Below, one piece after another: positions 1-64,000 of a DNA stretch of 64,000 nucleotides. This DNA comes from an uncultured Lachnospiraceae bacterium. Lineage in GTDB: Bacteria; Bacillota; Clostridia; Lachnospirales; Lachnospiraceae. The stretch spans positions 1-64,000 of the forward strand of contig CALWSG010000004.1 of the NCBI GenBank assembly GCA_944384155.1. Reading direction: 5' to 3'. Below the pieces are notes generated by a model. That model did no database searches and was not told the DNA's origin. It saw only the letters and a list, made by a program, of their open reading frames with translations. The translations under genes were made by a program, and so were the position numbers. The number at the start of each line of letters is the position of its first letter. Within the stretch, counting starts at the first letter, position 1.

Positions 1-608
1 GCTGCCGGTCTTGCCTTGTTGATTGCATCGATAAGCGTCTGGAAGTTGTCCGCTAACTGCTCTTCGGTAAAGGAAGCTTTACCGATCGGTACATGGATAA
101 TGTTTGTCTTGTCAAGTCTGTACTCGATCTTACCGGCTTTGATCTCGCCTATCGCCTTTGTCACATCCATTGTAACTGTTCCGGCTTTCGGGTTCGGCAT
201 GAGACCTTTTGGTCCGAGTACACGTCCGAGACGTCCTACAACGCCCATCATATCCGGTGTTGCAACAACTACGTCAAAGTCAAGCCATCCCTCATTCTGG
301 ATCTTCGGAATCAGCTCGTCTCCTCCTACGAAATCAGCTCCTGCTGCTTTTGCTTCCTCAGCCTTTGCGTCCTTAGCGAACACAAGGATGCGGACTTTCT
401 TACCTGTTCCGTGCGGAAGTACAACCGCACCACGGATCTGCTGATCTGCGTGACGTCCGTCACAACCTGTTCTGATATGAGCCTCGATTGTCTCATCAAA
501 TTTAGCAGTAGAAATCTTCTTAATAAGTTCCATTGCCTTATCTGTATCATAGAGAGCTGCCCTGTCGATTAATTTTGCAGCCTCTGCATATTTCTTTCCT
601 CTTTTCAT
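1..608 (-). CDS. rplA: 50S ribosomal protein L1 (3' end outside the window)
   Basis: L1 binds 23S rRNA at the mobile L1 stalk and represses its own mRNA in several bacteria. The reading frame opens at an ATG (606-608) behind a strong AAGGAGG ribosome binding site and runs off the window start after about 202 codons, so the C-terminus is missing. The translation starts [15 protein letters not shown] and contains the family motif around [20 protein letters not shown]. It follows rplK in the usual L11-L1 order. An rRNA-like hairpin directly before its ribosome binding site probably mediates autoregulation (see 618-665). Identity is secure. Confidence 0.97.
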
Positions 609-617
609 TTAAAAGAA

Positions 618-665
618 CCTCCTTGTGGTAATATCGGAGTGCAAAGCTTTCTTCGCTCCTCCCAC
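618..665 (-). promoter_or_regulatory. Predicted L1 translational operator before rplA
   Basis: On the minus strand, GTGGGAGGAG is followed by a GCGAAG/CTTTGC hairpin and then CTCCGATATTACCAC. The arms GTGG/CCAC and GGAG/CTCC can pair. The sequence resembles the L1 site in 23S rRNA, which has GUGGGAG on one side and a CCG...AUACCAC side. It ends directly against the rplA AAGGAGG (618-624), so bound L1 would block initiation. The pairing is read from the sequence; the role is inferred from known L1 autoregulation by rRNA mimicry. Confidence 0.6.
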
Positions 666-705
666 TGTTTTTAATGTTTCCTGATGCAAAAACATCAATT
701 TCCAA

Positions 706-1131
706 TTAATCCTCTACTGTTATACCCATACTTCTTGCTGTTCCGGCTATCATGCTCATAGCAGCTTCAAGTGATGCAGCATTCAAATCCGGCATTTTTA
801 ACTCAGCTATCTTCTGAATTTCAGCCTTAGATATAGTAGCAACCTTATTCTTGTTAGGAACTCCTGAGCCTGACTTAATATTGCATGCCTTCTTTAATAA
901 TACAGCAGCAGGCGGAGTCTTTGTAATAAAGCTGAAGCTTCTGTCTGCATATACTGTAATTACAACAGGAATAATCATACCGTCCTGATCTGCAGTTCTT
1001 GCATTAAATTCCTTTGTAAACTGTGCAATATTTACACCGTGCTGACCTAAAGCAGGTCCCACAGGTGGTGCTGGTGTTGCCTTACCAGCAGCGATTTGTA
1101 ACTTAATATATCCTTCTACTTTCTTCGCCAT
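706..1131 (-). CDS. rplK: 50S ribosomal protein L11
   Basis: L11 is part of the GTPase-associated centre of the 50S subunit. The 141-residue product has the usual family length, with the proline-rich N-terminal region ([15 protein letters not shown]) and the C-terminal RNA-binding domain ending [13 protein letters not shown] chose the ATG at 1131 over an upstream GTG at 1140, because AGGAGG ends at that GTG and lies 8 nt from the ATG. It sits between nusG and rplA, the standard bacterial order. Confidence 0.97.
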
Positions 1132-1216
1132 TTTTGGCACCTCCTAAATTTGTGTTTAATCTGTCAGCCTTAACTGCAGCCTGCATATCAAAGCTTAACA
1201 TCCTCGACAATAACGC

Positions 1217-1738
1217 TTAATACTCGACTTTTTTAACTTCTGTAAAACTTATTTCTACAGGAGTTTCCCGACCAAACATATCCACACTGATAGTAACCAT
1301 CTGCTTATGCTCGTTGATAGCCTTGATAACACCTACTGTATTCTCCCATACACCGCCTGTTACCATAACGCTGTCACCCACATTAAAGTCCACCACTACC
1401 TGCGGAATGTTTATACCAAGTGGTTTCATTTCCTCCTCAGTAAGAGGAACCGGCTTTGAGCCGGGACCTACAAAGCCCGTAACACCTCTTGTGTTGCGAA
1501 CCACATACCATGTGTCATCATTCATATACATATGAATAAGCACATAACCCGGAAACATTTTCTTTGACACCTGCTTTTTGGCACCATTTTTCATCTCCAG
1601 CATGTCCTGCATAGGAACTGCAACCTCTAATATCTGGTCTTGAAGCTTTCTGTTTTCAATAGTTTTCTCAATGTTTGCCTTAACCTTATTCTCATATCCC
1701 GAATAAGTATGCACAACATACCAATTTGCTTCTGCCAT
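1217..1738 (-). CDS. nusG: Transcription termination/antitermination factor NusG
   Basis: NusG binds RNA polymerase and affects elongation, pausing and Rho-dependent termination. The 173-residue protein begins with the NGN domain (NWYVVHTYSGYENKVK) and has a C-terminal KOW domain (about residues 120-150; FNVGDSVMVTGGVWENTVGVI). The length is typical. It follows secE by about 26 nt and precedes rplK, matching the conserved secE-nusG-rplK-rplA arrangement. Confidence 0.97.
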   Translation of the reverse strand: MAEANWYVVHTYSGYENKVKANIEKTIENRKLQDQILEVAVPMQDMLEMKNGAKKQVSKKMFPGYVLIHMYMNDDTWYVVRNTRGVTGFVGPGSKPVPLTEEEMKPLGINIPQVVVDFNVGDSVMVTGGVWENTVGVIKAINEHKQMVTISVDMFGRETPVEISFTEVKKVEY

Positions 1739-1764
1739 ACATTCACCCTAATCCTTACATTACT

Positions 1765-1968
1765 CTAAAACAATAAACTAAATGCAGCCTGGATTAACAA
1801 ATCCGCAATCTTTATAACCACACCTATAAAGACAGAAATAAGGACAACGGCTGTTGTTCTGCCGACAACGGTCTTTTTATCCGGCCAGATAATTTTCTTA
1901 AACTCGCCCTTAAGACCTGAAAACCAGCTTGTTTTCTTTGCTTTTTCTGTTGATACAGTGTCTCCCAT
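1765..1968 (-). CDS. secE: Preprotein translocase subunit SecE
   Basis: SecE is the small clamp subunit of the SecYEG channel. The 67-residue product has a cytoplasmic N-terminal part with the amphipathic motif FSGLKGEFKKIIWPDKK and one C-terminal transmembrane segment (about residues 38-62). This is the short one-helix form usual in Gram-positives. It lies between rpmG and nusG on the same strand with a short gap, so it is probably cotranscribed. Confidence 0.95.
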   Translation of the reverse strand: MGDTVSTEKAKKTSWFSGLKGEFKKIIWPDKKTVVGRTTAVVLISVFIGVVIKIADLLIQAAFSLLF

Positions 1969-1982
1969 AGCCTTACCTCCGC

Positions 1983-2132
1983 TTATTTTGTTTCCTTGTG
2001 CAATGTGTGTGACTTGCAGAATCTACAATATTTCTTTGTTTCCATTCTGTCCGGATGTGTTTTCTTGTCTTTAGTCATATTGTAGTTACGTTGCTTACAC
2101 TCAGTACATGCCAATGTGATTTTTACACGCAC
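1983..2132 (-). CDS. rpmG: 50S ribosomal protein L33, zinc-binding form
   Basis: This 49-codon gene encodes L33. The product begins [17 protein letters not shown] and ends [14 protein letters not shown]. Cysteines 9, 12, 36 and 39 form two CxxC pairs, the zinc-binding C+ form. The start is a GTG (2130-2132) preceded by GGAGGTGGAAGC on the minus strand. It heads the rpmG-secE-nusG-rplK-rplA run, and the promoter at 2247-2275 lies about 115 nt upstream. Confidence 0.94.
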
Positions 2133-2246
2133 AGCTTCCACCTCCACTAATATTTTTCGCTTTCCTGTCTTTTTGCACCTTTTTTACCCGGATATATACC
2201 TTTCTAAAAAAGGGCATAAAAAAAAGACTTCTTCCATAGCCAATTT

Positions 2247-2275
2247 AATATAACATATAGCACTTCCAAAGTCAA
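2247..2275 (-). promoter_or_regulatory. Sigma-A-type promoter of the rpmG-secE-nusG-rplK-rplA run
   Basis: Minus strand: TTGACT (2270-2275), 17 nt spacer, TATATT (2247-2252). This is close to the housekeeping consensus with ideal spacing. It lies just after the stop codon of the upstream gene, as expected for a promoter of a ribosomal-protein operon. Confidence 0.75.
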
Positions 2276-2284
2276 TATTATTTT

Positions 2285-2881
2285 TTATTTCACAGTTAAA
2301 ATCCATATAGCCGCCAGCACTGCAATAACTGCCGCACCAAGAAAAATCCTAAGCCATACCTTTCTTTTTCCTATCTTTTCATATTTTCTAACCCTAACCA
2401 TAAAATCCTCAGCAAAATAATGTGTAAGCTGTTGTATGCTCTGATACATTTTTTCTGCATATCTTAATGTTTCCCCCGGCCCTGCCGTGACAAGATTGTT
2501 TTCCGGATTCTTTTCATAATAATGCACTGCATTGTTTCCCGGCTTTCTTATTCTGCCGTGGACTATATGTGCCATACCGGACGACAAAGCACCTATATAC
2601 TCCAGTGCCACTATCCTGCCATAAAGAGAAGGCTTTTTACCTTCTGACTTAATATTTCTGTCTTCCATAATCCTTAATATCTGCCCGTCTGTCAGACCTG
2701 TTTCTTTTATCATATATCCTATAATGCTCTCAAGGGTTCCTCTCATATCCCCCATTATACTTATAACCTCATTCTTATTAATATTTCTTCTGTTTATGCC
2801 TCTTATTCTTTTTTCGTCGCTTATACATTTATTATAAATCTCTGTATATTTTTTAATGTGTGAATATCCTGTCTTAGACAT
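2285..2881 (-). CDS. Unknown protein with a C-terminal membrane anchor, weakly DUF4145-like
   Basis: I do not recognise this 198-residue protein with certainty. Residues 1-170 are soluble, charged and helical. The stretch with SGMAHIVHGRIRKPGNNAVHY followed by TLRYAEKMYQSIQQL resembles the histidine-rich helical fold of DUF4145/abortive-infection-like proteins. One hydrophobic helix near the end (about 177-196) should anchor it in the membrane, with the bulk in the cytoplasm. The start follows TAGGAGGACTT. It stands between an orphan FliD-like gene and the L33 operon promoter, so context gives no role. Confidence 0.55.
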   Translation of the reverse strand: MSKTGYSHIKKYTEIYNKCISDEKRIRGINRRNINKNEVISIMGDMRGTLESIIGYMIKETGLTDGQILRIMEDRNIKSEGKKPSLYGRIVALEYIGALSSGMAHIVHGRIRKPGNNAVHYYEKNPENNLVTAGPGETLRYAEKMYQSIQQLTHYFAEDFMVRVRKYEKIGKRKVWLRIFLGAAVIAVLAAIWILTVK

Positions 2882-2913
2882 AAGTCCTCCTAATTTATAT
2901 TTTTTATAGTGTT

Positions 2914-2943
2914 AAGGCGGTGTGTTGGGATACACACCGCCTT
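2914..2943 (-). terminator. Perfect 12-bp hairpin between two minus-strand genes
   Basis: AAGGCGGTGTGT (2914-2925) pairs perfectly with ACACACCGCCTT (2932-2943) across a 6-nt loop. It follows the stop codon of the FliD-like gene. On the minus strand the hairpin is followed by an A-rich rather than a T-rich tract, so termination may be inefficient or it may act as an mRNA-stabilising structure. Confidence 0.5.
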
Positions 2944-2979
2944 CATGCAGGAGTTTGGGAAGTTAATCTATAATCTGTT

Positions 2980-4266
2980 TTAAATATATCCGCTGAACAT
3001 CATGCCGCTGTATATTGATGACATATAAGGGCTGTTAAAGGTTTTAATTGGATTTGGATATGCTATAAGCTTTTTGTTTACATACTTCATTGGGTTTATG
3101 GATATATCATCTGCTTTTGCCACAACAGCCTTTTTAAAGGAATTAAGCTTTTCAAGGCTTTCATTAAGACTTCCTTCCCTTGCAGACTGTATAAGCAGCG
3201 CCTCATCAACAGTGACATGACCGTCATCAGATACCTTAAAGCCTGCCGGCTCAAGAGAGCTTTTGTAATATGATGCCACACTGTTTAAATCCCTCATAAG
3301 CTTATCGTCACCTGTAGCTGCATCTCTTTCTGAGTTCTGTACTGCCAAATCAACCATATGATTATAGCTTTCAATTAATTCTTCCACATTCTCCAATATG
3401 GAATCAATATCCTCTTTTATGCCTACCTTTACACTTTCATCACCATGACTAATATTATGGATAGTAAACTTATACCGGTGCTGCACCGTAAATGTATTTT
3501 CCGGAGCCCTGTGTTCTACTCCGTCTATGGAAAATTCCGCATCTGAAGGTTCCTGCTTTACATTCCCTATTCCCAAAGCCTGTATAACATCTCCATCACT
3601 TTTTTCATTATTTAAAAGGGTAAATATTCTGCTGCCTCCATTTCCGGTAGACATGGATTCAAGAACAACAGCTCCGTTTCCCGCTTCATCTGCCACTCGT
3701 TTTGCCGTCACCCCTATACCGGCTCTGTTAAATAATCTTATTATCTTATTCTGTATACTTTCATTGTCCTCATTTTCACCGACTCCAAAAGAAAACTCGT
3801 ATGTGTATTCTCCTATATTCATATCAAAAAAGTACGAGCCTTTTGACAATGCACTCTGAGAAGGATTCAGATACTTTCCTTCATTAATCTGTGAAGCTGC
3901 AAGTGAATGCACCAAAACATTAAGCTGCTCCAAAGCATTGGCATCATCATCACCGCCTATATATTCTGCCTCCACTATAGCAGTGTTGCTTGATACTGCC
4001 TTCTTTTTCAAAAATCCTGATATGCTTCCATTTTCATCTGTAAGAGATGATGCAACATTTTTGAGTGCTCGGGCTGATTCCTTTAAATCAATGGCATACT
4101 TCTGCACATTCTCAGCGTCTAAAATCTTATATAAAGGAGTTTTCCTGTTTACCTTTAGCATATTATTATAAACACTGCGAAGCTCACTTCTCTTATGGCT
4201 GTCATATTTTGATACCTGCTGCCTGCCATATGTTGACAAATAGTAATTATACGCACTGCTAATCAT
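2980..4266 (-). CDS. Orphan FliD-like (flagellar filament cap-like) protein
   Basis: This 428-residue protein resembles FliD/HAP2 cap proteins. It starts with a helical SAYNYYLSTYGRQQ region. The middle has a hook-associated beta domain (around EFSIDGVEHRAPENTFTV). The C-terminal helical region resembles the FliD C-terminus (NVEELIESYNHMVDLAVQNS). I chose the ATG at 4266 because GGGAGGTG lies 6 nt upstream and the in-frame GTG at 4275 falls inside that ribosome binding site. A genuine full-length fliD lies at 25840-28029, so this is a second, isolated cap-like gene, and I see no sigma-28 promoter before it. It could be a secreted adhesin or alternative cap; that is inference. Confidence 0.7.
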   Translation of the reverse strand: MISSAYNYYLSTYGRQQVSKYDSHKRSELRSVYNNMLKVNRKTPLYKILDAENVQKYAIDLKESARALKNVASSLTDENGSISGFLKKKAVSSNTAIVEAEYIGGDDDANALEQLNVLVHSLAASQINEGKYLNPSQSALSKGSYFFDMNIGEYTYEFSFGVGENEDNESIQNKIIRLFNRAGIGVTAKRVADEAGNGAVVLESMSTGNGGSRIFTLLNNEKSDGDVIQALGIGNVKQEPSDAEFSIDGVEHRAPENTFTVQHRYKFTIHNISHGDESVKVGIKEDIDSILENVEELIESYNHMVDLAVQNSERDAATGDDKLMRDLNSVASYYKSSLEPAGFKVSDDGHVTVDEALLIQSAREGSLNESLEKLNSFKKAVVAKADDISINPMKYVNKKLIAYPNPIKTFNSPYMSSIYSGMMFSGYI

Positions 4267-4432
4267 CTGAATCACCTCCCTGTGTACTGATTATAGCCTG
4301 CCTTATAGGGAAAATCCTTTTTCCCAAAAACTTTTATTTAAATTTTGCTTACCTGTTTATAACCTTAGTATAACCTTTTTTCCATTATTTTGTCAAATAT
4401 ATATCAATACCTTTTTTACAAAAAAACTCTTT

Positions 4433-5350
4433 TTATATAATATATGTTTCCGGTCTTCTGTCCCTGAATACTCCCCAGCTTTGTCTCATTTCCCTTATCT
4501 CATCAAGATCAAATTCTGCCCCAATTACCTGCTCCGTCTCTCTGTCTGCTTCATTTATTACTCCTCCTGTTTCATCTGTAATAAATGAAGAGCCATAAAA
4601 TGTAAGTGATGACTTCTGTTGTGAATTTGCCTCTGAAGGCTCCGACTTTTCCAGACCCACTCTGTTTGCCGCTATCACCGGAATAATATTTGAGGCTGAA
4701 TGTCCCTGCATGCATCTTCTCCAGTGAGGCATGCTGTCACACTGAAGTATAGGCTCCGAACCTATTGCCGTTGGGTAAAACAAAAGCTCCGCACCTAAAA
4801 GTGCCATGCTTCTTGCAGCCTCAGGAAACCACTGATCCCAGCATATTCCCACTCCTATTCTTCCGTATGCAGTTTCCCATGTCATAAATCCTGTATTTCC
4901 CGGTGTAAAATAAAACTTCTCCTGATAAAAATGGTCATCAGGAATATGAGTTTTTCTGTACACTCCCAGTATTTCTCCGTCAGCATCAATAATTGCAACG
5001 GAATTATAAAAATTATTTACCTCTCTCTCATAAAAGCTTACAGGAAGCACCACATTCAGCTCCCTTGCCACGCTCCTTAAACTATTCACTGCACTGCTCT
5101 CTTCAAGAGATTCGGCGAGATTATAGTAATCATAATTTTTTTCCTGACAGAAATATGGCAATTCAAACAGCTCGGGAAGGAGTACTATATTTGCCCCCTC
5201 TGACGCCGCCTGCCTTACATATTTTTCGGCATTTTCTATATTCTGCATTTTAATTTTTTTAATGGAAGCCTTATCCTTAAGAATTTCTCCTATTACATTC
5301 TCCTCATAACAGCATTTCATCTGCACTGCTGCCGCCTTAACCTTTCTCAC
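4433..5350 (-). CDS. aguB: N-carbamoylputrescine amidase (nitrilase superfamily)
   Basis: Hydrolyses N-carbamoylputrescine to putrescine, CO2 and ammonia, the second step of the agmatine route. The nitrilase triad is visible: Glu60 (LPELFELPYF), Lys133 (YRKTHIPDDHFYQEKFYF) and Cys170 (GICWDQWFPEAAR). PHWRRCMQGHSASN is typical of the plant/bacterial AguB group. I chose a GTG start at 5350 (GGAGGG 5 nt upstream, about 305 residues, normal for the family) over an in-frame start 15 codons earlier. It follows aguA on the same strand after about 80 nt, so the two steps are probably coexpressed. Confidence 0.92.
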   Translation of the reverse strand: MRKVKAAAVQMKCCYEENVIGEILKDKASIKKIKMQNIENAEKYVRQAASEGANIVLLPELFELPYFCQEKNYDYYNLAESLEESSAVNSLRSVARELNVVLPVSFYEREVNNFYNSVAIIDADGEILGVYRKTHIPDDHFYQEKFYFTPGNTGFMTWETAYGRIGVGICWDQWFPEAARSMALLGAELLFYPTAIGSEPILQCDSMPHWRRCMQGHSASNIIPVIAANRVGLEKSEPSEANSQQKSSLTFYGSSFITDETGGVINEADRETEQVIGAEFDLDEIREMRQSWGVFRDRRPETYII

Positions 5351-5430
5351 TTTATCCCTCCATTTCCAAGAGTGTGCCACTCTCTGTTTTTCCATCTTCT
5401 TTTATTTGGTTGCTAAACTAATATTTACCC

Positions 5431-6531
5431 TTACTTTACCGCCTTAGGTATTTGCTGGGTTATACAGTGTATATTTCCTCCGCCTATAAGTATATCCCTT
5501 GCATATATCTGTATCACCTGTCTGTCCGGAAATAATTCCTCTAATATTTTCTTTGCTTTTTCATCATTTTCATCTCCAAAGCCGGGCATTACCACTGCAC
5601 CGTTTGAAATGTAAAAATTAACATATGAAGCAGCAAGCCTTTCATTTTCCTGCCTTGTAGGCTCCATATCCATGTGAAGCAGTCCATCCCGCTCCTCTTC
5701 AGTAATATATACAGGTGACGGCAGCGGCAGCTTGTGAACCGTTATTTTTCTGCCCCTTGCATCAGTCTCTCCCTCCAATATATCAAGACAGCTCTTTGAC
5801 ATGGCATATTGGGGATCATCCTCATTATCTGTCCATGCCAGTACCACATGTCCGGGCTTTACATAGGCACATATATTGTCCACATGCTCATTTGTCTCAT
5901 CATTATATATACCGTATTTAAGCCATATAACCTTATCTGCTCCAAGATAGCTTTTCAGCTTATTCTCTATTTCTTCTTTTGTCATATGTGGATTTCTTCC
6001 CCTGCTTAACAGGCAGTTTTCTGTGACCAGTACGGTTCCCTCTCCGTCAGTATGGATGGAGCCTCCCTCTAAAATAAAATCCCTTGCATCATATATATCC
6101 GTATCCATCATGTCGCAAAATTTTCTTGCCATTTTATTATCCTTATCCCAGGGAAAATAAAGTCCGTCTTCAAGACCTCCCCACGCATTAAAGCCCCAGT
6201 CTATTCCCCGTCTCTGTCCTTTGCTGTTTATCACAAAGGTAGGCATATAGTCTCTTGCCCATGAGTCATTTGACGACATTTCCACTACCCTTATATGCTC
6301 CGGCAGCATCTCCCTTGCCGTATCATACTGTGCTTCACTGGCACACACTGTAACCTTCTCCGACATGGCTATTGCCGATGCAACCTTTACAAATGCTTTT
6401 CTCGCTGCCACTGCACCGTACTGCCATGAATCTGCTCTCTCCGGCCATATAATAATGCAGCCCTCATGAGGCTCATACTCCCCAGGCATATGAAATCCAT
6501 CTTCCTTAGGTATTGTTTTTAAAATTTTCAT
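5431..6531 (-). CDS. aguA: Agmatine deiminase
   Basis: Converts agmatine to N-carbamoylputrescine and ammonia. The 366-residue protein shows the PAD-superfamily signature: ARDYMPTFVIN, FNAWGG, the histidine motif in NEHVDNI, and the catalytic cysteine near the end (Cys356 in GGGNIHCITQQIPK). I chose the ATG at 6531 (MKILKTIPKEDGFHMPGEYEPHEG) behind a GGAG box; longer in-frame starts add a non-conserved leader. With aguB it converts agmatine to putrescine. No arginine decarboxylase is in the window, so agmatine is taken up or made elsewhere. Confidence 0.94.
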   Translation of the reverse strand: MKILKTIPKEDGFHMPGEYEPHEGCIIIWPERADSWQYGAVAARKAFVKVASAIAMSEKVTVCASEAQYDTAREMLPEHIRVVEMSSNDSWARDYMPTFVINSKGQRRGIDWGFNAWGGLEDGLYFPWDKDNKMARKFCDMMDTDIYDARDFILEGGSIHTDGEGTVLVTENCLLSRGRNPHMTKEEIENKLKSYLGADKVIWLKYGIYNDETNEHVDNICAYVKPGHVVLAWTDNEDDPQYAMSKSCLDILEGETDARGRKITVHKLPLPSPVYITEEERDGLLHMDMEPTRQENERLAASYVNFYISNGAVVMPGFGDENDEKAKKILEELFPDRQVIQIYARDILIGGGNIHCITQQIPKAVK

Positions 6532-6717
6532 AAAATCTCCATTCCTCTTAAGAGTAATCTTTACTGTAATCATTCCCATTTGCGAGATTTTTCCTACGCC
6601 GTCATTATACACTACATTATGGTAATCTTCCACTATATTTTTGACTTATACATCATTTTATTTCTGTCTGTCATGTTATAAATAAATAACTTAATATATT
6701 AATTTCTATTGTCAATA

Positions 6718-6746
6718 TTGTATATAAACTGTACAATTAATATAAC
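6718..6746 (+). promoter_or_regulatory. Candidate sigma-A promoter of the first maf gene
   Basis: TTGTAT (6718-6723), 17 nt spacer, TATAAC (6741-6746), about 40 nt before the start codon. It lies in the AT-rich gap divergent from aguA. No sigma-28-type -10 was seen on this strand, unlike the flagellin and pseI promoters. Confidence 0.45.
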
Positions 6747-6788
6747 TGCCAGGCGGCAGAATAAACGATAATGAATGGAGATTTTTAT

Positions 6789-8426
6789 ATGAAATTTACA
6801 AAAGAGCTTTCATTAATTATATATGATATAAAAGATACCGTTGACTTTTTACGGATACAGGATTTTTTTCACGGACAAATCTGTTTTAAAAGAGTTATAG
6901 GCAAAATTAATGCTTTACTTATGTCCTATGATAAAATTATACCTGACCAATATATTATAAATATTTCCCAATATCTCAAGGATATATTGAATACACAGGA
7001 AAATGAAGATTATATTCTTATGGCTGACTTATTGGAGGTTCAGATGCTTCCTTGTATAGAGGAGCTTTTACAGATTACTATTATTAATGACAGCAATTCC
7101 ATATTTGAAAACTATCTTGAAAGTAACCTAAAGCTTTTAAATGACAATAAGCTTGCTGAACTTATAAGCCAAAATGCCAAAAACTTTCATAATTATAACA
7201 TATATTCCGTTGAAGCTGCAAACACAGGTGTGTATACCCTAAAATACAACAATGAAAGTACCTCCTTTTATTATCATTCAAATTACGACCCTGTTTCCGA
7301 GGGAAATAAGCTTGCCTCATACTATTCTAAAGCTAATTCTCACAAATATGTTATATTTGGCTTTGGATTTGGCTACCATGTATTAAGTATGCTTGAATAT
7401 GACAGACGTTTTGAAATCAGTGTTATTGAGAATAATATTGATGTTTTAACTCTTGCATTTCTTTACTGTGACCTAAGTAAAATATTGTTAAATAAAAGAT
7501 TCAAGCTTATATGGTGTGATACCGGCAGCCTTGATAAAGCATTGTCTGTAAACAACGACCATATTCTCCTTATTCACTATCCGTCCCTTGCTGCCCTTGA
7601 AGCCGGAAGGCTTAAGGATTTGCTTAAAAATTATTTTATTAATACAAGCTCCATGATGTGCCAAAAAAAATATCTCGACTGGAACTTTTATTATAATATG
7701 AAGCTTAACGACCAGCCCATAGATAATATAAAATCTTTACTGCAGGGAAAAACCGCCATATATATTGCCGGCGGACCTTCCCTTGAATACTCCTTAAATT
7801 ATCTTCAAAACTCTGATAATATTAAGGATAAAATTATTATATGTGCAAGCACCGTTTACAGAAATCTTATAGCAAACAATATTATTCCTGATTTTGTCAT
7901 TATGATAGATGGACAAGACACTATGATTAATCACATAAAGGATATTCCTTGGACAAAAGCCTCCCTCATATATATGTGTACAGCCTCATCAATGGCCGTA
8001 CATGCCTTTGCCGGAACAAGATATATATGTTTTCAAAAGGGCTATAATGATGCCGAAAAATATGCGTTACAAAACAGTCTTACCCTTTTTGAGACAGGAG
8101 GCTCAGTTTCAACCACCGCCATAGATATACTTATACGCTTTGGCTGCCGCACCATTATTACATTTGGGTTGGACCTTGCATACACCGACGGAAAACATCA
8201 TTCCTTTACCTCTGCTTCTATTGATTCTAACAACAGGCTTATTGCAGTGAAGGGGGTAGACCAAAACACTGTATACACTACAAATGTACTTAACATATAC
8301 CGTATGTGGATTGAAAAAAGAATAGAAAATGTAAGGGATATCTCATTCATAAATGTTTCAAAGGGTGCTTACATTAAGGGGATGAGAAATGTGAATGACA
8401 CAATGTATATTGACCATTCAAATTAA
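6789..8426 (+). CDS. Maf/DUF115-family flagellin glycosyltransferase 1
   Basis: Motility-associated factor (Maf) proteins transfer nonulosonic acids such as pseudaminic acid onto flagellin Ser/Thr before export. The 545-residue product has the DUF115 core: AGGPSLE at about 327-333, then FVIMIDGQD, ETGGSVSTTAIDILIRFG and FGLDLAYTDGKHH near 465-478. The N-terminal ~180 residues are a less conserved helical region, followed by a GFGFGYHVL Rossmann-like loop. I chose the ATG at 6789 because GGAG lies 8 nt before it; an in-frame ATG 6 codons upstream lacks a good ribosome binding site. It is convergent with pseG, with a 4-nt overlap at the stop codons. Likely acts on the 270-residue flagellin. Confidence 0.88.
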   Translation: MKFTKELSLIIYDIKDTVDFLRIQDFFHGQICFKRVIGKINALLMSYDKIIPDQYIINISQYLKDILNTQENEDYILMADLLEVQMLPCIEELLQITIINDSNSIFENYLESNLKLLNDNKLAELISQNAKNFHNYNIYSVEAANTGVYTLKYNNESTSFYYHSNYDPVSEGNKLASYYSKANSHKYVIFGFGFGYHVLSMLEYDRRFEISVIENNIDVLTLAFLYCDLSKILLNKRFKLIWCDTGSLDKALSVNNDHILLIHYPSLAALEAGRLKDLLKNYFINTSSMMCQKKYLDWNFYYNMKLNDQPIDNIKSLLQGKTAIYIAGGPSLEYSLNYLQNSDNIKDKIIICASTVYRNLIANNIIPDFVIMIDGQDTMINHIKDIPWTKASLIYMCTASSMAVHAFAGTRYICFQKGYNDAEKYALQNSLTLFETGGSVSTTAIDILIRFGCRTIITFGLDLAYTDGKHHSFTSASIDSNNRLIAVKGVDQNTVYTTNVLNIYRMWIEKRIENVRDISFINVSKGAYIKGMRNVNDTMYIDHSN

Positions 8427-9466
8427 GAAAACCGCATACTTGACAGCAGCTCCTCCCCTATCATATCTGCCCCATTTTGTATGCCCATATCCCGCATCCT
8501 TTGTGACAGCTCTTTTCTAAGTTCAAAATTATTTATAAGCTTTTTGATAAGAGATGTTATTTCACAAAGTATATTTTCTGCTCCATACCTTATATCTCCG
8601 CCGTAAATAACCAGCCCTTTCTTTTTAAAGCCATTAACATTCTCTATCTGATTATCTGCCATAACCATTGCAACAGTCGGGACACTACAGGCACAAAGCT
8701 CATACAGTGTTGTTCCTCCTGCCGATACTGCTATATCGCACTCTGTCATAAGCTTTGCCATTTCCCTCACATTATAGTGGGGCATTATATTTTTATTTTT
8801 TTTTCTTAAGACTTCAAAAAATTCTCTGTTTTTATTATATGCTCCTACAGCTATATGTACATTAATTCCTTGAAGGCAGTGTGTTTGTGCGAGCTTTTCT
8901 GCAAGTCTGCCTGCAATGTTAATACTATCCGTTCCTCCCGTGGTAATCAATATATCTGATACCTTATCCCGTACATTATAAACAATATTTTCGAATTCTG
9001 CTCTAAGAGGCATATATTTACAGCCCAAGAGAAATCTGGTATTAATTCCTGCCTTTCTATATCTGATTTCATAATCAAATTTATCCGCATATATATTGTA
9101 ATTTATTATGGTGTGGACAGGATATTCAAACATATTTAAATCATCAATGTAAAATACCTTTGCTGTGCTTCCCACCCTTGACATATAATCCCTTGTTACA
9201 AAATACGAATCAATCAGCAAGGTTTTAATATTTCTGTCCTTTATAAGCTTCAACATTTTGTCCGTTTCTGTATCCATATTATTCCATATCGTATTAAGAC
9301 AGATTGTATCATATCCCCTGCTATTAATAAACTCCTTAGCACATTGATCAGCCGTTATAAATACAGTATCACAATTCTTTTTTTTTAGCTTATCTGCGAT
9401 AGCCATACATCTCATCACATGACCTGTTGCAATTTCTTTGTTAGCATCTGCTCTTATATACATCAT
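8423..9466 (-). CDS. pseG: PseG-like UDP-sugar hydrolase of pseudaminic acid synthesis
   Basis: PseG removes UDP from UDP-2,4-diacetamido-2,4,6-trideoxy-altropyranose, giving the free sugar for PseI. The 347-residue protein has the N-terminal ADANKEIATGHVMRCMAIA motif (GHxxR with its catalytic-type His) and a GT-B-like C-terminal half with ITTGGTD and VSAGGTTLYELCACSVPTV. An in-frame TTG lies 6 nt upstream; I prefer the ATG at 9466, with AGG about 9 nt away. It is the last gene of the pseI-to-pseG run, and its stop overlaps the convergent maf by 4 nt. Confidence 0.87.
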   Translation of the reverse strand: MMYIRADANKEIATGHVMRCMAIADKLKKKNCDTVFITADQCAKEFINSRGYDTICLNTIWNNMDTETDKMLKLIKDRNIKTLLIDSYFVTRDYMSRVGSTAKVFYIDDLNMFEYPVHTIINYNIYADKFDYEIRYRKAGINTRFLLGCKYMPLRAEFENIVYNVRDKVSDILITTGGTDSINIAGRLAEKLAQTHCLQGINVHIAVGAYNKNREFFEVLRKKNKNIMPHYNVREMAKLMTECDIAVSAGGTTLYELCACSVPTVAMVMADNQIENVNGFKKKGLVIYGGDIRYGAENILCEITSLIKKLINNFELRKELSQRMRDMGIQNGADMIGEELLSSMRFS

Positions 9467-9472
9467 ACACAA

Positions 9473-10594
9473 TTACCTGCCTGCAAACTGTATAACCTTA
9501 TCTATAACATAATCCTGCATCTCCTCTGTCAAATCAGGATATAAAGGTAAACTGATAATATGCTTATAAAATTCCTCCGCATTTGTACAAACAACCTTAT
9601 CATAGCCATTTTTCTCATAGTATGGATGCTTATATACAGGAATATAATGAACATTTACTCCTATACCTGCACTGCGAAGCTTACAAAATACATCTTTTCT
9701 GTCCTCAACCTGAATAACATATAAATGCCAGCTGCTGTTGCAGCCCTCCTGCATATATGGTATTTTTACTCCCTTAACATTTTTAAATGCACTATTATAC
9801 CTTGAAACCAGTTTACGCCTTCTTTCAATAAAAGCATCCAGTCTGTTCATCTGTGATATCCCAAGGGCACACTGTATATCTGTAATTCTATAATTATATC
9901 CAAGAGCAAGCTGCTGATAATACCAGTCACCCTCATTCCTTGTCATCATAGCATTATCTCTTGTAATTCCATGACTTCTGAAAAGCAAAAGACGTTTATA
10001 CAAGCTCTCATCATCTGTTGTTATCATGCCTCCCTCTCCTGTAGTAATATGTTTTACAGGATGAAAACTAAAGGTTGTCATATGAGATATACTTCCAACT
10101 TTTTTACCCCTATAATCTGCTCCCAATGCATGTGCTCCGTCCTCTATAACCGTAAGATTATATTTTTCTGCTACCTTTCTTATTTCATCAAGCTCACATG
10201 GCTGTCCCGTGTAATCAACTGCCACTATCGCCTTTGTTTTATCTGTTATTTTTCTTTCTAAATCACATACATCTATATTATATGTATCAGGGTTAATATC
10301 TGCAAACACAGGCTTTGCTCCACAATATAAGGCACAGTTTGCTGAGGCTGCAAAGGTAATTGGTGTTGTTATTACCTCATCTCCCTCCTTTATTCCCACT
10401 GCAAAGCAGGCACCATGAAGAGCTGCCGTACCGTTAGCTATTGCCACTGCATATTTTGCTCCAACATAATCTGCCACCTTTTTTTCAAATTCCTCCACCT
10501 TAGGACCGGTAGTAATATAATCCGACCTTAATACATCAACAACTGCCTGAATATCCTCTTCACTGATTGACTGCTTTCCGTATGGTATATACAT
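9473..10594 (-). CDS. pseC: PseC-type UDP-4-keto-sugar aminotransferase
   Basis: A PLP-dependent DegT/DnrJ/EryC1 aminotransferase that puts an amino group on C4 of the PseB product. The 373-residue sequence starts MYIPYGKQSISEEDIQAVVDVL. The PLP lysine lies in FSFHPVKHITTGEGG, with the substrate motif YNYRITDIQCALG further on. Length and start are typical. It lies two bases before the start region of pseG, indicating translational coupling. Together with pseB, pseG, pseI and pseF it supports pseudaminic rather than legionaminic acid. Confidence 0.92.
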   Translation of the reverse strand: MYIPYGKQSISEEDIQAVVDVLRSDYITTGPKVEEFEKKVADYVGAKYAVAIANGTAALHGACFAVGIKEGDEVITTPITFAASANCALYCGAKPVFADINPDTYNIDVCDLERKITDKTKAIVAVDYTGQPCELDEIRKVAEKYNLTVIEDGAHALGADYRGKKVGSISHMTTFSFHPVKHITTGEGGMITTDDESLYKRLLLFRSHGITRDNAMMTRNEGDWYYQQLALGYNYRITDIQCALGISQMNRLDAFIERRRKLVSRYNSAFKNVKGVKIPYMQEGCNSSWHLYVIQVEDRKDVFCKLRSAGIGVNVHYIPVYKHPYYEKNGYDKVVCTNAEEFYKHIISLPLYPDLTEEMQDYVIDKVIQFAGR

Positions 10595-10631
10595 AATTTC
10601 CTCCTGATTTATATTACTTTATACTTGTTTT

Positions 10632-11930
10632 CTAAGAATTAATATTATCTGACCATTGACATATGGTATAATTCAGTAATATATACTTTTTCCCTTTAGC
10701 CTTTAAAAGATTAGACACCGGCTTGTGTGCCGAATCCGGAACAACTATGTATATTATATCATCACTGAGTGTTTCAATTACATCAGGTTTCTCTATTTTT
10801 ATTCCTTCAAATTCTCCCTCGCATTTCAAATCTATAGCATTTGTAAGTGTCCAATGAGGAAAATAAATATCTATAGCATTTTTTATTATAGTTGCCTTGT
10901 TCACCGTTCCCCATATAGCATATTTTATAGGCTTTTTATGATTTATAGGAACACTTTCTATATACTTTTTCAAAGTTTCATGATAAACATATTTTTCTCT
11001 GTTCTCATAAAAGCTGCTTAAATCATATATATCTTTTACTTCATTATACTTTTTTCTTATTTCATTTTTTATTATATTCTTAACATATTCCTTTTCCTTC
11101 TCATATTCTACAGGCTTAGGATTCCAATCGATATCTTTAAATGTATCTCTCGAATATAAAGGCAGAAATTTATCTACCCATGCAAAAATTCCTGCTGTAT
11201 TATCATGAGCTACTATGACAGGTAATCCCATTGCCATACACGGAACAGAGGCATGTAGTCTTGATGTAACAATCAAAGATACTTCGTTCTTATAATATTC
11301 CAATCTTTCTTTCGTATATTCCCATATTTTTTTGCTTTCTTCTTCCGACAAAATATTATCACCTGTTGTTCTCGTTATAGGAATCAGATGTGAAACATAC
11401 TCTATTCTATCTCTAATGCTTTCAGGAACATATGGCTCCAACGATTGTGGTGTATCAATAAATAAAATTTTTCCATCAGAAGGAACCTTTGCACACCGCG
11501 GCATCAATGCAGTTACACAGCCTGAAAGATAGGACTTAATATTATGTTTTCTCATATTTTTTAGTGTAAATTCATCTCTGCATCCTATAGGTTCGTTTTC
11601 TTTAAACAATTCAATAACTCTCTCCGTAAGAGAGGAATGTAAATTGTAGCTTATATAAAAAGGAATAATTTTTTCAGAAACAGGGTATACACATTGCTGC
11701 AAATAGACTTGGTTAGTCAAATTGTTAAAGGAATTCATCATCAGTAATATGTAATCACCATCATATTTATCAAGTTCAAATTTACTTACTGTATCTATTC
11801 TATCTGTCAGATTCATTTCCTCCAAAATCTGATACATGGCATAAGATTGAATATAATCACCTATATTCTGCCAATCTCTACCGTCTAATGCCAGCTTTTG
11901 ATGTTCATACGACAATACTCCTATCTTCAT
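10632..11930 (-). CDS. Polysaccharide pyruvyltransferase-family protein A
   Basis: The family transfers pyruvyl ketals from PEP to sugars, or more rarely other groups. Family marks in this 432-residue protein are NIGDYIQSYAMYQIL near the N-terminus, PIGCRDEFTLKNMRKHNI, SGCVTALM and the TSRLHASVPCMAMGLPVIV motif. After about residue 330 a Rossmann-like extra domain begins (KYAIWGTVNKATIIKNAID...CEGEFEGIKIEKPD) that also occurs in the next gene and at the LicD N-terminus. The ATG at 11930 has GGAGGT 10 nt upstream; an in-frame TTG lies inside that box. The substrate is unknown; the operon suggests a flagellin glycan. Confidence 0.8.
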   Translation of the reverse strand: MKIGVLSYEHQKLALDGRDWQNIGDYIQSYAMYQILEEMNLTDRIDTVSKFELDKYDGDYILLMMNSFNNLTNQVYLQQCVYPVSEKIIPFYISYNLHSSLTERVIELFKENEPIGCRDEFTLKNMRKHNIKSYLSGCVTALMPRCAKVPSDGKILFIDTPQSLEPYVPESIRDRIEYVSHLIPITRTTGDNILSEEESKKIWEYTKERLEYYKNEVSLIVTSRLHASVPCMAMGLPVIVAHDNTAGIFAWVDKFLPLYSRDTFKDIDWNPKPVEYEKEKEYVKNIIKNEIRKKYNEVKDIYDLSSFYENREKYVYHETLKKYIESVPINHKKPIKYAIWGTVNKATIIKNAIDIYFPHWTLTNAIDLKCEGEFEGIKIEKPDVIETLSDDIIYIVVPDSAHKPVSNLLKAKGKKYILLNYTICQWSDNINS

Positions 11931-11958
11931 AATTATAACAACCTCCAATTATATTTAT

Positions 11959-13269
11959 CTAGTTATTCAGGTATCTGTCAAGTTCATAAAAACATTTATT
12001 ATGACTAATCAATATATAAGGCTTATTTAACCTTCTTAATTCTTTTCCCACCGCATTATGTGCAGAGGGCGGCACTACAAACCACACAATATCATTGCCG
12101 GCATTGTATGCCACATCAGGCTTTTCAATATTATAACCTTCAAATTTTCCTTCGCATTTCATATCTATTGCATGGCACAATTTCCATCTTGGGTAATATT
12201 TATCAATCACACTTTTTAGTTCTACCGATGCTGACACAATTCCCCAAATTCCATATTTTACACTTGTTTTCTCATCAAAGGGTAATTTTTCAAGTTGTCT
12301 TATAAATGCAAAATTATAATCAAATCTCTCTCTGCTTTCATAAAATTCACTTAATTCATAAATGCTTCTTTTATCATCATAAATCTTTTTTATATGCTTC
12401 AATACTGAAGCTTTAATAAAAGCCTTTTCCTTTTCATAATCAATAGCTTCTACATTCCAATCTATTTTCTCAAAACTTTCAGGCGTATATAATCTTATAT
12501 ACTTATCAATCCATGAAAACCGACGGTCAAAATTTATTCCGGCACATATTACAGGTATTCCCATAGCCATACATGGCGAAGCAATGTGCAGCCTTGATGT
12601 AACCACTAACGCTGCTTTATTTCTCAGCATATTTATCCTCTCTAATGTATATTTTTCAATTTCCCTGTATTCATTTTCCGTCATAATATTTTTACCATTA
12701 GTTCTTGGCAATTTATATATCTGTGACATTTTAACAACTTTGTCACTTTTTTCTTTTGGAATATATTTGTCCAATTCCGCAGGTGTATCTATAAAATATA
12801 CAGTATCACCCTTTATACTTTTATCTCTCTTGTCTAACAATGATGTTATACAGCCTGAACAATAGGCTTCTATATTATGTTTCCTAAGATTCTTCATACT
12901 TTCTTCATCTCTACAGCCTATTGGTTCATATTTTTTAAGATATTCTACAGCATTTGCAGGAATAGCCGTATGACAATGAAAGCTTATAAAAACCGGAATA
13001 ATCTTTTCTGCATAAGGAAAATCAGGTCTTGTCTTACTATGTACCTGCGGAAGAAAGGAATTATACCCGTTACACAATAACACAACATATTCATCCCCTG
13101 CATAATATGGCAAATCATAATAGCTTATCTCAACTACATCATCTTCTCTTGCAATATTTCTTATCAGCTTTCTTGCTGCATAAGTCTGAATTATATCTCC
13201 TATATTTTTAACATCTTTGGCATCAAGTTCCATAGGTCTTTTATCATATGTTATTATTCCGTATTTCAT
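11959..13269 (-). CDS. Polysaccharide pyruvyltransferase-family protein B (paralogue of A)
   Basis: A 436-residue paralogue of the next gene in the operon, collinear over its whole length. It has KNIGDIIQTYAARKLI, PIGCRDEESMKNLRKHNI, SGCITSLL, TSRLHIASPCMAMGIPVIC and the same C-terminal extra domain (KYGIWGIVSASVELKSVID...CEGKFEGYNIEKPD). I chose the ATG at 13269 behind GGAGGGC; an in-frame start 30 codons upstream would run into licD. The two paralogues clearly arose by duplication, and the remaining differences suggest they act on different positions or sugars. Function within the glycan is inferred. Confidence 0.8.
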   Translation of the reverse strand: MKYGIITYDKRPMELDAKDVKNIGDIIQTYAARKLIRNIAREDDVVEISYYDLPYYAGDEYVVLLCNGYNSFLPQVHSKTRPDFPYAEKIIPVFISFHCHTAIPANAVEYLKKYEPIGCRDEESMKNLRKHNIEAYCSGCITSLLDKRDKSIKGDTVYFIDTPAELDKYIPKEKSDKVVKMSQIYKLPRTNGKNIMTENEYREIEKYTLERINMLRNKAALVVTSRLHIASPCMAMGIPVICAGINFDRRFSWIDKYIRLYTPESFEKIDWNVEAIDYEKEKAFIKASVLKHIKKIYDDKRSIYELSEFYESRERFDYNFAFIRQLEKLPFDEKTSVKYGIWGIVSASVELKSVIDKYYPRWKLCHAIDMKCEGKFEGYNIEKPDVAYNAGNDIVWFVVPPSAHNAVGKELRRLNKPYILISHNKCFYELDRYLNN

Positions 13270-13282
13270 AATGCCCTCCATT

Positions 13283-14422
13283 TTATTCTTTATAGTACGC
13301 TTTAAAATAATGATGCTTTTTTCTTTCCTCAACAGGCGGAAGCTCCATATAATTTCCATATATATCTCTTAAATAATCTTTGTATCCACATGGACATGAA
13401 AATTTTTCATCTTCAAATGTTAATTGAACAGCTTCCGAAAAATACTCCTGCTTTGTAATCTCCCTGTACATAAATCTCCCCAAAACATGTGCTACATTAA
13501 CACTTTCGTCAAACGTATATTTATTTAAATAATCAATTAATTTACTTACAGTCTGTTTATGTATTTCCTTTGAATACAAAGTATTATAACACTCCAGTTC
13601 AATACTTTTTGCTTTATTCATTGCCTCTATGGCTTTTTTGCCCTCCGGCAACCCGCTTAAAATAAATATGTCTATACTTACTCCCGCTTCAACTTGCATG
13701 GGAAATCTGTTAATATAAGACACTGTGTTTAAATCCACCATTAATGAACACTCATCAAAATAACCACTATCATCAAACATACTTATAAGGCGATACCGCT
13801 TGTCCTTCTCTAATATTTTGCTTAACTTAATCAAATCATTTAATTCCATAACAACATCTATATCATCATCCCAAGGAATAAATCCATTATGCCTTACTGC
13901 ACCTAACAATGTACCTCCACACAAAAAATATCTTAAATTGTTTTCAGTGCATATCTTTTTTAAATACTTCAATATACCCAATTGAGTTTGCTTTATATCA
14001 TCTTCTGACATCAATCTATATTTTTGATTATTTTCAAAATCATATTCATTCATAAGCATAGGCAAATCTATTATTTTAACAATATTTTTGCTGTATATAC
14101 ACCCAAATCCTTCCAGCTGTTTGATCATTTCGTCCTGATATGATGATGCTATCATTACACATACATCTTTATATTTATCACATATATATTCTTTAGGTGA
14201 ATATATCTTTATTCCATAAAACTCCTGTCCTTGCCGCTGTACATCATTATCTATAATACCACTAATTTTTATATTATGTTTTTTCAAATAATAAATAATC
14301 ATCCCTGCTATCTTATTTGTTCCAAACATTACAAGTATTTTTTTTCTATCATATTCACCAATAAATATGTCTAAATTTCTGTATAATGTTTCCAGTGCTT
14401 CTCTGTGTAGTATGCAATCCAT
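13283..14422 (-). CDS. LicD-family transferase fused to an N-terminal Rossmann-like domain
   Basis: LicD proteins belong to the nucleotidyltransferase fold and transfer phosphocholine or other phospho-substituents from CDP donors to sugars. The 379-residue protein begins with a Rossmann-like module (KKILVMFGTNKIAGMIIYYL, GIIDND, FYGIKIYSPKEY; residues about 27-110). The LicD core follows (YFLCGGTLLGAVRHNGF, then IPWDDDIDVVM with the metal-binding Asp residues, about 165-195). The start overlaps the stop of the epimerase gene by one base, behind GGGAGG, so translation is probably coupled. With the IspD-like gene upstream it suggests a CDP-activated decoration of the flagellin sugar (inference). 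Confidence 0.82.
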   Translation of the reverse strand: MDCILHREALETLYRNLDIFIGEYDRKKILVMFGTNKIAGMIIYYLKKHNIKISGIIDNDVQRQGQEFYGIKIYSPKEYICDKYKDVCVMIASSYQDEMIKQLEGFGCIYSKNIVKIIDLPMLMNEYDFENNQKYRLMSEDDIKQTQLGILKYLKKICTENNLRYFLCGGTLLGAVRHNGFIPWDDDIDVVMELNDLIKLSKILEKDKRYRLISMFDDSGYFDECSLMVDLNTVSYINRFPMQVEAGVSIDIFILSGLPEGKKAIEAMNKAKSIELECYNTLYSKEIHKQTVSKLIDYLNKYTFDESVNVAHVLGRFMYREITKQEYFSEAVQLTFEDEKFSCPCGYKDYLRDIYGNYMELPPVEERKKHHYFKAYYKE

Positions 14423-15468
14423 TATTTTCCTCCCATTTGAAAACTGCTGACTGTTCTGACTAAACCATCATCCAAAGAAATCATAGGTTTCCAACCTAAT
14501 TTTCTTAATTTATCCGTACCTAAACCTGTACGCTTATATGCACAATATCCACTTTTATCTTTATTTTCAATATATTCCAATGATATATTCGGCAACATTT
14601 TTGCCAGTTTTCCTGCCAGTTCTCTTATAATAACAGGCTCCTCCTCATTAGATATATTATATGCCTCTCCGTTGTTTCCTTTTAAAAGTACTATAATCAT
14701 AGCTGCCACTGCATCTGTCAAATAGCAGAATGCCCTATCTGCCAGCCCGTCACTTTTTAACACAATATTCCTTCCGTTTACCACATCACCTATAAAATCG
14801 GACATAACCCTTCCATCGCATATTGCCATTCCGGGACCATAAACATGAGCTATCCTGACAACCTTAAAAGGAATGTTATACTGCCTGTAAAAGCTTTCAA
14901 ATATCTGTTCTCCCATTCTTTTACTTTCCGGATAACATGACCTCATATCTAGCGGATCTAAAACCCCCATATCTCCTTCATTTATTGTTTCTTTTTCTTT
15001 CAATTCTCCATATATCTCTCTCGTTGATGTATACAATATATTACTTATATTTCCTTTCATTGCAAAATTCAGTATATTAATTGTTCCTACTATATTTGCC
15101 TCTATAATTCCTACAGGATTATTCTTAATATGATAAGGGCTGGAATAACCTGCTGCATGGATAATAAAGTCTACTTTTTCCCCGTAATCAATAGATTTTG
15201 AAATATCCTGAACGAGAATCTCAAACATTTCACTATCCAAATAGCTTCTAAACATCTCTTCTGCTTTTTTATTGTTTTTCACAAGTGCAATAACCTTTAT
15301 ATCTGCATTATACTTTTTATTTAAATACATAAAAAAACATACGCAATAATGAGCAAGCATACCTGTTGCTCCGGTTATCATAACCGATTTTCCATATACT
15401 TTTGTACAATCTCCTACTGATTTTTCTATGCATTCCATATCTTTAATAAATATTTCTGTTTTATCCAT
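14422..15468 (-). CDS. NAD-dependent epimerase/dehydratase
   Basis: A short-chain (extended SDR) nucleotide-sugar enzyme of 348 residues. It shows the NAD motif as TGATGMLAHYC, a STREIYGE segment, and the catalytic Tyr-x3-Lys as YPESKRMGE. It resembles dTDP-glucose dehydratase and UDP-glucuronate decarboxylase type proteins but is not assignable to a known substrate. I chose the ATG at 15468 (GAGGAATAGG upstream); a longer in-frame start would overlap the preceding gene. It sits between the IspD-like and LicD genes, so it may tailor the group that is activated with CTP. Confidence 0.8.
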   Translation of the reverse strand: MDKTEIFIKDMECIEKSVGDCTKVYGKSVMITGATGMLAHYCVCFFMYLNKKYNADIKVIALVKNNKKAEEMFRSYLDSEMFEILVQDISKSIDYGEKVDFIIHAAGYSSPYHIKNNPVGIIEANIVGTINILNFAMKGNISNILYTSTREIYGELKEKETINEGDMGVLDPLDMRSCYPESKRMGEQIFESFYRQYNIPFKVVRIAHVYGPGMAICDGRVMSDFIGDVVNGRNIVLKSDGLADRAFCYLTDAVAAMIIVLLKGNNGEAYNISNEEEPVIIRELAGKLAKMLPNISLEYIENKDKSGYCAYKRTGLGTDKLRKLGWKPMISLDDGLVRTVSSFQMGGK

Positions 15469-15493
15469 TCTTTGCCTATTCCTCAATATAATA

Positions 15494-16213
15494 TTAATTA
15501 TTAAGTTGTCTGTTTTCCCTTGCATCATATAGAGCACGAAACATATAAAAATCCTCAGGAGTAGTAATTTTTATATTCTCATATGAACCTTCAACCACAG
15601 ATACCTTAAATCCATAGTAACTTGCCAATGTACATGAATCTATCATATCTGTATATCCTTCACTTATTGCTCGTTCTTGAAATCCCAAAATGTCTTTAAG
15701 CCAAAAGCTTTGAGGTGCTTTAGCTATTTTTGAATTTCTTCTCTCAGGAATCCTTACAATACTTTCATTCTCATCTACAATCACAAACGTTTCCTTTGCT
15801 GCAGCACACGTAATTGCTGAATTATTTTTCTTCACGGATAATATGTTGTCACTTATAATCTTTTCATCAATCAACGGTCTCACACCATCATGTATAAGAA
15901 CAATATTATCCTCCAATCCGAATTCATCCCTCGCTGCTTTTAATCCATTGTATATAGATAATTGTCCTGTTTTTCCTCCTGGCACAATTCGTTTGATCTT
16001 ATCCAATCTATATCTGTACTGCATTTCTTCCATATATGATATTCTGTTCTCAATGCACGAAACAATAATTCCATCCACCTCCGGATGCCTTTCAAACACT
16101 TCTATTGTATGAACTATTATAGGCTTTCCATGTACCATCAAAAACTGCTTCGGTATATCCTTTGCATTCATTCTAACACCTGACCCACCCGCAAAAATCA
16201 CAGCTATATTCAC
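15494..16213 (-). CDS. IspD/TarI-family cytidylyltransferase
   Basis: A 239-residue CTP:sugar/polyol-phosphate cytidylyltransferase. The signature is NIAVIFAGGSGVRM, then PKQFLMVHGKPIIVHTIEVF, VLIHDGVRPL, and KITTPEDF near the end. TarI makes CDP-ribitol and IspD makes CDP-methylerythritol; the location in a glycosylation operon favours a polyol or other alditol rather than isoprenoid synthesis. I chose the GTG at 16213 with AAAGGAG 7-8 nt upstream. It lies 25 nt after pseI. Confidence 0.8.
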   Translation of the reverse strand: MNIAVIFAGGSGVRMNAKDIPKQFLMVHGKPIIVHTIEVFERHPEVDGIIVSCIENRISYMEEMQYRYRLDKIKRIVPGGKTGQLSIYNGLKAARDEFGLEDNIVLIHDGVRPLIDEKIISDNILSVKKNNSAITCAAAKETFVIVDENESIVRIPERRNSKIAKAPQSFWLKDILGFQERAISEGYTDMIDSCTLASYYGFKVSVVEGSYENIKITTPEDFYMFRALYDARENRQLNN

Positions 16214-16238
16214 CTGATGTTTCTCCTTTCTTATGTAC

Positions 16239-17264
16239 TTAAAATATTTCATTTTCCTCAATTGGCTCACCAAATGCATACTGCTTTTTTGCTGATTTGC
16301 CTATTATCTTATCATAATACTTCGGCTTTATACCCCCAGCAGGGCGTATGCTTTTTATATTTTCTTTCGTAAATTTTTCTCCTTCTTTTATTTCCTTAAC
16401 AGCATATAATGAACGCCTGCTGGCCAATCCTTCCTTCTCCGCCTCTGTTCTTTCATATGTAGGCTTGCCTTTTATAACTACCGCATCTCTCACAGCTTTT
16501 ACCATCTTTGCAAACTCATCTGCCCCCATAGAAAATCCTGAATCAACACTCACATTCTCCTTGAGGCATATATGCTTTTCTATTATTTTTGCTCCCAACG
16601 AAACCGCCACTATAGGAGCAAGTGCCCCCAAGGAATGATCTGATAAGCCTACAGGCAATTTAAAACGTTCAATCATATCTGTTATTACAGACAAATTCAT
16701 ACTATCATACTGGGCAGGATATTGACTGCAACATTTTAATAGTATTATCTTATCATTTCCCACATTTTTACAGGTCTGAACTGCCTCTTCTATTTCATCA
16801 CAACTTCCCATACCGCATGATATAATCATAGTCTTTCCCTTTGATGCCGTATACCTTATAAGTGGAATATCTATAAGTTCATAAGATGATATTTTATATG
16901 CCTCTACGCCTAATTCCTCCAAAAAATCAACCGCAGTATTATCAAAAGGAGTAGACAAAAAATCTAATCCCAACTCCTCACACCTGTCCTTAATTTGTTT
17001 CTGCCATTCCCATGGCGTACTGCCTTCACTATATAGCTGATAGTAATTGTAACCCTTCCATAAACCATTTTTTATAATAAATGGATCCTTATCACAATTA
17101 ATCGTCAATGTATCTGCCTTATACGTCTGTATTTTAAGACAGTCCGCCCCTGCCTTTTTTGCTTCCTCCACAATTTTAAGTGCTGTTTTTAAACTCCCCC
17201 CATGATTAGCCGACATCTCGGCTATCACATATACCCCCTCTTTTATTTTATCATATATATTCAT
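16239..17264 (-). CDS. pseI: Pseudaminic acid synthase (NeuB family)
   Basis: PseI condenses the 2,4-diacetamido sugar with PEP to make pseudaminic acid. The 341-residue protein has the NeuB barrel (VYVIAEMSANHGGSL, KIQTYKADTLT, FLSTPFDNTAVDFLEELGV, LKCCSQYPA, GLSDHSLG, KHICL) and a C-terminal SAF domain (SLYAVKEIKEGEKFTKENIKSIRP). Two ATGs are possible (17270 and 17264); the second has the better distance from AAGGAG. It is the first gene of the large minus-strand operon, directly downstream of a sigma-28-type promoter. Confidence 0.93.
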   Translation of the reverse strand: MNIYDKIKEGVYVIAEMSANHGGSLKTALKIVEEAKKAGADCLKIQTYKADTLTINCDKDPFIIKNGLWKGYNYYQLYSEGSTPWEWQKQIKDRCEELGLDFLSTPFDNTAVDFLEELGVEAYKISSYELIDIPLIRYTASKGKTMIISCGMGSCDEIEEAVQTCKNVGNDKIILLKCCSQYPAQYDSMNLSVITDMIERFKLPVGLSDHSLGALAPIVAVSLGAKIIEKHICLKENVSVDSGFSMGADEFAKMVKAVRDAVVIKGKPTYERTEAEKEGLASRRSLYAVKEIKEGEKFTKENIKSIRPAGGIKPKYYDKIIGKSAKKQYAFGEPIEENEIF

Positions 17265-17304
17265 TAACATTTTCTCCTTAAATTAATTTAATAGCATATT
17301 ATTT

Positions 17305-17331
17305 ATATCGGCATATCAATGTCATTAATTA
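17305..17331 (-). promoter_or_regulatory. Sigma-28-type promoter of the pseI glycosylation operon
   Basis: Minus strand: TAAT (17328-17331), 15 nt spacer, GCCGATAT (17305-17312), about 40 nt before the pseI start. This matches the flagellar sigma-D/sigma-28 consensus TAAA-N15-GCCGATAA in 6 of 8 -10 positions or better, with exact spacing. Together with the promoters before flagellin, flgM and flaG it ties sugar synthesis to late flagellar expression. Confidence 0.7.
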
Positions 17332-17359
17332 AGCATATGTATTTATATATAATTTTTTC

Positions 17360-17388
17360 TTGTTATTCTTATACAACAACAGTATAAT
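17360..17388 (+). promoter_or_regulatory. Sigma-A promoter of the ATP-grasp/aminotransferase pair
   Basis: TTGTTA (17360-17365), 17 nt spacer, TATAAT (17383-17388), ending 35 nt before the start codon. It is a near-consensus housekeeping promoter, divergent from the sigma-28-type promoter of pseI in the same gap. Confidence 0.7.
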
Positions 17389-17423
17389 AATAAAAAGAAA
17401 AAAATTTTTGAAAGGAGAATACA

Positions 17424-18602
17424 ATGAATCATCAGGCATTAATAATCGGTGCCAGTTCAGAATCTCTTTATGCCATTTCTATCGCACAAAAACGTGGTTA
17501 TACAGTAACTGCATTTGATGGAAACCCGGATGCACCGGGACTTACATATGCTGATAATGCATATGTAACCGATATCAAAAACCCACAAAATATAATAAAT
17601 AAAATAAATTTTAAACCTGATTTTATTCTTCCTGTTCCTATAGGACGATATCTTATATCTTCAGGTGCCATAAATGATCATTTTGGTCTTAAGGGCATAT
17701 CTCAATGTGCTGCTAATATATGTACAGACAAATATCTTTTTCATTCTGTTTTATCAAAAAACAGTTTGCGCTTTGGAGTTTGTCACCTTATTGAAGCAGG
17801 CTGTGATAAGTCTGATATAGGTATTAATTCATATAAGCTTCCATTTATTCTTAAACCACGTTATGGTTCCGGAAGCAGAAATGTATATATAGTTAATAGC
17901 ATAAGCCAGTGGAATGATTTACAAAATAGTATTTTCCCATCCTCAGAGGATTATATTATTGAATCTGTTTTTGAAGGAGATGAATACGGTGTTGATGGTG
18001 CCGTTTTTAATGGTAAACTCCATATTACCTTACTGAGGAAAAAGATATTAACACAGCCTCCTTTTCGCCAGTGCGTAGGCTATTTTTCACTTCCAACAGA
18101 CCAATATTCAAAACTTTACGATTATGCCGCAAAACATCTTCAGAATATTGCTCTTATTATAGGAATGGATAATTGCCTGTTTCACTGCGATTTTATATGG
18201 AATGGTTCCGGAATGGATATAATAGAAATATCTCCAAGACCTTCAGGACATAATCTTCATAATCTTTTTACTCCATTAGCAACGGGGGTTTCTATGATTG
18301 ATGCCTATATTGACTGCATGGAAAACAAAAATTCATATATATGCCCTAAACATATTTCTAATATGCTTATAGGATATTTTGATTTTGAAAATTGCTTTAT
18401 TAATCACATTCCTACAAAGGAGGAGTTCCCTGTAAAGCTTAAAGAATCTATTATAGAGTATCAATGTCTAATGAAGTCCGGCTATATAAAAACTGCGGAA
18501 AATGGACATGCTCTTATGAAACGTGGCTTTTATATTATAAAAGGCAACTCCTTTAGGGATTTAATTCAAAAACGTAACCTGTTAAAAAGCTTTTTTACTT
18601 AA
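17424..18602 (+). CDS. ATP-grasp ligase of unknown substrate
   Basis: A 392-residue ATP-grasp enzyme (carboxylate-amine/thiol ligase fold). The N-terminal preATP-grasp domain starts HQALIIGASSESLYAISIAQKRG. The ATP-grasp core shows LPFILKPRYGSGSRNVYIV, an FEGDEYGVDGAVFNG segment, and the metal-binding end DIIEISPRPSGHNLHNL. This layout resembles amino-acid ligases of the carbamoyl-phosphate synthetase type. GAAAGGAG precedes the ATG. It is followed after 18 nt by an aminotransferase, and the pair runs against the surrounding pse genes. A role in attaching an amino acid or similar acyl group to the flagellin sugar is possible but unproven. Confidence 0.78.
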   Translation: MNHQALIIGASSESLYAISIAQKRGYTVTAFDGNPDAPGLTYADNAYVTDIKNPQNIINKINFKPDFILPVPIGRYLISSGAINDHFGLKGISQCAANICTDKYLFHSVLSKNSLRFGVCHLIEAGCDKSDIGINSYKLPFILKPRYGSGSRNVYIVNSISQWNDLQNSIFPSSEDYIIESVFEGDEYGVDGAVFNGKLHITLLRKKILTQPPFRQCVGYFSLPTDQYSKLYDYAAKHLQNIALIIGMDNCLFHCDFIWNGSGMDIIEISPRPSGHNLHNLFTPLATGVSMIDAYIDCMENKNSYICPKHISNMLIGYFDFENCFINHIPTKEEFPVKLKESIIEYQCLMKSGYIKTAENGHALMKRGFYIIKGNSFRDLIQKRNLLKSFFT

Positions 18603-18620
18603 AATATGAAAGGAAAAATT

Positions 18621-19850
18621 ATGACTCAAAACTTTTTATTACCCATTATAAATTTTGAACCTGCCGTAATGAAACATGGCAAAGGAAGCTATTTATATGA
18701 TACTAACGAAAAAAAATATCTTGATTTAAATTCAGGTCAATTCTGTACAATATTAGGACATTGTAACAGTGAAATTTTATCTAATATTAACGAGTCAATG
18801 AATACTCTTTCACATACTGCGTCTAATATACTGGCAGAAGAGGTTATAAAATGTGCTGATAAAATACATACAATAAGCGGAGAGATGTCTGCATACAGCA
18901 TTTTTTTAAGTACCGGAGCAGAAAGTGTTGAATTTGCTCTGAGATACAGTAAATTCATTAACAAGAAAAGTGGTATTATCTGCTTTGACAAAGGATATCA
19001 CGGATTAACTCTTGGTACGCAGAGTGTTACATTCGGCGGTAAATTTGCAAATCCTCATATTTCTGACATATACACGGTTCCTGTACCCGATTATATTCAC
19101 TTCACTAAGACGGAAGAAGAGTATATAAATGAATTTGCCAATCTAGTGCATAATATACACCACAAGGTTTCTGCCGTTATTATGGAGCCTGTAGTTTCAG
19201 TAGGGGGGATGCTGTTTCCTTCATCTAATTATTTTCAATCAATACGCCTCATTTGCAATAAATATAATCTGCTTTTAATATTTGATGAAAGCCAAACAGG
19301 TTTTGGAAGATTAGGCACATGGTTTGCATACCAACAATATAACATTATTCCTGATATTGTTTGTCTTGCCAAGGGAATCGGTCTTGGTTATCCGGTTTCC
19401 ATGGTTCTTTTCAGGGACAAACTTATAACAGATAAAGTTTTCACCATGACTCACTATAGCTCACATCAGAATGATGCTTTTGCTGCCTCTATTGTAAACG
19501 CAGGAATAAAGTATATTGAAAAATACAATCTCCTTAAAAAAGTAAAAGAAAACGGTCAGTATTTTCTCAATACTTTACAAAAATTATGTGCTATCAATCC
19601 GCACATTAAAAATCCCCGCGGACTAGGGCTCATGCTTGGTGCAGACCTGTTTTTTAGTGGCATTCATGATTATCGCAATTTATATCATAAATTATATGAA
19701 CGTATGATGGAAAATGGTGTTATTATACAAGGTACTTGTGGAGGAAAAATTTTAAGATTTTTGCCTGACTATTTAATATCTCATAGTGATATTGATTTTG
19801 CCATTAATACCTTAAATACTGTTTTGTCATCATTAGATATATTTAAATAA
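18621..19850 (+). CDS. Class III PLP-dependent aminotransferase
   Basis: A 409-residue fold-type I aminotransferase of the acetylornithine/GABA/glutamate-1-semialdehyde group. The marks are STGAESVEFALRYSK (PLP phosphate), FDKGYHGLTLG, MEPVVSVGG, LIFDESQTGFGRLGTWFAYQ and the PLP lysine in VCLAKGIGLGYPVSM. I chose the ATG at 18621 (AAAGGA 6 nt away) over one 5 codons earlier. It is cotranscribed with the ATP-grasp gene and ends at a strong terminator. It could supply an amino substrate for the ligase; the real substrate is unknown. Confidence 0.82.
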   Translation: MTQNFLLPIINFEPAVMKHGKGSYLYDTNEKKYLDLNSGQFCTILGHCNSEILSNINESMNTLSHTASNILAEEVIKCADKIHTISGEMSAYSIFLSTGAESVEFALRYSKFINKKSGIICFDKGYHGLTLGTQSVTFGGKFANPHISDIYTVPVPDYIHFTKTEEEYINEFANLVHNIHHKVSAVIMEPVVSVGGMLFPSSNYFQSIRLICNKYNLLLIFDESQTGFGRLGTWFAYQQYNIIPDIVCLAKGIGLGYPVSMVLFRDKLITDKVFTMTHYSSHQNDAFAASIVNAGIKYIEKYNLLKKVKENGQYFLNTLQKLCAINPHIKNPRGLGLMLGADLFFSGIHDYRNLYHKLYERMMENGVIIQGTCGGKILRFLPDYLISHSDIDFAINTLNTVLSSLDIFK

Positions 19851-19854
19851 ATTT

Positions 19855-19896
19855 AAGAGGACGAGAAAATCATCTACCTGATTTTCTCGTCCTCTT
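19855..19896. terminator. Bidirectional terminator between convergent genes
   Basis: An 18-bp perfect stem, AAGAGGACGAGAAAATCA (19855-19872) with its complement (19879-19896), and a 6-nt loop. T-rich runs flank it on both strands. It separates the aminotransferase gene (+) from pseF (-). Confidence 0.9.
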
Positions 19897-19902
19897 TTAT
19901 TG

Positions 19903-20601
19903 TTATCTTCCATTTTTATTGAGCAAATAATTATACTTTATCTGTGCTATCTGCCAATCAGTTTCATTATCTATATCCTGAACTTCATATTCACTTAATA
20001 CATATGGAATAATACCATTCACAACTATACCGTTTACCTCTCTATATTTACTTATATTTATTGCAAAAAACTGCCCTGCATCATGATATATTTTCTCCAA
20101 ATCCTGCGACCTCACCCTAAAATTTTCAGGATATTGCATTTTTAACTCGTTATTTTTCATTACATATCCTCTTTGAGGAGGATAAGAAAATGCCACCACA
20201 GGTAAAACAATCTTTGCATTTGTATTTTGAATAAGTTCCATAGCCTCTCTGATTTTTTCTGCTGTTACAAATGGTGCCGTCGGATATATACACATTCCAT
20301 ACTCAAATTCCATATTAATTTCTCTATATCTATCTAAAACTTCAAATATCACCTCGGCAGTTGTTGAAAAATCTCCTGATGTGTTGATGCTTCTAAGAAA
20401 AGGGACATTTGCACCATATTTTTCTGCTATACAGGCTATTTCTTCACTGTCTGTAGAAACCATAACCTCATCAAAAGCCTCTGATTTCAATGCCTCTGAT
20501 ATCCCATAAGCAATAATAGGTTTTCCACAAAATTCTTTTATATTTTTTTTTGGTATTCTTTTACTTCCACCTCTTGCCGGTATTATAGCTATCTTTTTCA
20601 T
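19903..20601 (-). CDS. pseF: Pseudaminic acid cytidylyltransferase
   Basis: Activates pseudaminic acid with CTP to the CMP-sugar used by Maf. The 232-residue protein has the CMP-NeuAc synthetase motif IAIIPARGGSKRIPKKNIK, then STDSEEIACIAEKYGA, and the PseF-type pattern YPTAPFVTAEKIREA with YHDAGQFFA. GGGAGG lies 9 nt before the start. It is the last gene after pseB, ending at the shared terminator. Confidence 0.92.
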   Translation of the reverse strand: MKKIAIIPARGGSKRIPKKNIKEFCGKPIIAYGISEALKSEAFDEVMVSTDSEEIACIAEKYGANVPFLRSINTSGDFSTTAEVIFEVLDRYREINMEFEYGMCIYPTAPFVTAEKIREAMELIQNTNAKIVLPVVAFSYPPQRGYVMKNNELKMQYPENFRVRSQDLEKIYHDAGQFFAINISKYREVNGIVVNGIIPYVLSEYEVQDIDNETDWQIAQIKYNYLLNKNGR

Positions 20602-20617
20602 ACCCCAGTGCCTCCCG

Positions 20618-21601
20618 TTACATATTAATTAGCTTTTCCTTTAGTTCATTCACTGACAACCACTCATTATTGCTATCAGAACTATACTGAAATCCCTGTT
20701 CCACCTTTCTTCCTCCCTGTTGTATCTTAGAGGAATTCCACCATTTCATATTAGGATATACAATAAAATGCTTATCATACTCATACGTATTAAGGGAATC
20801 TTCTCTCGTAATCATTATCTCATGGAGTTTTTCACCCTCTCGTATTCCCACCTCAGGCATTTCACATCCGGGAAGTATTGCTTGGGCCAAATCCGTTATC
20901 TTAAATGACGGAATTTTTGATATAAATGTTTCTCCACCCTTTGCCTCCGAAAGTGCCTTGATTACAAGCTTAACTCCCTCCTCAAGGCTTATCCAGAATC
21001 TGGTCATACGATAATCTGTAATAGGAAGCTTACTTTCTCCTTTACTTACTATCTCCCTAAAAAACGGTATTACAGAACCTCTGCTTCCTGCCACATTACC
21101 ATATCTTACTATGGAAAAGCACACATCCTTTGACCCTGCGTATGCATTTGCTGATATAAATAGCTTGTCTGATACAAGCTTAGTACCCCCGTACAAATTA
21201 ATAGGATTTACCGCCTTATCTGTAGACAGTGCCACAACTCTCTTTACATTTTTATCAAGTGCAGCATCTATAATATTCATTGCACCATTTATATTTGTTT
21301 TTACTGCCTCTATTGGATTATATTCGCATGCCGGTACCTGCTTCATTGCCGCCGCATGTACCACATAATCAACCCCCTCAAAAGCTCTATACAGTCTCTC
21401 CCTGTCTCTCACATCACCTATAAAAAACCTTAACTTATCTTTATATTCCTTAAACTGATTTGCCATATGAAACTGCTTAAATTCATCTCTAGAGTATATA
21501 ATCACCTTTTTGGGATCGTAATTTTCCAATATATACTTTACAAAGCACTTTCCAAAGGAGCCTGTACCTCCTGTAATTAATATAACTTTATCATTAAGCA
21601 T
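20618..21601 (-). CDS. pseB: UDP-GlcNAc 4,6-dehydratase (inverting)
   Basis: First enzyme of pseudaminic acid synthesis, acting on UDP-GlcNAc. The 327-residue SDR has ITGGTGSFGKCFVKYIL, the dehydratase motif YSRDEFKQFHM, AAAMKQVPACEYNPIEAVKTN, and STDKAVNPINLYGGTKLVSDKL in which the usual Tyr is within NLYGGTK. This Met-Lys active-site pattern is typical of the inverting FlaA1/PseB group. GAGGT precedes the ATG. It is followed by pseF after 16 nt. Confidence 0.95.
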   Translation of the reverse strand: MLNDKVILITGGTGSFGKCFVKYILENYDPKKVIIYSRDEFKQFHMANQFKEYKDKLRFFIGDVRDRERLYRAFEGVDYVVHAAAMKQVPACEYNPIEAVKTNINGAMNIIDAALDKNVKRVVALSTDKAVNPINLYGGTKLVSDKLFISANAYAGSKDVCFSIVRYGNVAGSRGSVIPFFREIVSKGESKLPITDYRMTRFWISLEEGVKLVIKALSEAKGGETFISKIPSFKITDLAQAILPGCEMPEVGIREGEKLHEIMITREDSLNTYEYDKHFIVYPNMKWWNSSKIQQGGRKVEQGFQYSSDSNNEWLSVNELKEKLINM

Positions 21602-21615
21602 TGTTTTTACCTCTT

Positions 21616-23433
21616 TTAACTTTCCTCTAGCACTTTTCTTACATCATCTTCTGCTTTATATGTTGCCTCATATAAGGCACTTAACATATCCCTACCATTA
21701 TGAGCAATATGTTTTATTTCCTCATATAGATTTTCCTTTTCATCAAATACCTCTTCTCGTACCTGATAATCCTTATCTGCCGCATACATATTAAGATATT
21801 TTATCTCACTATCTTCTCCAAGCCAAGCATTAATTTCTGTAATCCTTTGTATTGTCCTCTCAAATTCCTTTCCTACATATTTCTGCTTTCTGTTCAATTC
21901 ATCAAGCGTATTATATACCTTTATTCCTTCGCTTATCCTTCTTCTAACATTCTTCATATATTCAGGAAATTCCTTTAAATCCTCTAATATGTACTCTACC
22001 TGTTCATCTGTAAAATACTTTTCCGTAGACTCTATAATCTTCTTAAAATCTATTAATGCTTTTCTTTGGCATTCTCTCTCTATGGCTTCATTTAATGTAA
22101 GCACTTCCATTCCTCTTTTTTTTGCCCCTCCCTCAGTTGCGTCTATAAACTTGATGTCTCCATAAATTATAGCCGCACGTTCAAACCATAGTCTGTAATG
22201 ATTCATATTATATTCCGTCTTAACTTTTTCTCCATATATATCATCAACATAAAAATATTCTTTTTTGTCTTTGCTCACATTCTTTCCTTTATTACTGCCA
22301 TATGCCTCCTTTGCATGCTTTTTATCACTTGGATATGCCAAATCAAGCCCTACAAAAATAATTGTTTTAAATCCCAATATCTTTGCCAAAGAAAAAGCAT
22401 CATGTGCAACGGAGCCTCCCGATTCCAGCACTATATTACTCTTATTGAACTGATTAGTATATCTCTCTATTATTGACTCATTGCGGTCTTTTTGATATAT
22501 TCTCATCCCCTTATGGGTTACTTTTATATCCTTATTGGATGACAAAGAAAATACAAGAGGCACCTGATACATTCTCTCAAAAAGCTTTACTGGCTTATGG
22601 GGATCAACAGTTATAGAAATATCTGGCATAATACCAACTTTTTCCAATGAATTCAATGCCGTGTCAACAGCTATTATAAATGCTTTTCCCTTAGCTTTTT
22701 TTAATCCCCAGATATTTTTATCCAAAGACGGACCTGCTGCAACTATAATTGCAGGAACACCATCAATATCAATATCTTTGAATTTATCTACCAAACCCGA
22801 AAGAGCATACTGTTTGATACAATCTATCATATTTCCGGCTATATTATCCGTAATTTCCTTTCCCATTTTTATCATTGTATTCCTATTCATCACCACCGCT
22901 GAAATACGTTCTTTATATATACTTTTTATCTCTGACAATTCATCCCTGAATAACCTGTCATAATTAGGAGATATAAACAGCTTTACATAATCTACGTCCT
23001 CATAATCTACAGAACTTAATAATACGGCATAAATAATATCATATCCTTCTTTTCCCACGGCTATAACAATTTTGTCATCCCTATTAAAATCTTCTATTCC
23101 TACACTGTCTCTGTTAATTACTGCTATGGAATATGAAGGTTCAAATACTATTATAAACATATCCCTATTTTTCTTTCTTAAAGTCCTTATATACTCACCA
23201 TTGCCCATGCCAAACACCAAAGCAATAGTTCTGTAATTCCTTATATCATGCTGACTGCACCAGCTTTCTATAAGCTCCGTATCAGAATATCTGCTGTTTA
23301 GATAATATTCCTCATTATCCTTTATTACACATACTATATTTTTATTTTCAAGATTTCTAGCTACAAAAACCTCTATATCCTCCTCTGCAGCTTTAATATC
23401 CATATATTCTTCTTTATGATTTTCAAAATCCAT
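21616..23433 (-). CDS. Maf/DUF115-family flagellin glycosyltransferase 2
   Basis: A second Maf of 605 residues. The DUF115 core shows AAGPSLDKN at 233-240, IAVDTALNSL, ITVDPHKP, LESGGSVAHDAFSLAKILG and FVGLDLAYPSDKKHAKEA around 370-385. A helical C-terminal extension of about 170 residues follows. The N-terminal half contains the usual FGMGNGEYI and FEPSYSI segments. It lies downstream of flagellin and one small gene and upstream of pseB and pseF, so it is the more likely main flagellin modifier. It is only distantly similar to Maf 1, which suggests separate acceptor sites or sugars. Confidence 0.9.
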   Translation of the reverse strand: MDFENHKEEYMDIKAAEEDIEVFVARNLENKNIVCVIKDNEEYYLNSRYSDTELIESWCSQHDIRNYRTIALVFGMGNGEYIRTLRKKNRDMFIIVFEPSYSIAVINRDSVGIEDFNRDDKIVIAVGKEGYDIIYAVLLSSVDYEDVDYVKLFISPNYDRLFRDELSEIKSIYKERISAVVMNRNTMIKMGKEITDNIAGNMIDCIKQYALSGLVDKFKDIDIDGVPAIIVAAGPSLDKNIWGLKKAKGKAFIIAVDTALNSLEKVGIMPDISITVDPHKPVKLFERMYQVPLVFSLSSNKDIKVTHKGMRIYQKDRNESIIERYTNQFNKSNIVLESGGSVAHDAFSLAKILGFKTIIFVGLDLAYPSDKKHAKEAYGSNKGKNVSKDKKEYFYVDDIYGEKVKTEYNMNHYRLWFERAAIIYGDIKFIDATEGGAKKRGMEVLTLNEAIERECQRKALIDFKKIIESTEKYFTDEQVEYILEDLKEFPEYMKNVRRRISEGIKVYNTLDELNRKQKYVGKEFERTIQRITEINAWLGEDSEIKYLNMYAADKDYQVREEVFDEKENLYEEIKHIAHNGRDMLSALYEATYKAEDDVRKVLEES

Positions 23434-23435
23434 TA

Positions 23436-23753
23436 TTATTCCTGCTCCATAATTTCTTTTATCTCGCCGTATAGCCCTAAAGTGTCCTTAACCTCATACT
23501 TCAATGTGTCAAACACAATCACGCCGTCCCTTTTTTCCAATGCATCAGACAATGTTTTTATCTGACCCACCACAGACATCATATCTATTGACATACCTAT
23601 TTTATTCAGACGTGGAATCAACTCTATAAATTCCTCATAATACTTTTGTATATACTTTAGTATTTCTTTAAGTTCATTATATATATTAAAATCTTCTCTA
23701 AACATATTGTACGTCATATAATCTATTTTTTCTATTACTTCTCGTACAGTCAT
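23436..23753 (-). CDS. Small helical protein between flagellin and maf
   Basis: I do not recognise this 105-residue protein. It is acidic and predicted all-helical (REVIEKIDYMTYNMFRED..., then ILKYIQKYYEEFIELIPRL), with no signal peptide or membrane segment. Its size and composition recall type III export chaperones such as FliS and FliT, but no motif confirms this. It lies two bases before the maf start, so the two are probably translated together, and it follows the flagellin terminator. A role as a partner of Maf or flagellin is inferred from position only. Confidence 0.6.
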   Translation of the reverse strand: MTVREVIEKIDYMTYNMFREDFNIYNELKEILKYIQKYYEEFIELIPRLNKIGMSIDMMSVVGQIKTLSDALEKRDGVIVFDTLKYEVKDTLGLYGEIKEIMEQE

Positions 23754-23773
23754 TTTCCCAATTTATACCTTTC

Positions 23774-23808
23774 TAAAAAAATAAGCTACCCCATAGGAGT
23801 AGCTTATT
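23774..23808 (-). terminator. Terminator after flagellin
   Basis: Minus strand: AATAAGCTAC pairs with GTAGCTTATT around a 9-nt loop, followed by a run of seven T. It lies 17 nt after the flagellin stop. The next gene starts only 20 nt beyond with no clear promoter in the gap, so readthrough probably supplies the small gene, maf, pseB and pseF at a lower level than flagellin. Confidence 0.88.
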
Positions 23809-23824
23809 CATGATAGTCAATCCA

Positions 23825-24637
23825 TTACTGTAACAGTGATAAAACGCCCTGTGTAGATGTGTTAGCCTGAGCCAGCATAGACTGTCCTGCCTGTGCAAGG
23901 ATACTGTTCTTGCTGTACTCAACCATCATATCAGCCATATCTGTATCACGGATACGAGACTCTGCTGCTGATGTATTCTCAGATGTTGTATCAAGGTTAG
24001 CTATTGTATGCTCCAATCTGTTCTGAATAGCTCCGAGAGCTGAACGCTGTGCAGATACTTTAGAAATAGCCGCTTGAATAGAAGTCATAGCTGCTCCTGC
24101 ATTTGCATTTGAATCTACTTCTAATGTCTCAACACCCAGTGTAGCCGCATTCATTGAACCTATAGAAATAGTAATTGTCTGTCCCTCTAATGCACCAACC
24201 TGAAGACTCTTACCCGCAAAAGAACCATCAAGCAAATTCATTGTATTAAACTGAGTTGTAGATGCTATTCTGTTAAGCTCAGATGTAAGTGCATTTATTT
24301 CCTGCTTGATAGCTGTTCTGTCAGAAGATGTGTTAGTATCGTTAGCAGCCTGTGTTGCAAGCTCGTTCATTCTCTGTAAGATTGAATGTGCTTCATTTAA
24401 TGCACCTTCTGCTGTCTGGATAGCTGATATACCATCCTGTGCGTTTGTTGAAGCCTTGTCAAGACCTCTAATCTGGCTTCTCATCTTCTCTGAAATTGTA
24501 AGACCTGCAGCATCGTCACCTGCACGGTTAATTCTGTAACCTGAAGATAACTTCTCTGTTGCCTTTGCCTGATTACCTGTTGTGATACCTAACTGTCTGT
24601 TAGCGTTCATCGCTGTTAGATTGTGCTGTACTACCAT
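23825..24637 (-). CDS. hag: Flagellin
   Basis: The filament subunit, exported by the flagellar type III system. The 270-residue protein consists almost only of the conserved D0/D1 helices: MVVQHNLTAMNANRQLG at the start, RINRAGDDAAGLTISEKMRSQIRGL, the TLR5-contact region LQRMNELATQAAND (87-100), and the C-terminal SRIRDTDMADMMVEYSKNSILAQAGQSMLAQAN. The central stretch (about 140-195) is short, so there is no D2/D3 domain and glycans must sit on D1. The leader carries a sigma-28-type promoter and CsrA-like sites. The next genes downstream encode glycosylation proteins. Confidence 0.97.
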   Translation of the reverse strand: MVVQHNLTAMNANRQLGITTGNQAKATEKLSSGYRINRAGDDAAGLTISEKMRSQIRGLDKASTNAQDGISAIQTAEGALNEAHSILQRMNELATQAANDTNTSSDRTAIKQEINALTSELNRIASTTQFNTMNLLDGSFAGKSLQVGALEGQTITISIGSMNAATLGVETLEVDSNANAGAAMTSIQAAISKVSAQRSALGAIQNRLEHTIANLDTTSENTSAAESRIRDTDMADMMVEYSKNSILAQAGQSMLAQANTSTQGVLSLLQ

Positions 24638-24643
24638 AATAAA

Positions 24644-24677
24644 TTCCTCCTTGAATTTTCAGAAGCTTCCATGCTTC
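24644..24677 (-). promoter_or_regulatory. Candidate CsrA binding sites in the flagellin leader
   Basis: Minus strand: GAAGC-ATGGAA-GCTTC (24662-24677) forms a hairpin with GGA in a 6-nt loop, the classic high-affinity CsrA arrangement. A second GGA lies in the AAGGAGGAA ribosome binding site (24644-24652). The double site, one upstream and one on the ribosome binding site, is as described for B. subtilis hag. fliW and csrA are encoded 4 kb away. Confidence 0.65.
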
Positions 24678-24785
24678 CTTTATTTTTTTATTTTGTGAGC
24701 TATTGCCACGATATATAATTAACCTTATGCTTTATAAGGTAATTACCAATGTATTAATATGTACATTTGTATTGTTACATTTTAT

Positions 24786-24812
24786 ATATCGGAGTCTATC
24801 TGTTTTTCCTTA
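24786..24812 (-). promoter_or_regulatory. Sigma-28-type promoter of flagellin
   Basis: Minus strand: TAAG (24809-24812), 15 nt spacer, TCCGATAT (24786-24793), close to TAAA-N15-GCCGATAA. Transcription would start about 140 nt before the ATG, giving a long leader that includes the CsrA-like hairpin. Confidence 0.75.
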
Positions 24813-24846
24813 GACCTATTATATATTTTTTTTAACTTTTTTTCAA

Positions 24847-25338
24847 CTATTTTTTAGTGTCAAGAAACTGGGAATCCACAACATTAAGTTTGTTCATGTT
24901 CTGATAATAGCTTGCCGCTACCTTGTTAGCTGTCTTGGCTGTTTTTATCTCCTTCTTGGAATAATGAACCTTCCCCTGAAATGCTTCCTTATTTCTTGCC
25001 TCCTGTGCCTGAATATCCATGGTTTTCTCGGTGATAAGACGTATTTTATCCTGCATTTCCCTTATATCATCTTCAAAAAGCTCTTTATTGCCGCTTAATT
25101 CCTGCTTTACCCTGTCATATAATGTCTGAAAGCCTTTGTCAAGACCTTTTATTTCATCTATACAGGCACCTTTTTTTTCTATAGTCTTATCAAGCTTTTC
25201 GTAGTCTGTTTCTTCTGCACGGAGAATCATCTCCTGCTCTCTGTTTGCCTCTATGATATCATCAAGAATCCTAAGCTTTTTATCAAGGCTCGCTTTCATT
25301 ATATTTATGTATGTGTGCTCTGTCATTTTATTTTGCAC
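24847..25338 (-). CDS. fliT: FliT-like flagellar protein (coiled coil)
   Basis: A 163-residue, charged, all-helical protein with long coiled-coil stretches and no membrane segment. It follows fliS, the position of fliT in Firmicutes, and FliT-family proteins chaperone FliD. Sequence similarity to known FliT is not obvious, so the name rests on position and character. A GTG at 25338 with AGAGGT 8 nt upstream overlaps the fliS stop by 11 nt; an ATG at 25326 is the alternative start. Confidence 0.6.
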   Translation of the reverse strand: MQNKMTEHTYINIMKASLDKKLRILDDIIEANREQEMILRAEETDYEKLDKTIEKKGACIDEIKGLDKGFQTLYDRVKQELSGNKELFEDDIREMQDKIRLITEKTMDIQAQEARNKEAFQGKVHYSKKEIKTAKTANKVAASYYQNMNKLNVVDSQFLDTKK

Positions 25339-25699
25339 GTTTCATTACCTCTTCCCATGTATCCCTCATAGTTCTGAGATGCTTAAGAACTTCTTCCAAA
25401 ATATCTTTGTCCTTCTTTACATTAGCCTCCACCAGCCTGTCATATATATACTTATATACATTTTCAAAATCCTGTGCCACCTCATATTTAAAGTCAAGAC
25501 TGGCACGAAATTCTTCTATTATTCTCTCTACCTTCCGTATATTAGTATGTGCCTTCGGTATATTATTCTGCTCTATACCCATTATGGCAAGATTGCAGAA
25601 TTTTATAGCCCCGTCATAAAGCATCAATGTAAGCTGTGCCGGTGAAGCAGTCATAAGCTTACTGTTGGCATACTGATTATATCCGTTTGGCAATGCCAT
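25328..25699 (-). CDS. fliS: Flagellin export chaperone FliS
   Basis: FliS binds the flagellin C-terminus and prevents premature polymerisation. The 123-residue protein begins MALPNGYNQYANSKLMTASPAQLTLMLYDGAIKF, the family signature, and has the four-helix pattern. It starts behind GAAAGGGG and overlaps the FliT-like gene. In B. subtilis FliS also counters FliW-dependent regulation; the same circuit is likely here given fliW and csrA nearby. Confidence 0.94.
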   Translation of the reverse strand: MALPNGYNQYANSKLMTASPAQLTLMLYDGAIKFCNLAIMGIEQNNIPKAHTNIRKVERIIEEFRASLDFKYEVAQDFENVYKYIYDRLVEANVKKDKDILEEVLKHLRTMRDTWEEVMKRAK

Positions 25700-25795
25700 T
25701 GTTTTATGCCCCTTTCATCTTTGTTTTACAGGCAGCTGTATAGCTGATAGCTTTTCGTACATTATTGACAGCCTGCAACTGCCCATTATTTTTAT

Positions 25796-25823
25796 ATTCT
25801 AATGCAAATTTTATCATAACGCA
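25796..25823 (-). promoter_or_regulatory. Candidate sigma-A promoter of fliS
   Basis: Minus strand: TTGCGT (25818-25823), 16 nt spacer, TAGAAT (25796-25801), about 95 nt before fliS. The gap of 140 nt after fliD suggests that fliS-fliT may be expressed separately from fliD. A weak ATAAC/GTTAT dyad overlaps the -35 region. Confidence 0.4.
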
Positions 25824-25839
25824 AGAGTTATCATATACT

Positions 25840-28029
25840 TTATGAACCCATAAGTGATGACAATGCCGATGTGCTTGACTGAAGTTCTGCCAATGCTTTT
25901 TCCATTGCTGAAAACTGGTTATAATACTTTTCCTCCATATTGGTTATCTTTTCTTCCCACTTATCTATCAGGTCATCATAATCATCATACTTACTCTGCA
26001 TTGATTTATCATTGTAAACTGTATATGCACTGCTTACAGAAGATGCTGCCATTTTTTTCGTGAGAGTGCTGTAAAGATTATTTGAAAGCTGAGTAAAAAA
26101 GCTTGTTACCGTTTCAGGATCACTTGCTATCATTGCCTTAAGCTTATCCTCATTTCCTGAGGTTGACGAATCCTCACTGTCTCCATCTATATGATACACA
26201 CCCTTTTCATTCTCCCCGGCAGCGAAGTATCCAAGGGTTGATATGCCAAAGCTTGACAGTGAATAGCTTTCACCATTTATGGTAAAGGAGGAGGACATGG
26301 CTGTCTTCATGGCATTAATTACTCCATCTAAAGTAGAGTCTCTCCTTAAGAGTGAATCCTTAATTTTCTTTTCCCATTTTTCTACCTCTGTGTCTGTCAT
26401 GGCATCCTTCTCTTCATCTGTAAGAGGCTCATATCCCTTGGCAGAATCTGCATTGAAAAGTGTATCCATCTCCTTTATAAGCTCGTTATAGGATTTTAAG
26501 AAGCTCTTTATACTGTCATATATGCCGTCAATATCTGTAGATGTGGTAACGGTAATTTCCTCGCCCGGTGCCGTAACACCTGTCGCCGTAATTGTAAGAC
26601 CGTTTATGGCAAAATTGTTTGTGTTGGAGGTAAATACCGCCCCATTTAACACTATCTCCGAATCCTCTCCGCTTATACGCACGGCATCGCTTGTTCCGAG
26701 ACTTCCATCAGGAGTACTTAAAATATTTTCCGCATTTGTCCTTATGCCCTCATATTTTGCATATATAACATCATAATTACCATCGGCTGCATAACCGGCT
26801 ATTGTGGATTTGTCTGCCTCTCCGTATCTTGTAAACTCCAATGATATTATTTCGTCTGCTGTATATGTCTTTTCAGTAAGCTTACTATTTTCCTCTACTG
26901 CCTTATTATTATCGGATATGAGCTTATTGTTATCCTCTATGGCAGTATTAAGCCCTTCCACATATGACTCTAGCTTTGCCTCATCTGCCTCTGATGCTGT
27001 CACCGTAAGATTTCCATCTCCATCGGTACCCTCTGTCATTGTCACGCCTATTTCATCATTGACTTCGTCATACATAGCCAAAGTCTTATTGTAGCTGTCC
27101 AGCTTTGCCTGCTGCTCTTCAGTCCATTCGTCAGGCTTTTCTGTCTTTGCCTTTTCAAGCTCCTGTATCTGTGTTTTGACTTCCTTGTATTTTTCAGCCC
27201 TATTTTCTGCTGAAAGATTTGCATATGTAAGCCTGCTCTTATTTTCTGTATTAGCTTCCGTAAGCTCCGCATTTTTTTCTGTATATGTTTTATTGGCTTC
27301 TGCTATCTGATTTTTAAAATATTCGTTTAACGCAAAATTTGTCAACTCATCATCTGTATAATCTGCCATAACCTGATACTGTGCCTTATCTGTCTCTGAC
27401 ATGGCAAATATTCCGAGAGACTTTAATGCCTCAACGCCCTGACTGTCTCCCGTCAGGGAAAAATCATAATCCTTGCCGCTTGTCTTAGAGCTTACAAACA
27501 TTCTCTGATTTGTTTCATCAAAGCTTGCGTTTAATCCCGCTTCCTTTAGCTTTACAACAACCTCGGCAACTGTCATATTGCCATCTATGCTGATGTTAGT
27601 TTCACTGCCGTCTACCTTTACATTTATAACTCCACTGCCTAATGCTGAATTTAACTCAGACAGCTTTGTTTTCGCGGTTACTCCGTTAAGCTTTGCACCT
27701 GTAAGATATCCGGTCTTTGCAAGCTTGTTAATGGCAAGAGTCTGATCTCCGTTTACTGCGGAGCTGCTTCCTGACACCGTTGCCTTTGTATCATCTGACA
27801 CTTTTACAGCTTTTTTAGCATATGCCGTTGAAAATCTCATATTGCTTAAGCTGCTTGAATAAAAACTATATATCTTTGTATTCAGAGACTTCCACGCATC
27901 CATCTGCCACTCCAGCTTTGTCTGTGCTTTTACGTAATTATCTTTTTTTACACTGTATGCAGACACAAGCTCTTGAACAAGGGCATCCGTATCCAATCCC
28001 GATATTAATCCTGATAATCTTATTGGCAT
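25840..28029 (-). CDS. fliD: Flagellar filament cap protein FliD (HAP2)
   Basis: FliD caps the filament tip and promotes flagellin insertion. The 729-residue protein starts MPIRLSGLISGLDTDALVQELV, the typical FliD N-terminus. The C-terminal D0/D1 part has DGIYDSIKSFLKSYNELIKEMD, LSSFGISTLGYFAAGENEKGVYHIDGD and a closing coiled coil. A charged helical insert (about residues 220-420) makes it longer than the roughly 500 residues usual in Bacillus. GGGAGG precedes the ATG. It follows flaG. Confidence 0.95.
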   Translation of the reverse strand: MPIRLSGLISGLDTDALVQELVSAYSVKKDNYVKAQTKLEWQMDAWKSLNTKIYSFYSSSLSNMRFSTAYAKKAVKVSDDTKATVSGSSSAVNGDQTLAINKLAKTGYLTGAKLNGVTAKTKLSELNSALGSGVINVKVDGSETNISIDGNMTVAEVVVKLKEAGLNASFDETNQRMFVSSKTSGKDYDFSLTGDSQGVEALKSLGIFAMSETDKAQYQVMADYTDDELTNFALNEYFKNQIAEANKTYTEKNAELTEANTENKSRLTYANLSAENRAEKYKEVKTQIQELEKAKTEKPDEWTEEQQAKLDSYNKTLAMYDEVNDEIGVTMTEGTDGDGNLTVTASEADEAKLESYVEGLNTAIEDNNKLISDNNKAVEENSKLTEKTYTADEIISLEFTRYGEADKSTIAGYAADGNYDVIYAKYEGIRTNAENILSTPDGSLGTSDAVRISGEDSEIVLNGAVFTSNTNNFAINGLTITATGVTAPGEEITVTTSTDIDGIYDSIKSFLKSYNELIKEMDTLFNADSAKGYEPLTDEEKDAMTDTEVEKWEKKIKDSLLRRDSTLDGVINAMKTAMSSSFTINGESYSLSSFGISTLGYFAAGENEKGVYHIDGDSEDSSTSGNEDKLKAMIASDPETVTSFFTQLSNNLYSTLTKKMAASSVSSAYTVYNDKSMQSKYDDYDDLIDKWEEKITNMEEKYYNQFSAMEKALAELQSSTSALSSLMGS

Positions 28030-28047
28030 AAATCCTACCTCCCTTTC

Positions 28048-28449
28048 TTACAGCTTTTCATCTACCAGAATGCCTGCTAATTCCCACACCTTCTCTATCA
28101 TTTCCAATGTTTCCTCTGCCGGGTATTCTCTTACTACATCCTTGGTTTCTTTGTCAATTATTTTTATGGTTACTCTGCCTGTTCCCTCATGCACTCCAAA
28201 CTGACAGTATGTGTTTGACATTTTTTTATTCAAATCACTTACGGCTTTTTTCACTTTTTCATTTGATTTTTCAATACTTTCATCACCAAGTGCACCATTT
28301 TCATTGCCGCTGTACTGCCGGCTCTGCACTGATACGCTGTCTGCCTGCTTCACTGGCGGCTGTGATGTTTCCACCGCTCTTGCCTGATTCACAGTACCTC
28401 CCTGCTGATATGATGACATTCCCATTCCTGATACTGTCTGTATTGCCAT
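28048..28449 (-). CDS. flaG: FlaG family flagellar protein
   Basis: FlaG limits filament length in some bacteria. The 133-residue protein has a flexible N-terminal half and the conserved C-terminal domain with QFGVHEGTGRVTIKIIDKETKDVVREYPAEETLEMIEKVWELAGILVDEKL features (here residues about 80-133). I chose the ATG at 28449 with GGAGGAAAAA; an earlier in-frame ATG 19 codons upstream lacks a ribosome binding site. It lies just before fliD, as in Bacillus and Clostridium. Confidence 0.88.
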   Translation of the reverse strand: MAIQTVSGMGMSSYQQGGTVNQARAVETSQPPVKQADSVSVQSRQYSGNENGALGDESIEKSNEKVKKAVSDLNKKMSNTYCQFGVHEGTGRVTIKIIDKETKDVVREYPAEETLEMIEKVWELAGILVDEKL

Positions 28450-28500
28450 TTTTTCCTCCATTTCTGCCGCATCCATACGGCTTAAGCAAACGGAGCAGTC

Positions 28501-28545
28501 TGGCATCTGCCTATATAAGGCACAATGCCAACATCTTTTACCTCC
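28501..28545 (-). promoter_or_regulatory. Structured flaG leader with a 7-codon ORF
   Basis: Minus strand: GGAGG (28541-28545), 6 nt, then ATG at 28534 opening a 7-codon frame (MLALCLI, stop at 28511-28513). The frame overlaps a nested hairpin: TGGCAT/ATGCCA outside (28501-28506 and 28525-28530) and TGCCT/AGGCA inside. It lies between the sigma-28-type promoter and flaG. Translation of the mini-frame would open the hairpin, and GGAGG could also be a CsrA contact. The function is inference. Confidence 0.4.
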
Positions 28546-28567
28546 GTGTAAAATGTTTCTCTATTTT

Positions 28568-28594
28568 ATTTCGGCACTTTTTTTCATAACTTTA
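28568..28594 (-). promoter_or_regulatory. Sigma-28-type promoter of flaG-fliD
   Basis: Minus strand: TAAAGTTA begins at 28594, with a 15-nt spacer between TAAA (28591-28594) and GCCGAAAT (28568-28575). The -35 box TAAAGTT matches the extended consensus, and the -10 differs from GCCGATAA at two positions. The leader to flaG is about 110 nt. Confidence 0.7.
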
Positions 28595-28627
28595 TATTTA
28601 TACCACTATTTCTGCCTGCAATTCATG

Positions 28628-28840
28628 CTACAGACTTTTCAGTGCATCAAGAGCAGCATTGTCAGCCGCTTCTCTGTTTGATTCCTGTATCTGTATATAT
28701 ACTTCTTTTCTGTATACCGGAACTGATTTTGGCGCAGATATTCCTATTTTTACCTGCTCTCCCTTTATCTCCAAAACCGTAATCTCTACGTTATTATTTA
28801 TTATTATGGATTCGTCCTTTTTTCTTGATAATGCCAGCAT
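28628..28840 (-). CDS. csrA: Carbon storage regulator CsrA
   Basis: A small RNA-binding dimer that represses flagellin translation. The 70-residue protein begins MLALSRKKDESIIINNNVEITVLEIKGEQVKIGI and has the contact region PKSVPVYRKEVYIQIQESN. GAAGGAGGG precedes the ATG. It follows fliW by three bases; FliW binds CsrA and releases its repression of flagellin mRNA. Its likely target is the flagellin leader at 24644-24677. Confidence 0.96.
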   Translation of the reverse strand: MLALSRKKDESIIINNNVEITVLEIKGEQVKIGISAPKSVPVYRKEVYIQIQESNREAADNAALDALKSL

Positions 28841-28842
28841 GA

Positions 28843-29292
28843 TTAACCCTCCTTCTTACTTTTAAGTATATCATAAATAGGGTATCTTACTACATACTTT
28901 TCATCATCTACTATAATCTGCCCCGCCTTAAGACTTGCTGCATTTATAATAATGGGTGCTTTAAGATTGACTGTCATTTTTGTTATATCCTTTGGTATGG
29001 TCATTGTTACCAGCCCAAGCATTTCCTCAGGCAGAAGCTTACCTAAACCTGACAGAAGTTCATCCTCAACAATGGGATTGTAATCCTCCACCAGCTTAAG
29101 GGGGTCTATAACAGGCATGGCAAAATCCGGCTCATCTATTGACTGAAGCCATGATATATGTTTTTTTTCATTCTCCCTGTCATGTATAAGCATAAACCTC
29201 TTTAGCTCAGGAAACCCTATAATGCCTCCATCAAAGGTAATAATCTTATTTGCGTCAACTTCTATATCTCCAAATATTCTTGTATGTATCAT
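28843..29292 (-). CDS. fliW: Flagellar assembly factor FliW
   Basis: FliW binds both flagellin and CsrA and so couples flagellin secretion to its synthesis. The 149-residue protein has FGDIEVDANKIITFDGGIIGFPELKRF, WLQSIDEPDFAMPVIDP and VNLKAPIIINAASLKAGQIIVDDEKYVVRYPI, the family pattern. It sits between flgL and csrA, the conserved Firmicute arrangement, and is nearly fused to csrA. Confidence 0.95.
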   Translation of the reverse strand: MIHTRIFGDIEVDANKIITFDGGIIGFPELKRFMLIHDRENEKKHISWLQSIDEPDFAMPVIDPLKLVEDYNPIVEDELLSGLGKLLPEEMLGLVTMTIPKDITKMTVNLKAPIIINAASLKAGQIIVDDEKYVVRYPIYDILKSKKEG

Positions 29293-29357
29293 TTATAAGT
29301 TCCTTCCTTCTCTCTTTTTACCACTGCCCCATTTTAGAAACCAGCACAAAACAGCCA

Positions 29358-30845
29358 TTATAAAAAGTCAAGCAGTGATTTTTGTACTACCTTTGCCACC
29401 GTAGATAATGCTGCATCATACACATCGCTTATGGCATTATATTCCACTGCTGCCTGCGCAAGATCAGTATCCTCGTTCTTGCTTTTAAGCTCCTCCACCG
29501 TAAGCGACTGCTGTGAAAGTCTCTCGGAAATCATTTCAAGTCTCTGCATTCTTGCTGCAAGGTCAGACACCTCAACAGACACATTCTGCTGATGCTCTTT
29601 AAACTTTTCGATGCCTGATGCAAAGCTGTTCTTTAAATTATCCTGTGCATATGACTTTTCCAGCTCTGCTGCCTCTAACATTGCCTCCAACACAGCTAAC
29701 TCTGTCTCATCTGTAGTTTCACGTATTTTAGCCTCTATTCTTGTTATTTTGTCTATGGCATTTGCCACATCCTCAGTTCTCTCTATCATTTCATCTATAT
29801 CTCTTCCCATATTATGGGTAAGAACATCTTTTCCCTGCACGTTGACGGTAAGTGTCTGATTAAAGCTCACCGTGTAATTAATTTTCTGATCCTTTGCCGT
29901 ATATTCAGTTACCTTTTGAGTTCCCCCCACGGTTTCTGTCTTTATGCAGTCAAAATAATGCTCCGGCATTAAATCTCCCATTTCAAATCCTGTCTTGTTA
30001 TAAGTAACGGAAAATGCCCCATCCACAAGACTGTTATATACATCATCACCAAATATCAGCTCTCCTGTTTCCGGTATATAATATACGGTATCGTCCTCTA
30101 TCTCATAAGGTGCCCTGGTCTCATATACAGACTCTCCATTTTGTGTAAATGTTTCAAGACTTCTCTCCTCCACATTTACAGGATTTCCGTTTATTGTAAT
30201 GGTGAGATTTCCATTATCAATATTCTTGTACGATAGCCTTGCTATGTGCAGTGCCTCATTTGTAATATCACCTGTTACATAACTTGTTCCCTGATAATTT
30301 TCAATATCCGCTTCCTTTACTCCCACCGTTCTGTTTAATGTTTCTATATCACTGAACTTAAAATTCTCCGTTATTTCATATGATACATTGCTATTATCTG
30401 AGGTATATGTAAGAGTGCTGTCGGTCTTATAGCCTGTAAATATGGTTCTGTCACCGTAATCTGCATTTCCGCTTTGATATATGGCTTCCCTGTACTGCTT
30501 TAATGTCTCTATTATGGAATTATACTCATCTATAGTCTGGTATTCATTCACACCCTGATTGCAATAGTATATAATATTTTCAAGTGTGGTATTCACACCG
30601 TCAAGGGCGTCCTTTGTAACATCCATCCATGACTCTGCATCCTCTACATTTCTGTCCTTATACTGTTGAATTTCATTATATGTGCTTCTAAGCCTTAATG
30701 CCCTTATTGCCGTTATCGGATCCTCAGATGGTCTTTGTATCTTCTTGGTGGTATTTATCTGAGTCATAATATTATCCATCTGTATTTTATTTTTATTAAT
30801 ATTGGCAAGATTATTATTCATCATTATTGTATTTGTTATTCTCAT
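29358..30845 (-). CDS. flgL: Hook-filament junction protein FlgL
   Basis: FlgL is the second junction protein between hook and filament. The 495-residue protein starts MRITNTIMMNNNLANINKNK and has the flagellin-like helices DRNVEDAESWMDVTKDALDGVN at the N-terminus and a C-terminal region ending YNAISDVYDAALSTVAKVVQKSLLDFL. It is longer than the roughly 300 residues of B. subtilis FlgL because of a beta-rich central domain (about residues 150-380). I chose the ATG at 30845 (GGAGG 5 nt away). It follows the second FlgK gene. Confidence 0.9.
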   Translation of the reverse strand: MRITNTIMMNNNLANINKNKIQMDNIMTQINTTKKIQRPSEDPITAIRALRLRSTYNEIQQYKDRNVEDAESWMDVTKDALDGVNTTLENIIYYCNQGVNEYQTIDEYNSIIETLKQYREAIYQSGNADYGDRTIFTGYKTDSTLTYTSDNSNVSYEITENFKFSDIETLNRTVGVKEADIENYQGTSYVTGDITNEALHIARLSYKNIDNGNLTITINGNPVNVEERSLETFTQNGESVYETRAPYEIEDDTVYYIPETGELIFGDDVYNSLVDGAFSVTYNKTGFEMGDLMPEHYFDCIKTETVGGTQKVTEYTAKDQKINYTVSFNQTLTVNVQGKDVLTHNMGRDIDEMIERTEDVANAIDKITRIEAKIRETTDETELAVLEAMLEAAELEKSYAQDNLKNSFASGIEKFKEHQQNVSVEVSDLAARMQRLEMISERLSQQSLTVEELKSKNEDTDLAQAAVEYNAISDVYDAALSTVAKVVQKSLLDFL

Positions 30846-30870
30846 GTCTGCCTCCACTCCGGCTTTCAGC

Positions 30871-32349
30871 CTATACGCCTGTTTCCTGTATCAGTTTATC
30901 ATATATTTCAGCCATTACGGATATTACCTTTGAATTAAGATTATATGCCTCCTGAAACTTAACAAGATTCATTGCCTCCTCATCCTTATCCACACCCATA
31001 ATGGACTGTCTCTGATTCTCGATTGTTGTCTGCATATTGGTATAATTTTCCGTAAAGGTTTTTGCCTTTCTTGTATCCACAGCCAAATCCGTCACCAATG
31101 CCTGAAGAAATTCACTTGCTGTTCCTCCATTATATACATTTGCATTTTTCGTTGCCAAAAGCTCATCCACCAAATCATACTGTGATACACCGTCTGTATA
31201 ATCATATGAAGTTGCAAGAAGCTTTGGATCATCTTTTATATCCGGATTTATAGTATATTTGCCCTGGTCTGATTTTACAAACACAGGAATATCCTGAGTG
31301 CTGTCACCGTATAGATTTGTACCCTTAGCATGAACCTCATTTAACGCAGCAGTAAAGCTGTCGAGAAACTCGTTTACCTGATTAATATAATAGGGAACTC
31401 CCTTATACTCAACGGCATAGGAATACTGGCTTCCCGTAACTGTTCCGTTATTTCCGTCACGAACCTCCAAAAGACCTTTAAGGGTTCCTCCTACTCCAAG
31501 CTTGACAGGATTAAACTCCTGTCCGTGTGACCAGTATATATCATAAAGCCCAACAACATCCTCAGGGTTTGCACTTTCGTCTCTTGTTTCTACCTTAAGG
31601 GTATAGTAATCAAAATTATTAACTAATGTGCTGCCCCCGATTTTTACTGTAAACTCTGACTTTCCATTTTCATATTTTGTTTCAGTTGTTGATATATCAA
31701 CTATTTCCGACAGCTCGTCAAGAAGTACGGACCTTCTGTCCCTAAGCTCATTAGCATTGGCACCTGTAAGCTCTACCACATTAATCTGCTTGTTTATTGA
31801 TGCTATCTCCTCAGCCAGAGAATTTATCTTATTTACATTATTACTAATCTCTGCGTTAAGATCTTCCTGCTCAAGCTTTAAATCCGTTTTAATTTCCTGA
31901 AGATATTCAAGAAAGCTCTCCGCATAATTTAAATATGAATTTCTTGTAGTCAGGTCTGATGGATCCTTCTTTAACTCCTCTATGGAATTGTAAAGATTAT
32001 CAAATTCCTCCGTAAAGCCGTCTACCTTTGACTCGTTAAATAAATCTTCAAGCTTAAGCATATAATAGTATCTTGAGCTGTTTTCCCCAAGTCGCGTCTG
32101 ATTTTCCTGATATTTTACATCATAGTATTCGTTTCTTATTCTTTCCACAGATGTTACTTCAACACCGCTTCCTATCATACCGTACTTCTGATGTACTCTG
32201 ATAGCCGTGGTTGCCTGCTGATTTGCCACCTGTCTGGAATATCCTTTAGTATACTCATTCGCTATATTATTTGCAGTTACATTAAGATTTGCATTTGCAG
32301 CATGTATTCCCAAGGTACCTATATTTAATCCGAAAAATGTATTTGGCAT
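30871..32349 (-). CDS. flgK: FlgK-family hook-associated protein, shorter copy
   Basis: FlgK is the first junction protein on the hook. The 492-residue protein begins TFFGLNIGTLGIHAANANLNVTANNIANEYTKGYSRQV, the rod/hook N-terminal signature, and ends DKDEEAMNLVKFQEAYNLNSKVISVMAEIYDKLIQETGV. GGGAGG lies 7 nt before the start. It is the second of two adjacent FlgK-type genes; the longer copy lies upstream. Which one is the real junction protein cannot be told from sequence alone. Confidence 0.88.
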   Translation of the reverse strand: MPNTFFGLNIGTLGIHAANANLNVTANNIANEYTKGYSRQVANQQATTAIRVHQKYGMIGSGVEVTSVERIRNEYYDVKYQENQTRLGENSSRYYYMLKLEDLFNESKVDGFTEEFDNLYNSIEELKKDPSDLTTRNSYLNYAESFLEYLQEIKTDLKLEQEDLNAEISNNVNKINSLAEEIASINKQINVVELTGANANELRDRRSVLLDELSEIVDISTTETKYENGKSEFTVKIGGSTLVNNFDYYTLKVETRDESANPEDVVGLYDIYWSHGQEFNPVKLGVGGTLKGLLEVRDGNNGTVTGSQYSYAVEYKGVPYYINQVNEFLDSFTAALNEVHAKGTNLYGDSTQDIPVFVKSDQGKYTINPDIKDDPKLLATSYDYTDGVSQYDLVDELLATKNANVYNGGTASEFLQALVTDLAVDTRKAKTFTENYTNMQTTIENQRQSIMGVDKDEEAMNLVKFQEAYNLNSKVISVMAEIYDKLIQETGV

Positions 32350-32378
32350 TTTTTATCCTCCCTTTACCTGTTGCTGTT

Positions 32379-34301
32379 CTAATGAACTCCCACTCTGTTT
32401 ATAAGTGTATCTATCATTTCTGCTATTACATTTATAAATCTTGAATTTGCATTGTAGGCATTTTGAAACTTTATAAGGTTTGTAAGCTCCTCCTCTGAGG
32501 ACACTCCCGTCACTGATTCTCTTGAGCTTTGTATGTCATTTACAACAGTCTGCTGGTTAGTTGTTATTGAGTTAAACACATATCCGTCATTTGCTATAAC
32601 ATCAACCATGGCAGTATAGTAATCGTTGAAATCCTTTTCAGTAAGGTTATTTGGATCAAGATTTACAGATGCCTCGTCCCACTTTTTTATAATGCTCTCT
32701 GCCACCTGATAATTAGCTCCTCCCTCACTGTCCCAAAGAGGAAGTGATGAAGTCTTGTCAAGAACAGTCTGGTTTACCTTTATGTTTCCCACACTGTATT
32801 TTCCCTCTGTGCCATATGTATTATAAGGGTTGTACACATAATAAACAGTGCCGTCTGCTGCTGTAAGCTCTGTGTATCTGCTCTGTGTATCATCTCTGGA
32901 TATAAGCTCTACTCCAAGCTCTCCGTCATAACCGTTTCCGCAGGTCTCCGTGTCCAATGCTGATACTGTTATATCACCTGTGAGAGTAAATGTTTCATCA
33001 TTTACAAGGCAGCCATTATCATCCAGATTTACCCCTCCGAGCTGGTTTTTAATTTCATCTGCCAGCATGGCATAATTTGTTCCTGCCTCAATAGTTAAGG
33101 TTGTTCCTCCGCTTATGGTTGTATCCTTGTTTGGACATAATGTATCATTTATCATTGTAACAATACTGTTTATAAGCTGATCAAACATTGCCTGGGACTT
33201 TAATATTACAGAAGCCCCAACAGTAAGATTATACTCCTGTGCCTCCTTTAAGTAATCCTGGTATGTAACATCCCAGTATTCTCTTATGGCTGCCTCATAC
33301 GCCGCAGTATCAAGATTTCCTGCGGCGTCTGTATAATCCTCCTCCTTGGGCATCTCAGGAACCTTTGGTATATCCGTGTAATCTGCAACATAATCTCCTC
33401 TCGCCTGCAGCAGTCCTTTCAGCTTTCCTATGTCATTTCCTTTTGATGATGAAATCTCCGTTGCAAGATTAAACACAGGTGCATTGTCTAAGTGAGGCCA
33501 TACAGGAGTATAATAATTAGAATCATCAGCAGTATTGAGAGTATCTACTCCCATATAAAATACGCCTCCGTATGTGATAAAGTCCTGTCCCTCTGCCCTT
33601 ATTGTTACAAACCCCTTTTCGTCCTCTATATATGAAATGTTTATAAGCTCCGCAAGCTGATCTATTGCCAAATCTCTCTGGTCTCTGTAATCGTTTGCCG
33701 ACTCTGTGCCTGCTGCTTCTATTCCCTGTATAGTAACATTGAGACTGTATATTTTATCGGCAAGGGCATTTATCTGAGCCACCGTATCCGTTACTTCCTT
33801 ATTTAAATTGCTCTGATACTCCCTTAACTGATTTCCTATAGCATTTACTCTTGTAAGAAATTCATCGGTACTCATTACAAGTCCCTCTCTCGATACACTG
33901 CTGTCCGGAGTTTTTGCCATCTCACTTAATGCTTCCCACAAATCATTTAAGGAATCCTGAAACGCAACGCTGTTTAACTCTCCCAGTATATTTTCAACCT
34001 CCTCCGTGGCTTCATGCTGGGAAGAATAATAATTTTCTCTTCCCACCTGCTCTCTGTATGCCTTATCCAATAAAATAGCCCTGATGTGTCTAGTCTCACT
34101 TGCAACAACCCCAAGACCTACCTTCCAATTTCCCAGCTGGGAACGTCCCACCGTTGTATAATTTGCATCTGCATAAGAAATCTGCTGTCTTACATATCCC
34201 TCAGTATATACATTGGCAAGATTATGTGCCGTTGTATTAATTCCAATCTGACTTGTCTTAAGTCCCGATACTCCCGTATACATACTTGAAAATAATGGCA
34301 T
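32379..34301 (-). CDS. flgK: FlgK-family hook-associated protein, longer copy
   Basis: The 640-residue protein has the FlgK N-terminus (SSMYTGVSGLKTSQIGINTTAHNLANVYTEGYVRQQ) and C-terminus (GVSSEEELTNLIKFQNAYNANSRFINVIAEMIDTLINRVGVH). A beta-rich central insert (about 300-540) makes it larger than the neighbouring copy and than typical FlgK (about 500-550). The two share only the terminal helical domains, so the duplication is old. It follows flgN, its expected chaperone. Confidence 0.88.
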   Translation of the reverse strand: MPLFSSMYTGVSGLKTSQIGINTTAHNLANVYTEGYVRQQISYADANYTTVGRSQLGNWKVGLGVVASETRHIRAILLDKAYREQVGRENYYSSQHEATEEVENILGELNSVAFQDSLNDLWEALSEMAKTPDSSVSREGLVMSTDEFLTRVNAIGNQLREYQSNLNKEVTDTVAQINALADKIYSLNVTIQGIEAAGTESANDYRDQRDLAIDQLAELINISYIEDEKGFVTIRAEGQDFITYGGVFYMGVDTLNTADDSNYYTPVWPHLDNAPVFNLATEISSSKGNDIGKLKGLLQARGDYVADYTDIPKVPEMPKEEDYTDAAGNLDTAAYEAAIREYWDVTYQDYLKEAQEYNLTVGASVILKSQAMFDQLINSIVTMINDTLCPNKDTTISGGTTLTIEAGTNYAMLADEIKNQLGGVNLDDNGCLVNDETFTLTGDITVSALDTETCGNGYDGELGVELISRDDTQSRYTELTAADGTVYYVYNPYNTYGTEGKYSVGNIKVNQTVLDKTSSLPLWDSEGGANYQVAESIIKKWDEASVNLDPNNLTEKDFNDYYTAMVDVIANDGYVFNSITTNQQTVVNDIQSSRESVTGVSSEEELTNLIKFQNAYNANSRFINVIAEMIDTLINRVGVH

Positions 34302-34327
34302 ATCTTCACACCTTTCCTGTTTTTCTG

Positions 34328-34840
34328 TTAATTTTTTGCATCAAACACTCCGTAACTCATTGTACTTTCAGTGTTATACGCATTTTTATCGTAATTGCCT
34401 GTCTCAGGTGCCTGATACATGCTTTTATACATATTTATGTTAAATTCAACCATCTCCAATGAAGATGTGATTAAATTTTTATTCATATCATTTATAACCG
34501 ATATATTATCCAATGTCTGTTTAAGGCTGTCATGTACCTCTGCAAGCTTTTTCCTCTCCTTGTCCTGTCCTTCAAGAAGACCTACTATGGTTTTTACCGT
34601 CAGTTCTTCTTCTTTTTTGTTAAGTACAAGCGCCATATCCTTTATTACTTCTATTCTCCTTTTTTCCAAACTGTTAAGAACCTGAATGTGTTCCTGCTCC
34701 ATACCTGTAATTTCTTTCAGCTTTTCCGTATTCCCTTTCACTATAACAGGGGTTTTCTCCTTGGAGAGAACCATAAGCTTTTTATATTCTTCGTTTTCTT
34801 CCTCTAAAACAGTAATAAGTTCTTCTATTAAGCTTGCCAT
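34328..34840 (-). CDS. flgN: Flagellar export chaperone FlgN
   Basis: FlgN is the chaperone of the junction proteins FlgK and FlgL. The 170-residue protein is almost entirely helical (SLIEELITVLEEENEEYKKLMVLS, then TEKLKEITGMEQEHIQVLNSLEKRR), the FlgN family pattern, with a flexible C-terminal tail. AGGAGA precedes the start. It lies between flgM and flgK, as in B. subtilis. Confidence 0.9.
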   Translation of the reverse strand: MASLIEELITVLEEENEEYKKLMVLSKEKTPVIVKGNTEKLKEITGMEQEHIQVLNSLEKRRIEVIKDMALVLNKKEEELTVKTIVGLLEGQDKERKKLAEVHDSLKQTLDNISVINDMNKNLITSSLEMVEFNINMYKSMYQAPETGNYDKNAYNTESTMSYGVFDAKN

Positions 34841-34852
34841 ATAAGTTCTCTC

Positions 34853-35131
34853 CTACCTTAAAAATCCTTCATACTTAGCTATAATTTTTTCTGCAAAAGC
34901 ATCTCCTGACACTCCGTATGTTCCCTTATCAATTTGTTCCTTTATCTCTGCCACTCTTTCCTCTCTGATATCACTGCTTTCTGACACTGCCTGCTTTGCA
35001 ATCTGCATATCTCTTCCGAAGCCTGATATCTCTACCTTATCCCTTGCTCCTGACTTTGATACAGAAGCTGTCTTTGTTTTTCCATTTACACCATATATAC
35101 TGTTTATCCGGCTGTAAGCATCTACACGCAT
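34853..35131 (-). CDS. flgM: Anti-sigma-28 factor FlgM
   Basis: FlgM holds sigma-28 inactive until the hook is finished and FlgM is exported. The 92-residue protein has a disordered N-terminal part (SINSIYGVNG-like, with DKVEISGFGRDMQIAKQAV) and the sigma-binding C-terminal helices (EERVAEIKEQIDKGTYGVSGDAFAEKIIAKY). GGAGG lies 8 nt before the ATG. A sigma-28-type promoter lies directly upstream, which gives the usual feedback loop. Confidence 0.93.
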   Translation of the reverse strand: MRVDAYSRINSIYGVNGKTKTASVSKSGARDKVEISGFGRDMQIAKQAVSESSDIREERVAEIKEQIDKGTYGVSGDAFAEKIIAKYEGFLR

Positions 35132-35196
35132 TATTATCGCCTCCTTTTTTACTTTCTTGAAATCTGCGTCAAAGATGCAATATTTCTCACATACTT

Positions 35197-35222
35197 TATC
35201 GGACTTTTTTTATATTTCTTTA
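35197..35222 (-). promoter_or_regulatory. Sigma-28-type promoter of the flgM operon
   Basis: Minus strand: TAAG (35219-35222), 14 nt spacer, TCCGATAA (35197-35204). The -10 box matches 7 of 8 consensus positions; the spacing is one base short of 15 (or CTAA with 15). It would drive flgM-flgN-flgK-flgK-flgL-fliW-csrA. Confidence 0.72.
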
Positions 35223-35230
35223 GAGCAATA

Positions 35231-35276
35231 TAAAAAATCATAAAGTATGCATCAAACCATACTTTATGATTTTTTA
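35231..35276 (-). terminator. Terminator after yvyF
   Basis: A 19-bp perfect stem, TAAAAAATCATAAAGTATG (35231-35249) and its complement (35258-35276), with an 8-nt loop. The stem ends in a T run on the minus strand. It insulates the flgM promoter from the upstream comFC-yvyF transcript. Confidence 0.85.
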
Positions 35277-35309
35277 TGTGAAACGTATTCTTAATTATTC
35301 CATTTTGCA

Positions 35310-35717
35310 TTACTGCTGCTTATCTAAATACCTCATTCGGTCTCTGTCTCTTATGGTTTTTTGTATTACAGGCTGTTCCTTTTTATATAAGCTATCTAAA
35401 TTATGTGCCATTTGACTTTTGCACTTCTCGCAATACCGCCCTGTTCTTATCTGTGCACCACACTTTTCACAGTCTATTGTTACAACAGAATCCTCTGAAA
35501 ATATAAGTCTCTCCTCCCTTATCCACTGGCGTATCTGTTGTGTGCTTACATTCATTTCCTCGGAAATCTGGGATATGCTGGCTGACGGATTGTCTCTGAT
35601 ATATTCCTTTACTTCTCCAAACTTTTCCTCCAGTTTCTGTCTGCAGGCTCCGCAAAGTCTTGGACCTGAAACATAGTTAAAAAGTCTTCCGCAATCTTTA
35701 CAATTTCTAACGTCCAT
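35310..35717 (-). CDS. yvyF: YvyF-like flagellar operon protein (TIGR03826 type)
   Basis: A 135-residue protein of unknown exact function that is conserved next to flgM in Firmicutes. It has an N-terminal zinc-ribbon (NCKDCGRLFNYVSGPRLCGACRQ), a helix-turn-helix-like middle (SISQISEEMNVSTQQIRQWIREERLIF) and a second CxxC pair (CEKCGAQI...CEKC). This pattern suggests DNA or RNA binding. I chose the ATG at 35717 behind GAGGAAGG; an in-frame extension upstream overlaps comFC. Confidence 0.82.
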   Translation of the reverse strand: MDVRNCKDCGRLFNYVSGPRLCGACRQKLEEKFGEVKEYIRDNPSASISQISEEMNVSTQQIRQWIREERLIFSEDSVVTIDCEKCGAQIRTGRYCEKCKSQMAHNLDSLYKKEQPVIQKTIRDRDRMRYLDKQQ

Positions 35718-35740
35718 AAATCCTTCCTCCTCATTTCCAT

Positions 35741-36499
35741 CTATATACCCTGACCTATGCATATGGTAATAAAATACACTTCCTTTACACCCGCATTTTT
35801 TAATACCCTTGCACAGGCGTCTATTGTACATCCTGTTGTATATATATCGTCTACCAATATTATTTTATTGTATTTTACTACACTTCCCGTTACTTTAAAA
35901 GCGTTTTCTACATTTTTCTTTCTAAAAATATAATTAAGCTCTTTTTGCGGTATTGTGTTCCTTGACCTTGTTAAAATATATGTATCTATAGGTATTCCTG
36001 TTAATTCCGCCAGCCTTTTCCCTATAAGTTCTGCCTGATTATACCCTCTTTTCCTAAACTTTCCTCTATATATGGGAACAGGTATTATTGCCTCCGGTTT
36101 CCACAGAGTTATAATCTCTCTGTATCTGTCATGCATCTCTTTGCCGTAAAAATCTCCGTATATTTTGTGTCCGCTGTATTTAAATCTATATATGGACTTT
36201 CTCACCTTATCACTATACTTAAATACCGCTGCTCCCCTGTCGTATATATGCTTCCTTCTTTGGCAGTCATAACAGTACTCTCCCTCCCTGCTTTCTATTT
36301 CCTTGCCGCACTTCATACATAACGGTTCATCTACATAGACAGAATCTTCTCTGCAATCACTGCATAGTCCGTCATATATTTCACCCATTTTAAGCCTTCT
36401 ATATGACCTTACCTCCATTGTCCTGTTACAAAAAACACATTTTCGCGGATATAATATATCCATAACTACATCTTTTGCAGCCTTAAAACTTCTGTTCAA
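35741..36499 (-). CDS. comFC: ComF family phosphoribosyltransferase-like protein
   Basis: ComFC is needed for DNA uptake in competent bacteria. The 252-residue protein has N-terminal zinc-finger cysteines (CVFCNRTM, CSDCRED, CMKCGKEIE, CYDCQRR) and a C-terminal phosphoribosyltransferase fold with IPVPIYRGKFRKRGYNQAELIGKRLAEL and the PRPP loop ILVDDIYTTGCTID. The start is probably a TTG at 36499, since MNRSFKAAKDVVMDILYPRKCVFC matches the family N-terminus; it overlaps the end of recD2 by 17 nt. Confidence 0.85.
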   Translation of the reverse strand: MNRSFKAAKDVVMDILYPRKCVFCNRTMEVRSYRRLKMGEIYDGLCSDCREDSVYVDEPLCMKCGKEIESREGEYCYDCQRRKHIYDRGAAVFKYSDKVRKSIYRFKYSGHKIYGDFYGKEMHDRYREIITLWKPEAIIPVPIYRGKFRKRGYNQAELIGKRLAELTGIPIDTYILTRSRNTIPQKELNYIFRKKNVENAFKVTGSVVKYNKIILVDDIYTTGCTIDACARVLKNAGVKEVYFITICIGQGI

Positions 36500-38711
36500 T
36501 TTCCACTAACCTTTCCGCAAGTCCCGAATATCTTTTTTGCTGATTTTCATTTCCTATCATTTCTCCTACTGCCGGCTCTATCCCCACAAGACAAACACAT
36601 TTTTTTGCCCTTGTAACTGCTGTGTAAAGAATATTTCTGTTCATAAGAGGCTTTGGACCGTTAAACACGGGTATTACAACGGCAGGATATTCGCTTCCCT
36701 GAGATTTGTGTATAGTAACGGCATATGCCAGTTCTATCTCGTCAAGCTGCTTAAAGCTGTAAGCAACAAATCTTCCCTCCTCAAATTCCACCTCTAAAAT
36801 TTCAGTGTATGTATTAATGGCTCTAATAGTTCCCATATCGCCGTTAAATACTCCCATTCCCCTATCAATTACCAGCCCGTTTTTTCCTCTTATCTCCCAC
36901 TCAGTCTGATAATTATTTTTTATCTGCATTACCTTATCCCCCTGCCTGAACACTCCGTCTCCGTATTCCTTTTCCTCCTTGTCCGGGCTTTTGGGATTTA
37001 AATACCCCTGAAGTATGGCGTTAAGCCTCTCCACTCCTAACATTCCCTTCCTCATAGGCGTAAGTATCTGTATGTCCCACACATTGGCATGTACATAAGA
37101 CGGAAGTTTTTCCCTCACAAGGGTAATCATTGCATTTATAACACTGTTTGCATCATTACGCTTTATAAAAAGAAAATCCCTGCTTTTATTGTCAAGGCTT
37201 ATCATTTCCCCCTTATTTATCTTATGTGCATTAACTATAATATCACTCATGGCTGCCTGCCTGAATATTTTTGTAAGCATAACCACGTTAAAGCATTTTG
37301 AGTTTATTAAATCCTTAAGAATATTTCCGGGCCCCACCGATGGAAGCTGATTTATGTCCCCCACCAAAATAAGCCTTGTTCCCACAGCTACTGCCTTTAA
37401 CAAAGCATACATTAAAAACATATCCACCATGGACATTTCATCTATAATAACGACATCTGCCTCCAAAGGATTTTCTTCATTTCTTCCGAAGCCTGTTACC
37501 AATGATGCATCATCATTGTCAGAACCTCCCGTAAGCTCAAGCATTCTGTGTATTGTCTGTGCTTCACAGCCTGTAGCCTCAGTCATTCTCTTTGCCGCCC
37601 TTCCTGTAGGTGCTGCAAGGAGAATGTCCATTCCCTCCTCCTCAAAAAACTTTATTATCATGTTTATAGTAGTTGTTTTACCTGTTCCCGGTCCTCCTGT
37701 AACTATAAGCACTCCGCTGTTTGCCGCCTCGGCTACCGCCTTAATCTGCATTTCGTCAAGATTTACACCTAAGTCGGTCTGAAGCCTCTCTATCTTCCTT
37801 AAAATCATATCTGCCGGAACATTGGATTTTATGTTAAGCTCATTCATCTTAGCCGCTATCGCCAGCTCCGTATGATAATAATTAGATGAATATATATGCC
37901 TGACTCCCTTTATTTCCTTTAAGACTATTCTTTTTTCTATAATCATGTCTGTAATATATTTGTCAAAATCAGCTCCCATAATTTCAAGAAGCTCTGAAGT
38001 TTCCTCTTTTAGTCTTTCTATTGGGAGACATACATGCCCTCCCGCCGATGACTGTGCAAGTACATATAGAATCCCACTTTTTATCCTAAAATCAGAATCC
38101 TTGCTTATTCCTGCTTTTCGGGCTATCTCATCAGCTATTTTAAAGCCTACGCCCTGTATATCATCCGCGAGCTTATAGGGATTGCATCTTATGATATTGT
38201 ACATATCCTGACCATATTTTTCATATATTTTCACAGACAACTGCATTGATATCCCGTACTGCTGAAGAAATATCATTGCCTTTCTCATATCCTTTTTTTC
38301 TTCAAGCTGACCGGCTATCTCCGCCGCAATTCTCTTGCTTATTCCCTTTACCTCAGACAGTCTTTCAGGCTCTTCTTCTATTACCCTGAATGTATCCTCT
38401 CCAAATCTTCTTACTATTCTGTCAGCCAGTGCCGGACCGACACCTTTTATGGCTCCCGAACCTAAATATCGTCCTATTGCCACGGCGTCCTCCGGCACCT
38501 TAATTTCATAGCTCTCCACAACAAGCTGTTCACCGTATGACGGATGAATTGTATAATGACCTGATAGCTCTGCATATTCCCCCTCATTTATATATCTAAA
38601 GGTTCCTACGCAGGCTATTTCTTCCTTGTCCTGAACTACAGTCATAACCGTGTAGCCGTTGTCCTCATTTCTGTATACTATTTTTTCAACGTATCCCCTT
38701 ACTGTATCCAT
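36483..38711 (-). CDS. recD2: RecD2-type ATP-dependent DNA helicase
   Basis: A 742-residue SF1B 5'-3' helicase of the RecD2/TraA family, which acts without RecBC. It has an N-terminal OB-like and helix-hairpin-helix region (KGVGPALADRIVRRFG, VKGISKRIAAEI), Walker A GGPGTGKTTTI near 340-350, VVIIDEMSMVD (motif II), and the C-terminal AYAVTIHKSQGSEYPAV motif. GTG and ATG starts overlap at 38714/38711; the ATG is given. It occupies the place held by the ComFA helicase in B. subtilis, directly before comFC. Confidence 0.92.
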   Translation of the reverse strand: MDTVRGYVEKIVYRNEDNGYTVMTVVQDKEEIACVGTFRYINEGEYAELSGHYTIHPSYGEQLVVESYEIKVPEDAVAIGRYLGSGAIKGVGPALADRIVRRFGEDTFRVIEEEPERLSEVKGISKRIAAEIAGQLEEKKDMRKAMIFLQQYGISMQLSVKIYEKYGQDMYNIIRCNPYKLADDIQGVGFKIADEIARKAGISKDSDFRIKSGILYVLAQSSAGGHVCLPIERLKEETSELLEIMGADFDKYITDMIIEKRIVLKEIKGVRHIYSSNYYHTELAIAAKMNELNIKSNVPADMILRKIERLQTDLGVNLDEMQIKAVAEAANSGVLIVTGGPGTGKTTTINMIIKFFEEEGMDILLAAPTGRAAKRMTEATGCEAQTIHRMLELTGGSDNDDASLVTGFGRNEENPLEADVVIIDEMSMVDMFLMYALLKAVAVGTRLILVGDINQLPSVGPGNILKDLINSKCFNVVMLTKIFRQAAMSDIIVNAHKINKGEMISLDNKSRDFLFIKRNDANSVINAMITLVREKLPSYVHANVWDIQILTPMRKGMLGVERLNAILQGYLNPKSPDKEEKEYGDGVFRQGDKVMQIKNNYQTEWEIRGKNGLVIDRGMGVFNGDMGTIRAINTYTEILEVEFEEGRFVAYSFKQLDEIELAYAVTIHKSQGSEYPAVVIPVFNGPKPLMNRNILYTAVTRAKKCVCLVGIEPAVGEMIGNENQQKRYSGLAERLVEIEQKF

Positions 38712-38740
38712 CACATTATTGCTCCGGTGTATTTTCTGTT

Positions 38741-39100
38741 CTACTCTTCTGTTATTCCGTAATTTCTTTTCATCTGCTCATAAAGCATTTGTGCTATGCC
38801 AAAATCACTTTGCTCCGTAGCTGTCTGTGCTATCTCCTGAGTTAATGTGTCTCCGAAATAATCTAAATAGGAGCTTCCTGCCGAAGAATCCTCATCATCC
38901 TCAGGAAGCATTTTTTTCATTGATTTAATTACCTGCTCCACAAAATATGCTTCAAACTCCTTGCATGCCTCCATAAGTTCATCCGTGGATGCTTTTTCAT
39001 AATCTGTTTTGTTTATAGTACTTTGAAGCTTATCTGCCGTGGCATCTATATTACTGTATGATGAATAATAATCACCAAGTCCGTTTATTGCACCTGTCAT
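38741..39100 (-). CDS. FlgJ-like rod-binding protein
   Basis: A 119-residue protein matching the N-terminal rod-binding domain of FlgJ (KEFEAYFVEQVIKSMKKMLPEDDEDS, then SSYLDYFGDTLTQEIAQTATEQSDFGIAQMLYEQMK). It has no peptidoglycan-hydrolase domain, as is usual in Gram-positives. I chose the ATG at 39100 behind GAGGATTAC. It follows the two rod genes and probably assists rod assembly. Confidence 0.88.
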   Translation of the reverse strand: MTGAINGLGDYYSSYSNIDATADKLQSTINKTDYEKASTDELMEACKEFEAYFVEQVIKSMKKMLPEDDEDSSAGSSYLDYFGDTLTQEIAQTATEQSDFGIAQMLYEQMKRNYGITEE

Positions 39101-39129
39101 AGTAATCCTCATTTCTATTTATGTACATA

Positions 39130-39948
39130 CTATCGTTTTAGCTGGTTTGCCTGTCCAAGCATCTCGTCTGCCGCCTGAATTGCCTTTGAGTTCATCTCGT
39201 ATGCCCTCTGTGCCACAATAAGATTTACCATCTCATCAACCACCTGCACGTTTGACGCTTCCAAATAGCTTTGCTTTATTGTACTCCTTTGGATATTATC
39301 GTCATATGCCTCTGTAATAGGTATTCCTGAAGCAGCAGTCTCCTTATATGTACTGTCTGAGCACTTCTCAAGCCCTGCCGGATTTGAAAATTGTACAAGC
39401 CCTATCTGTATGCCTATTGGCTGAGGATTATTTGTTTCATCAGGATAACATATATTTCCGTCTGCATCTATTGTTATCTTGCTTGTCATATACTCCTCTC
39501 CAAGCTCTATTGGTGCTCCGTCCACATCAAGAACAGGATACCCCTCAGAGCTGCACAGCATTACTCCTCCGTTATTGCCTAAAGACCAGTTAAATGCTCC
39601 GTTTCTTGTATATAAAGTATCACCGTTATCATCCATAACAGCAAAAAAGCCTTTTCCGTCAATAGCAAAGTCTGTAGTATTATTAGTTTGTGTCAATGCA
39701 CCCTGAACAAAGCTTGCCGTTATGGCAGAATTTCTTGTTCCCAGTCCAACCTGTGCTCCTACCGGCTTTGTTTCTCCGTTTGCACTTGTTGTAACAGCCT
39801 GTGTTGTCTGGTACAAAAGAGTCTTAAACTGTGCCGTTTCCGTCTTGTATCCTATTGTATTAACATTTGCCAAATTATTTGATATTACATCTACATTTGT
39901 CTGCTGCGATGTCATTCCCGATGCCGCAGTCCACAATGCTCTCATCAT
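39130..39948 (-). CDS. flhP: Flagellar rod protein, FlgG/FlhP type
   Basis: A 272-residue distal-rod protein. It starts MMRALWTAASGMTSQQTNVDVISNNLANVNTIGYK and ends with the rod/hook C-terminal motif VVDEMVNLIVAQRAYEMNSKAIQAADEMLGQANQLKR. The FlgG-like middle (TDFAIDGKGFFAVMDDNGDTLYTRNGAF) is present. It sits after the other FlgG paralogue and mreB, matching the B. subtilis mbl-flhO-flhP order, which is why flhP is preferred over flgG. Confidence 0.85.
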   Translation of the reverse strand: MMRALWTAASGMTSQQTNVDVISNNLANVNTIGYKTETAQFKTLLYQTTQAVTTSANGETKPVGAQVGLGTRNSAITASFVQGALTQTNNTTDFAIDGKGFFAVMDDNGDTLYTRNGAFNWSLGNNGGVMLCSSEGYPVLDVDGAPIELGEEYMTSKITIDADGNICYPDETNNPQPIGIQIGLVQFSNPAGLEKCSDSTYKETAASGIPITEAYDDNIQRSTIKQSYLEASNVQVVDEMVNLIVAQRAYEMNSKAIQAADEMLGQANQLKR

Positions 39949-39988
39949 AGTCTATGTACCTCCCTGCTTATTTTTTTAAGCATTATTT

Positions 39989-40765
39989 TTATACTTTGCC
40001 CACCTGATTTACTGCCTTGTCCATCATGGTATCCGCCGTCTGTATTGCTTTTTGTGCAGACTCATATGCCCTTGTTATGGTTATCATTTCTACCATCTCT
40101 TCTACCACATTAATATTTGACATTTCAAGATATCCCTGATGTACCGATGCATTAGCTTCAGTTTCAACTGCGCCCTCTTCTATATCATAAAGATTCTCAC
40201 CATATTTTCTTATATAATCATAATTTTCAAAATCCGTTATCTGAAGGGTGTCAATATATTCTCCGTCTGCATATATATTTCCCTGTCCGTCGAACACTAC
40301 GCTTGCAGCCTCAGTGGGAATAGTTATCTGACCTCCGCCCTGATTCAGAACGTAATCTCCGTCCTTTGTCCTTAGCACACCTTCGTTGTCAATGGTAAAT
40401 TCACCGTCTCTCGTGTATTTCACAGATTCCTCGCCCCTTTTATTTGTAAAGGATATGGCAAAAAAACCATTGCCCTCCAGTGCCAAATCGTATGTTCCCT
40501 CTGTGTTCTTAAAAGACCCCTGGGAATAATCCGTATAGTTTTCCCCTATCTTGACGCCAAGGCTCATCTGCCCTATGTTTCTGGTAATAACACCTTCTGT
40601 AAGATCATTTACCTTAACTGTAAGACACTCATCAAATGATCTTGCAGTCACACCTTCTCTTTTAAATCCTGTGGTTGATGCATTAGCCAGATTATTTGTA
40701 ATGGTGTCAAGCCTCTTCTGCTGATTTATCATGCCTGTATAGGCTGTATAAAGTCCTCTTACCAT
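39989..40765 (-). CDS. flhO: Flagellar rod protein, FlgF/FlhO type
   Basis: A 258-residue FlgG-family rod protein. It begins VRGLYTAYTGMINQQKRLDTITNNLANASTTGFK and ends ITITRAYESAQKAIQTADTMMDKAVNQVGKV. The central ALEGNGFFAISFTNKRGEESVKYTRDGEF block is typical of the family. It is the first rod gene after mreB and probably forms the proximal segment of the rod together with the next protein. Confidence 0.85.
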   Translation of the reverse strand: MVRGLYTAYTGMINQQKRLDTITNNLANASTTGFKREGVTARSFDECLTVKVNDLTEGVITRNIGQMSLGVKIGENYTDYSQGSFKNTEGTYDLALEGNGFFAISFTNKRGEESVKYTRDGEFTIDNEGVLRTKDGDYVLNQGGGQITIPTEAASVVFDGQGNIYADGEYIDTLQITDFENYDYIRKYGENLYDIEEGAVETEANASVHQGYLEMSNINVVEEMVEMITITRAYESAQKAIQTADTMMDKAVNQVGKV

Positions 40766-40802
40766 TTTTGCCCTTTCCCGGTTTTACCGATGTACTATAA
40801 CC

Positions 40803-41798
40803 TTATTTTTCTCCATTCTTCTCACTTAAAAACTCAATATACATACCTGTACCTATTGCAACGGCAGTCATTGGATCCTCCGCAGTCATAGTGTTTATGC
40901 CTGTCTTGCTTTCAATAAGCTCCTCAAGCCCCTGAAGCAGACAGCCGCCTCCTGTTAAAACAATTCCTCTGTCTGCAATATCTGCTGCCAACTCAGGCGG
41001 TGTTTTTTCAAGTACGCTGTGTACAGCTTCAACTATCTGAGAGGTGGTTTCCCTAAGTGCTTCCTCTGTCTCCTCTGATGTAACTGTTATGGTCTTTGGA
41101 AGTCCTGTAACAAGATTCCTTCCCCTCACCTCCATAGTTGCAACCTCTGCCCTTGGATATGCTGCACCTATCTTAATCTTAATTTCTTCAGCAGTTCTCT
41201 CTCCGATAAGAAGATTATGCTTCTTTCTCATAAATCGCACAATCGCCTCATCAAAATCATCTCCTGCTATTTTAATAGATGTACTTACAACAGTTCCTCC
41301 AAGTGAAATTACGGCTATGTCTGTTGTTCCTCCTCCTATGTCTACTATCATATTACCACATGGTTTTGATATATCAATTCCTGCACCTATCGCAGCAGCT
41401 ATAGGCTCCTCTATTATCGCCACCTCTCTTGCTCCTGCCTGAAGCGTGGCATCCTGAACCGCCTTCTTTTCCACCTCTGTCGCACCACTTGGAATACACA
41501 CGCTTATCCTTGGCTTATTAAAGGTTCTTCTTCCTATTGCTTTCTGAATAAAATGCTTAAGCATCTTTTCCGTCACTGTATAGTCGGAAATAACTCCCTG
41601 ACGCAAAGGTCTTACTGCCACAATATTTCCGGGAGTTCTTCCTATCATAAGTCTTGCCTCCTCACCTATAGCCTTGATTCTGTTTGTGTCCCTGTCAAAT
41701 GCTACAACTGAAGGCTCCTTTAAAACAACACCCTTTCCTTTTATATAAACAAGAATACTTGCTGTACCCAAATCAATTCCAATATCTGTTGCTAACAT
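40803..41798 (-). CDS. mbl: Rod-shape protein MreB/Mbl
   Basis: An actin-like protein that guides sidewall synthesis. The 331-residue product has the phosphate-1 motif TDIGIDLGTASILVYIKGKG, the phosphate-2 motif MIVDIGGGTTDIAVISLGG, and the adenosine motif GIVLTGGGCLLQGLEELI. I chose the ATG at 41798 behind AAAGGAGAG, the usual MreB length. The neighbours flhO and flhP, and spoIIID on the other side, are those of B. subtilis mbl, so the Mbl type is likely. Confidence 0.9.
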   Translation of the reverse strand: MLATDIGIDLGTASILVYIKGKGVVLKEPSVVAFDRDTNRIKAIGEEARLMIGRTPGNIVAVRPLRQGVISDYTVTEKMLKHFIQKAIGRRTFNKPRISVCIPSGATEVEKKAVQDATLQAGAREVAIIEEPIAAAIGAGIDISKPCGNMIVDIGGGTTDIAVISLGGTVVSTSIKIAGDDFDEAIVRFMRKKHNLLIGERTAEEIKIKIGAAYPRAEVATMEVRGRNLVTGLPKTITVTSEETEEALRETTSQIVEAVHSVLEKTPPELAADIADRGIVLTGGGCLLQGLEELIESKTGINTMTAEDPMTAVAIGTGMYIEFLSEKNGEK

Positions 41799-42073
41799 AT
41801 TTCTCTCCTTTCGCTTATACGATATCCGGGCAATTTTCCAACTAATATTAAAAGTTATCAAATTGCCTGCTCCTGTATCCTATATAATGTATATTGAGAT
41901 TATACCCAATTTTCTTACTGCATAATTAATACAGTGCCAATATTTTTGCTGACACGTCATTTACATTATATACAATATCTTAAAAATATGAAAGAACTTT
42001 TTTGAAATTTATGGATTTTTATCTTTTAACATTTTAATCTCCATTGGGGAGCGTTACACCAGACTCATTGATA

Positions 42074-42101
42074 TTATCGGTATATTAATTATTATAGTTT
42101 A
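42074..42101 (-). promoter_or_regulatory. Candidate sigma-28 promoter of mbl-flhO-flhP
   Basis: Minus strand: TAAA (42098-42101), 16 nt spacer, ACCGATAA (42074-42081). The -10 matches 7 of 8 consensus positions, but the spacer is one base long. It would give a leader of about 270 nt to mbl. Expression of the rod genes by sigma-28 is unusual, so this could be a chance match or serve another transcript. Confidence 0.4.
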
Positions 42102-42181
42102 TATTATATAGTATATATTATTCACTTCTTTTTCAATGAGCTTTCACACAAACATCACATTAAATAAATATATTATATATG

Positions 42182-42312
42182 TACATTCAATATACCCTAT
42201 CTATTGAATGTATCGTTTTTCATACTCATGCATGGCATTTATGCCATGCACCCCCGTAAATCATTTTCATTTTTATATAAGAGATACCTTATCAACATAA
42301 GGTATCTCTTAT
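42182..42312. ncRNA. Three consecutive perfect hairpins, possible structured RNA or tandem terminators
   Basis: Hairpin 1: an 11-bp stem TACATTCAATA/TATTGAATGTA with a 9-nt loop, followed on the plus strand by CGTTTTT. Hairpin 2: a 9-bp stem TGCATGGCA/TGCCATGCA with a 4-nt loop. Hairpin 3: a 16-bp stem (42277-42292 with 42297-42312) and loop CAAC. They lie between divergent genes, where terminators are not expected. A small RNA or a spoIIID leader element is possible; no function is assigned. Confidence 0.35.
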
Positions 42313-42403
42313 GTTATTCTGCAATTATAATTCAATTTTCAATATGTAATAAATAGTTCCCCCATTTCATACAATGTATAAACCAATTATCAGGGGGAAG
42401 CTT

Positions 42404-42664
42404 TTGAAAGGATATATAGAAGAACGTGCCATAGAAATAGCACATTATATAACTGAGCAAAATGCCACTGTAAGGCAGGCTGCAAAAGCATTTGGTGTAT
42501 CAAAAAGCACTGTACATAAGGATGTGACAGAACGGCTTATTCAGATAAATCCCACTCTTGCCCATCAGGCAAGAGCAGTATTAGACACCAACAAATCCGA
42601 ACGTCACATAAGAGGCGGTCTTGCCACAAAAGAAAAATATCTTCACCAGCATATTCCACATTAA
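42404..42664 (+). CDS. spoIIID: Sporulation transcription factor SpoIIID
   Basis: SpoIIID is a DNA-binding regulator of the mother cell during sporulation. The 86-residue protein begins MKGYIEERAIEIAHYITEQNATVRQAAKAFGVSKSTVHKDVTERL, with the helix-turn-helix in ATVRQAAKAFGVSKSTVHKDV and the family's C-terminal basic segment. The start is a TTG at 42404 with AGGGGG 6 nt upstream, giving the usual family length; an in-frame ATG 10 codons earlier lacks a ribosome binding site. It is divergent from mbl here, whereas in B. subtilis spoIIID and mbl run in the same direction. Confidence 0.94.
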   Translation: MKGYIEERAIEIAHYITEQNATVRQAAKAFGVSKSTVHKDVTERLIQINPTLAHQARAVLDTNKSERHIRGGLATKEKYLHQHIPH

Positions 42665-42683
42665 AAAGTATATTCTTAAGCTT

Positions 42684-42715
42684 AAAAAAGAATCTCGCAA
42701 TCGAGATTCTTTTTT
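42684..42715. terminator. Bidirectional terminator after spoIIID
   Basis: A 14-bp perfect stem AAAAAAGAATCTCG/CGAGATTCTTTTTT with loop CAAT. A/T runs on both sides allow it to act for spoIIID (+) and for the convergent GH127 gene (-). Confidence 0.92.
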
Positions 42716-42724
42716 GTTTCTTAC

Positions 42725-45700
42725 TTAGCTTTTTTTCTTATTTTTCTTAATTTTTACGACTGCAAATCCTATGCCGATTAGTACGGCTACTGTGCAAACC
42801 GCTGCAACTGTATATAACAAAATATTGCTGCCTTCTTCTGCCTCTCCATTGCCGTCTGTTCCCACTGCTGCCTCAACGCCCTCAGGATTATAAATCTTTA
42901 TATATGCCAGATTTATCGCCAATGTAGCGTCAGGTGCCGTAATATTTAACGAAAGCTTTCCGTCTGTTACATTGGTGATTACGGAAATTTCCTGATTGAT
43001 AGGAACATTTTCCATAAGAGTTACGCCCTCTGCCGAAACAATAGGGTTCTTTGAGCAGCTCCACGGGTCGGTAAAATAAAGTGCTATCTCGTATTCACCG
43101 TTAGGAAGCTCAAAATCATAATTAAGAGTTCTTGCCATTCCTGTTTCATACTGATTTTTTGTGTACCTGTTTGTTGCTGTCTTTGGACTTGAATCCGTCA
43201 CAGACGCATCCGTCTCAAAAGGCCATGTATTATCAGTAAATACTGCATTTGTCATTGCAGCTGCATTGTCTGCTTTTCCGTTCTTCAAAGGCTCTGATAT
43301 AGTATCTACAATGCCCCATTCATATCCCGTGACAGGATCTTTTCCGTATGCCATATCCGTTACACCATTGTAAATTCCAAACAAATCTCCCTCTGACAAG
43401 GTTGTAACATCATAATCACCGCAGTTTACAAAATATGCCAGTGATTTGTCAACATTTTCTCTTTTCGAAAGATCATTTTCCTTTACCACATTTACTGTAT
43501 ATTCTTCTGTTGTTTCATGATCCTCCGCATATACAGTATATTGTAACGTAACATAATTATTTTCAGTTAAATCCACTGTTTTTGGAGCTGTTTCCGACGT
43601 AACGATTCCGTCTATTCTTATATATCCGTATTCCGTTGCAAGACCTGCATTTAAATCAACGGAGTCTGCATCTTCAGGAACATTGACCGTATACGTATTT
43701 CCATCCTTTTCTATCTTTCCCACTGATGATGTAAGCTCAAGCTTTGTATCTGTACTGTATGATTTAGTAGTATAAAGGAAATTGCATATTCTTGCAGAAG
43801 GATTTCCATCTCCGCTTTCAAACTTCACATCTGCAACACTGTATGTCTCTTCTGTATTTTCTTCTCCCTGTGCCACTGCCTTATCATAAACCCCATTATC
43901 AATAACATCTGAAGGTACTGCTATTCTTACTGTATACTCATCATCTTCCCCATCATATGATAAGGTTTCTTCATATACAACCTTATCTCCAACTGAAATC
44001 TTTATTGTCTTTCCGTTGTCTTCCTTTTTAAAGTCTGTCTGGAGAACATTGTCCTCTCCTTTTTCCACCTTCATTGTATATGTAAATGAGCCTCCTGCGT
44101 TGGCATACCTGCTTGTTCCTCCAGAGGTTTCTCCTGTCGACCCGTTATCCTGCATCTGATGAAGTTCATCATTCTCATACTGTCCGTATCCCGGCTGCAC
44201 AGTATCTATTAATGCATTCTCAAAGCGTTTCTGTGCCTTATCCCTTACATACTTTGCTGTATTTACTGCGGAGCTGTTGCTTACATAGTTAAAATAAATG
44301 CCATATCTTTCAGTGTATTGGCTGTAGTGAGGAACAAAGATAAGATTTGCATCTGTATTTTCAAGAGTCCATTGAAGCTCTCCCTCTGTCTTTATAAGGC
44401 TGCTGTTGATATTTTCCATAAACTCCTGTACAGTTCCATTAATTACAGATACTGTCTCTGAGCCGTCACTGATATAGCTGTCCTCTATTATTTTTGACGC
44501 AGGAATGGAAACGCTCACACCGGTTGTTGTCTGAGTCATATCTTTATTTCCAAGCTTTGCACTTAATACCACCGGACCATACTTAAATCCATATACACAC
44601 TCTCCGTCAGGAAGGTTATACGCCTTGATTTCCATAGGGAGCGTCACTTCTATCTCATCATTATTCTTTAAGCCTTCAATAATTGCATAGCCTGATTCCA
44701 CAGAAGCTGAAACCTCAGTTCCATTTACCTTCACTGATGCATCTGATGCCAGCCATCCCGGAAGCCTGAATGCCAGCTTTTGGCTTATGTCTTCAGAACC
44801 ATCTATTGTGTTTACGGTAAATTTAACTGTATCTCCTTCCGGAATATTTGCTGTCTGGGTAATCTTTACATTCTTGCTGCTATCAGTTAATACAGAGCTG
44901 AAATACTGACTTACAATTACCATATCATTATTGTAATAGTAAATTGCATTTCCAAGCTTTGTAAAGTTTTCCATACCGCTTCCTGTACAGCACCAAAAGC
45001 TTTCCGTTTCTGTTCCGTATACCTTAAAGTATCCTGATGCCATAGGCTGAAAATAAGTTGTCATACCTGTTTCAGGATTTTGTGATGAAAGTATTGTATT
45101 ATAAAATGTATTCTCGTAATAATCTGAATACTTTGAATTTCCGGTTATCATGTATAGTGCTTTTGCAAGCTTTAACATATTGTATGCGTTACATGTTTCA
45201 CAGTTACAGTTTGTTCGCTCTGCATCAAGAATATTATCAGCACCAAAATGCTCCCACTCACTGTTGTCACCTGTGATATATGTATGGTTTTCAAGCACCA
45301 TATCAAAAAAGCTTTCGGCATACTCAAGGTATTTTGATGCATCAACAGTTTCACCGTTTACCGTTTTTCCATTTGTTGTTATATATCTGTTAAGTGCACC
45401 TAAAAATTTAGGAATTGTTGTGTTTGCGTGTCTGTTGTTAAGAGCATTTGCTCCCCCTGCATTTATAAGCTCAAATAATGAATCCTCATCAAATGCATGA
45501 GCCGCAACTGCATAATTATCTTTTCCCGTTACGCTGTATAGCTCATAGAGACAGTCATTCATTCCGCCATACTCTATTCCAAGCACTCTGCTTTTTGTTG
45601 CCTCATTCCAGCCTGACACTCTGGCATATACCCAGTCTCCAAGTTTTTCGGCAACCTGAAGTGCCGTCTGATTTCCCGTGTATTTATATATGTCTACAAG

Positions 45701-46309
45701 ACCTGCAAGAATCTTGTGCATAGTATACCATGGAACCCATGCCTGTGTAGAAATATTTGTAAGTCCCTGCTCCACATTGTCAAACTGCTTTTCCACATTA
45801 TTTTTGTCAATAACCGTTGCTCCAAATATAAAGCCGGTGCCAAGCTTCGTCTGACATTCTGCCAATCCGTCTATAATGTAGTTTAGCTTTTGTTCAAGTT
45901 CCTGTTTTCTCACGTCACTATCCGGAAGTGACGCCACTGCCTGTGCAACCGCCGTTAAATAATGTCCCATTGTATGACCGCCGATTAAGGAATTTTCCCA
46001 GCCGCCATATCTTGCAGCTCCCTTTGTATCCACACCTGCAGTTTCCCTAAAGCCTGCAAGCAGCCTGTCACTGTCTAAGGATAGCAAATATTCAATATCC
46101 TTATCCTCCGCATTTGTAAGATACTCATCTGTTACGTCCACATCTGACAAATCATATGATGACAGGTTTCCTATATATGTACTGTCATCGGTACTCTCAG
46201 AATTGTCATCTGCTGCACGGGTACTAAAACCGAACCAATTTACTGATTGAAAGACTAAAACTCCTGCCAAGGCTAATGCCGCACCCGACATTATTTTTTT
46301 TCTTTTCAT
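42725..46309 (-). CDS. Secreted GH127 beta-L-arabinofuranosidase with a C-terminal membrane anchor
   Basis: GH127 enzymes release beta-L-arabinofuranose from plant glycans. The 1194-residue protein has a signal peptide (residues 1-32, ending STRAAD), then the GH127 catalytic domain. The metal/cysteine site is visible: Glu371 and Cys373 in CNCETCNAYNML, Cys440-Cys441 in FWCCTGSGMENF, with an acid/base candidate Glu near 353 (EWEHFG). Beta-sandwich and Ig-like regions follow, and a C-terminal hydrophobic helix with a KIKKNKKKS tail holds it in the membrane. It is probably involved in using arabinan or extensin-type sugars with the GH35 enzyme upstream. Confidence 0.88.
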   Translation of the reverse strand: MKRKKIMSGAALALAGVLVFQSVNWFGFSTRAADDNSESTDDSTYIGNLSSYDLSDVDVTDEYLTNAEDKDIEYLLSLDSDRLLAGFRETAGVDTKGAARYGGWENSLIGGHTMGHYLTAVAQAVASLPDSDVRKQELEQKLNYIIDGLAECQTKLGTGFIFGATVIDKNNVEKQFDNVEQGLTNISTQAWVPWYTMHKILAGLVDIYKYTGNQTALQVAEKLGDWVYARVSGWNEATKSRVLGIEYGGMNDCLYELYSVTGKDNYAVAAHAFDEDSLFELINAGGANALNNRHANTTIPKFLGALNRYITTNGKTVNGETVDASKYLEYAESFFDMVLENHTYITGDNSEWEHFGADNILDAERTNCNCETCNAYNMLKLAKALYMITGNSKYSDYYENTFYNTILSSQNPETGMTTYFQPMASGYFKVYGTETESFWCCTGSGMENFTKLGNAIYYYNNDMVIVSQYFSSVLTDSSKNVKITQTANIPEGDTVKFTVNTIDGSEDISQKLAFRLPGWLASDASVKVNGTEVSASVESGYAIIEGLKNNDEIEVTLPMEIKAYNLPDGECVYGFKYGPVVLSAKLGNKDMTQTTTGVSVSIPASKIIEDSYISDGSETVSVINGTVQEFMENINSSLIKTEGELQWTLENTDANLIFVPHYSQYTERYGIYFNYVSNSSAVNTAKYVRDKAQKRFENALIDTVQPGYGQYENDELHQMQDNGSTGETSGGTSRYANAGGSFTYTMKVEKGEDNVLQTDFKKEDNGKTIKISVGDKVVYEETLSYDGEDDEYTVRIAVPSDVIDNGVYDKAVAQGEENTEETYSVADVKFESGDGNPSARICNFLYTTKSYSTDTKLELTSSVGKIEKDGNTYTVNVPEDADSVDLNAGLATEYGYIRIDGIVTSETAPKTVDLTENNYVTLQYTVYAEDHETTEEYTVNVVKENDLSKRENVDKSLAYFVNCGDYDVTTLSEGDLFGIYNGVTDMAYGKDPVTGYEWGIVDTISEPLKNGKADNAAAMTNAVFTDNTWPFETDASVTDSSPKTATNRYTKNQYETGMARTLNYDFELPNGEYEIALYFTDPWSCSKNPIVSAEGVTLMENVPINQEISVITNVTDGKLSLNITAPDATLAINLAYIKIYNPEGVEAAVGTDGNGEAEEGSNILLYTVAAVCTVAVLIGIGFAVVKIKKNKKKS

Positions 46310-46350
46310 AATAATCCTTCTCCTTTATTTTTTGCATATTTATTAATTTA

Positions 46351-46362
46351 ATTACATGTAAT
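46351..46362. promoter_or_regulatory. 12-bp palindrome upstream of GH127
   Basis: ATTACATGTAAT is a perfect palindrome about 40 nt before the GH127 start. It may be an operator for a sugar-responsive regulator; no regulator gene is adjacent. Confidence 0.3.
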
Positions 46363-46450
46363 AGCAAAATCTTAATTTTATTTTAATATAATCAATGCAG
46401 AAAAATAAAGATTAAAAGGTGCGAATATGTGTAAAAAAGTCAGATATATT

Positions 46451-48208
46451 TTATCCTATGTCAGGCTCGGATTTAAGCTCTATGGTATCCCTTACCTTTC
46501 CATCAGTTTCAAATATAATAATTTCATTTTTTCCTTGTCTCAAAAGAGGTGCCGGTATATACAGCCTTTTCTGAGGCCCAATCTCCCAAAAACGCCCTAT
46601 ATTAAATCCATTTACAAATATGCAGCCCTTTCCCCAGCCTTCGAAGTCAAGAAATGTATCTCCCGGCTCATCTGTCTCAAACGTAAATCTGTAGAATGCA
46701 GGAGTATTATCCTTATACTCCTTTGTAAAGTCTATTTTATCCGTATTATCAAGAGGCAGCGGGTACATATCCCAGCCGTGATGTATGTGTCCGTTTATCT
46801 GAACACAGCCATCTATACCCTTTCTCTGCTCCTCCATTCTGGGACCAAAATTTACACGTCCCATATTTTCCATGAGAATATCTATTACCGGGCTTTCTTC
46901 CTGTGATTTTTTAATATCCGCACTAACTTCATGCTCCGAGAGAAGCTCTCTGTCATACAGTATCTTCACCGGCTTCCCATCAATAAAAATATTTGCCCTG
47001 TCATTTGCTCTCCAAAGCTTTATTTTCTCAAAGCTCTGTTCCCTCTCAAGCCTTGAACGATACAAGGTATAGCCATAGCTTTGTCCCAGCTTCTCCATTG
47101 AAACTGTATACGGCATGGTTACAGCTGTACTTATATCATTAATAACGGAAAACAGGCTTACCTTATTCTCTGCCTTCAGCTTTCCGTATGCCTTTCTTAT
47201 TATGTTATCAGTCAGCCTAACCTCAGGTATAGGTGCATACTTTCCTATTATCTCCTTATACCTTTTATATTTTTCCGTAATCCTGCCGTCCTCCGTCAAT
47301 ATACCGTCATAATCATACGAGGTTACGTCAGGCGTAAGCTCATCATAATAATTGGAGCCGTTCATAAATCCAAAGTTTGTGCCGCCCTCAAACATATAAA
47401 TGTTTACGTGTCCCATATTTAGCATATGGTCTAAATCTTTAACGCTTTGCTCAAGATTACCTGTCATATGTCCGCCGTTACCCCAATGGTCAAACCAGCC
47501 TACCCAAAATTCCGTACACATAAGAGGTCCTCCATCAGTGTATTTTTTTAACACCTGAAATCTCTCCTTTGTATTAGAGCCAAAATTCCCTGTTGGAAGC
47601 ACCCCTTTAAGCCTGCCGCATGACAGTGATTCGTCCATTGGTCCGTCTGATGTTACCATAGGCACTACAACGCCTCTGTCAAGCATCAGTTTTTTCATTT
47701 CTTCCATGTATGAGGAATCGCTTCCGTAATATCCGTATTCATTCTCTACCTGCATTAAAATAACCGGACCTCCGTAATTTATCTGCAAAGGCGTTATTAT
47801 TTTAAATAATTCATCATAATACTCTGCCACATGTTTCATAAAGGGCTTGTAATTTACTCTTACACGCATACCCTCATCTGCCAAAAGCCATGCAGGCAGT
47901 CCTCCAAACTCCCACTCTGCACATATATAGGGAGATGGACGCAATATCACATAAAGTCCCAGCTCTGCCGCAGTGTCAACGAATCTTTTTACATCTGCCA
48001 TTCCCGAAAAATTAAATTCTCCCTTTTCCGGCTCGTGAACATTCCACGGAATATACGTTTCCACTGTATTGCAGCCCATAGCCTTAAGCTTTTCAAGCCT
48101 GTCTCTCCAATATTCAGGTACTGTTCGAAAGTAATGTATTGCCCCTGAAATAATTTTAAATTCCTCTCCGTTTAGATAAAAATTATCCCTAATCTCAAAT
48201 TTCCCCAT
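46451..48208 (-). CDS. GH35 beta-galactosidase
   Basis: Cleaves terminal beta-galactose from galactans or oligosaccharides. The 585-residue protein lacks a signal peptide, so it acts in the cytoplasm. It shows RDRLEKLKAMGCNTVETYIPWNVHEP, the acid/base Glu157 in MQVENEYGYYG, the nucleophile Glu233 in CTEFWVGWFDHWG, and the GGTNFGFMNG motif. C-terminal galactose-binding-type domains follow. I chose the ATG at 48208 behind GGAGGAAGG; in-frame starts further upstream are poorly supported. A near-consensus promoter lies 70-100 nt upstream. Confidence 0.93.
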   Translation of the reverse strand: MGKFEIRDNFYLNGEEFKIISGAIHYFRTVPEYWRDRLEKLKAMGCNTVETYIPWNVHEPEKGEFNFSGMADVKRFVDTAAELGLYVILRPSPYICAEWEFGGLPAWLLADEGMRVRVNYKPFMKHVAEYYDELFKIITPLQINYGGPVILMQVENEYGYYGSDSSYMEEMKKLMLDRGVVVPMVTSDGPMDESLSCGRLKGVLPTGNFGSNTKERFQVLKKYTDGGPLMCTEFWVGWFDHWGNGGHMTGNLEQSVKDLDHMLNMGHVNIYMFEGGTNFGFMNGSNYYDELTPDVTSYDYDGILTEDGRITEKYKRYKEIIGKYAPIPEVRLTDNIIRKAYGKLKAENKVSLFSVINDISTAVTMPYTVSMEKLGQSYGYTLYRSRLEREQSFEKIKLWRANDRANIFIDGKPVKILYDRELLSEHEVSADIKKSQEESPVIDILMENMGRVNFGPRMEEQRKGIDGCVQINGHIHHGWDMYPLPLDNTDKIDFTKEYKDNTPAFYRFTFETDEPGDTFLDFEGWGKGCIFVNGFNIGRFWEIGPQKRLYIPAPLLRQGKNEIIIFETDGKVRDTIELKSEPDIG

Positions 48209-48278
48209 TCTGCCTTCCTCCTGATTATAATATTTATATTCTGCACTTCGCCGTCTATTTTCTTTTAATGTTGTAGTA

Positions 48279-48307
48279 ATTTTATACATAATATATACTT
48301 TTGTCAA
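48279..48307 (-). promoter_or_regulatory. Sigma-A promoter of the GH35 gene
   Basis: Minus strand: TTGACA (48302-48307), 17 nt spacer, TAAAAT (48279-48284). The perfect -35 box and ideal spacing indicate a strong promoter about 70 nt before the start codon. Confidence 0.8.
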
Positions 48308-48309
48308 TC

Positions 48310-48357
48310 TGTAGCAGCTACATGATTTTGTACTTTAACTACTTTTTCAAAATCATG
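48310..48357. promoter_or_regulatory. Two dyads between divergent GH35 and ABC importer genes
   Basis: TGTAGC-A-GCTACA (48310-48322) lies just upstream of the GH35 -35 box. It overlaps a second repeat, CATGATTTTG...CAAAATCATG (48321-48330 and 48348-48357) with a 17-nt spacer and a T-rich run after it on the plus strand. Regulator binding upstream of the GH35 promoter is one reading; a transcription attenuator for the importer is another. Confidence 0.4.
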
Positions 48358-48442
48358 TTTTATTTTTTATTTTTATATAGTAAAATAACCTCATGTATTA
48401 ATATTTTGATACTTAATCCATCACATAAGAAAGGGAATGATT

Positions 48443-49972
48443 ATGAATTACATTAATTCAAAGAGTAAAAGGATAACCGCTCTTTTCCTTTTGTTTCTTA
48501 CGGCAGGCTGTATGCTTCTGACCATATCTGCCTGTAACACAAGGGATTCAGCGGGAAAATCTCCTATTGAAAGTGTTAATGATTTGGCAGATGCCAAGGT
48601 TGGCGTGCAGCTTGGTACAGTTGGAGATACATATGTGTCAGACCAATACCCTAATGCAGATATAGAGCAGTTTAACAAGGGTGCAGATGCAATTCAGGCG
48701 TTAAAGCAGGGTAAGGTTGACTGTGTTGTTATTGACAAATTTCCTGCTCAGGCCTTTGTTTCCGCAAACAAAGATTTATCTATCTTAGACCAGGAATTTA
48801 CAAACGAAGAGTATGCCATATGCGTGGCAAAGGAAAACACAGATTTGCTAAATGATATTAACGCTGCATTAAACCAGCTTAACTCAAACGGCACAATAGA
48901 GAAAATAATTGACAATTATATAGGTGATGATACAAAGGGTTCTTATCAGTATAAAACTCCGGATGGTACGGACAAGTCAAAGGGAACTCTTGTAATGGCG
49001 ACAAACGCTGCATTCGAGCCATACGAATATATGGACGGCGGTAAAATTACAGGTATTGATGCAGATATTGCTCTTGCCATAAGTGATATTCTCGGCATGG
49101 AGCTTGAAATAGAGGATATGGAGTTTGACTCCATTATATCTGCCGTTCAGTCGGGAAAAGCCGACTTTGGCATGGCGGGACTTACGGTAACTGAGGACAG
49201 ACTGTTAAGCATTAACTTTTCTGACAGCTACACCACCTCCACACAGGTTATTGTTGTAAGAAACGGAAATACTGATGATTCATCATTTATTTCTATTGAA
49301 AAGATTAAAAACAACTTTATAAAGGATAACCGCTGGCAGTACATTGCAAAGGGTCTTGGAACCACCCTTGTTATAAGCTTTTTTTCTGTTATTATAGGTG
49401 TTGTTCTGGGCGTTATTTTTGCCATTATACGTGCCACCTGTGATAAGACAGGAAAACTTAAGCTTCTAAATCTCCTGATAAGAATATTTGTCACCATTAT
49501 ACGCGGTACTCCTGTAATGATACAGCTTTTAATAATTTACTACGTTATATTCGCATCAAGCAATATAGATAAAGTACCTGTTGCAATTATTGCTTTCGGA
49601 CTTAACTCGTCGGCATATATGACAGAAATTGTACGCTCAGGAATTATGTCAATAGATAACGGACAGTTTGAGGCCGGCAGAAGTCTTGGTTTCAGTTATA
49701 TACAGACAATGCGTTACTTTATTCTGCCTCAGGCATTTAAAAATGTGCTTCCTGCCGTAGGAAATGAGCTTATTGTTCTCATTAAAGAAACATCTATTTC
49801 AGGATACATAGGAATTATGGATATGACAAGAGCAGGTGACTATATCAGAAGCCGCACATATGATGCATTTCTTCCTCTTATAGCAGTAGCACTTATCTAT
49901 CTTGCTATTGTTATGATACTGTCCACACTGGTAGGCAAGCTTGAAAGGAGACTGAACAAAGATGGAAAATGA
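48443..49972 (+). CDS. Amino-acid ABC importer: lipoprotein substrate-binding domain (halves swapped) fused to permease
   Basis: A polar-amino-acid (His/Gln-type) ABC importer of 509 residues. The lipobox is LTISAC with Cys31. Residues about 41-162 match the second part of a GlnH-type binding domain ([18 protein letters not shown]...[11 protein letters not shown]), and residues about 182-276 match its first part ([24 protein letters not shown]...[16 protein letters not shown]), the reverse of the normal order. The permease domain follows from about 305, with the EAA loop in [24 protein letters not shown]. The ATG at 48443 has AAGGG 7 nt upstream. It overlaps the ATPase gene by 11 nt. Substrate is inferred. 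Confidence 0.9.
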
Positions 49973-50699
49973 TATTATGATAAGCATAAGGAATCTTCAT
50001 AAGTCCTTCAAAGACACTGATGTATTAAAGGGCATTGATATTGATATAAAAAGAGGCGAGGTTATCGCAATAATAGGTCCCTCCGGCTGCGGCAAGTCAA
50101 CCTTTTTAAGATGCATAAACCATCTCGAGGAGCCTACAGGAGGGGAAATTCTTATAGACGGCATAAACATCAATGACAAAAAAACAGATATTAACAAACA
50201 GCGTCAGAAAATGATGATGGTTTTTCAAAATTTTAATTTATTTCCTCATATGAGTATACTGGAAAACCTTACCATAGCACCTATAAAGCTTAAAAACAAA
50301 ACTAAGACTGAGGCCGAAGAAAAGGCAAGGGAGCTTCTTGCCAGGGTAGGGCTTACCGAAAAGATAAATGCATATCCGGGCCAGCTTTCAGGCGGTCAGA
50401 AGCAGCGCGTTGCCATATGCCGTGCTCTTGCCATGGAGCCTGAGGCAATACTTTTTGACGAGCCTACATCGGCACTTGATCCCGAAATGGTGGGGGAGGT
50501 TTTAGATGTTATGAAGAATCTTGCAGGAAGCGGCATTACAATGATATGCGTAACACATGAAATGGGCTTTGCAAGAGAAGTCGCCAGCCGTGTAATATTT
50601 ATTGATGAGGGAAGAATTGCCGAGTGCGGCACTCCTGCCGAGATATTTGGAAATCCAAAAAACAGGCGTCTTAAAGACTTTTTATCTAAGGTACTTTAA
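49962..50699 (+). CDS. glnQ: Amino-acid ABC importer ATPase, GlnQ type
   Basis: The ATPase partner of the fused importer. The 245-residue protein has Walker A at 39-46 (GPSGCGKST), the Q-loop in [20 protein letters not shown], the ABC signature [15 protein letters not shown] and Walker [14 protein letters not shown], with a final His in CVTHEMGFA. It is typical of polar-amino-acid importers in length and sequence. Its start overlaps the end of the permease gene, so translation is coupled. Confidence 0.95.
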
Positions 50700-50711
50700 T
50701 ATCCAAAAAAC

Positions 50712-50754
50712 AAAATCCGCTTTTCAAAGATAATCTCCCTGAAAAGCGGATTTT
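50712..50754. terminator. Terminator after the ABC importer
   Basis: A 14-bp stem AAAATCCGCTTTTC/GAAAAGCGGATTTT around a 15-nt loop, with T/A runs on both sides. It can act for glnQ (+) and for the convergent lipoprotein gene (-). Confidence 0.88.
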
Positions 50755-50767
50755 TGTTTTATTTATA

Positions 50768-51916
50768 TTAAGCTGCTGTTGTTTCTGTTTCTTCCTCTGT
50801 TCCCGTTGTGGTTTCACTTTCCTCTGCACCTGTGGTTGTTTCCTCACCTGTTGTCTCAAGCTCACTGTCCGGTACTACCTCTATATTCTCACATATAAGC
50901 TTCTGAACCTTTTCTCCAAGCATGGTATACTTATAATCATCAGTATCCATAACACCGTCATAGTAAGAAACAAGCTCTGACTCTGATTCCAGTCCCATCG
51001 ACTTTGCATACTCAACCATCTTTGCTGAATATTCTTCGTCACTCACAGTAAGACCTTCCTCCTCTGCCACCTTATATACAAACATCTTCTGCTTAAGATA
51101 ATCCTTTGCCTGAGTTTCCATTTCCTCATTAAAGCTGTCCTCTGACTGACCCATAGCCTGAAGATATGCGTCAAGTGCTATTCCGTAATAAGAAAGCTGA
51201 TTTTCCATTTCCTGCTTATATAATTCTGTCATCTCTGCAAGCTCATCGCTGTCATAGCTTTCAACCATCTGATTTTCCATTACTTCATCTATAATATCAT
51301 TGTACACTGTATTTAAGAACAGGTTCTCCTTGTAATATGCCTTAAACTCATCTACAGTACTAAGATTTAAATATCCGTATGTTTCTGTCACCCACTCATC
51401 TGTAAGCTCCGGAGTTATTGTCACAACTATAGCCTGAATATCCACAACATAATGGACTGCTGCTCCTCTGTATGTTTCATTCGTAAAATCGTCTTGTATT
51501 GTAATATCAAACTCAACACTTTCCCCAACATTTTTTCCTATAAGCTGGTCTACAAAACCGTCAATGGCAAAACTGTCCTCTGATAATGTAATATTAGTTC
51601 CTGAGGAGCTGCTTGACAGCTCTGATACAGTTTCTCCATCCATAGTTGCCGTATAAACCGCCAAAATCTTATCGTCTTCCTTGGTTGTCCCTTCTTCTAC
51701 ATTCTCCGTTGTCTGGTTGCTCTCCAAAATATAATCAATATAATCCTGAAGCTCCTCATCTGTTACTGTTGCAACGGATTCAGCTACCTTTATTCCCTTA
51801 TACTGTCCTAATACAATGCTTCCCTGAGATTTTTCATTCTCAGAATCACTGCCGCAGGCTGCCAGTGATGTAACCATACACATTCCCACAGCTAATGCCA
51901 ATAATCTTTTTTTCAT
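50768..51916 (-). CDS. Secreted trigger-factor-like peptidyl-prolyl isomerase lipoprotein
   Basis: An extracytoplasmic folding factor. The 382-residue protein has a lipoprotein signal (MKKRLLALAVGMCMVTSLAAC, Cys21). An FKBP-type domain follows (about 60-180; DGFVDQLIGKNVGESVEFDITIQDDF is the trigger-factor FKBP pattern), then a helical domain like the C-terminal domain of trigger factor. The tail (about 355-382) is a Thr/Glu-rich linker. It lacks the ribosome-binding N-terminal domain of trigger factor. I chose the ATG at 51916 behind GAGG. It probably assists secreted proteins at the cell wall side of the membrane. Confidence 0.85.
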   Translation of the reverse strand: MKKRLLALAVGMCMVTSLAACGSDSENEKSQGSIVLGQYKGIKVAESVATVTDEELQDYIDYILESNQTTENVEEGTTKEDDKILAVYTATMDGETVSELSSSSSGTNITLSEDSFAIDGFVDQLIGKNVGESVEFDITIQDDFTNETYRGAAVHYVVDIQAIVVTITPELTDEWVTETYGYLNLSTVDEFKAYYKENLFLNTVYNDIIDEVMENQMVESYDSDELAEMTELYKQEMENQLSYYGIALDAYLQAMGQSEDSFNEEMETQAKDYLKQKMFVYKVAEEEGLTVSDEEYSAKMVEYAKSMGLESESELVSYYDGVMDTDDYKYTMLGEKVQKLICENIEVVPDSELETTGEETTTGAEESETTTGTEEETETTAA

Positions 51917-51995
51917 TATAATTTTCCTCTCTATCTTTATAAATATTAAACGTTTGCCAAACGTTATAACCAACATAAATATAAGCTATTTTCAG

Positions 51996-53321
51996 CTACA
52001 AAGTCATGGGACTTGATTCAGCTTTCATCTCCCTTGTCACAAATTTCTGATACTCCGTTTCAACTTGTTTTCGTACACTTATAAAAGCCTCCGCAATCTC
52101 CGGATCAAAATCTGTACCAATTCCTTTTTCTATAATGCCAAAGGCTTCGTCTAACGACATTGCCTTCCTATAGCACCTGTCTTGAGATACGGCATCAAAT
52201 ACATCTGCCACAGACATAATCCTTGCACATAGCGGTATTTCATTTTTCTGCAAGCCCTGGGGATACCCCTTACCGCTCCACTTTTCATGATGAAACATGG
52301 CAATATCATACAGCATTTTGCAATACATTTGATTTGAACTGTAAAATGCATTCTGTATTAACTCTGCTCCTTTTACGGTATGCTGCTTCATTACATCAAA
52401 CTCTTCATCTGTCAGTCTTCCCGGCTTCTGCAAAATTGCATCAGGTATAGCAATCTTTCCTATATCATGCATTGAAGCAGACACCGTCAGGCAATCTATA
52501 TAATCCTTTGTCAATATATTGGCATACCTGTCTTTTTTTCGGAGTTGTTCTGCTATGAGCCTGACGTAAACTGTCGTCCGCTTAATATGTTCTCCCGTAC
52601 TGCCGTCTCTGCTCTCTACTATATCGGCAAAAGAGTATATCATCTCCTCATGTATATTGTCTAATTCCGCTACCACACTGTTTTCCACATTCATAAATAT
52701 TACTAACAGCATGGCTGTGGCAGCTATACTGGAAATTAAAGTTTCAGGAAATATCATTTGCACAACAATGGTGCCTATTACCACAATAAAGGCAAGAAGC
52801 AAAAGCTTTACCTTATTGCTTGCAATATAATTTCTCCTCTTATAAAAAATCCCCATTCCTAACAGCATATATGCAAAACCTATAGCATAGCATATATAAG
52901 CGGAAACACCCATTGAATAGTTTGTGGATTTTCCAATAATGTACTCAAGACTGCCAATATTGATTGTTGCAATAATAACACTGAGAAAAAATGGCATAAA
53001 TATGCATGCCTTCATTCTTTTGCTGCTAAAGTCAAGTTCACATAACGCACATAAATATACAAAAACCAAAAAAAGGAAAGTGAAAATACTTAACAAAAAC
53101 AGCCTGTGCAAAAACCTGTTAAGTATGGGATTCACTGTTGTAAGATGATTTACGGTATATACAGTAATCATATCAAGAAACAAATATACAATCCCGGTTA
53201 TCAGCATCCACTGAAATATAATTGTATGCCTGGATTTTGTTTTCTTATAATTGTTCCAACAAAAGCTGACTACAATATATATGAGAATCATCAAACAGAA
53301 TATCTGTAATTTATATGCCAT
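51996..53321 (-). CDS. Membrane HD-GYP domain protein (probable c-di-GMP phosphodiesterase)
   Basis: HD-GYP proteins hydrolyse cyclic di-GMP. The 441-residue protein has six to eight hydrophobic segments in residues 1-215 that form a membrane sensor, and then an HD-GYP domain. This has MHDIGKIAIPDAILQKPGRLTDEEFDVMKQH, HHEKWSGKGYPQGLQ (the GYP triad with its binding residues) and RIMSVADVFDAVSQDRCYRKA. No GGDEF domain is seen. It may tie motility or cell-surface functions to a membrane signal. Confidence 0.9.
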   Translation of the reverse strand: MAYKLQIFCLMILIYIVVSFCWNNYKKTKSRHTIIFQWMLITGIVYLFLDMITVYTVNHLTTVNPILNRFLHRLFLLSIFTFLFLVFVYLCALCELDFSSKRMKACIFMPFFLSVIIATINIGSLEYIIGKSTNYSMGVSAYICYAIGFAYMLLGMGIFYKRRNYIASNKVKLLLLAFIVVIGTIVVQMIFPETLISSIAATAMLLVIFMNVENSVVAELDNIHEEMIYSFADIVESRDGSTGEHIKRTTVYVRLIAEQLRKKDRYANILTKDYIDCLTVSASMHDIGKIAIPDAILQKPGRLTDEEFDVMKQHTVKGAELIQNAFYSSNQMYCKMLYDIAMFHHEKWSGKGYPQGLQKNEIPLCARIMSVADVFDAVSQDRCYRKAMSLDEAFGIIEKGIGTDFDPEIAEAFISVRKQVETEYQKFVTREMKAESSPMTL

Positions 53322-53454
53322 ATTCTCCTGCTCCCGCCTATATTACTTAAAATCAGGTATTTAAATGTAATACCACTATAAACTTATAACATATAACAAT
53401 AATTTTTTAAAGGAAAAATTACAATTTTCACAAATTTTTCACATAGCAGGATTT

Positions 53455-54480
53455 TTATTTATCCTCCTTGCATTTTAACACATTTACAAGAAAGGCAAGC
53501 ACAAGACCCTGCCCCCAGCCCTGTATCCATGTCTTTGGAACATTTCTATAGCCGTCTCTGTCCCTCATCACTGCCGTTCCTCCTGATACATTAAGTACTC
53601 TTCCGTCTTCAGTAATATTATCAAGAATTCCCTCAAGTGATTTTTGTACGTACTTTGTGTGAAGAGGGTTATCATTTATAATCATTGCCGCAGCTATACC
53701 GCAGGAAGCAGATACCTCCTCATATGATTCTCTGTCATCAACTATAGTATGCCACAGTCCCTTTTCACTCTGGACAAGCTTAAGCCCTGCAAGCTGATCT
53801 CTTAATGAGCAGTCTATCTCCATAAACATAGGATACAAATAATTGATATACTGCTTTGCCATTGCCATAGTATAGGCTGCCCAACCGTTTGCCCTGCCCC
53901 AGAAAAATCCCGACATATGGTCTTTTGTAATATTATTATATCCGTGATAAAAAAATCCTGTTGATTTATCCTGAAGGTACTGAATATGCCAGTAATACTG
54001 ATTTAAGGCATCCTGAATCAGTTCTTCATCATTAAGCTTTCTTCCCATTCTAAGCATAAAATATGCTGCCATAAAAAGTGTGTCACACCATGCCTGCTCC
54101 GGAAAATCATTATTAACTGAAACCGTATGCTGCAGCACCTTATCTCCAAACCTTAAGGCATCATTCCTAAGGTAATTTATTTTGCTTTTAGCAATGTCCA
54201 TATATTTTTCGTCACCGGTTGCCTCATACAGACTTAGCATAGAATGTCCCATAGCACAGGTATTTACTGTCCATGGAGGAAGTCCAAGGTCAATATATTC
54301 ATCTACCCACTTTATCAGTCCGTCAAGGTATTCTTTGTTCTCTGTTTCCTCATATGCCCTGCACACTCCGTAATAAGCCACCCCGCAAGGCCATTCCCAT
54401 GGCATATCCATAGTCATGGTCTTTTTTACCACTGCATCTATAACCTTTAATATCTGCTCTCTATCGTACTTTAACCTCAT
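53455..54480 (-). CDS. GH105 unsaturated rhamnogalacturonyl hydrolase
   Basis: Removes the unsaturated uronic acid left by pectin lyases from rhamnogalacturonan-I or related oligosaccharides. The 341-residue protein has no signal peptide. It shows the YteR/GH105 motifs MPWEWPCGVAYYGVCRAYE, QAWCDTLFMAAYFMLRMG with the catalytic-type Asp133, and HGYNNITKDHMSGFFWGRANGWAAYTMA. GH127, GH35 and GH105 together fit breakdown of pectin side chains. Confidence 0.9.
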   Translation of the reverse strand: MRLKYDREQILKVIDAVVKKTMTMDMPWEWPCGVAYYGVCRAYEETENKEYLDGLIKWVDEYIDLGLPPWTVNTCAMGHSMLSLYEATGDEKYMDIAKSKINYLRNDALRFGDKVLQHTVSVNNDFPEQAWCDTLFMAAYFMLRMGRKLNDEELIQDALNQYYWHIQYLQDKSTGFFYHGYNNITKDHMSGFFWGRANGWAAYTMAMAKQYINYLYPMFMEIDCSLRDQLAGLKLVQSEKGLWHTIVDDRESYEEVSASCGIAAAMIINDNPLHTKYVQKSLEGILDNITEDGRVLNVSGGTAVMRDRDGYRNVPKTWIQGWGQGLVLAFLVNVLKCKEDK

Positions 54481-54508
54481 AGCTTTACCTTCCTTTTAGC
54501 CGGGTGCA

Positions 54509-55936
54509 TTATGCTTCTCTTCCTACAACATGAACCTTTATCATATTAGTGGTTCCTGCCATGCCCAAAGGAACTCCGGCAGTAAACACAACAATATCAT
54601 CTATTTCAACAAGCTTTGCCTCCTCCAGCTTCTCTACTGCGTGATGTATCAAATCAAAGGGTTCTTTTTTCTCGTCAACAATAATAGGTGTAACACCCCA
54701 TGAAAGATTCATCTGTCTTGCCACATTCTCATGTGTAGTGCAGGCAATAACATCACAGCCCGGACGATACCTTGACAAAAGCCTTGCAGTTGTACCTGAC
54801 TTTGTCACTGTTATAATACATTTTGCATTTAAATCATGTGCCGTTGTAACAGTTGCATGGGAAATTGCATCTGTAATATTAGGATTTGCTTTTCTTTGGA
54901 GATAGAAAAATCTCTTTATATAATCTATGTCTTCCTCTGTTCTCACAGCAATCTTTACCATTGTCTTAAGAGCCTCTATAGGATAATGTCCTGCAGCAGT
55001 TTCTCCCGACAGCATAATCGCACTTGTACCGTCATATATTGCATTTGCCACATCGGCAGTCTCTGCCCTTGTAGGTCTTGGATTCTTTACCATAGATTCA
55101 AGCATCTGTGTTGCAGTAATAACCTGCTTTCCTGCATTATATACCTTCTTAATAATCATTTTCTGATATACAGGAACATCCTCCGCAGGTATTTCAACAC
55201 CCATATCTCCTCTTGCCACCATAATGCCGTCTGACACCTGTATGATTTCATCTATATTTTTAACACCCTCCATATTTTCTATCTTTGCGATAATATTGAT
55301 GGTATAACAGTTATTCTCCTCTAACAGTCTTCTTATCTGAAGAACATCCGAAGCACTGCTGACAAAAGAAGCTGCAATAAAATCATATCCGTTCTCTATT
55401 CCGAAAAGTATATCCTTTTTATCCTGTTCACTTAAATAAGGCATTGACAGCTTTACACCCGGAACATTTACGCCCTTTTTATTTGACATAACTCCCCCGT
55501 TTACAACTGTACATATAATATCTGTATCTGTAAGCTTGTTTACCTTAAGCTCTATAAGCCCGTCATCTATTAAAACCCTGTCGCCAACAGATAAATCCTT
55601 CGGCAAATCCTTATAGGTAATTGAAACCTTTGTCTCATCTCCCTCTATATCCTCTGTTGTAAGGGTAAATGTATCTCCCTCATTTATGGTAATCTCTCCG
55701 TTTTTAAATTCCTTTAATCTTATTTCCGGTCCCTTTGTATCAAGAAGTGCAGCTACATGCTTGTTGTACTTCTTTCTCAATTCTCTAAGCTTCTGTATTC
55801 TTCCAAGCTGTTCATCATGGCTGGCATGCGAAAAATTAAAACGTGCCACATCCATCCCGTTTTTTACAAGCTCCTCCATAACTCCGTCAACATCCGTAGA
55901 TGGTCCCAATGTACAGATTATCTTTGTTTTCCTCAT
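54509..55936 (-). CDS. pyk: Pyruvate kinase
   Basis: Makes ATP and pyruvate from PEP. The 475-residue protein starts MRKTKIICTLGPSTDVDGVMEELVKNGMDVARFNFSH, and has IIAKIENMEGVKNIDEI, GIMVARGDMGVEIP and TRAETADVANAIYDGTSAIMLSGETAAG. The C-terminal domain ends soon after FTAGVPLGMAGTTNMIKV; the phosphohistidine extension of some Firmicute enzymes is missing. A promoter lies 50-80 nt upstream. Confidence 0.96.
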   Translation of the reverse strand: MRKTKIICTLGPSTDVDGVMEELVKNGMDVARFNFSHASHDEQLGRIQKLRELRKKYNKHVAALLDTKGPEIRLKEFKNGEITINEGDTFTLTTEDIEGDETKVSITYKDLPKDLSVGDRVLIDDGLIELKVNKLTDTDIICTVVNGGVMSNKKGVNVPGVKLSMPYLSEQDKKDILFGIENGYDFIAASFVSSASDVLQIRRLLEENNCYTINIIAKIENMEGVKNIDEIIQVSDGIMVARGDMGVEIPAEDVPVYQKMIIKKVYNAGKQVITATQMLESMVKNPRPTRAETADVANAIYDGTSAIMLSGETAAGHYPIEALKTMVKIAVRTEEDIDYIKRFFYLQRKANPNITDAISHATVTTAHDLNAKCIITVTKSGTTARLLSRYRPGCDVIACTTHENVARQMNLSWGVTPIIVDEKKEPFDLIHHAVEKLEEAKLVEIDDIVVFTAGVPLGMAGTTNMIKVHVVGREA

Positions 55937-55984
55937 TGAATTTGCCCTTGCCTTTCAATAATATATTTGCTTTTTTCAACTGCT

Positions 55985-56013
55985 ATAATACTATCTTTTC
56001 CAATAAATGTCTA
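55985..56013 (-). promoter_or_regulatory. Sigma-A promoter of pyk
   Basis: Minus strand: TAGACA (56008-56013), 17 nt spacer, TATTAT (55985-55990), about 50 nt before the pyk ATG. Spacing and boxes are close to consensus. Confidence 0.6.
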
Positions 56014-56100
56014 TCCATACTTTACTATTATTTTTTTAATTTGCATAGATTTAACAATCCCCTCATATATTAAAGCAGGCTTTTGAAGGGAGTACCGTTT

Positions 56101-57045
56101 ATGCGAAAAAAAAACATACGAAAACAGCTGCTTAAAATATGTGCTTTTATCTTTGCCGTCATTGCTTTTCCCTCCATTACAACCATGCTTATGAACGGCA
56201 AAATGCCTCAAAGAATTTATTCCGCAGGCACAAGCGGAAAATATGTAGTAGTAACAACCGGAGGGATTACAGAAAATCTGGATGTTGAAGATTTTATTCC
56301 ATGTGCCGTAATGGGACAGCTTTCCATCGACAATGACGAGGAGCTTTTAAAAAGCTTTGCCGTCATTATGAGAACCTATATTTTGTCAGCTATGGGAAAC
56401 GAAACAAGCATACCTTCGGAAAAACTAAATATTCCCTATGTGACATATGACGAGATGGAAAAATTGTGGGGTGATAATTTCCCCGATAATTATAATAAGC
56501 TTATGAAAATAGTTTCGGACACATCTCTTGTTACCATTACCTTAAATGGTGAACTTATAGCTCCCTATTATCACAGCGTCAGTGCAGGAAAAACCCGTGC
56601 GGGAACAGAGGTTATGGGAGAGGACTTTGCCTATTTGTGCTCCGTAAGCTGTCCCGATGATACCTCGTCACCTGACTACTTCAAGGCTTACTATTACAGC
56701 AATGAGGAATTTGCCGTTAAGGTACGTGCTATTGATGAAAATATATCTATAGATAATGCTTCTCCTCTTGAAACGTTACAGATAATATCAAGAGATTCTG
56801 CCGGATATGTATTAAATATGTCTATAGGAGGCATATCAATAGACGGAACAAAATTTTATGAAGCAATGCAGATTAATTCTCCGTCATTTATGATAGAGGA
56901 ATATGACGGCGGCGTGCGAATTACCACATACGGCACAGGCCACGGAATGGGAGTCAGCCTTAATTATGCAGCAAGTCTTGCCGCAGGCGGTTCATCATAC
57001 ATAGAAATTCTTCATTATTTTTATACTAATACAGAAATAAAATAA
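56101..57045 (+). CDS. spoIID: SpoIID-like protein with a Glu-to-Gln change at the catalytic site
   Basis: SpoIID cuts glycan strands during engulfment of the forespore. The 314-residue protein has one N-terminal membrane anchor (about 11-30) and the SpoIID domain (VEDFIPCAVMGQLSIDNDEEL..., RTYILSAMGN). The family motif V-x-x-E-M is AVMGQLS here, so the usual catalytic Glu is Gln73. The zinc-type residues His158, Cys180 and Cys184 (YYHSVSAGKTRAG..., YLCSVSC) remain. I chose the ATG at 56101 behind GAAGGGAG. A SpoIIQ-like gene follows after about 70 nt. Confidence 0.82.
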   Translation: MRKKNIRKQLLKICAFIFAVIAFPSITTMLMNGKMPQRIYSAGTSGKYVVVTTGGITENLDVEDFIPCAVMGQLSIDNDEELLKSFAVIMRTYILSAMGNETSIPSEKLNIPYVTYDEMEKLWGDNFPDNYNKLMKIVSDTSLVTITLNGELIAPYYHSVSAGKTRAGTEVMGEDFAYLCSVSCPDDTSSPDYFKAYYYSNEEFAVKVRAIDENISIDNASPLETLQIISRDSAGYVLNMSIGGISIDGTKFYEAMQINSPSFMIEEYDGGVRITTYGTGHGMGVSLNYAASLAAGGSSYIEILHYFYTNTEIK

Positions 57046-57118
57046 AAATTTTTTTAGTGCATAATAACATACCTTAAGGCAACACTATTAGTAACAATAG
57101 TGATTGGAGGTTATAATT

Positions 57119-57907
57119 ATGCGTTATAGAAAAAATATTTTCCGGGACAAAACCTTTCTTACAATGGCAGGAGTTACTGTTCTTGCTGTTGCCGCCATTG
57201 CCGGAGGCGTTATGCTAAACAACAGCGAAACACAGCCTGAAACAAGTCAAATTGCCGACTTAAACGAAAATAATGATAAGGATTCAACCTTGAGCACCAA
57301 TGATATTGCCGCCAACAACGGTGCCACAAAATCCACAAAAGAATATGGTACAGACTCTGACTTAACCAATAATGGCTCTGAAGACGAAACCACCACTTCT
57401 GGGGAATCTGAAACCTCAGAAAACCAACAGTCAGGTGAGGATAATGTAAATGAAGCCGGTGCCGGAGTTTCAGGCTTCTCCTTTTCTGCCGACAGCACTC
57501 TTGTATGGCCTGTGGAAACCAACGATATTATAATAGATTACAGTCCTGATGCTACAGTTTATTTTGCCACTCTTGACAAATATAAGACAAGCAATGCAAT
57601 ATCCATACGAAGTGAGGTTGGCACCCCTGTTTATGCAGCCGCTTCAGGTACTGTATGCGATATTGGATATAATGAAGAAATCGGTAATTCCATATCTCTG
57701 GACCTTGGAAGCGACTATACTCTCCAGTATGGGCAGATAAAGGATATACAGGTTTCCGAAGGTGATGTTGTAAGCGAAGGTGATTTACTGTGCTATGTGG
57801 CTGACCCTACTAAATATTATTCAGTGGAAGGACCAAATTTATATCTTAAGCTGACACTTGGTGATACAACAGTTGACCCTCTTGACTATTTGGATTTTAA
57901 AGAATAA
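57119..57907 (+). CDS. SpoIIQ-like membrane protein with a degenerate LytM/M23 domain
   Basis: The 262-residue protein has a cytoplasmic N-terminus, one transmembrane helix (about 16-35), a Ser/Thr/Asn-rich linker (about 40-115) and a C-terminal LytM-like fold (about 120-262; SEVGTPVYAAASGTVCDIGY, LDLGSDYTLQYGQIKDI, VVSEGDLLCYV). The zinc ligands of active M23 enzymes are absent: HxxxD, YAHL and HLH positions read NAISI, YGQI and LYLK. Position after spoIID and the degenerate domain fit SpoIIQ, which forms the engulfment channel with SpoIIIAH. I chose the ATG at 57119 behind GGAGG. Confidence 0.78.
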   Translation: MRYRKNIFRDKTFLTMAGVTVLAVAAIAGGVMLNNSETQPETSQIADLNENNDKDSTLSTNDIAANNGATKSTKEYGTDSDLTNNGSEDETTTSGESETSENQQSGEDNVNEAGAGVSGFSFSADSTLVWPVETNDIIIDYSPDATVYFATLDKYKTSNAISIRSEVGTPVYAAASGTVCDIGYNEEIGNSISLDLGSDYTLQYGQIKDIQVSEGDVVSEGDLLCYVADPTKYYSVEGPNLYLKLTLGDTTVDPLDYLDFKE

Positions 57908-57919
57908 AGATGAAAAACA

Positions 57920-57960
57920 GGCTGCCGCTTTAACGATTTTTAATCGCTAAAGCGGCAGCC
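57920..57960. terminator. Terminator between spoIIQ-like and BFD-like genes
   Basis: A 19-bp stem (57920-57938 with 57942-57960) with one mismatch and a 3-nt loop, one of the strongest in the window. A T-rich run follows on the minus strand. It serves the convergent ends of the spoIIQ-like gene and the rubrerythrin operon. Confidence 0.9.
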
Positions 57961-57976
57961 ATATTATAAAATATTC

Positions 57977-58150
57977 TTATTTATATTCCTCAATCAACTC
58001 TGCAATAGTGTCAACACATCCTCCGCACACAGTTCCCGCTGAAGTAGCTTCCTGCACGGCTTCTACGGTTGTGGCACCGGCCTCAACAGCAGCTTTAATC
58101 TCTCCTGCCGTAATACCCATGCAATGACATACTGTTTCATTTAAATCCAT
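57977..58150 (-). CDS. BFD-like [2Fe-2S]-binding small protein
   Basis: A 57-residue protein of the bacterioferritin-associated ferredoxin fold. The four cysteines lie in VCHCMGIT and SAGTVCGGCVDTI, the Fer2_BFD pattern. These proteins shuttle electrons or sense iron and redox state. I chose the ATG at 58150 behind GAAGGAGG. It follows the rubrerythrin gene after about 28 nt, so it may feed electrons to it. Confidence 0.85.
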   Translation of the reverse strand: MDLNETVCHCMGITAGEIKAAVEAGATTVEAVQEATSAGTVCGGCVDTIAELIEEYK

Positions 58151-58177
58151 TTTAGCAGCCTCCTTCAAAGCTCAATA

Positions 58178-58720
58178 TTAGCCAAAATATCTGTTTAAAA
58201 GACCTTCAAATGCCTTGCCGTGTCGTGCTTCATCTCTTGCCATTTCATGTACTGTGTCATGGATAGCATCAAGATTTGCCTGCTTTGCTCTTACTGCAAG
58301 GTCTACCTTTCCAGCCGTAGCACCATTCTCAGCATCTACTCTTAACTGAAGGTTCTTCTTTGTGCTGTCTGTTACAACCTCTCCTAACAATTCCGCAAAC
58401 TTAGCTGCATGCTCTGCTTCCTCCCATGCTGCCTTTTCATAGTATAATCCGATTTCAGGATATCCCTCTCTGTGAGCAACTCTTGCCATAGCAAGGTACA
58501 TACCTACTTCTGTACACTCTCCCTCAAAGTTTGCTCTAAGGTCAGCCTTAATGTCCTCGCTTACATCTGCTGCTACCCCAACTATATGTTCTGCTGCCCA
58601 TGTTCTTTCCTCTCCCATGAGTTCAAACTTATCTGCAGGTGCCTTACATACAGGACATACCTCCGGTGCGCTGTCTCCCTCATATACATATCCACATACT
58701 TTACATACATATTTTGCCAT
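58178..58720 (-). CDS. Reverse rubrerythrin
   Basis: A peroxide- and oxygen-detoxifying non-haem iron protein. The 180-residue protein has the rubredoxin domain first ([12 protein letters not shown] and CPVCKAP), and then a ferritin-like diiron domain with Glu-rich helices ([54 protein letters not shown]). That order defines reverse rubrerythrins of clostridia, which are usually controlled by PerR. A perR gene lies directly upstream. Confidence 0.93.
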
Positions 58721-58783
58721 AATATTCTCTCCTTTTCTTATAAGTTATTTGAATTATTTAGTGTTTTATTTAAATCAGTAATG

Positions 58784-58797
58784 ATTACGATAGTAAT
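58784..58797 (-). promoter_or_regulatory. Candidate PerR-type dyad before rubrerythrin
   Basis: ATTAC-GATA-GTAAT is an inverted repeat about 65 nt before the rubrerythrin start. A further AATTATTACTA-like stretch lies at 58829-58845. Both resemble parts of Fur/PerR boxes, but the match is partial. Confidence 0.35.
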
Positions 58798-58853
58798 ATA
58801 TCATGTTTGTTCCTATTTGTCAACTAAAAATAGTAATAATTCTTATTTTTATT

Positions 58854-59258
58854 TTATTGTTGATTTTGCAGTGCTTTCTCTTTGCAGTCCGGACATTTTC
58901 CGTAAAAAATAAGCTGATGCTTTTCCACATCACCATCAAAGCTTTTTTCTGCCAAAGTATTTAAAAAATTAAGATTATCCATCTCCAAATCAATAATCCT
59001 AAAGCACTCTTTGCAGACGAAATGAGGATGAGGATTGATATTTGCATCAAAATGATCCGATGAATCTCCACAGGTTATTTTTTGTATTTCTCCTATTTCC
59101 GCCAAAAGAGAAAGGTTTCTGTAAACAGTTCCAAGGCTTATTTTGGGATACTCCTGTTTAATATTATTGTATATTACCTCTGCAGTAGGATGATCCTTCC
59201 TTGTCATTAAAAATCTTACTATAGCCTCTCTGTGCCGGCTGTGCTTCAGCGTTTTCAT
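58854..59258 (-). CDS. perR: Fur-family peroxide regulator PerR
   Basis: A metal-dependent repressor that senses peroxide. The 134-residue protein has the winged helix (HREAIVRFLMTRKDHPTAEVIYNNIK, SLGTVYRNLSLLAEIGEIQ), the metal site around DHFDANINPHPHFVCKEC and a second zinc-type CxxC in CPDCKEK. The Asp and His arrangement in DHFD...PHPHF is of PerR type. I chose the ATG at 59258; a GTG two codons upstream is also possible. It is followed by reverse rubrerythrin, a typical PerR target. Confidence 0.9.
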   Translation of the reverse strand: MKTLKHSRHREAIVRFLMTRKDHPTAEVIYNNIKQEYPKISLGTVYRNLSLLAEIGEIQKITCGDSSDHFDANINPHPHFVCKECFRIIDLEMDNLNFLNTLAEKSFDGDVEKHQLIFYGKCPDCKEKALQNQQ

Positions 59259-59279
59259 AGGCACTCTTTCCTTTCATAA

Positions 59280-59323
59280 TAATAATCATTCCTAATTTTA
59301 TACCCAATATATGCTTTTGTCAA
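59280..59323 (-). promoter_or_regulatory. perR promoter with an overlapping PerR-like box
   Basis: Minus strand: TTGACA (59318-59323), 17 nt spacer, TAAAAT (59295-59300), then TAGGAATGATTATTA (59280-59294) right at the start site. This 15-mer matches the 7-1-7 PerR consensus in about 10 of 14 positions and would give autoregulation. Confidence 0.6.
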
Positions 59324-59427
59324 GACTATATGTTTATATATTATCCCGGCGATTGAAAAATTTATCTTAATATGTTAATCTAACATAATCAAACAATAAA
59401 ATATACAAAGAATGGGGGAATCTTTCC

Positions 59428-60849
59428 TTGAAAAAAAGCTTAATTTTAAATTTTATGGAATTGTTTTTTTTATGTGTTGCATTAGCTATATGCTTTTCAC
59501 CCGATATAATGGGTGCAGAGCTTACTCCTGATATTTCCACAACAAACGGCGGAAGCACTGCTTCACTTAATGACGGCAGTCACAGTACTTTTCTTACCTT
59601 TAATACAGGTGATTCAATTACAATTAAATCCTCTGACGGCAATACCATTTCCGGCATATATATAATATGGGACTCACCTGCCGCACCATGGACTCTCACC
59701 GTTGAAAGCGGTGACATTTCTTGCGGACAATACGGCTTTTTACATGAATATGTTTCACTTGACACACCTGCTTTAACGGCTGTTATCAATATTCCCCAAG
59801 ACAATATGCGTATAAGTGATATAAGAATATTTAGCGAAGGCGAACTGCCTGATGATGTTCAGATATGGAATCCTCCGTGCGACAAGGCAGATATTTTAAT
59901 AGTAGCTTCACATGCAGATGATGACATTCTTTTTTTTGGAGGAATCATTCCCACATACGGAGTTGCGGGTGATGCCGATATTCAGGTAATTTATATGTCG
60001 GAATTCTGGTCATCTGCCAAAATAAGGGAGCACGAAAAGCTGGACGGACTGTGGGCCGCAGGCCTGAACATTTATCCGGTTTCCGGCACCTTCCCTGACG
60101 TATATTCCAAGGATATGGAGACAGCTAAGACACAGTATAATTTTGATGATATGGTAAGCTTTGTAACATGTCAGATTAGACGGTTTGAGCCTCAGATTAT
60201 AGTTACACATGACCAAAATGGTGAATACGGACACGGCTTCCATATGCTTACATCAAGTGCAGTGGTGACTGCGGTAGAAGCAGCATCGGATTCATCACAA
60301 TATCCTGATTCCGCAGCAGCATACGGAGTATGGAATACCCCAAAAACATACCTTCACCTTTACGGTGAAAATAAAATCAGGCTTGATTTAAGGCTTCCAA
60401 TAGATTCCATGGGGGGAAGAACGGCACTCCAAATAGCTGCTGACGCCTATAAGCAGCATGTCTCCCAGCAATGGTGCTGGTTTTATGTATCTGACGACTA
60501 TGAATATAGCTGTGCAGACTTTGGCTTATACAGAACTACAGTAGGATATGATACAGGAAATGATATGCTGGAAAACATTAAAACATATAAGGAGCAGGCT
60601 GCCGAAGCAGAAAGTATATCCATAGCAGAGAGAGAAAGCCTTGAAGCTGCAGAAAGAGAAAGTCTAAAAAAAGCCGAGGAGGAAAGTATAATGGAAAGTG
60701 AAAGATTATCCTCTATAGAACAAAAAGAGCAGGAAGAGCTTGAAAAAAATGGGGCAAGATTTAAAACTACCATTATTATATGCTTACTTATTATAGCTGC
60801 TGTTGTATTAGGCATAATAGTAGCCAAACTAAAAAGAAAACACCGCTGA
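59428..60849 (+). CDS. Membrane-anchored PIG-L/LmbE-type deacetylase
   Basis: The PIG-L family removes acetyl groups from N-acetylglucosamine-containing molecules. The 473-residue protein has a signal peptide (1-30), a beta-sandwich N-terminal domain (about 35-140) and the deacetylase domain with VASHADDDILFFGG (His162, Asp164-166) and a metal-type THDQNGEYGHGFH (His261, His269, His272). A coiled-coil linker rich in AERESLEAAERESLKKAEEES repeats and a C-terminal transmembrane helix (about 448-468) follow. The start is a TTG (59428) behind GGGGGAA. It probably acts outside the membrane on a cell-surface glycan. Confidence 0.85.
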   Translation: MKKSLILNFMELFFLCVALAICFSPDIMGAELTPDISTTNGGSTASLNDGSHSTFLTFNTGDSITIKSSDGNTISGIYIIWDSPAAPWTLTVESGDISCGQYGFLHEYVSLDTPALTAVINIPQDNMRISDIRIFSEGELPDDVQIWNPPCDKADILIVASHADDDILFFGGIIPTYGVAGDADIQVIYMSEFWSSAKIREHEKLDGLWAAGLNIYPVSGTFPDVYSKDMETAKTQYNFDDMVSFVTCQIRRFEPQIIVTHDQNGEYGHGFHMLTSSAVVTAVEAASDSSQYPDSAAAYGVWNTPKTYLHLYGENKIRLDLRLPIDSMGGRTALQIAADAYKQHVSQQWCWFYVSDDYEYSCADFGLYRTTVGYDTGNDMLENIKTYKEQAAEAESISIAERESLEAAERESLKKAEEESIMESERLSSIEQKEQEELEKNGARFKTTIIICLLIIAAVVLGIIVAKLKRKHR

Positions 60850-60871
60850 TTTTATGCGGTGTTTTCTTTTT
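60836..60871. terminator. Bidirectional terminator between PIG-L gene and glgP
   Basis: An 11-bp perfect stem GAAAACACCGC/GCGGTGTTTTC with a 9-nt loop and T runs on both strands. It includes the last codons of the PIG-L gene and lies after the convergent glgP. Confidence 0.9.
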
Positions 60872-60895
60872 GAATAATTTACCTCTGTCACTATA

Positions 60896-63355
60896 TTACA
60901 TTTCTACCTTTACTTTTTCCAAATGCCATATATCTCTTACATATTCCTCTATCGTTCTGTCTGATGAAAACTTTCCTACGTTTGCAACATTAAGAATTGC
61001 AGATTTTGCCCACCCGCTTTCATTTTTGTAAGCATTTCCGACTTTTTTATGAGCCTCTGCATATGAGCGGAAATCCTTAAGTATAAAGTATGTGTCTGCC
61101 TTGCCGTACTTTGTGGTAAGAAGAGAATCATATATTTCCCTAAATCTTTCAGGATCATCAGGAGAGTATGTTCCGTTAATAAGCTGCATCATCACCTGAC
61201 GTACATCAGCATCACTGTTGAATATATCCATAGGATTATAACCACCGTTCTGTTCGTAGTTAATAACCTCATCTGAGCTCATTCCGAAGATAAAGGCATT
61301 TTCCTCTCCTACCTCCTCAACAATTTCAACATTTGCACCGTCCATGGTTCCTATGGTAAGTGCTCCATTAAGCATAAACTTCATATTTCCTGTTCCCGAA
61401 GCTTCCTTGCTGGCAGTAGAAATCTGTTCGCTTACATCTGCTGCCGCAAAAATAATTTCAGCATTTGATACACGATAATTTTCTATAAATACAACCTTTA
61501 GCTTTCCGTTAATAGACTTATCGTTATTGATAACATCTGCCACACTGTTAATAAGCTTAATTGTCAGCTTTGCTCTCCTGTAGCCTGCCGCTGCCTTAGC
61601 ACCAAATATAAAGGTTCTAGGGTAGAAATCCATGTTAGGATTGGCTTTTAACTGGTTATACAAATACATTACATGAAGAATATTTAAAAGCTGTCTCTTA
61701 TACTCATGAAGTCTCTTTACCTGAACGTCAAATATTGAACGGGGATCAACGTCAATGCCGTTATGCTCCTTTATATACTTGGCAAGCCTTACCTTGTTCT
61801 GATATTTAATATTCATAAATTCCTGCTGGCTTTTTATGTCGTCTGCATACACTTCCAGCTTTTTAATTACTGACAGTTCTGTAGCCCATTCCGGTCCGAT
61901 TTTGTTTGTAACCCAGTCTGCCAAAAGAGGATTTCCATGCTTTAAAAATCTTCTCTGGGTAATACCGTTTGTTTTATTGTTAAACTTCTCAGGCATCATT
62001 TCGTAGAAATCCTTAAGCTCCTGATTCTTTAATATCTCTGTGTGAAGCCTTGCAACACCGTTTACGGAAAAGCCTGCACATATTGCAAGATGTGCCATCT
62101 TAACCTGTCCGTCATATATAATTGCCATCTTCTTTATCTTTTCCTGATTGCCCGGATATTTAGCCTGAATATCATTTACAAATCTTCTGTTAATCTCCTC
62201 TATAATCTGATAGCATCTTGGGAGAAGCTTGCTGAAAAGCTCTATAGGCCACTTTTCCAGTGCTTCTGCCATTATTGTATGATTAGTATAGGCACATGAT
62301 TTTGTTGTGACCTCCCATGCTTCATCCCATCCCAGCTCATAATCGTCCATAAGAATTCGCATAAGCTCTGCCACACATATGGTAGGATGTGTGTCATTTA
62401 ACTGGAATACAACCTTTTCATAGAGCTTCCTTATATCATCATGGCTATCCATATACTTTTTTACTGCTGTCTGCACGCTTGCAGACACAAAGAAATACTG
62501 CTGCTTAAGTCTAAGCTCCTTGCCTGCATAATGATCGTCACACGGATAAAGAACCTCAACTATATTCTTTGCCAGTGACTCCTCCTCCGTCGCCTTAATG
62601 TAGTCACCCTTATTAAATGAATCAAGAACAAATCTCTGAATAGGCTCTGCATCCCATATGCGAAGTGTATTGACAACATTATTACCGTAACCTACTATAG
62701 GCAAATCATATGGAACGGCACGAACTGAACGGTATCCGTCCTGAACAACATATTTATTTCCGTTCTCGTCCTTTTCCCAGCGTGTATATCCGCCAAACTT
62801 TACTTCGCAGGCATATTCCTCACGTCTCACCTCAAACGGGTTTCCATCCTTAAGCCACTCGTCCGGAACCTCAACCTGATAGCCGTCAACTATTTTCTGC
62901 TTAAACATACCATACTTGTAACGAATACCACAGCCGTATGCAGGATACCCAAGTGTTGCGAGGGAATCAAGGAAGCATGCAGCAAGCCTTCCAAGTCCTC
63001 CGTTACCAAGTGCCGCATCCGGCTCCTGGTCTTCAATCACATTTAAATCAAGCCCCATTTCCTCTATAGCTTCCTTGATTTCGTCTCTTGCAGACAAATT
63101 TATAATAATATTTCCCAATGCTCTGCCTGTCAGAAACTCCATGGATAAATAATATACTGTCTTTGCATCCTTTTCCTCATATTCTTTATGAGTTGCAATC
63201 CACTGGTCTATAATATAATCCTTTAAGCCATATGCCACTCCGTTGTAAATTTCAAGCTGTGACGCCTCCTCCATAGGCTTTCTGGACATAATCTTTACAT
63301 AGTCCTTAACCTGCTTTTTAAATTCTTCCTTTGAAAACTTGTAGCTTTCCGACAT
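60896..63355 (-). CDS. glgP: Glycogen/maltodextrin phosphorylase
   Basis: Releases glucose-1-phosphate from alpha-1,4-glucans. The 819-residue protein has YYLSMEFLTGRALGN, EPDAALGNGGLGRLAACFLDSLATLGYPAYGCGIRY, the VFQLNDTHPTICVAELMRIL motif and the PLP lysine in EASGTGNMKFMLNGALTIGTMDGANVEI. I chose the ATG at 63355 behind GAAGGAGG. It stands downstream of ileS with a short gap and alone, so it may have its own control. Confidence 0.96.
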   Translation of the reverse strand: MSESYKFSKEEFKKQVKDYVKIMSRKPMEEASQLEIYNGVAYGLKDYIIDQWIATHKEYEEKDAKTVYYLSMEFLTGRALGNIIINLSARDEIKEAIEEMGLDLNVIEDQEPDAALGNGGLGRLAACFLDSLATLGYPAYGCGIRYKYGMFKQKIVDGYQVEVPDEWLKDGNPFEVRREEYACEVKFGGYTRWEKDENGNKYVVQDGYRSVRAVPYDLPIVGYGNNVVNTLRIWDAEPIQRFVLDSFNKGDYIKATEEESLAKNIVEVLYPCDDHYAGKELRLKQQYFFVSASVQTAVKKYMDSHDDIRKLYEKVVFQLNDTHPTICVAELMRILMDDYELGWDEAWEVTTKSCAYTNHTIMAEALEKWPIELFSKLLPRCYQIIEEINRRFVNDIQAKYPGNQEKIKKMAIIYDGQVKMAHLAICAGFSVNGVARLHTEILKNQELKDFYEMMPEKFNNKTNGITQRRFLKHGNPLLADWVTNKIGPEWATELSVIKKLEVYADDIKSQQEFMNIKYQNKVRLAKYIKEHNGIDVDPRSIFDVQVKRLHEYKRQLLNILHVMYLYNQLKANPNMDFYPRTFIFGAKAAAGYRRAKLTIKLINSVADVINNDKSINGKLKVVFIENYRVSNAEIIFAAADVSEQISTASKEASGTGNMKFMLNGALTIGTMDGANVEIVEEVGEENAFIFGMSSDEVINYEQNGGYNPMDIFNSDADVRQVMMQLINGTYSPDDPERFREIYDSLLTTKYGKADTYFILKDFRSYAEAHKKVGNAYKNESGWAKSAILNVANVGKFSSDRTIEEYVRDIWHLEKVKVEM

Positions 63356-63380
63356 TTTCTTCCTCCTTCCGCTTTGCAAA

Positions 63381-63406
63381 AGGGCTTTACCGTAAAGCAA
63401 AGCCCT
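63381..63406 (-). terminator. Hairpin between ileS and glgP
   Basis: AGGGCTTT/AAAGCCCT (8 bp) with an overlapping alternative GCTTTAC/GTAAAGC stem. On the minus strand a short T run follows. It may be a weak terminator of ileS or a leader structure of glgP. Confidence 0.5.
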
Positions 63407-63422
63407 GAATAATTATGTCTGT

Positions 63423-64000
63423 TTACTTCTTCTGTACTCCTAATGTAACGCTCTCACCATTTACATTCCATTCTTTACTATACCCATTCATTGTATCAAA
63501 AATAACGTCATTTGCCAATACTTCCCCTGTAAATTCTGTCTTATTATTTTGTAAAATACGGGCAATTTTTTCGTTTCCTGATACATAAACAATTATCTTA
63601 TCCATAACCTGGAATCCGGCTTCCTTACGCATTGTCTGAATCTTGCTTATCACCTCTCTCACAAAGCCCTCCTCTATAAGCTCCTCTGTAAGATTAGTAT
63701 CAAGAACCACAGTAAGTTTATTATCACTTTCAGACACATATCCGTCTACCTGTGCAGCCTCTATAAGCAAATCCTCTTTTGTAAGGGTGATGTTTTCCCC
63801 GTTATCCTCCAAGGTCAATGCTCCTGTTTCATTTAATGTGTCCATAGCCTTATTTCCGTCAAGAGAAGAAAGGAAGCTTCTGATTGCTCCAAGATGCTTT
63901 CCGTACTTAGGTCCCACGGTTTTAAGCTGAGGCTTAAAGCTGTATGACGTAAATTCCCTTACATCCTCTGTAAATGTAACATTCTTTACATTAAGCTCAT
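63423..64000 (-). CDS. ileS: Isoleucyl-tRNA synthetase, C-terminal part (5' end outside the window)
   Basis: The reading frame is open to the window edge, and the translation begins ELNVKNVTFTEDVREFTSYSF, with no start inside the window. It contains the IleS C-terminal segments KYGKHLGAIRSFLSSLDGNKA, DTNLTEELIEEGFVREVISKIQTMRKEAGFQVMDKI and a final beta-rich domain. These fit the IleS type with a C-terminal DUF5915 region. An internal GTG (63917) is not the true start. Confidence 0.9.
   Translation of the reverse strand, partial: ELNVKNVTFTEDVREFTSYSFKPQLKTVGPKYGKHLGAIRSFLSSLDGNKAMDTLNETGALTLEDNGENITLTKEDLLIEAAQVDGYVSESDNKLTVVLDTNLTEELIEEGFVREVISKIQTMRKEAGFQVMDKIIVYVSGNEKIARILQNNKTEFTGEVLANDVIFDTMNGYSKEWNVNGESVTLGVQKK

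Follow-up and report, generated by a model that had tools for sequence, protein, structure and literature searches.

The spoIID and spoIIQ genes of the window

The window is the whole stretch of 64,000 nucleotides that was analysed (contig CALWSG010000004.1, positions 1–64,000), and it belongs to the genome of an uncultured Lachnospiraceae bacterium (2.21 Mb, 99.96% complete). On its forward strand, a spoIID orthologue (56101–57045, 314 aa) encodes an amino terminal membrane helix followed by a complete SpoIID fold. The adjoining spoIIQ-like gene (57119–57907, forward strand, 262 aa) supports the assignment of SpoIID as an orthologue by position. Across the family, a spoIIQ-like gene (E < 1e-30) was found in the fetched stretch at 95 of 103 SpoIID loci, and the two genes are also described as sharing one operon in C. 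difficile (PMC4982068). A scan of the gene strand for sigma-70-type promoters, a type that excludes sporulation promoters, gave no match. Beyond the pair, a short frame of 57 aa on the reverse strand (57977–58150) contains four cysteines (CHC...CGGC) and resembles by eye a small iron-sulfur protein; it adjoins a gene that is rubrerythrin-like, also by eye (58178–58720).

The AlphaFold (AF2) model of the window SpoIID has a high accuracy score (pLDDT = 94.7) and superimposes well on the crystallized protein from C. difficile (PDB: 5i1t_A, Z: 31.2, rmsd: 2.2 over 272 residues, 30% identity). The same fold is found in C. difficile entry 5txu and in Bacillus anthracis SpoIID (PDB: 4rwr, Z: 28.1), and a re-comparison of the structures listed by Foldseek contained no chain above Z 5 other than SpoIID and SleC. 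The SpoIID_LytB profile matches the protein with 103.1 bits, above its cut-off of 83.3, and the NCBIfam SpoIID equivalog TIGR02870 matches it with an E-value of 1.9e-49 and 168.6 bits, below the cut-off of 234.75 bits. While the homology and the fold are those of a SpoIID lytic transglycosylase, the catalytic glutamate, a TIGR02870 score above the cut-off and the clostridial zinc loop are all missing.

The initial annotation had claimed that the catalytic glutamate was replaced, and the alignment bears this out. In the sequence ...DFIPCAVMGQLSIDN..., Gln73 (codon CAG, 56317–56319, forward strand) occupies the column of C. difficile Glu101. An acidic residue, Asp77 (codon 56329–56331, forward strand), is located four residues further on and was considered as a candidate for a relocated catalytic acid.

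A second claim, that the zinc-type Cys/His residues of SpoIID are kept, proved incorrect. The window protein lacks the C. difficile loop formed by H134, C140, H145 and C146; it presents Asn110 at the C140 column and is gapped in the three others. The C140 column is a cysteine in 83 of 89 rows from the class Clostridia outside the family, as is the C146 column, compared to 1 and 0, respectively, of 100 family rows. The SpoIID proteins of Bacilli are likewise described as having no zinc loop; however, they keep the glutamate that the window protein has lost (PMC6934232). A further family-specific change is found at the C. difficile Glu203 column, which is glutamate in 96% of the rows outside the family and arginine in 85 of 100 family rows (0 of 89 outside). 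This arginine, residue 166 of the window protein, is present whether the catalytic glutamate is kept or lost.

The SpoIIQ-like protein may be considered in terms of a predicted membrane helix, a low-confidence linker and a degenerate LytM (Peptidase_M23) domain spanning residues 158–254 (57590–57880, forward strand), with a mean pLDDT of 71.8 for the model. The M23/LytM domain, the predicted amino terminal membrane helix, the position beside spoIID and the presence of SpoIIIAH in the genome are those expected of SpoIIQ. The NCBIfam SpoIIQ equivalog NF053738 matched with 38 bits, below its 250-bit cut-off; this model was presumably built for Bacilli, going by its short name. As stated in the initial annotation, no zinc ligand is left: the HxxxD, middle His and HxH columns read Ser158, Ser162, Leu196, Asn240 and Tyr242, and the HxxxD and HxH motifs of an active LytM endopeptidase are thus absent.

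This loss extends across the family, where the full ligand set was found in none of 96 SpoIIQ proteins and a single histidine was kept in 14. The first His column contains N (86) or S (10), the Asp column is mostly I, V, L, M or A, and the middle His is replaced by L, M, I, V or F. At the HxH motif, N occupies the first position in 79 proteins, with H remaining in 14, and the second position is Y in 80 and F in 14, so that N at the first column and N-x-Y at the last two are the usual replacements. Outside the family, HxxxD and HxH are both present in 52 of 63 SpoIIQ proteins. With no complete ligand set among the 96, SpoIIQ appears to be disarmed in every family protein examined, whereas SpoIID varies. 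There are precedents for a SpoIIQ of this kind. The B. subtilis protein (PDB: 3uz0, 3tuf), which is matched by the family profile, has a LytM domain that does not act as a zinc enzyme and works in a zipper with SpoIIIAH, a protein that the window's genome also encodes. It is described as having a serine in place of one histidine (PMC4982068), whereas the window protein retains no ligand. In C. difficile, the H120S substitution in SpoIIQ is reported not to block engulfment wholly (PMC4982068).

Distribution and evolution of the catalytic glutamate

The initial annotation had proposed an alignment of Lachnospiraceae SpoIID proteins at the catalytic position. A survey of 200 Lachnospiraceae genomes, one per genus listed, led to 103 fetched loci that represent 100 genera and three more species of the window's genus; a follow-up profile search, judged by score and frame length, added no further full-length orthologue. 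At the glutamate position, the 103 loci read E (36), Q (34), S (10), Y (4), R, V and A (3 each), T and N (2 each), M, C, D, I and L (1 each) and a gap (1). When three fragments (L094, L106 and L107) and the three extra species are set aside, 97 genera remain, of which 34 have Glu and 63 do not (32 Gln and 31 others, including one Asp and one gap). The replacement is therefore not a quirk of a single strain, and the four species of the window's genus themselves read Q, Q, T and S.

As a control, the class Clostridia was searched with TIGR02870, which matched 198 of 245 genomes, 135 of them above the cut-off. Ninety loci were examined, comprising the 30 best and 60 chosen among the matches listed, with some genera represented several times. 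Glutamate was present in all 89 loci from outside the family; all of these scored above the cut-off, so that diverged SpoIID proteins outside the family could have been missed. The sole Gln (L251) belongs to the same family and scored below the cut-off. A scan of named genomes, in which the best 80 of 568 relatives read Q (43), E (32), N (4) and S (1), does not provide frequencies because one of the two search patterns requires Gln. Among these best 80, Gln-type proteins were found in [Clostridium] symbiosum ATCC 14940, [Clostridium] citroniae WAL-17108, Coprococcus catus and Enterocloster alcoholdehydrogenati, and Glu-type proteins in, among others, Anaerosacchariphilus polymeriproducens. The published high conservation of this glutamate in clostridia does not hold in Lachnospiraceae, and the statement needs qualifying. 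No account of its loss in the family was found among the titles and abstract openings of the literature searched, which lies largely outside subscription journals.

A quick maximum likelihood tree of SpoIID was built with the glutamate column left out. The family rows separate from the outgroup (99*), and no fewer than 17 changes from Glu to non-Glu or back are required, 16 of them within the family. Seven independent contrasts lie on well-supported (starred) branches, compared to no loss in 89 loci outside; the loss in the family, with at least 16 changes, is more than chance. Its pattern differs between clades. One clade of 16 rows is entirely Gln, and an alignment of nine of its genera has 47 invariant columns, the Gln among them, although the rows are only 44–76% identical to the first. 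The residues in the 13-row clade that contains the window are Q, Q, T, S, V, Q, M, R, Y, A, E, R and R.

SpoIID is an open frame of 274–459 aa in 97 of 97 genera, and both Gln codons are in use (68 CAG and 9 CAA, with some genomes counted twice). For 10 of 12 Gln–Gln pairs, dN/dS lies between 0.055 and 0.194, rough values given that dS exceeds 1 in nine of the ten; the other two pairs are saturated. These low ratios indicate that Gln-type spoIID genes are under purifying selection and are maintained by it. Since 34 genera keep Glu, the residue still seems useful in some lineages.

Other positions were compared between Glu and non-Glu rows. Acids gained by the family at positions 269 and 287 (C. 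difficile numbering) were considered as compensation for the loss of Glu and rejected, since the acid at 287 is at least as frequent in Glu-type rows, that at 269 is about equal, and the window protein has Thr at 287. Losses at R290, Q114, H318, Q324 and S323 accompany the loss of Glu with Fisher p-values from 0.0002 to 0.11 before tree correction, those of R290, Q114 and H318 being more frequent in non-Glu rows. On seven independent pairs none of the five was significant, with too few differing pairs for the test to reach significance.

Sporulation genes and gene order

Spo0A, SpoIIP, SpoIVA and SpoIIIAH are all encoded in the window's genome, and frames labelled by eye correspond to spoIIIAA, AB, AD–AG and spoIVB (AC is too short for that listing). 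Its SpoIIP keeps HTH, DIHRD and GAQTNSLQE, the three motifs named in PMC6934232. Among the 63 non-Glu genomes, SpoIIP is present in 63, Spo0A in 62, SpoIVA in 62 and SpoIIIAH in 61. Within the 97 genera, SpoIIP is missing in one (Glu), Spo0A in two (one Glu, one other), SpoIVA in four (three Glu, one Gln) and SpoIIIAH in two (both other), and no association was found between the loss of Glu and the absence of any of these four genes.

SpoIIM, which the initial annotation had listed for checking together with spoIIP and spoIIIAH, is the one of the three for which there is only a weak candidate. The model TIGR02831 reached its cut-off in none of the 200 family genomes, and for this reason the presence of SpoIIM was not used as evidence. 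To judge from these scores, the SpoIIM of the family has either diverged strongly or been replaced, and its absence from two species classified as Lachnospiraceae at the time has been noted (PMC3416734). The window's genome contains a very weak match of 220 aa (G000:C54:44830-45402; L312:819-1481, reverse strand).

Marseille-P2415, which is similar to Clostridium sp. 12(A), is kept by NCBI in unclassified Clostridium; we take Clostridium sp. 12(A) to belong to Lacrimispora. Endospores have been seen by microscopy in Lacrimispora species (PMC12578346, PMC11806200). For the Gln-type [Clostridium] symbiosum, a survey of endospore formers in heat- and chemically treated infant faeces reports 40 isolates, the evidence being recovery after treatment and not spores seen (PMC10655253).

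SpoIID can also be absent altogether. Among the 136 genera that have SpoIIP, SpoIID went undetected in 36, is fragmentary in three (G040, G060 and G070) and is cut by contig ends in one (G001). The 36 genera, exemplified by G024, G027, G099 and G105, include 30 assemblies that are at least 90% complete and 35 with SpoIVA, and SpoIIQ is present in 32 of them (E-value of 1.1e-48 or better). In eight such loci that were read, the SpoIIQ ligand columns are N, I/V/L, L/I, N and Y, and the 2.4–3.9 kb stretch contained no recognisable SpoIID remnant. The signature of the genus Lachnoclostridium is described as lacking SpoIID and SpoIIQ (PMC7924749). This reported absence may be due in part to divergence, and the statement needs qualifying for the family; real absence of SpoIID also occurs, in the 36 genera above. 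In three genomes, the order spoIIP–spoIID–spoIIQ was noticed (G016:C190:3267-5252, G096:C16:8350-9911 and G174:C83:15958-17712), with 31–67 bases between the spoIIP and spoIID matches.

A proposed role for SpoIID without glycan cleavage

The preferred explanation, which is considered probable, is that the SpoIID of this family is a non-catalytic engulfment protein, most likely serving the intact amidase SpoIIP as a scaffold or helper, and that glutamate-dependent glycan cutting is dispensable in much of the family. A retained fold, a lost glutamate, retained neighbours and an intact SpoIIP fit a non-catalytic partner. From published work, the E101A mutant of C. difficile SpoIID is inactive and does not support spore formation, and the enzyme acts only after SpoIIP (PMC6221140). 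Stimulation of SpoIIP has been reported for a B. subtilis SpoIID that was itself inactive (Morlot et al. 2010, via PMC6934232); however, the effect is reported as not reproduced with C. difficile proteins (PMC6934232). The SpoIID/LytB domain of LytB-type amidase enhancers has also been proposed to stimulate a partner amidase, a likeness drawn from the same review (PMC6934232). Other points count against the preferred explanation: the mutant evidence described in this literature concerns substitution of the glutamate by Ala and not Gln, Glu is kept in 34 genera, and, with SpoIIM so diverged, the SpoIIDMP set of partners cannot be assumed.

The initial annotation would have been overturned by a different glutamate in the catalytic place or by a second intact SpoIID in the genome. 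No other glutamate is located there, and it is improbable that the acid four residues on (Asp77 in the window) has taken over the catalysis. While such an acid is present in 73% of Gln-type, 52% of other non-Glu and 32% of Glu-type family rows and in 17% of outside rows (41 of the 66 non-Glu rows compared to 11 of the 34 Glu rows; Fisher p = 0.006, uncorrected for the tree), the association loses its significance after tree correction (seven independent pairs, median p = 0.63, little power), and 25 of the 66 non-Glu rows have no acid at this place. C. difficile SpoIID has Glu105 at the same place, yet its E101A mutant is reported as dead (PMC6221140). As a result, the relocated acid was discarded. 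The matter of a second SpoIID is less clear-cut, since a glutamate-bearing protein with a SpoIID/LytB domain does exist in the window's genome (809 aa, VVPSEMP). Of 80 family genomes searched, made up of the 63 non-Glu genera and 17 of the 34 Glu genera, 72 have at least two PF08486 matches. With its Glu intact in the window's genome, the one genome checked for the residue, the paralogue there could cut glycans. That the long paralogue does so during sporulation is nonetheless rather unlikely. Its neighbours in the window's genome include, by eye, a phosphoenolpyruvate carboxykinase-like and an AraC-like protein, and no sporulation gene was recognised among them; genome G039 has no Spo0A match, yet contains weaker SpoIID-domain matches. 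In four of the 63 non-Glu genomes (G157, G143, G026 and G063), three of them 97–99% complete, the Glu-less SpoIID is the sole PF08486 match. The paralogue therefore cannot be a general answer, although it may help in many genomes.

Of the three interpretations offered in the initial annotation, the loss of sporulation fares worst. SpoIID is undetected in 36 SpoIIP-bearing genera and fragmentary in three more, and R290, Q114 and H318 are lost more often alongside Glu (before tree correction), as might be expected if the loss of Glu were an early step of gene death. There is little chance of this given that Glu and non-Glu genomes do not differ in their retention of sporulation genes, with spo0A, spoIVA, spoIIIAH and a spoIIP with its catalytic motifs present in the window's genome, that the spoIID frames are open throughout and Gln–Gln dN/dS is low, and that a Gln-type species, [Clostridium] symbiosum, is reported as an endospore former (PMC10655253). 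The proposal that the pair became a structural module fits in part; however, since SpoIIQ is kept in 32 of the 36 SpoIID-less genera, the pair is not obligate. A related possibility is that SpoIID has another job unrelated to SpoIIP, for instance solely as a binding partner of SpoIIQ and SpoIIIAH, both of which C. difficile SpoIID binds strongly in two-hybrid tests (PMC6934232). The frequent adjacency to spoIIQ and family-specific changes such as Glu203 to Arg agree with this, but the persistence of SpoIIQ without SpoIID does not, and the adjacency of spoIIP and spoIID in G174, G096 and G016 argues that the link to SpoIIP is kept; such a job is conceivable, yet doubtful. That engulfment needs no lytic activity of SpoIID fits best of the three. 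More specifically, the balance tips slightly towards spore formers of the family engulfing without SpoIID glycan cleavage, with SpoIID a pseudoenzyme (its Gln fixed in one clade) or lost, SpoIIQ without ligands family-wide, and SpoIIP the sole wall hydrolase of the known engulfment set.

In the proposed mechanism, the window would contain the spoIID–spoIIQ pair of a remodelled engulfment machine that is spread across the family. SpoIIQ, with a LytM domain lacking the zinc ligand set in all family proteins examined, would by analogy form the forespore half of a SpoIIQ–SpoIIIAH zipper or channel. SpoIID appears to have lost its clostridial zinc loop family-wide and then its catalytic glutamate many times, with Gln fixed in the 16-row clade and free variation in other clades, the window's clade included. 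We infer that SpoIID is lytically inactive; most likely it folds, binds the wall and serves as a partner by positioning or stimulating SpoIIP. With the amidase residues of SpoIIP intact in the window's genome, the septal wall could be thinned without glycan cutting by SpoIID through the known glutamate mechanism.

These natural pseudoenzymes offer a means to separate the catalytic role of SpoIID from its structural role. The loss of wall-cutting residues in much of a large gut family, at least one member of which is reported as spore-forming, calls into question a step thought to be essential for sporulation.
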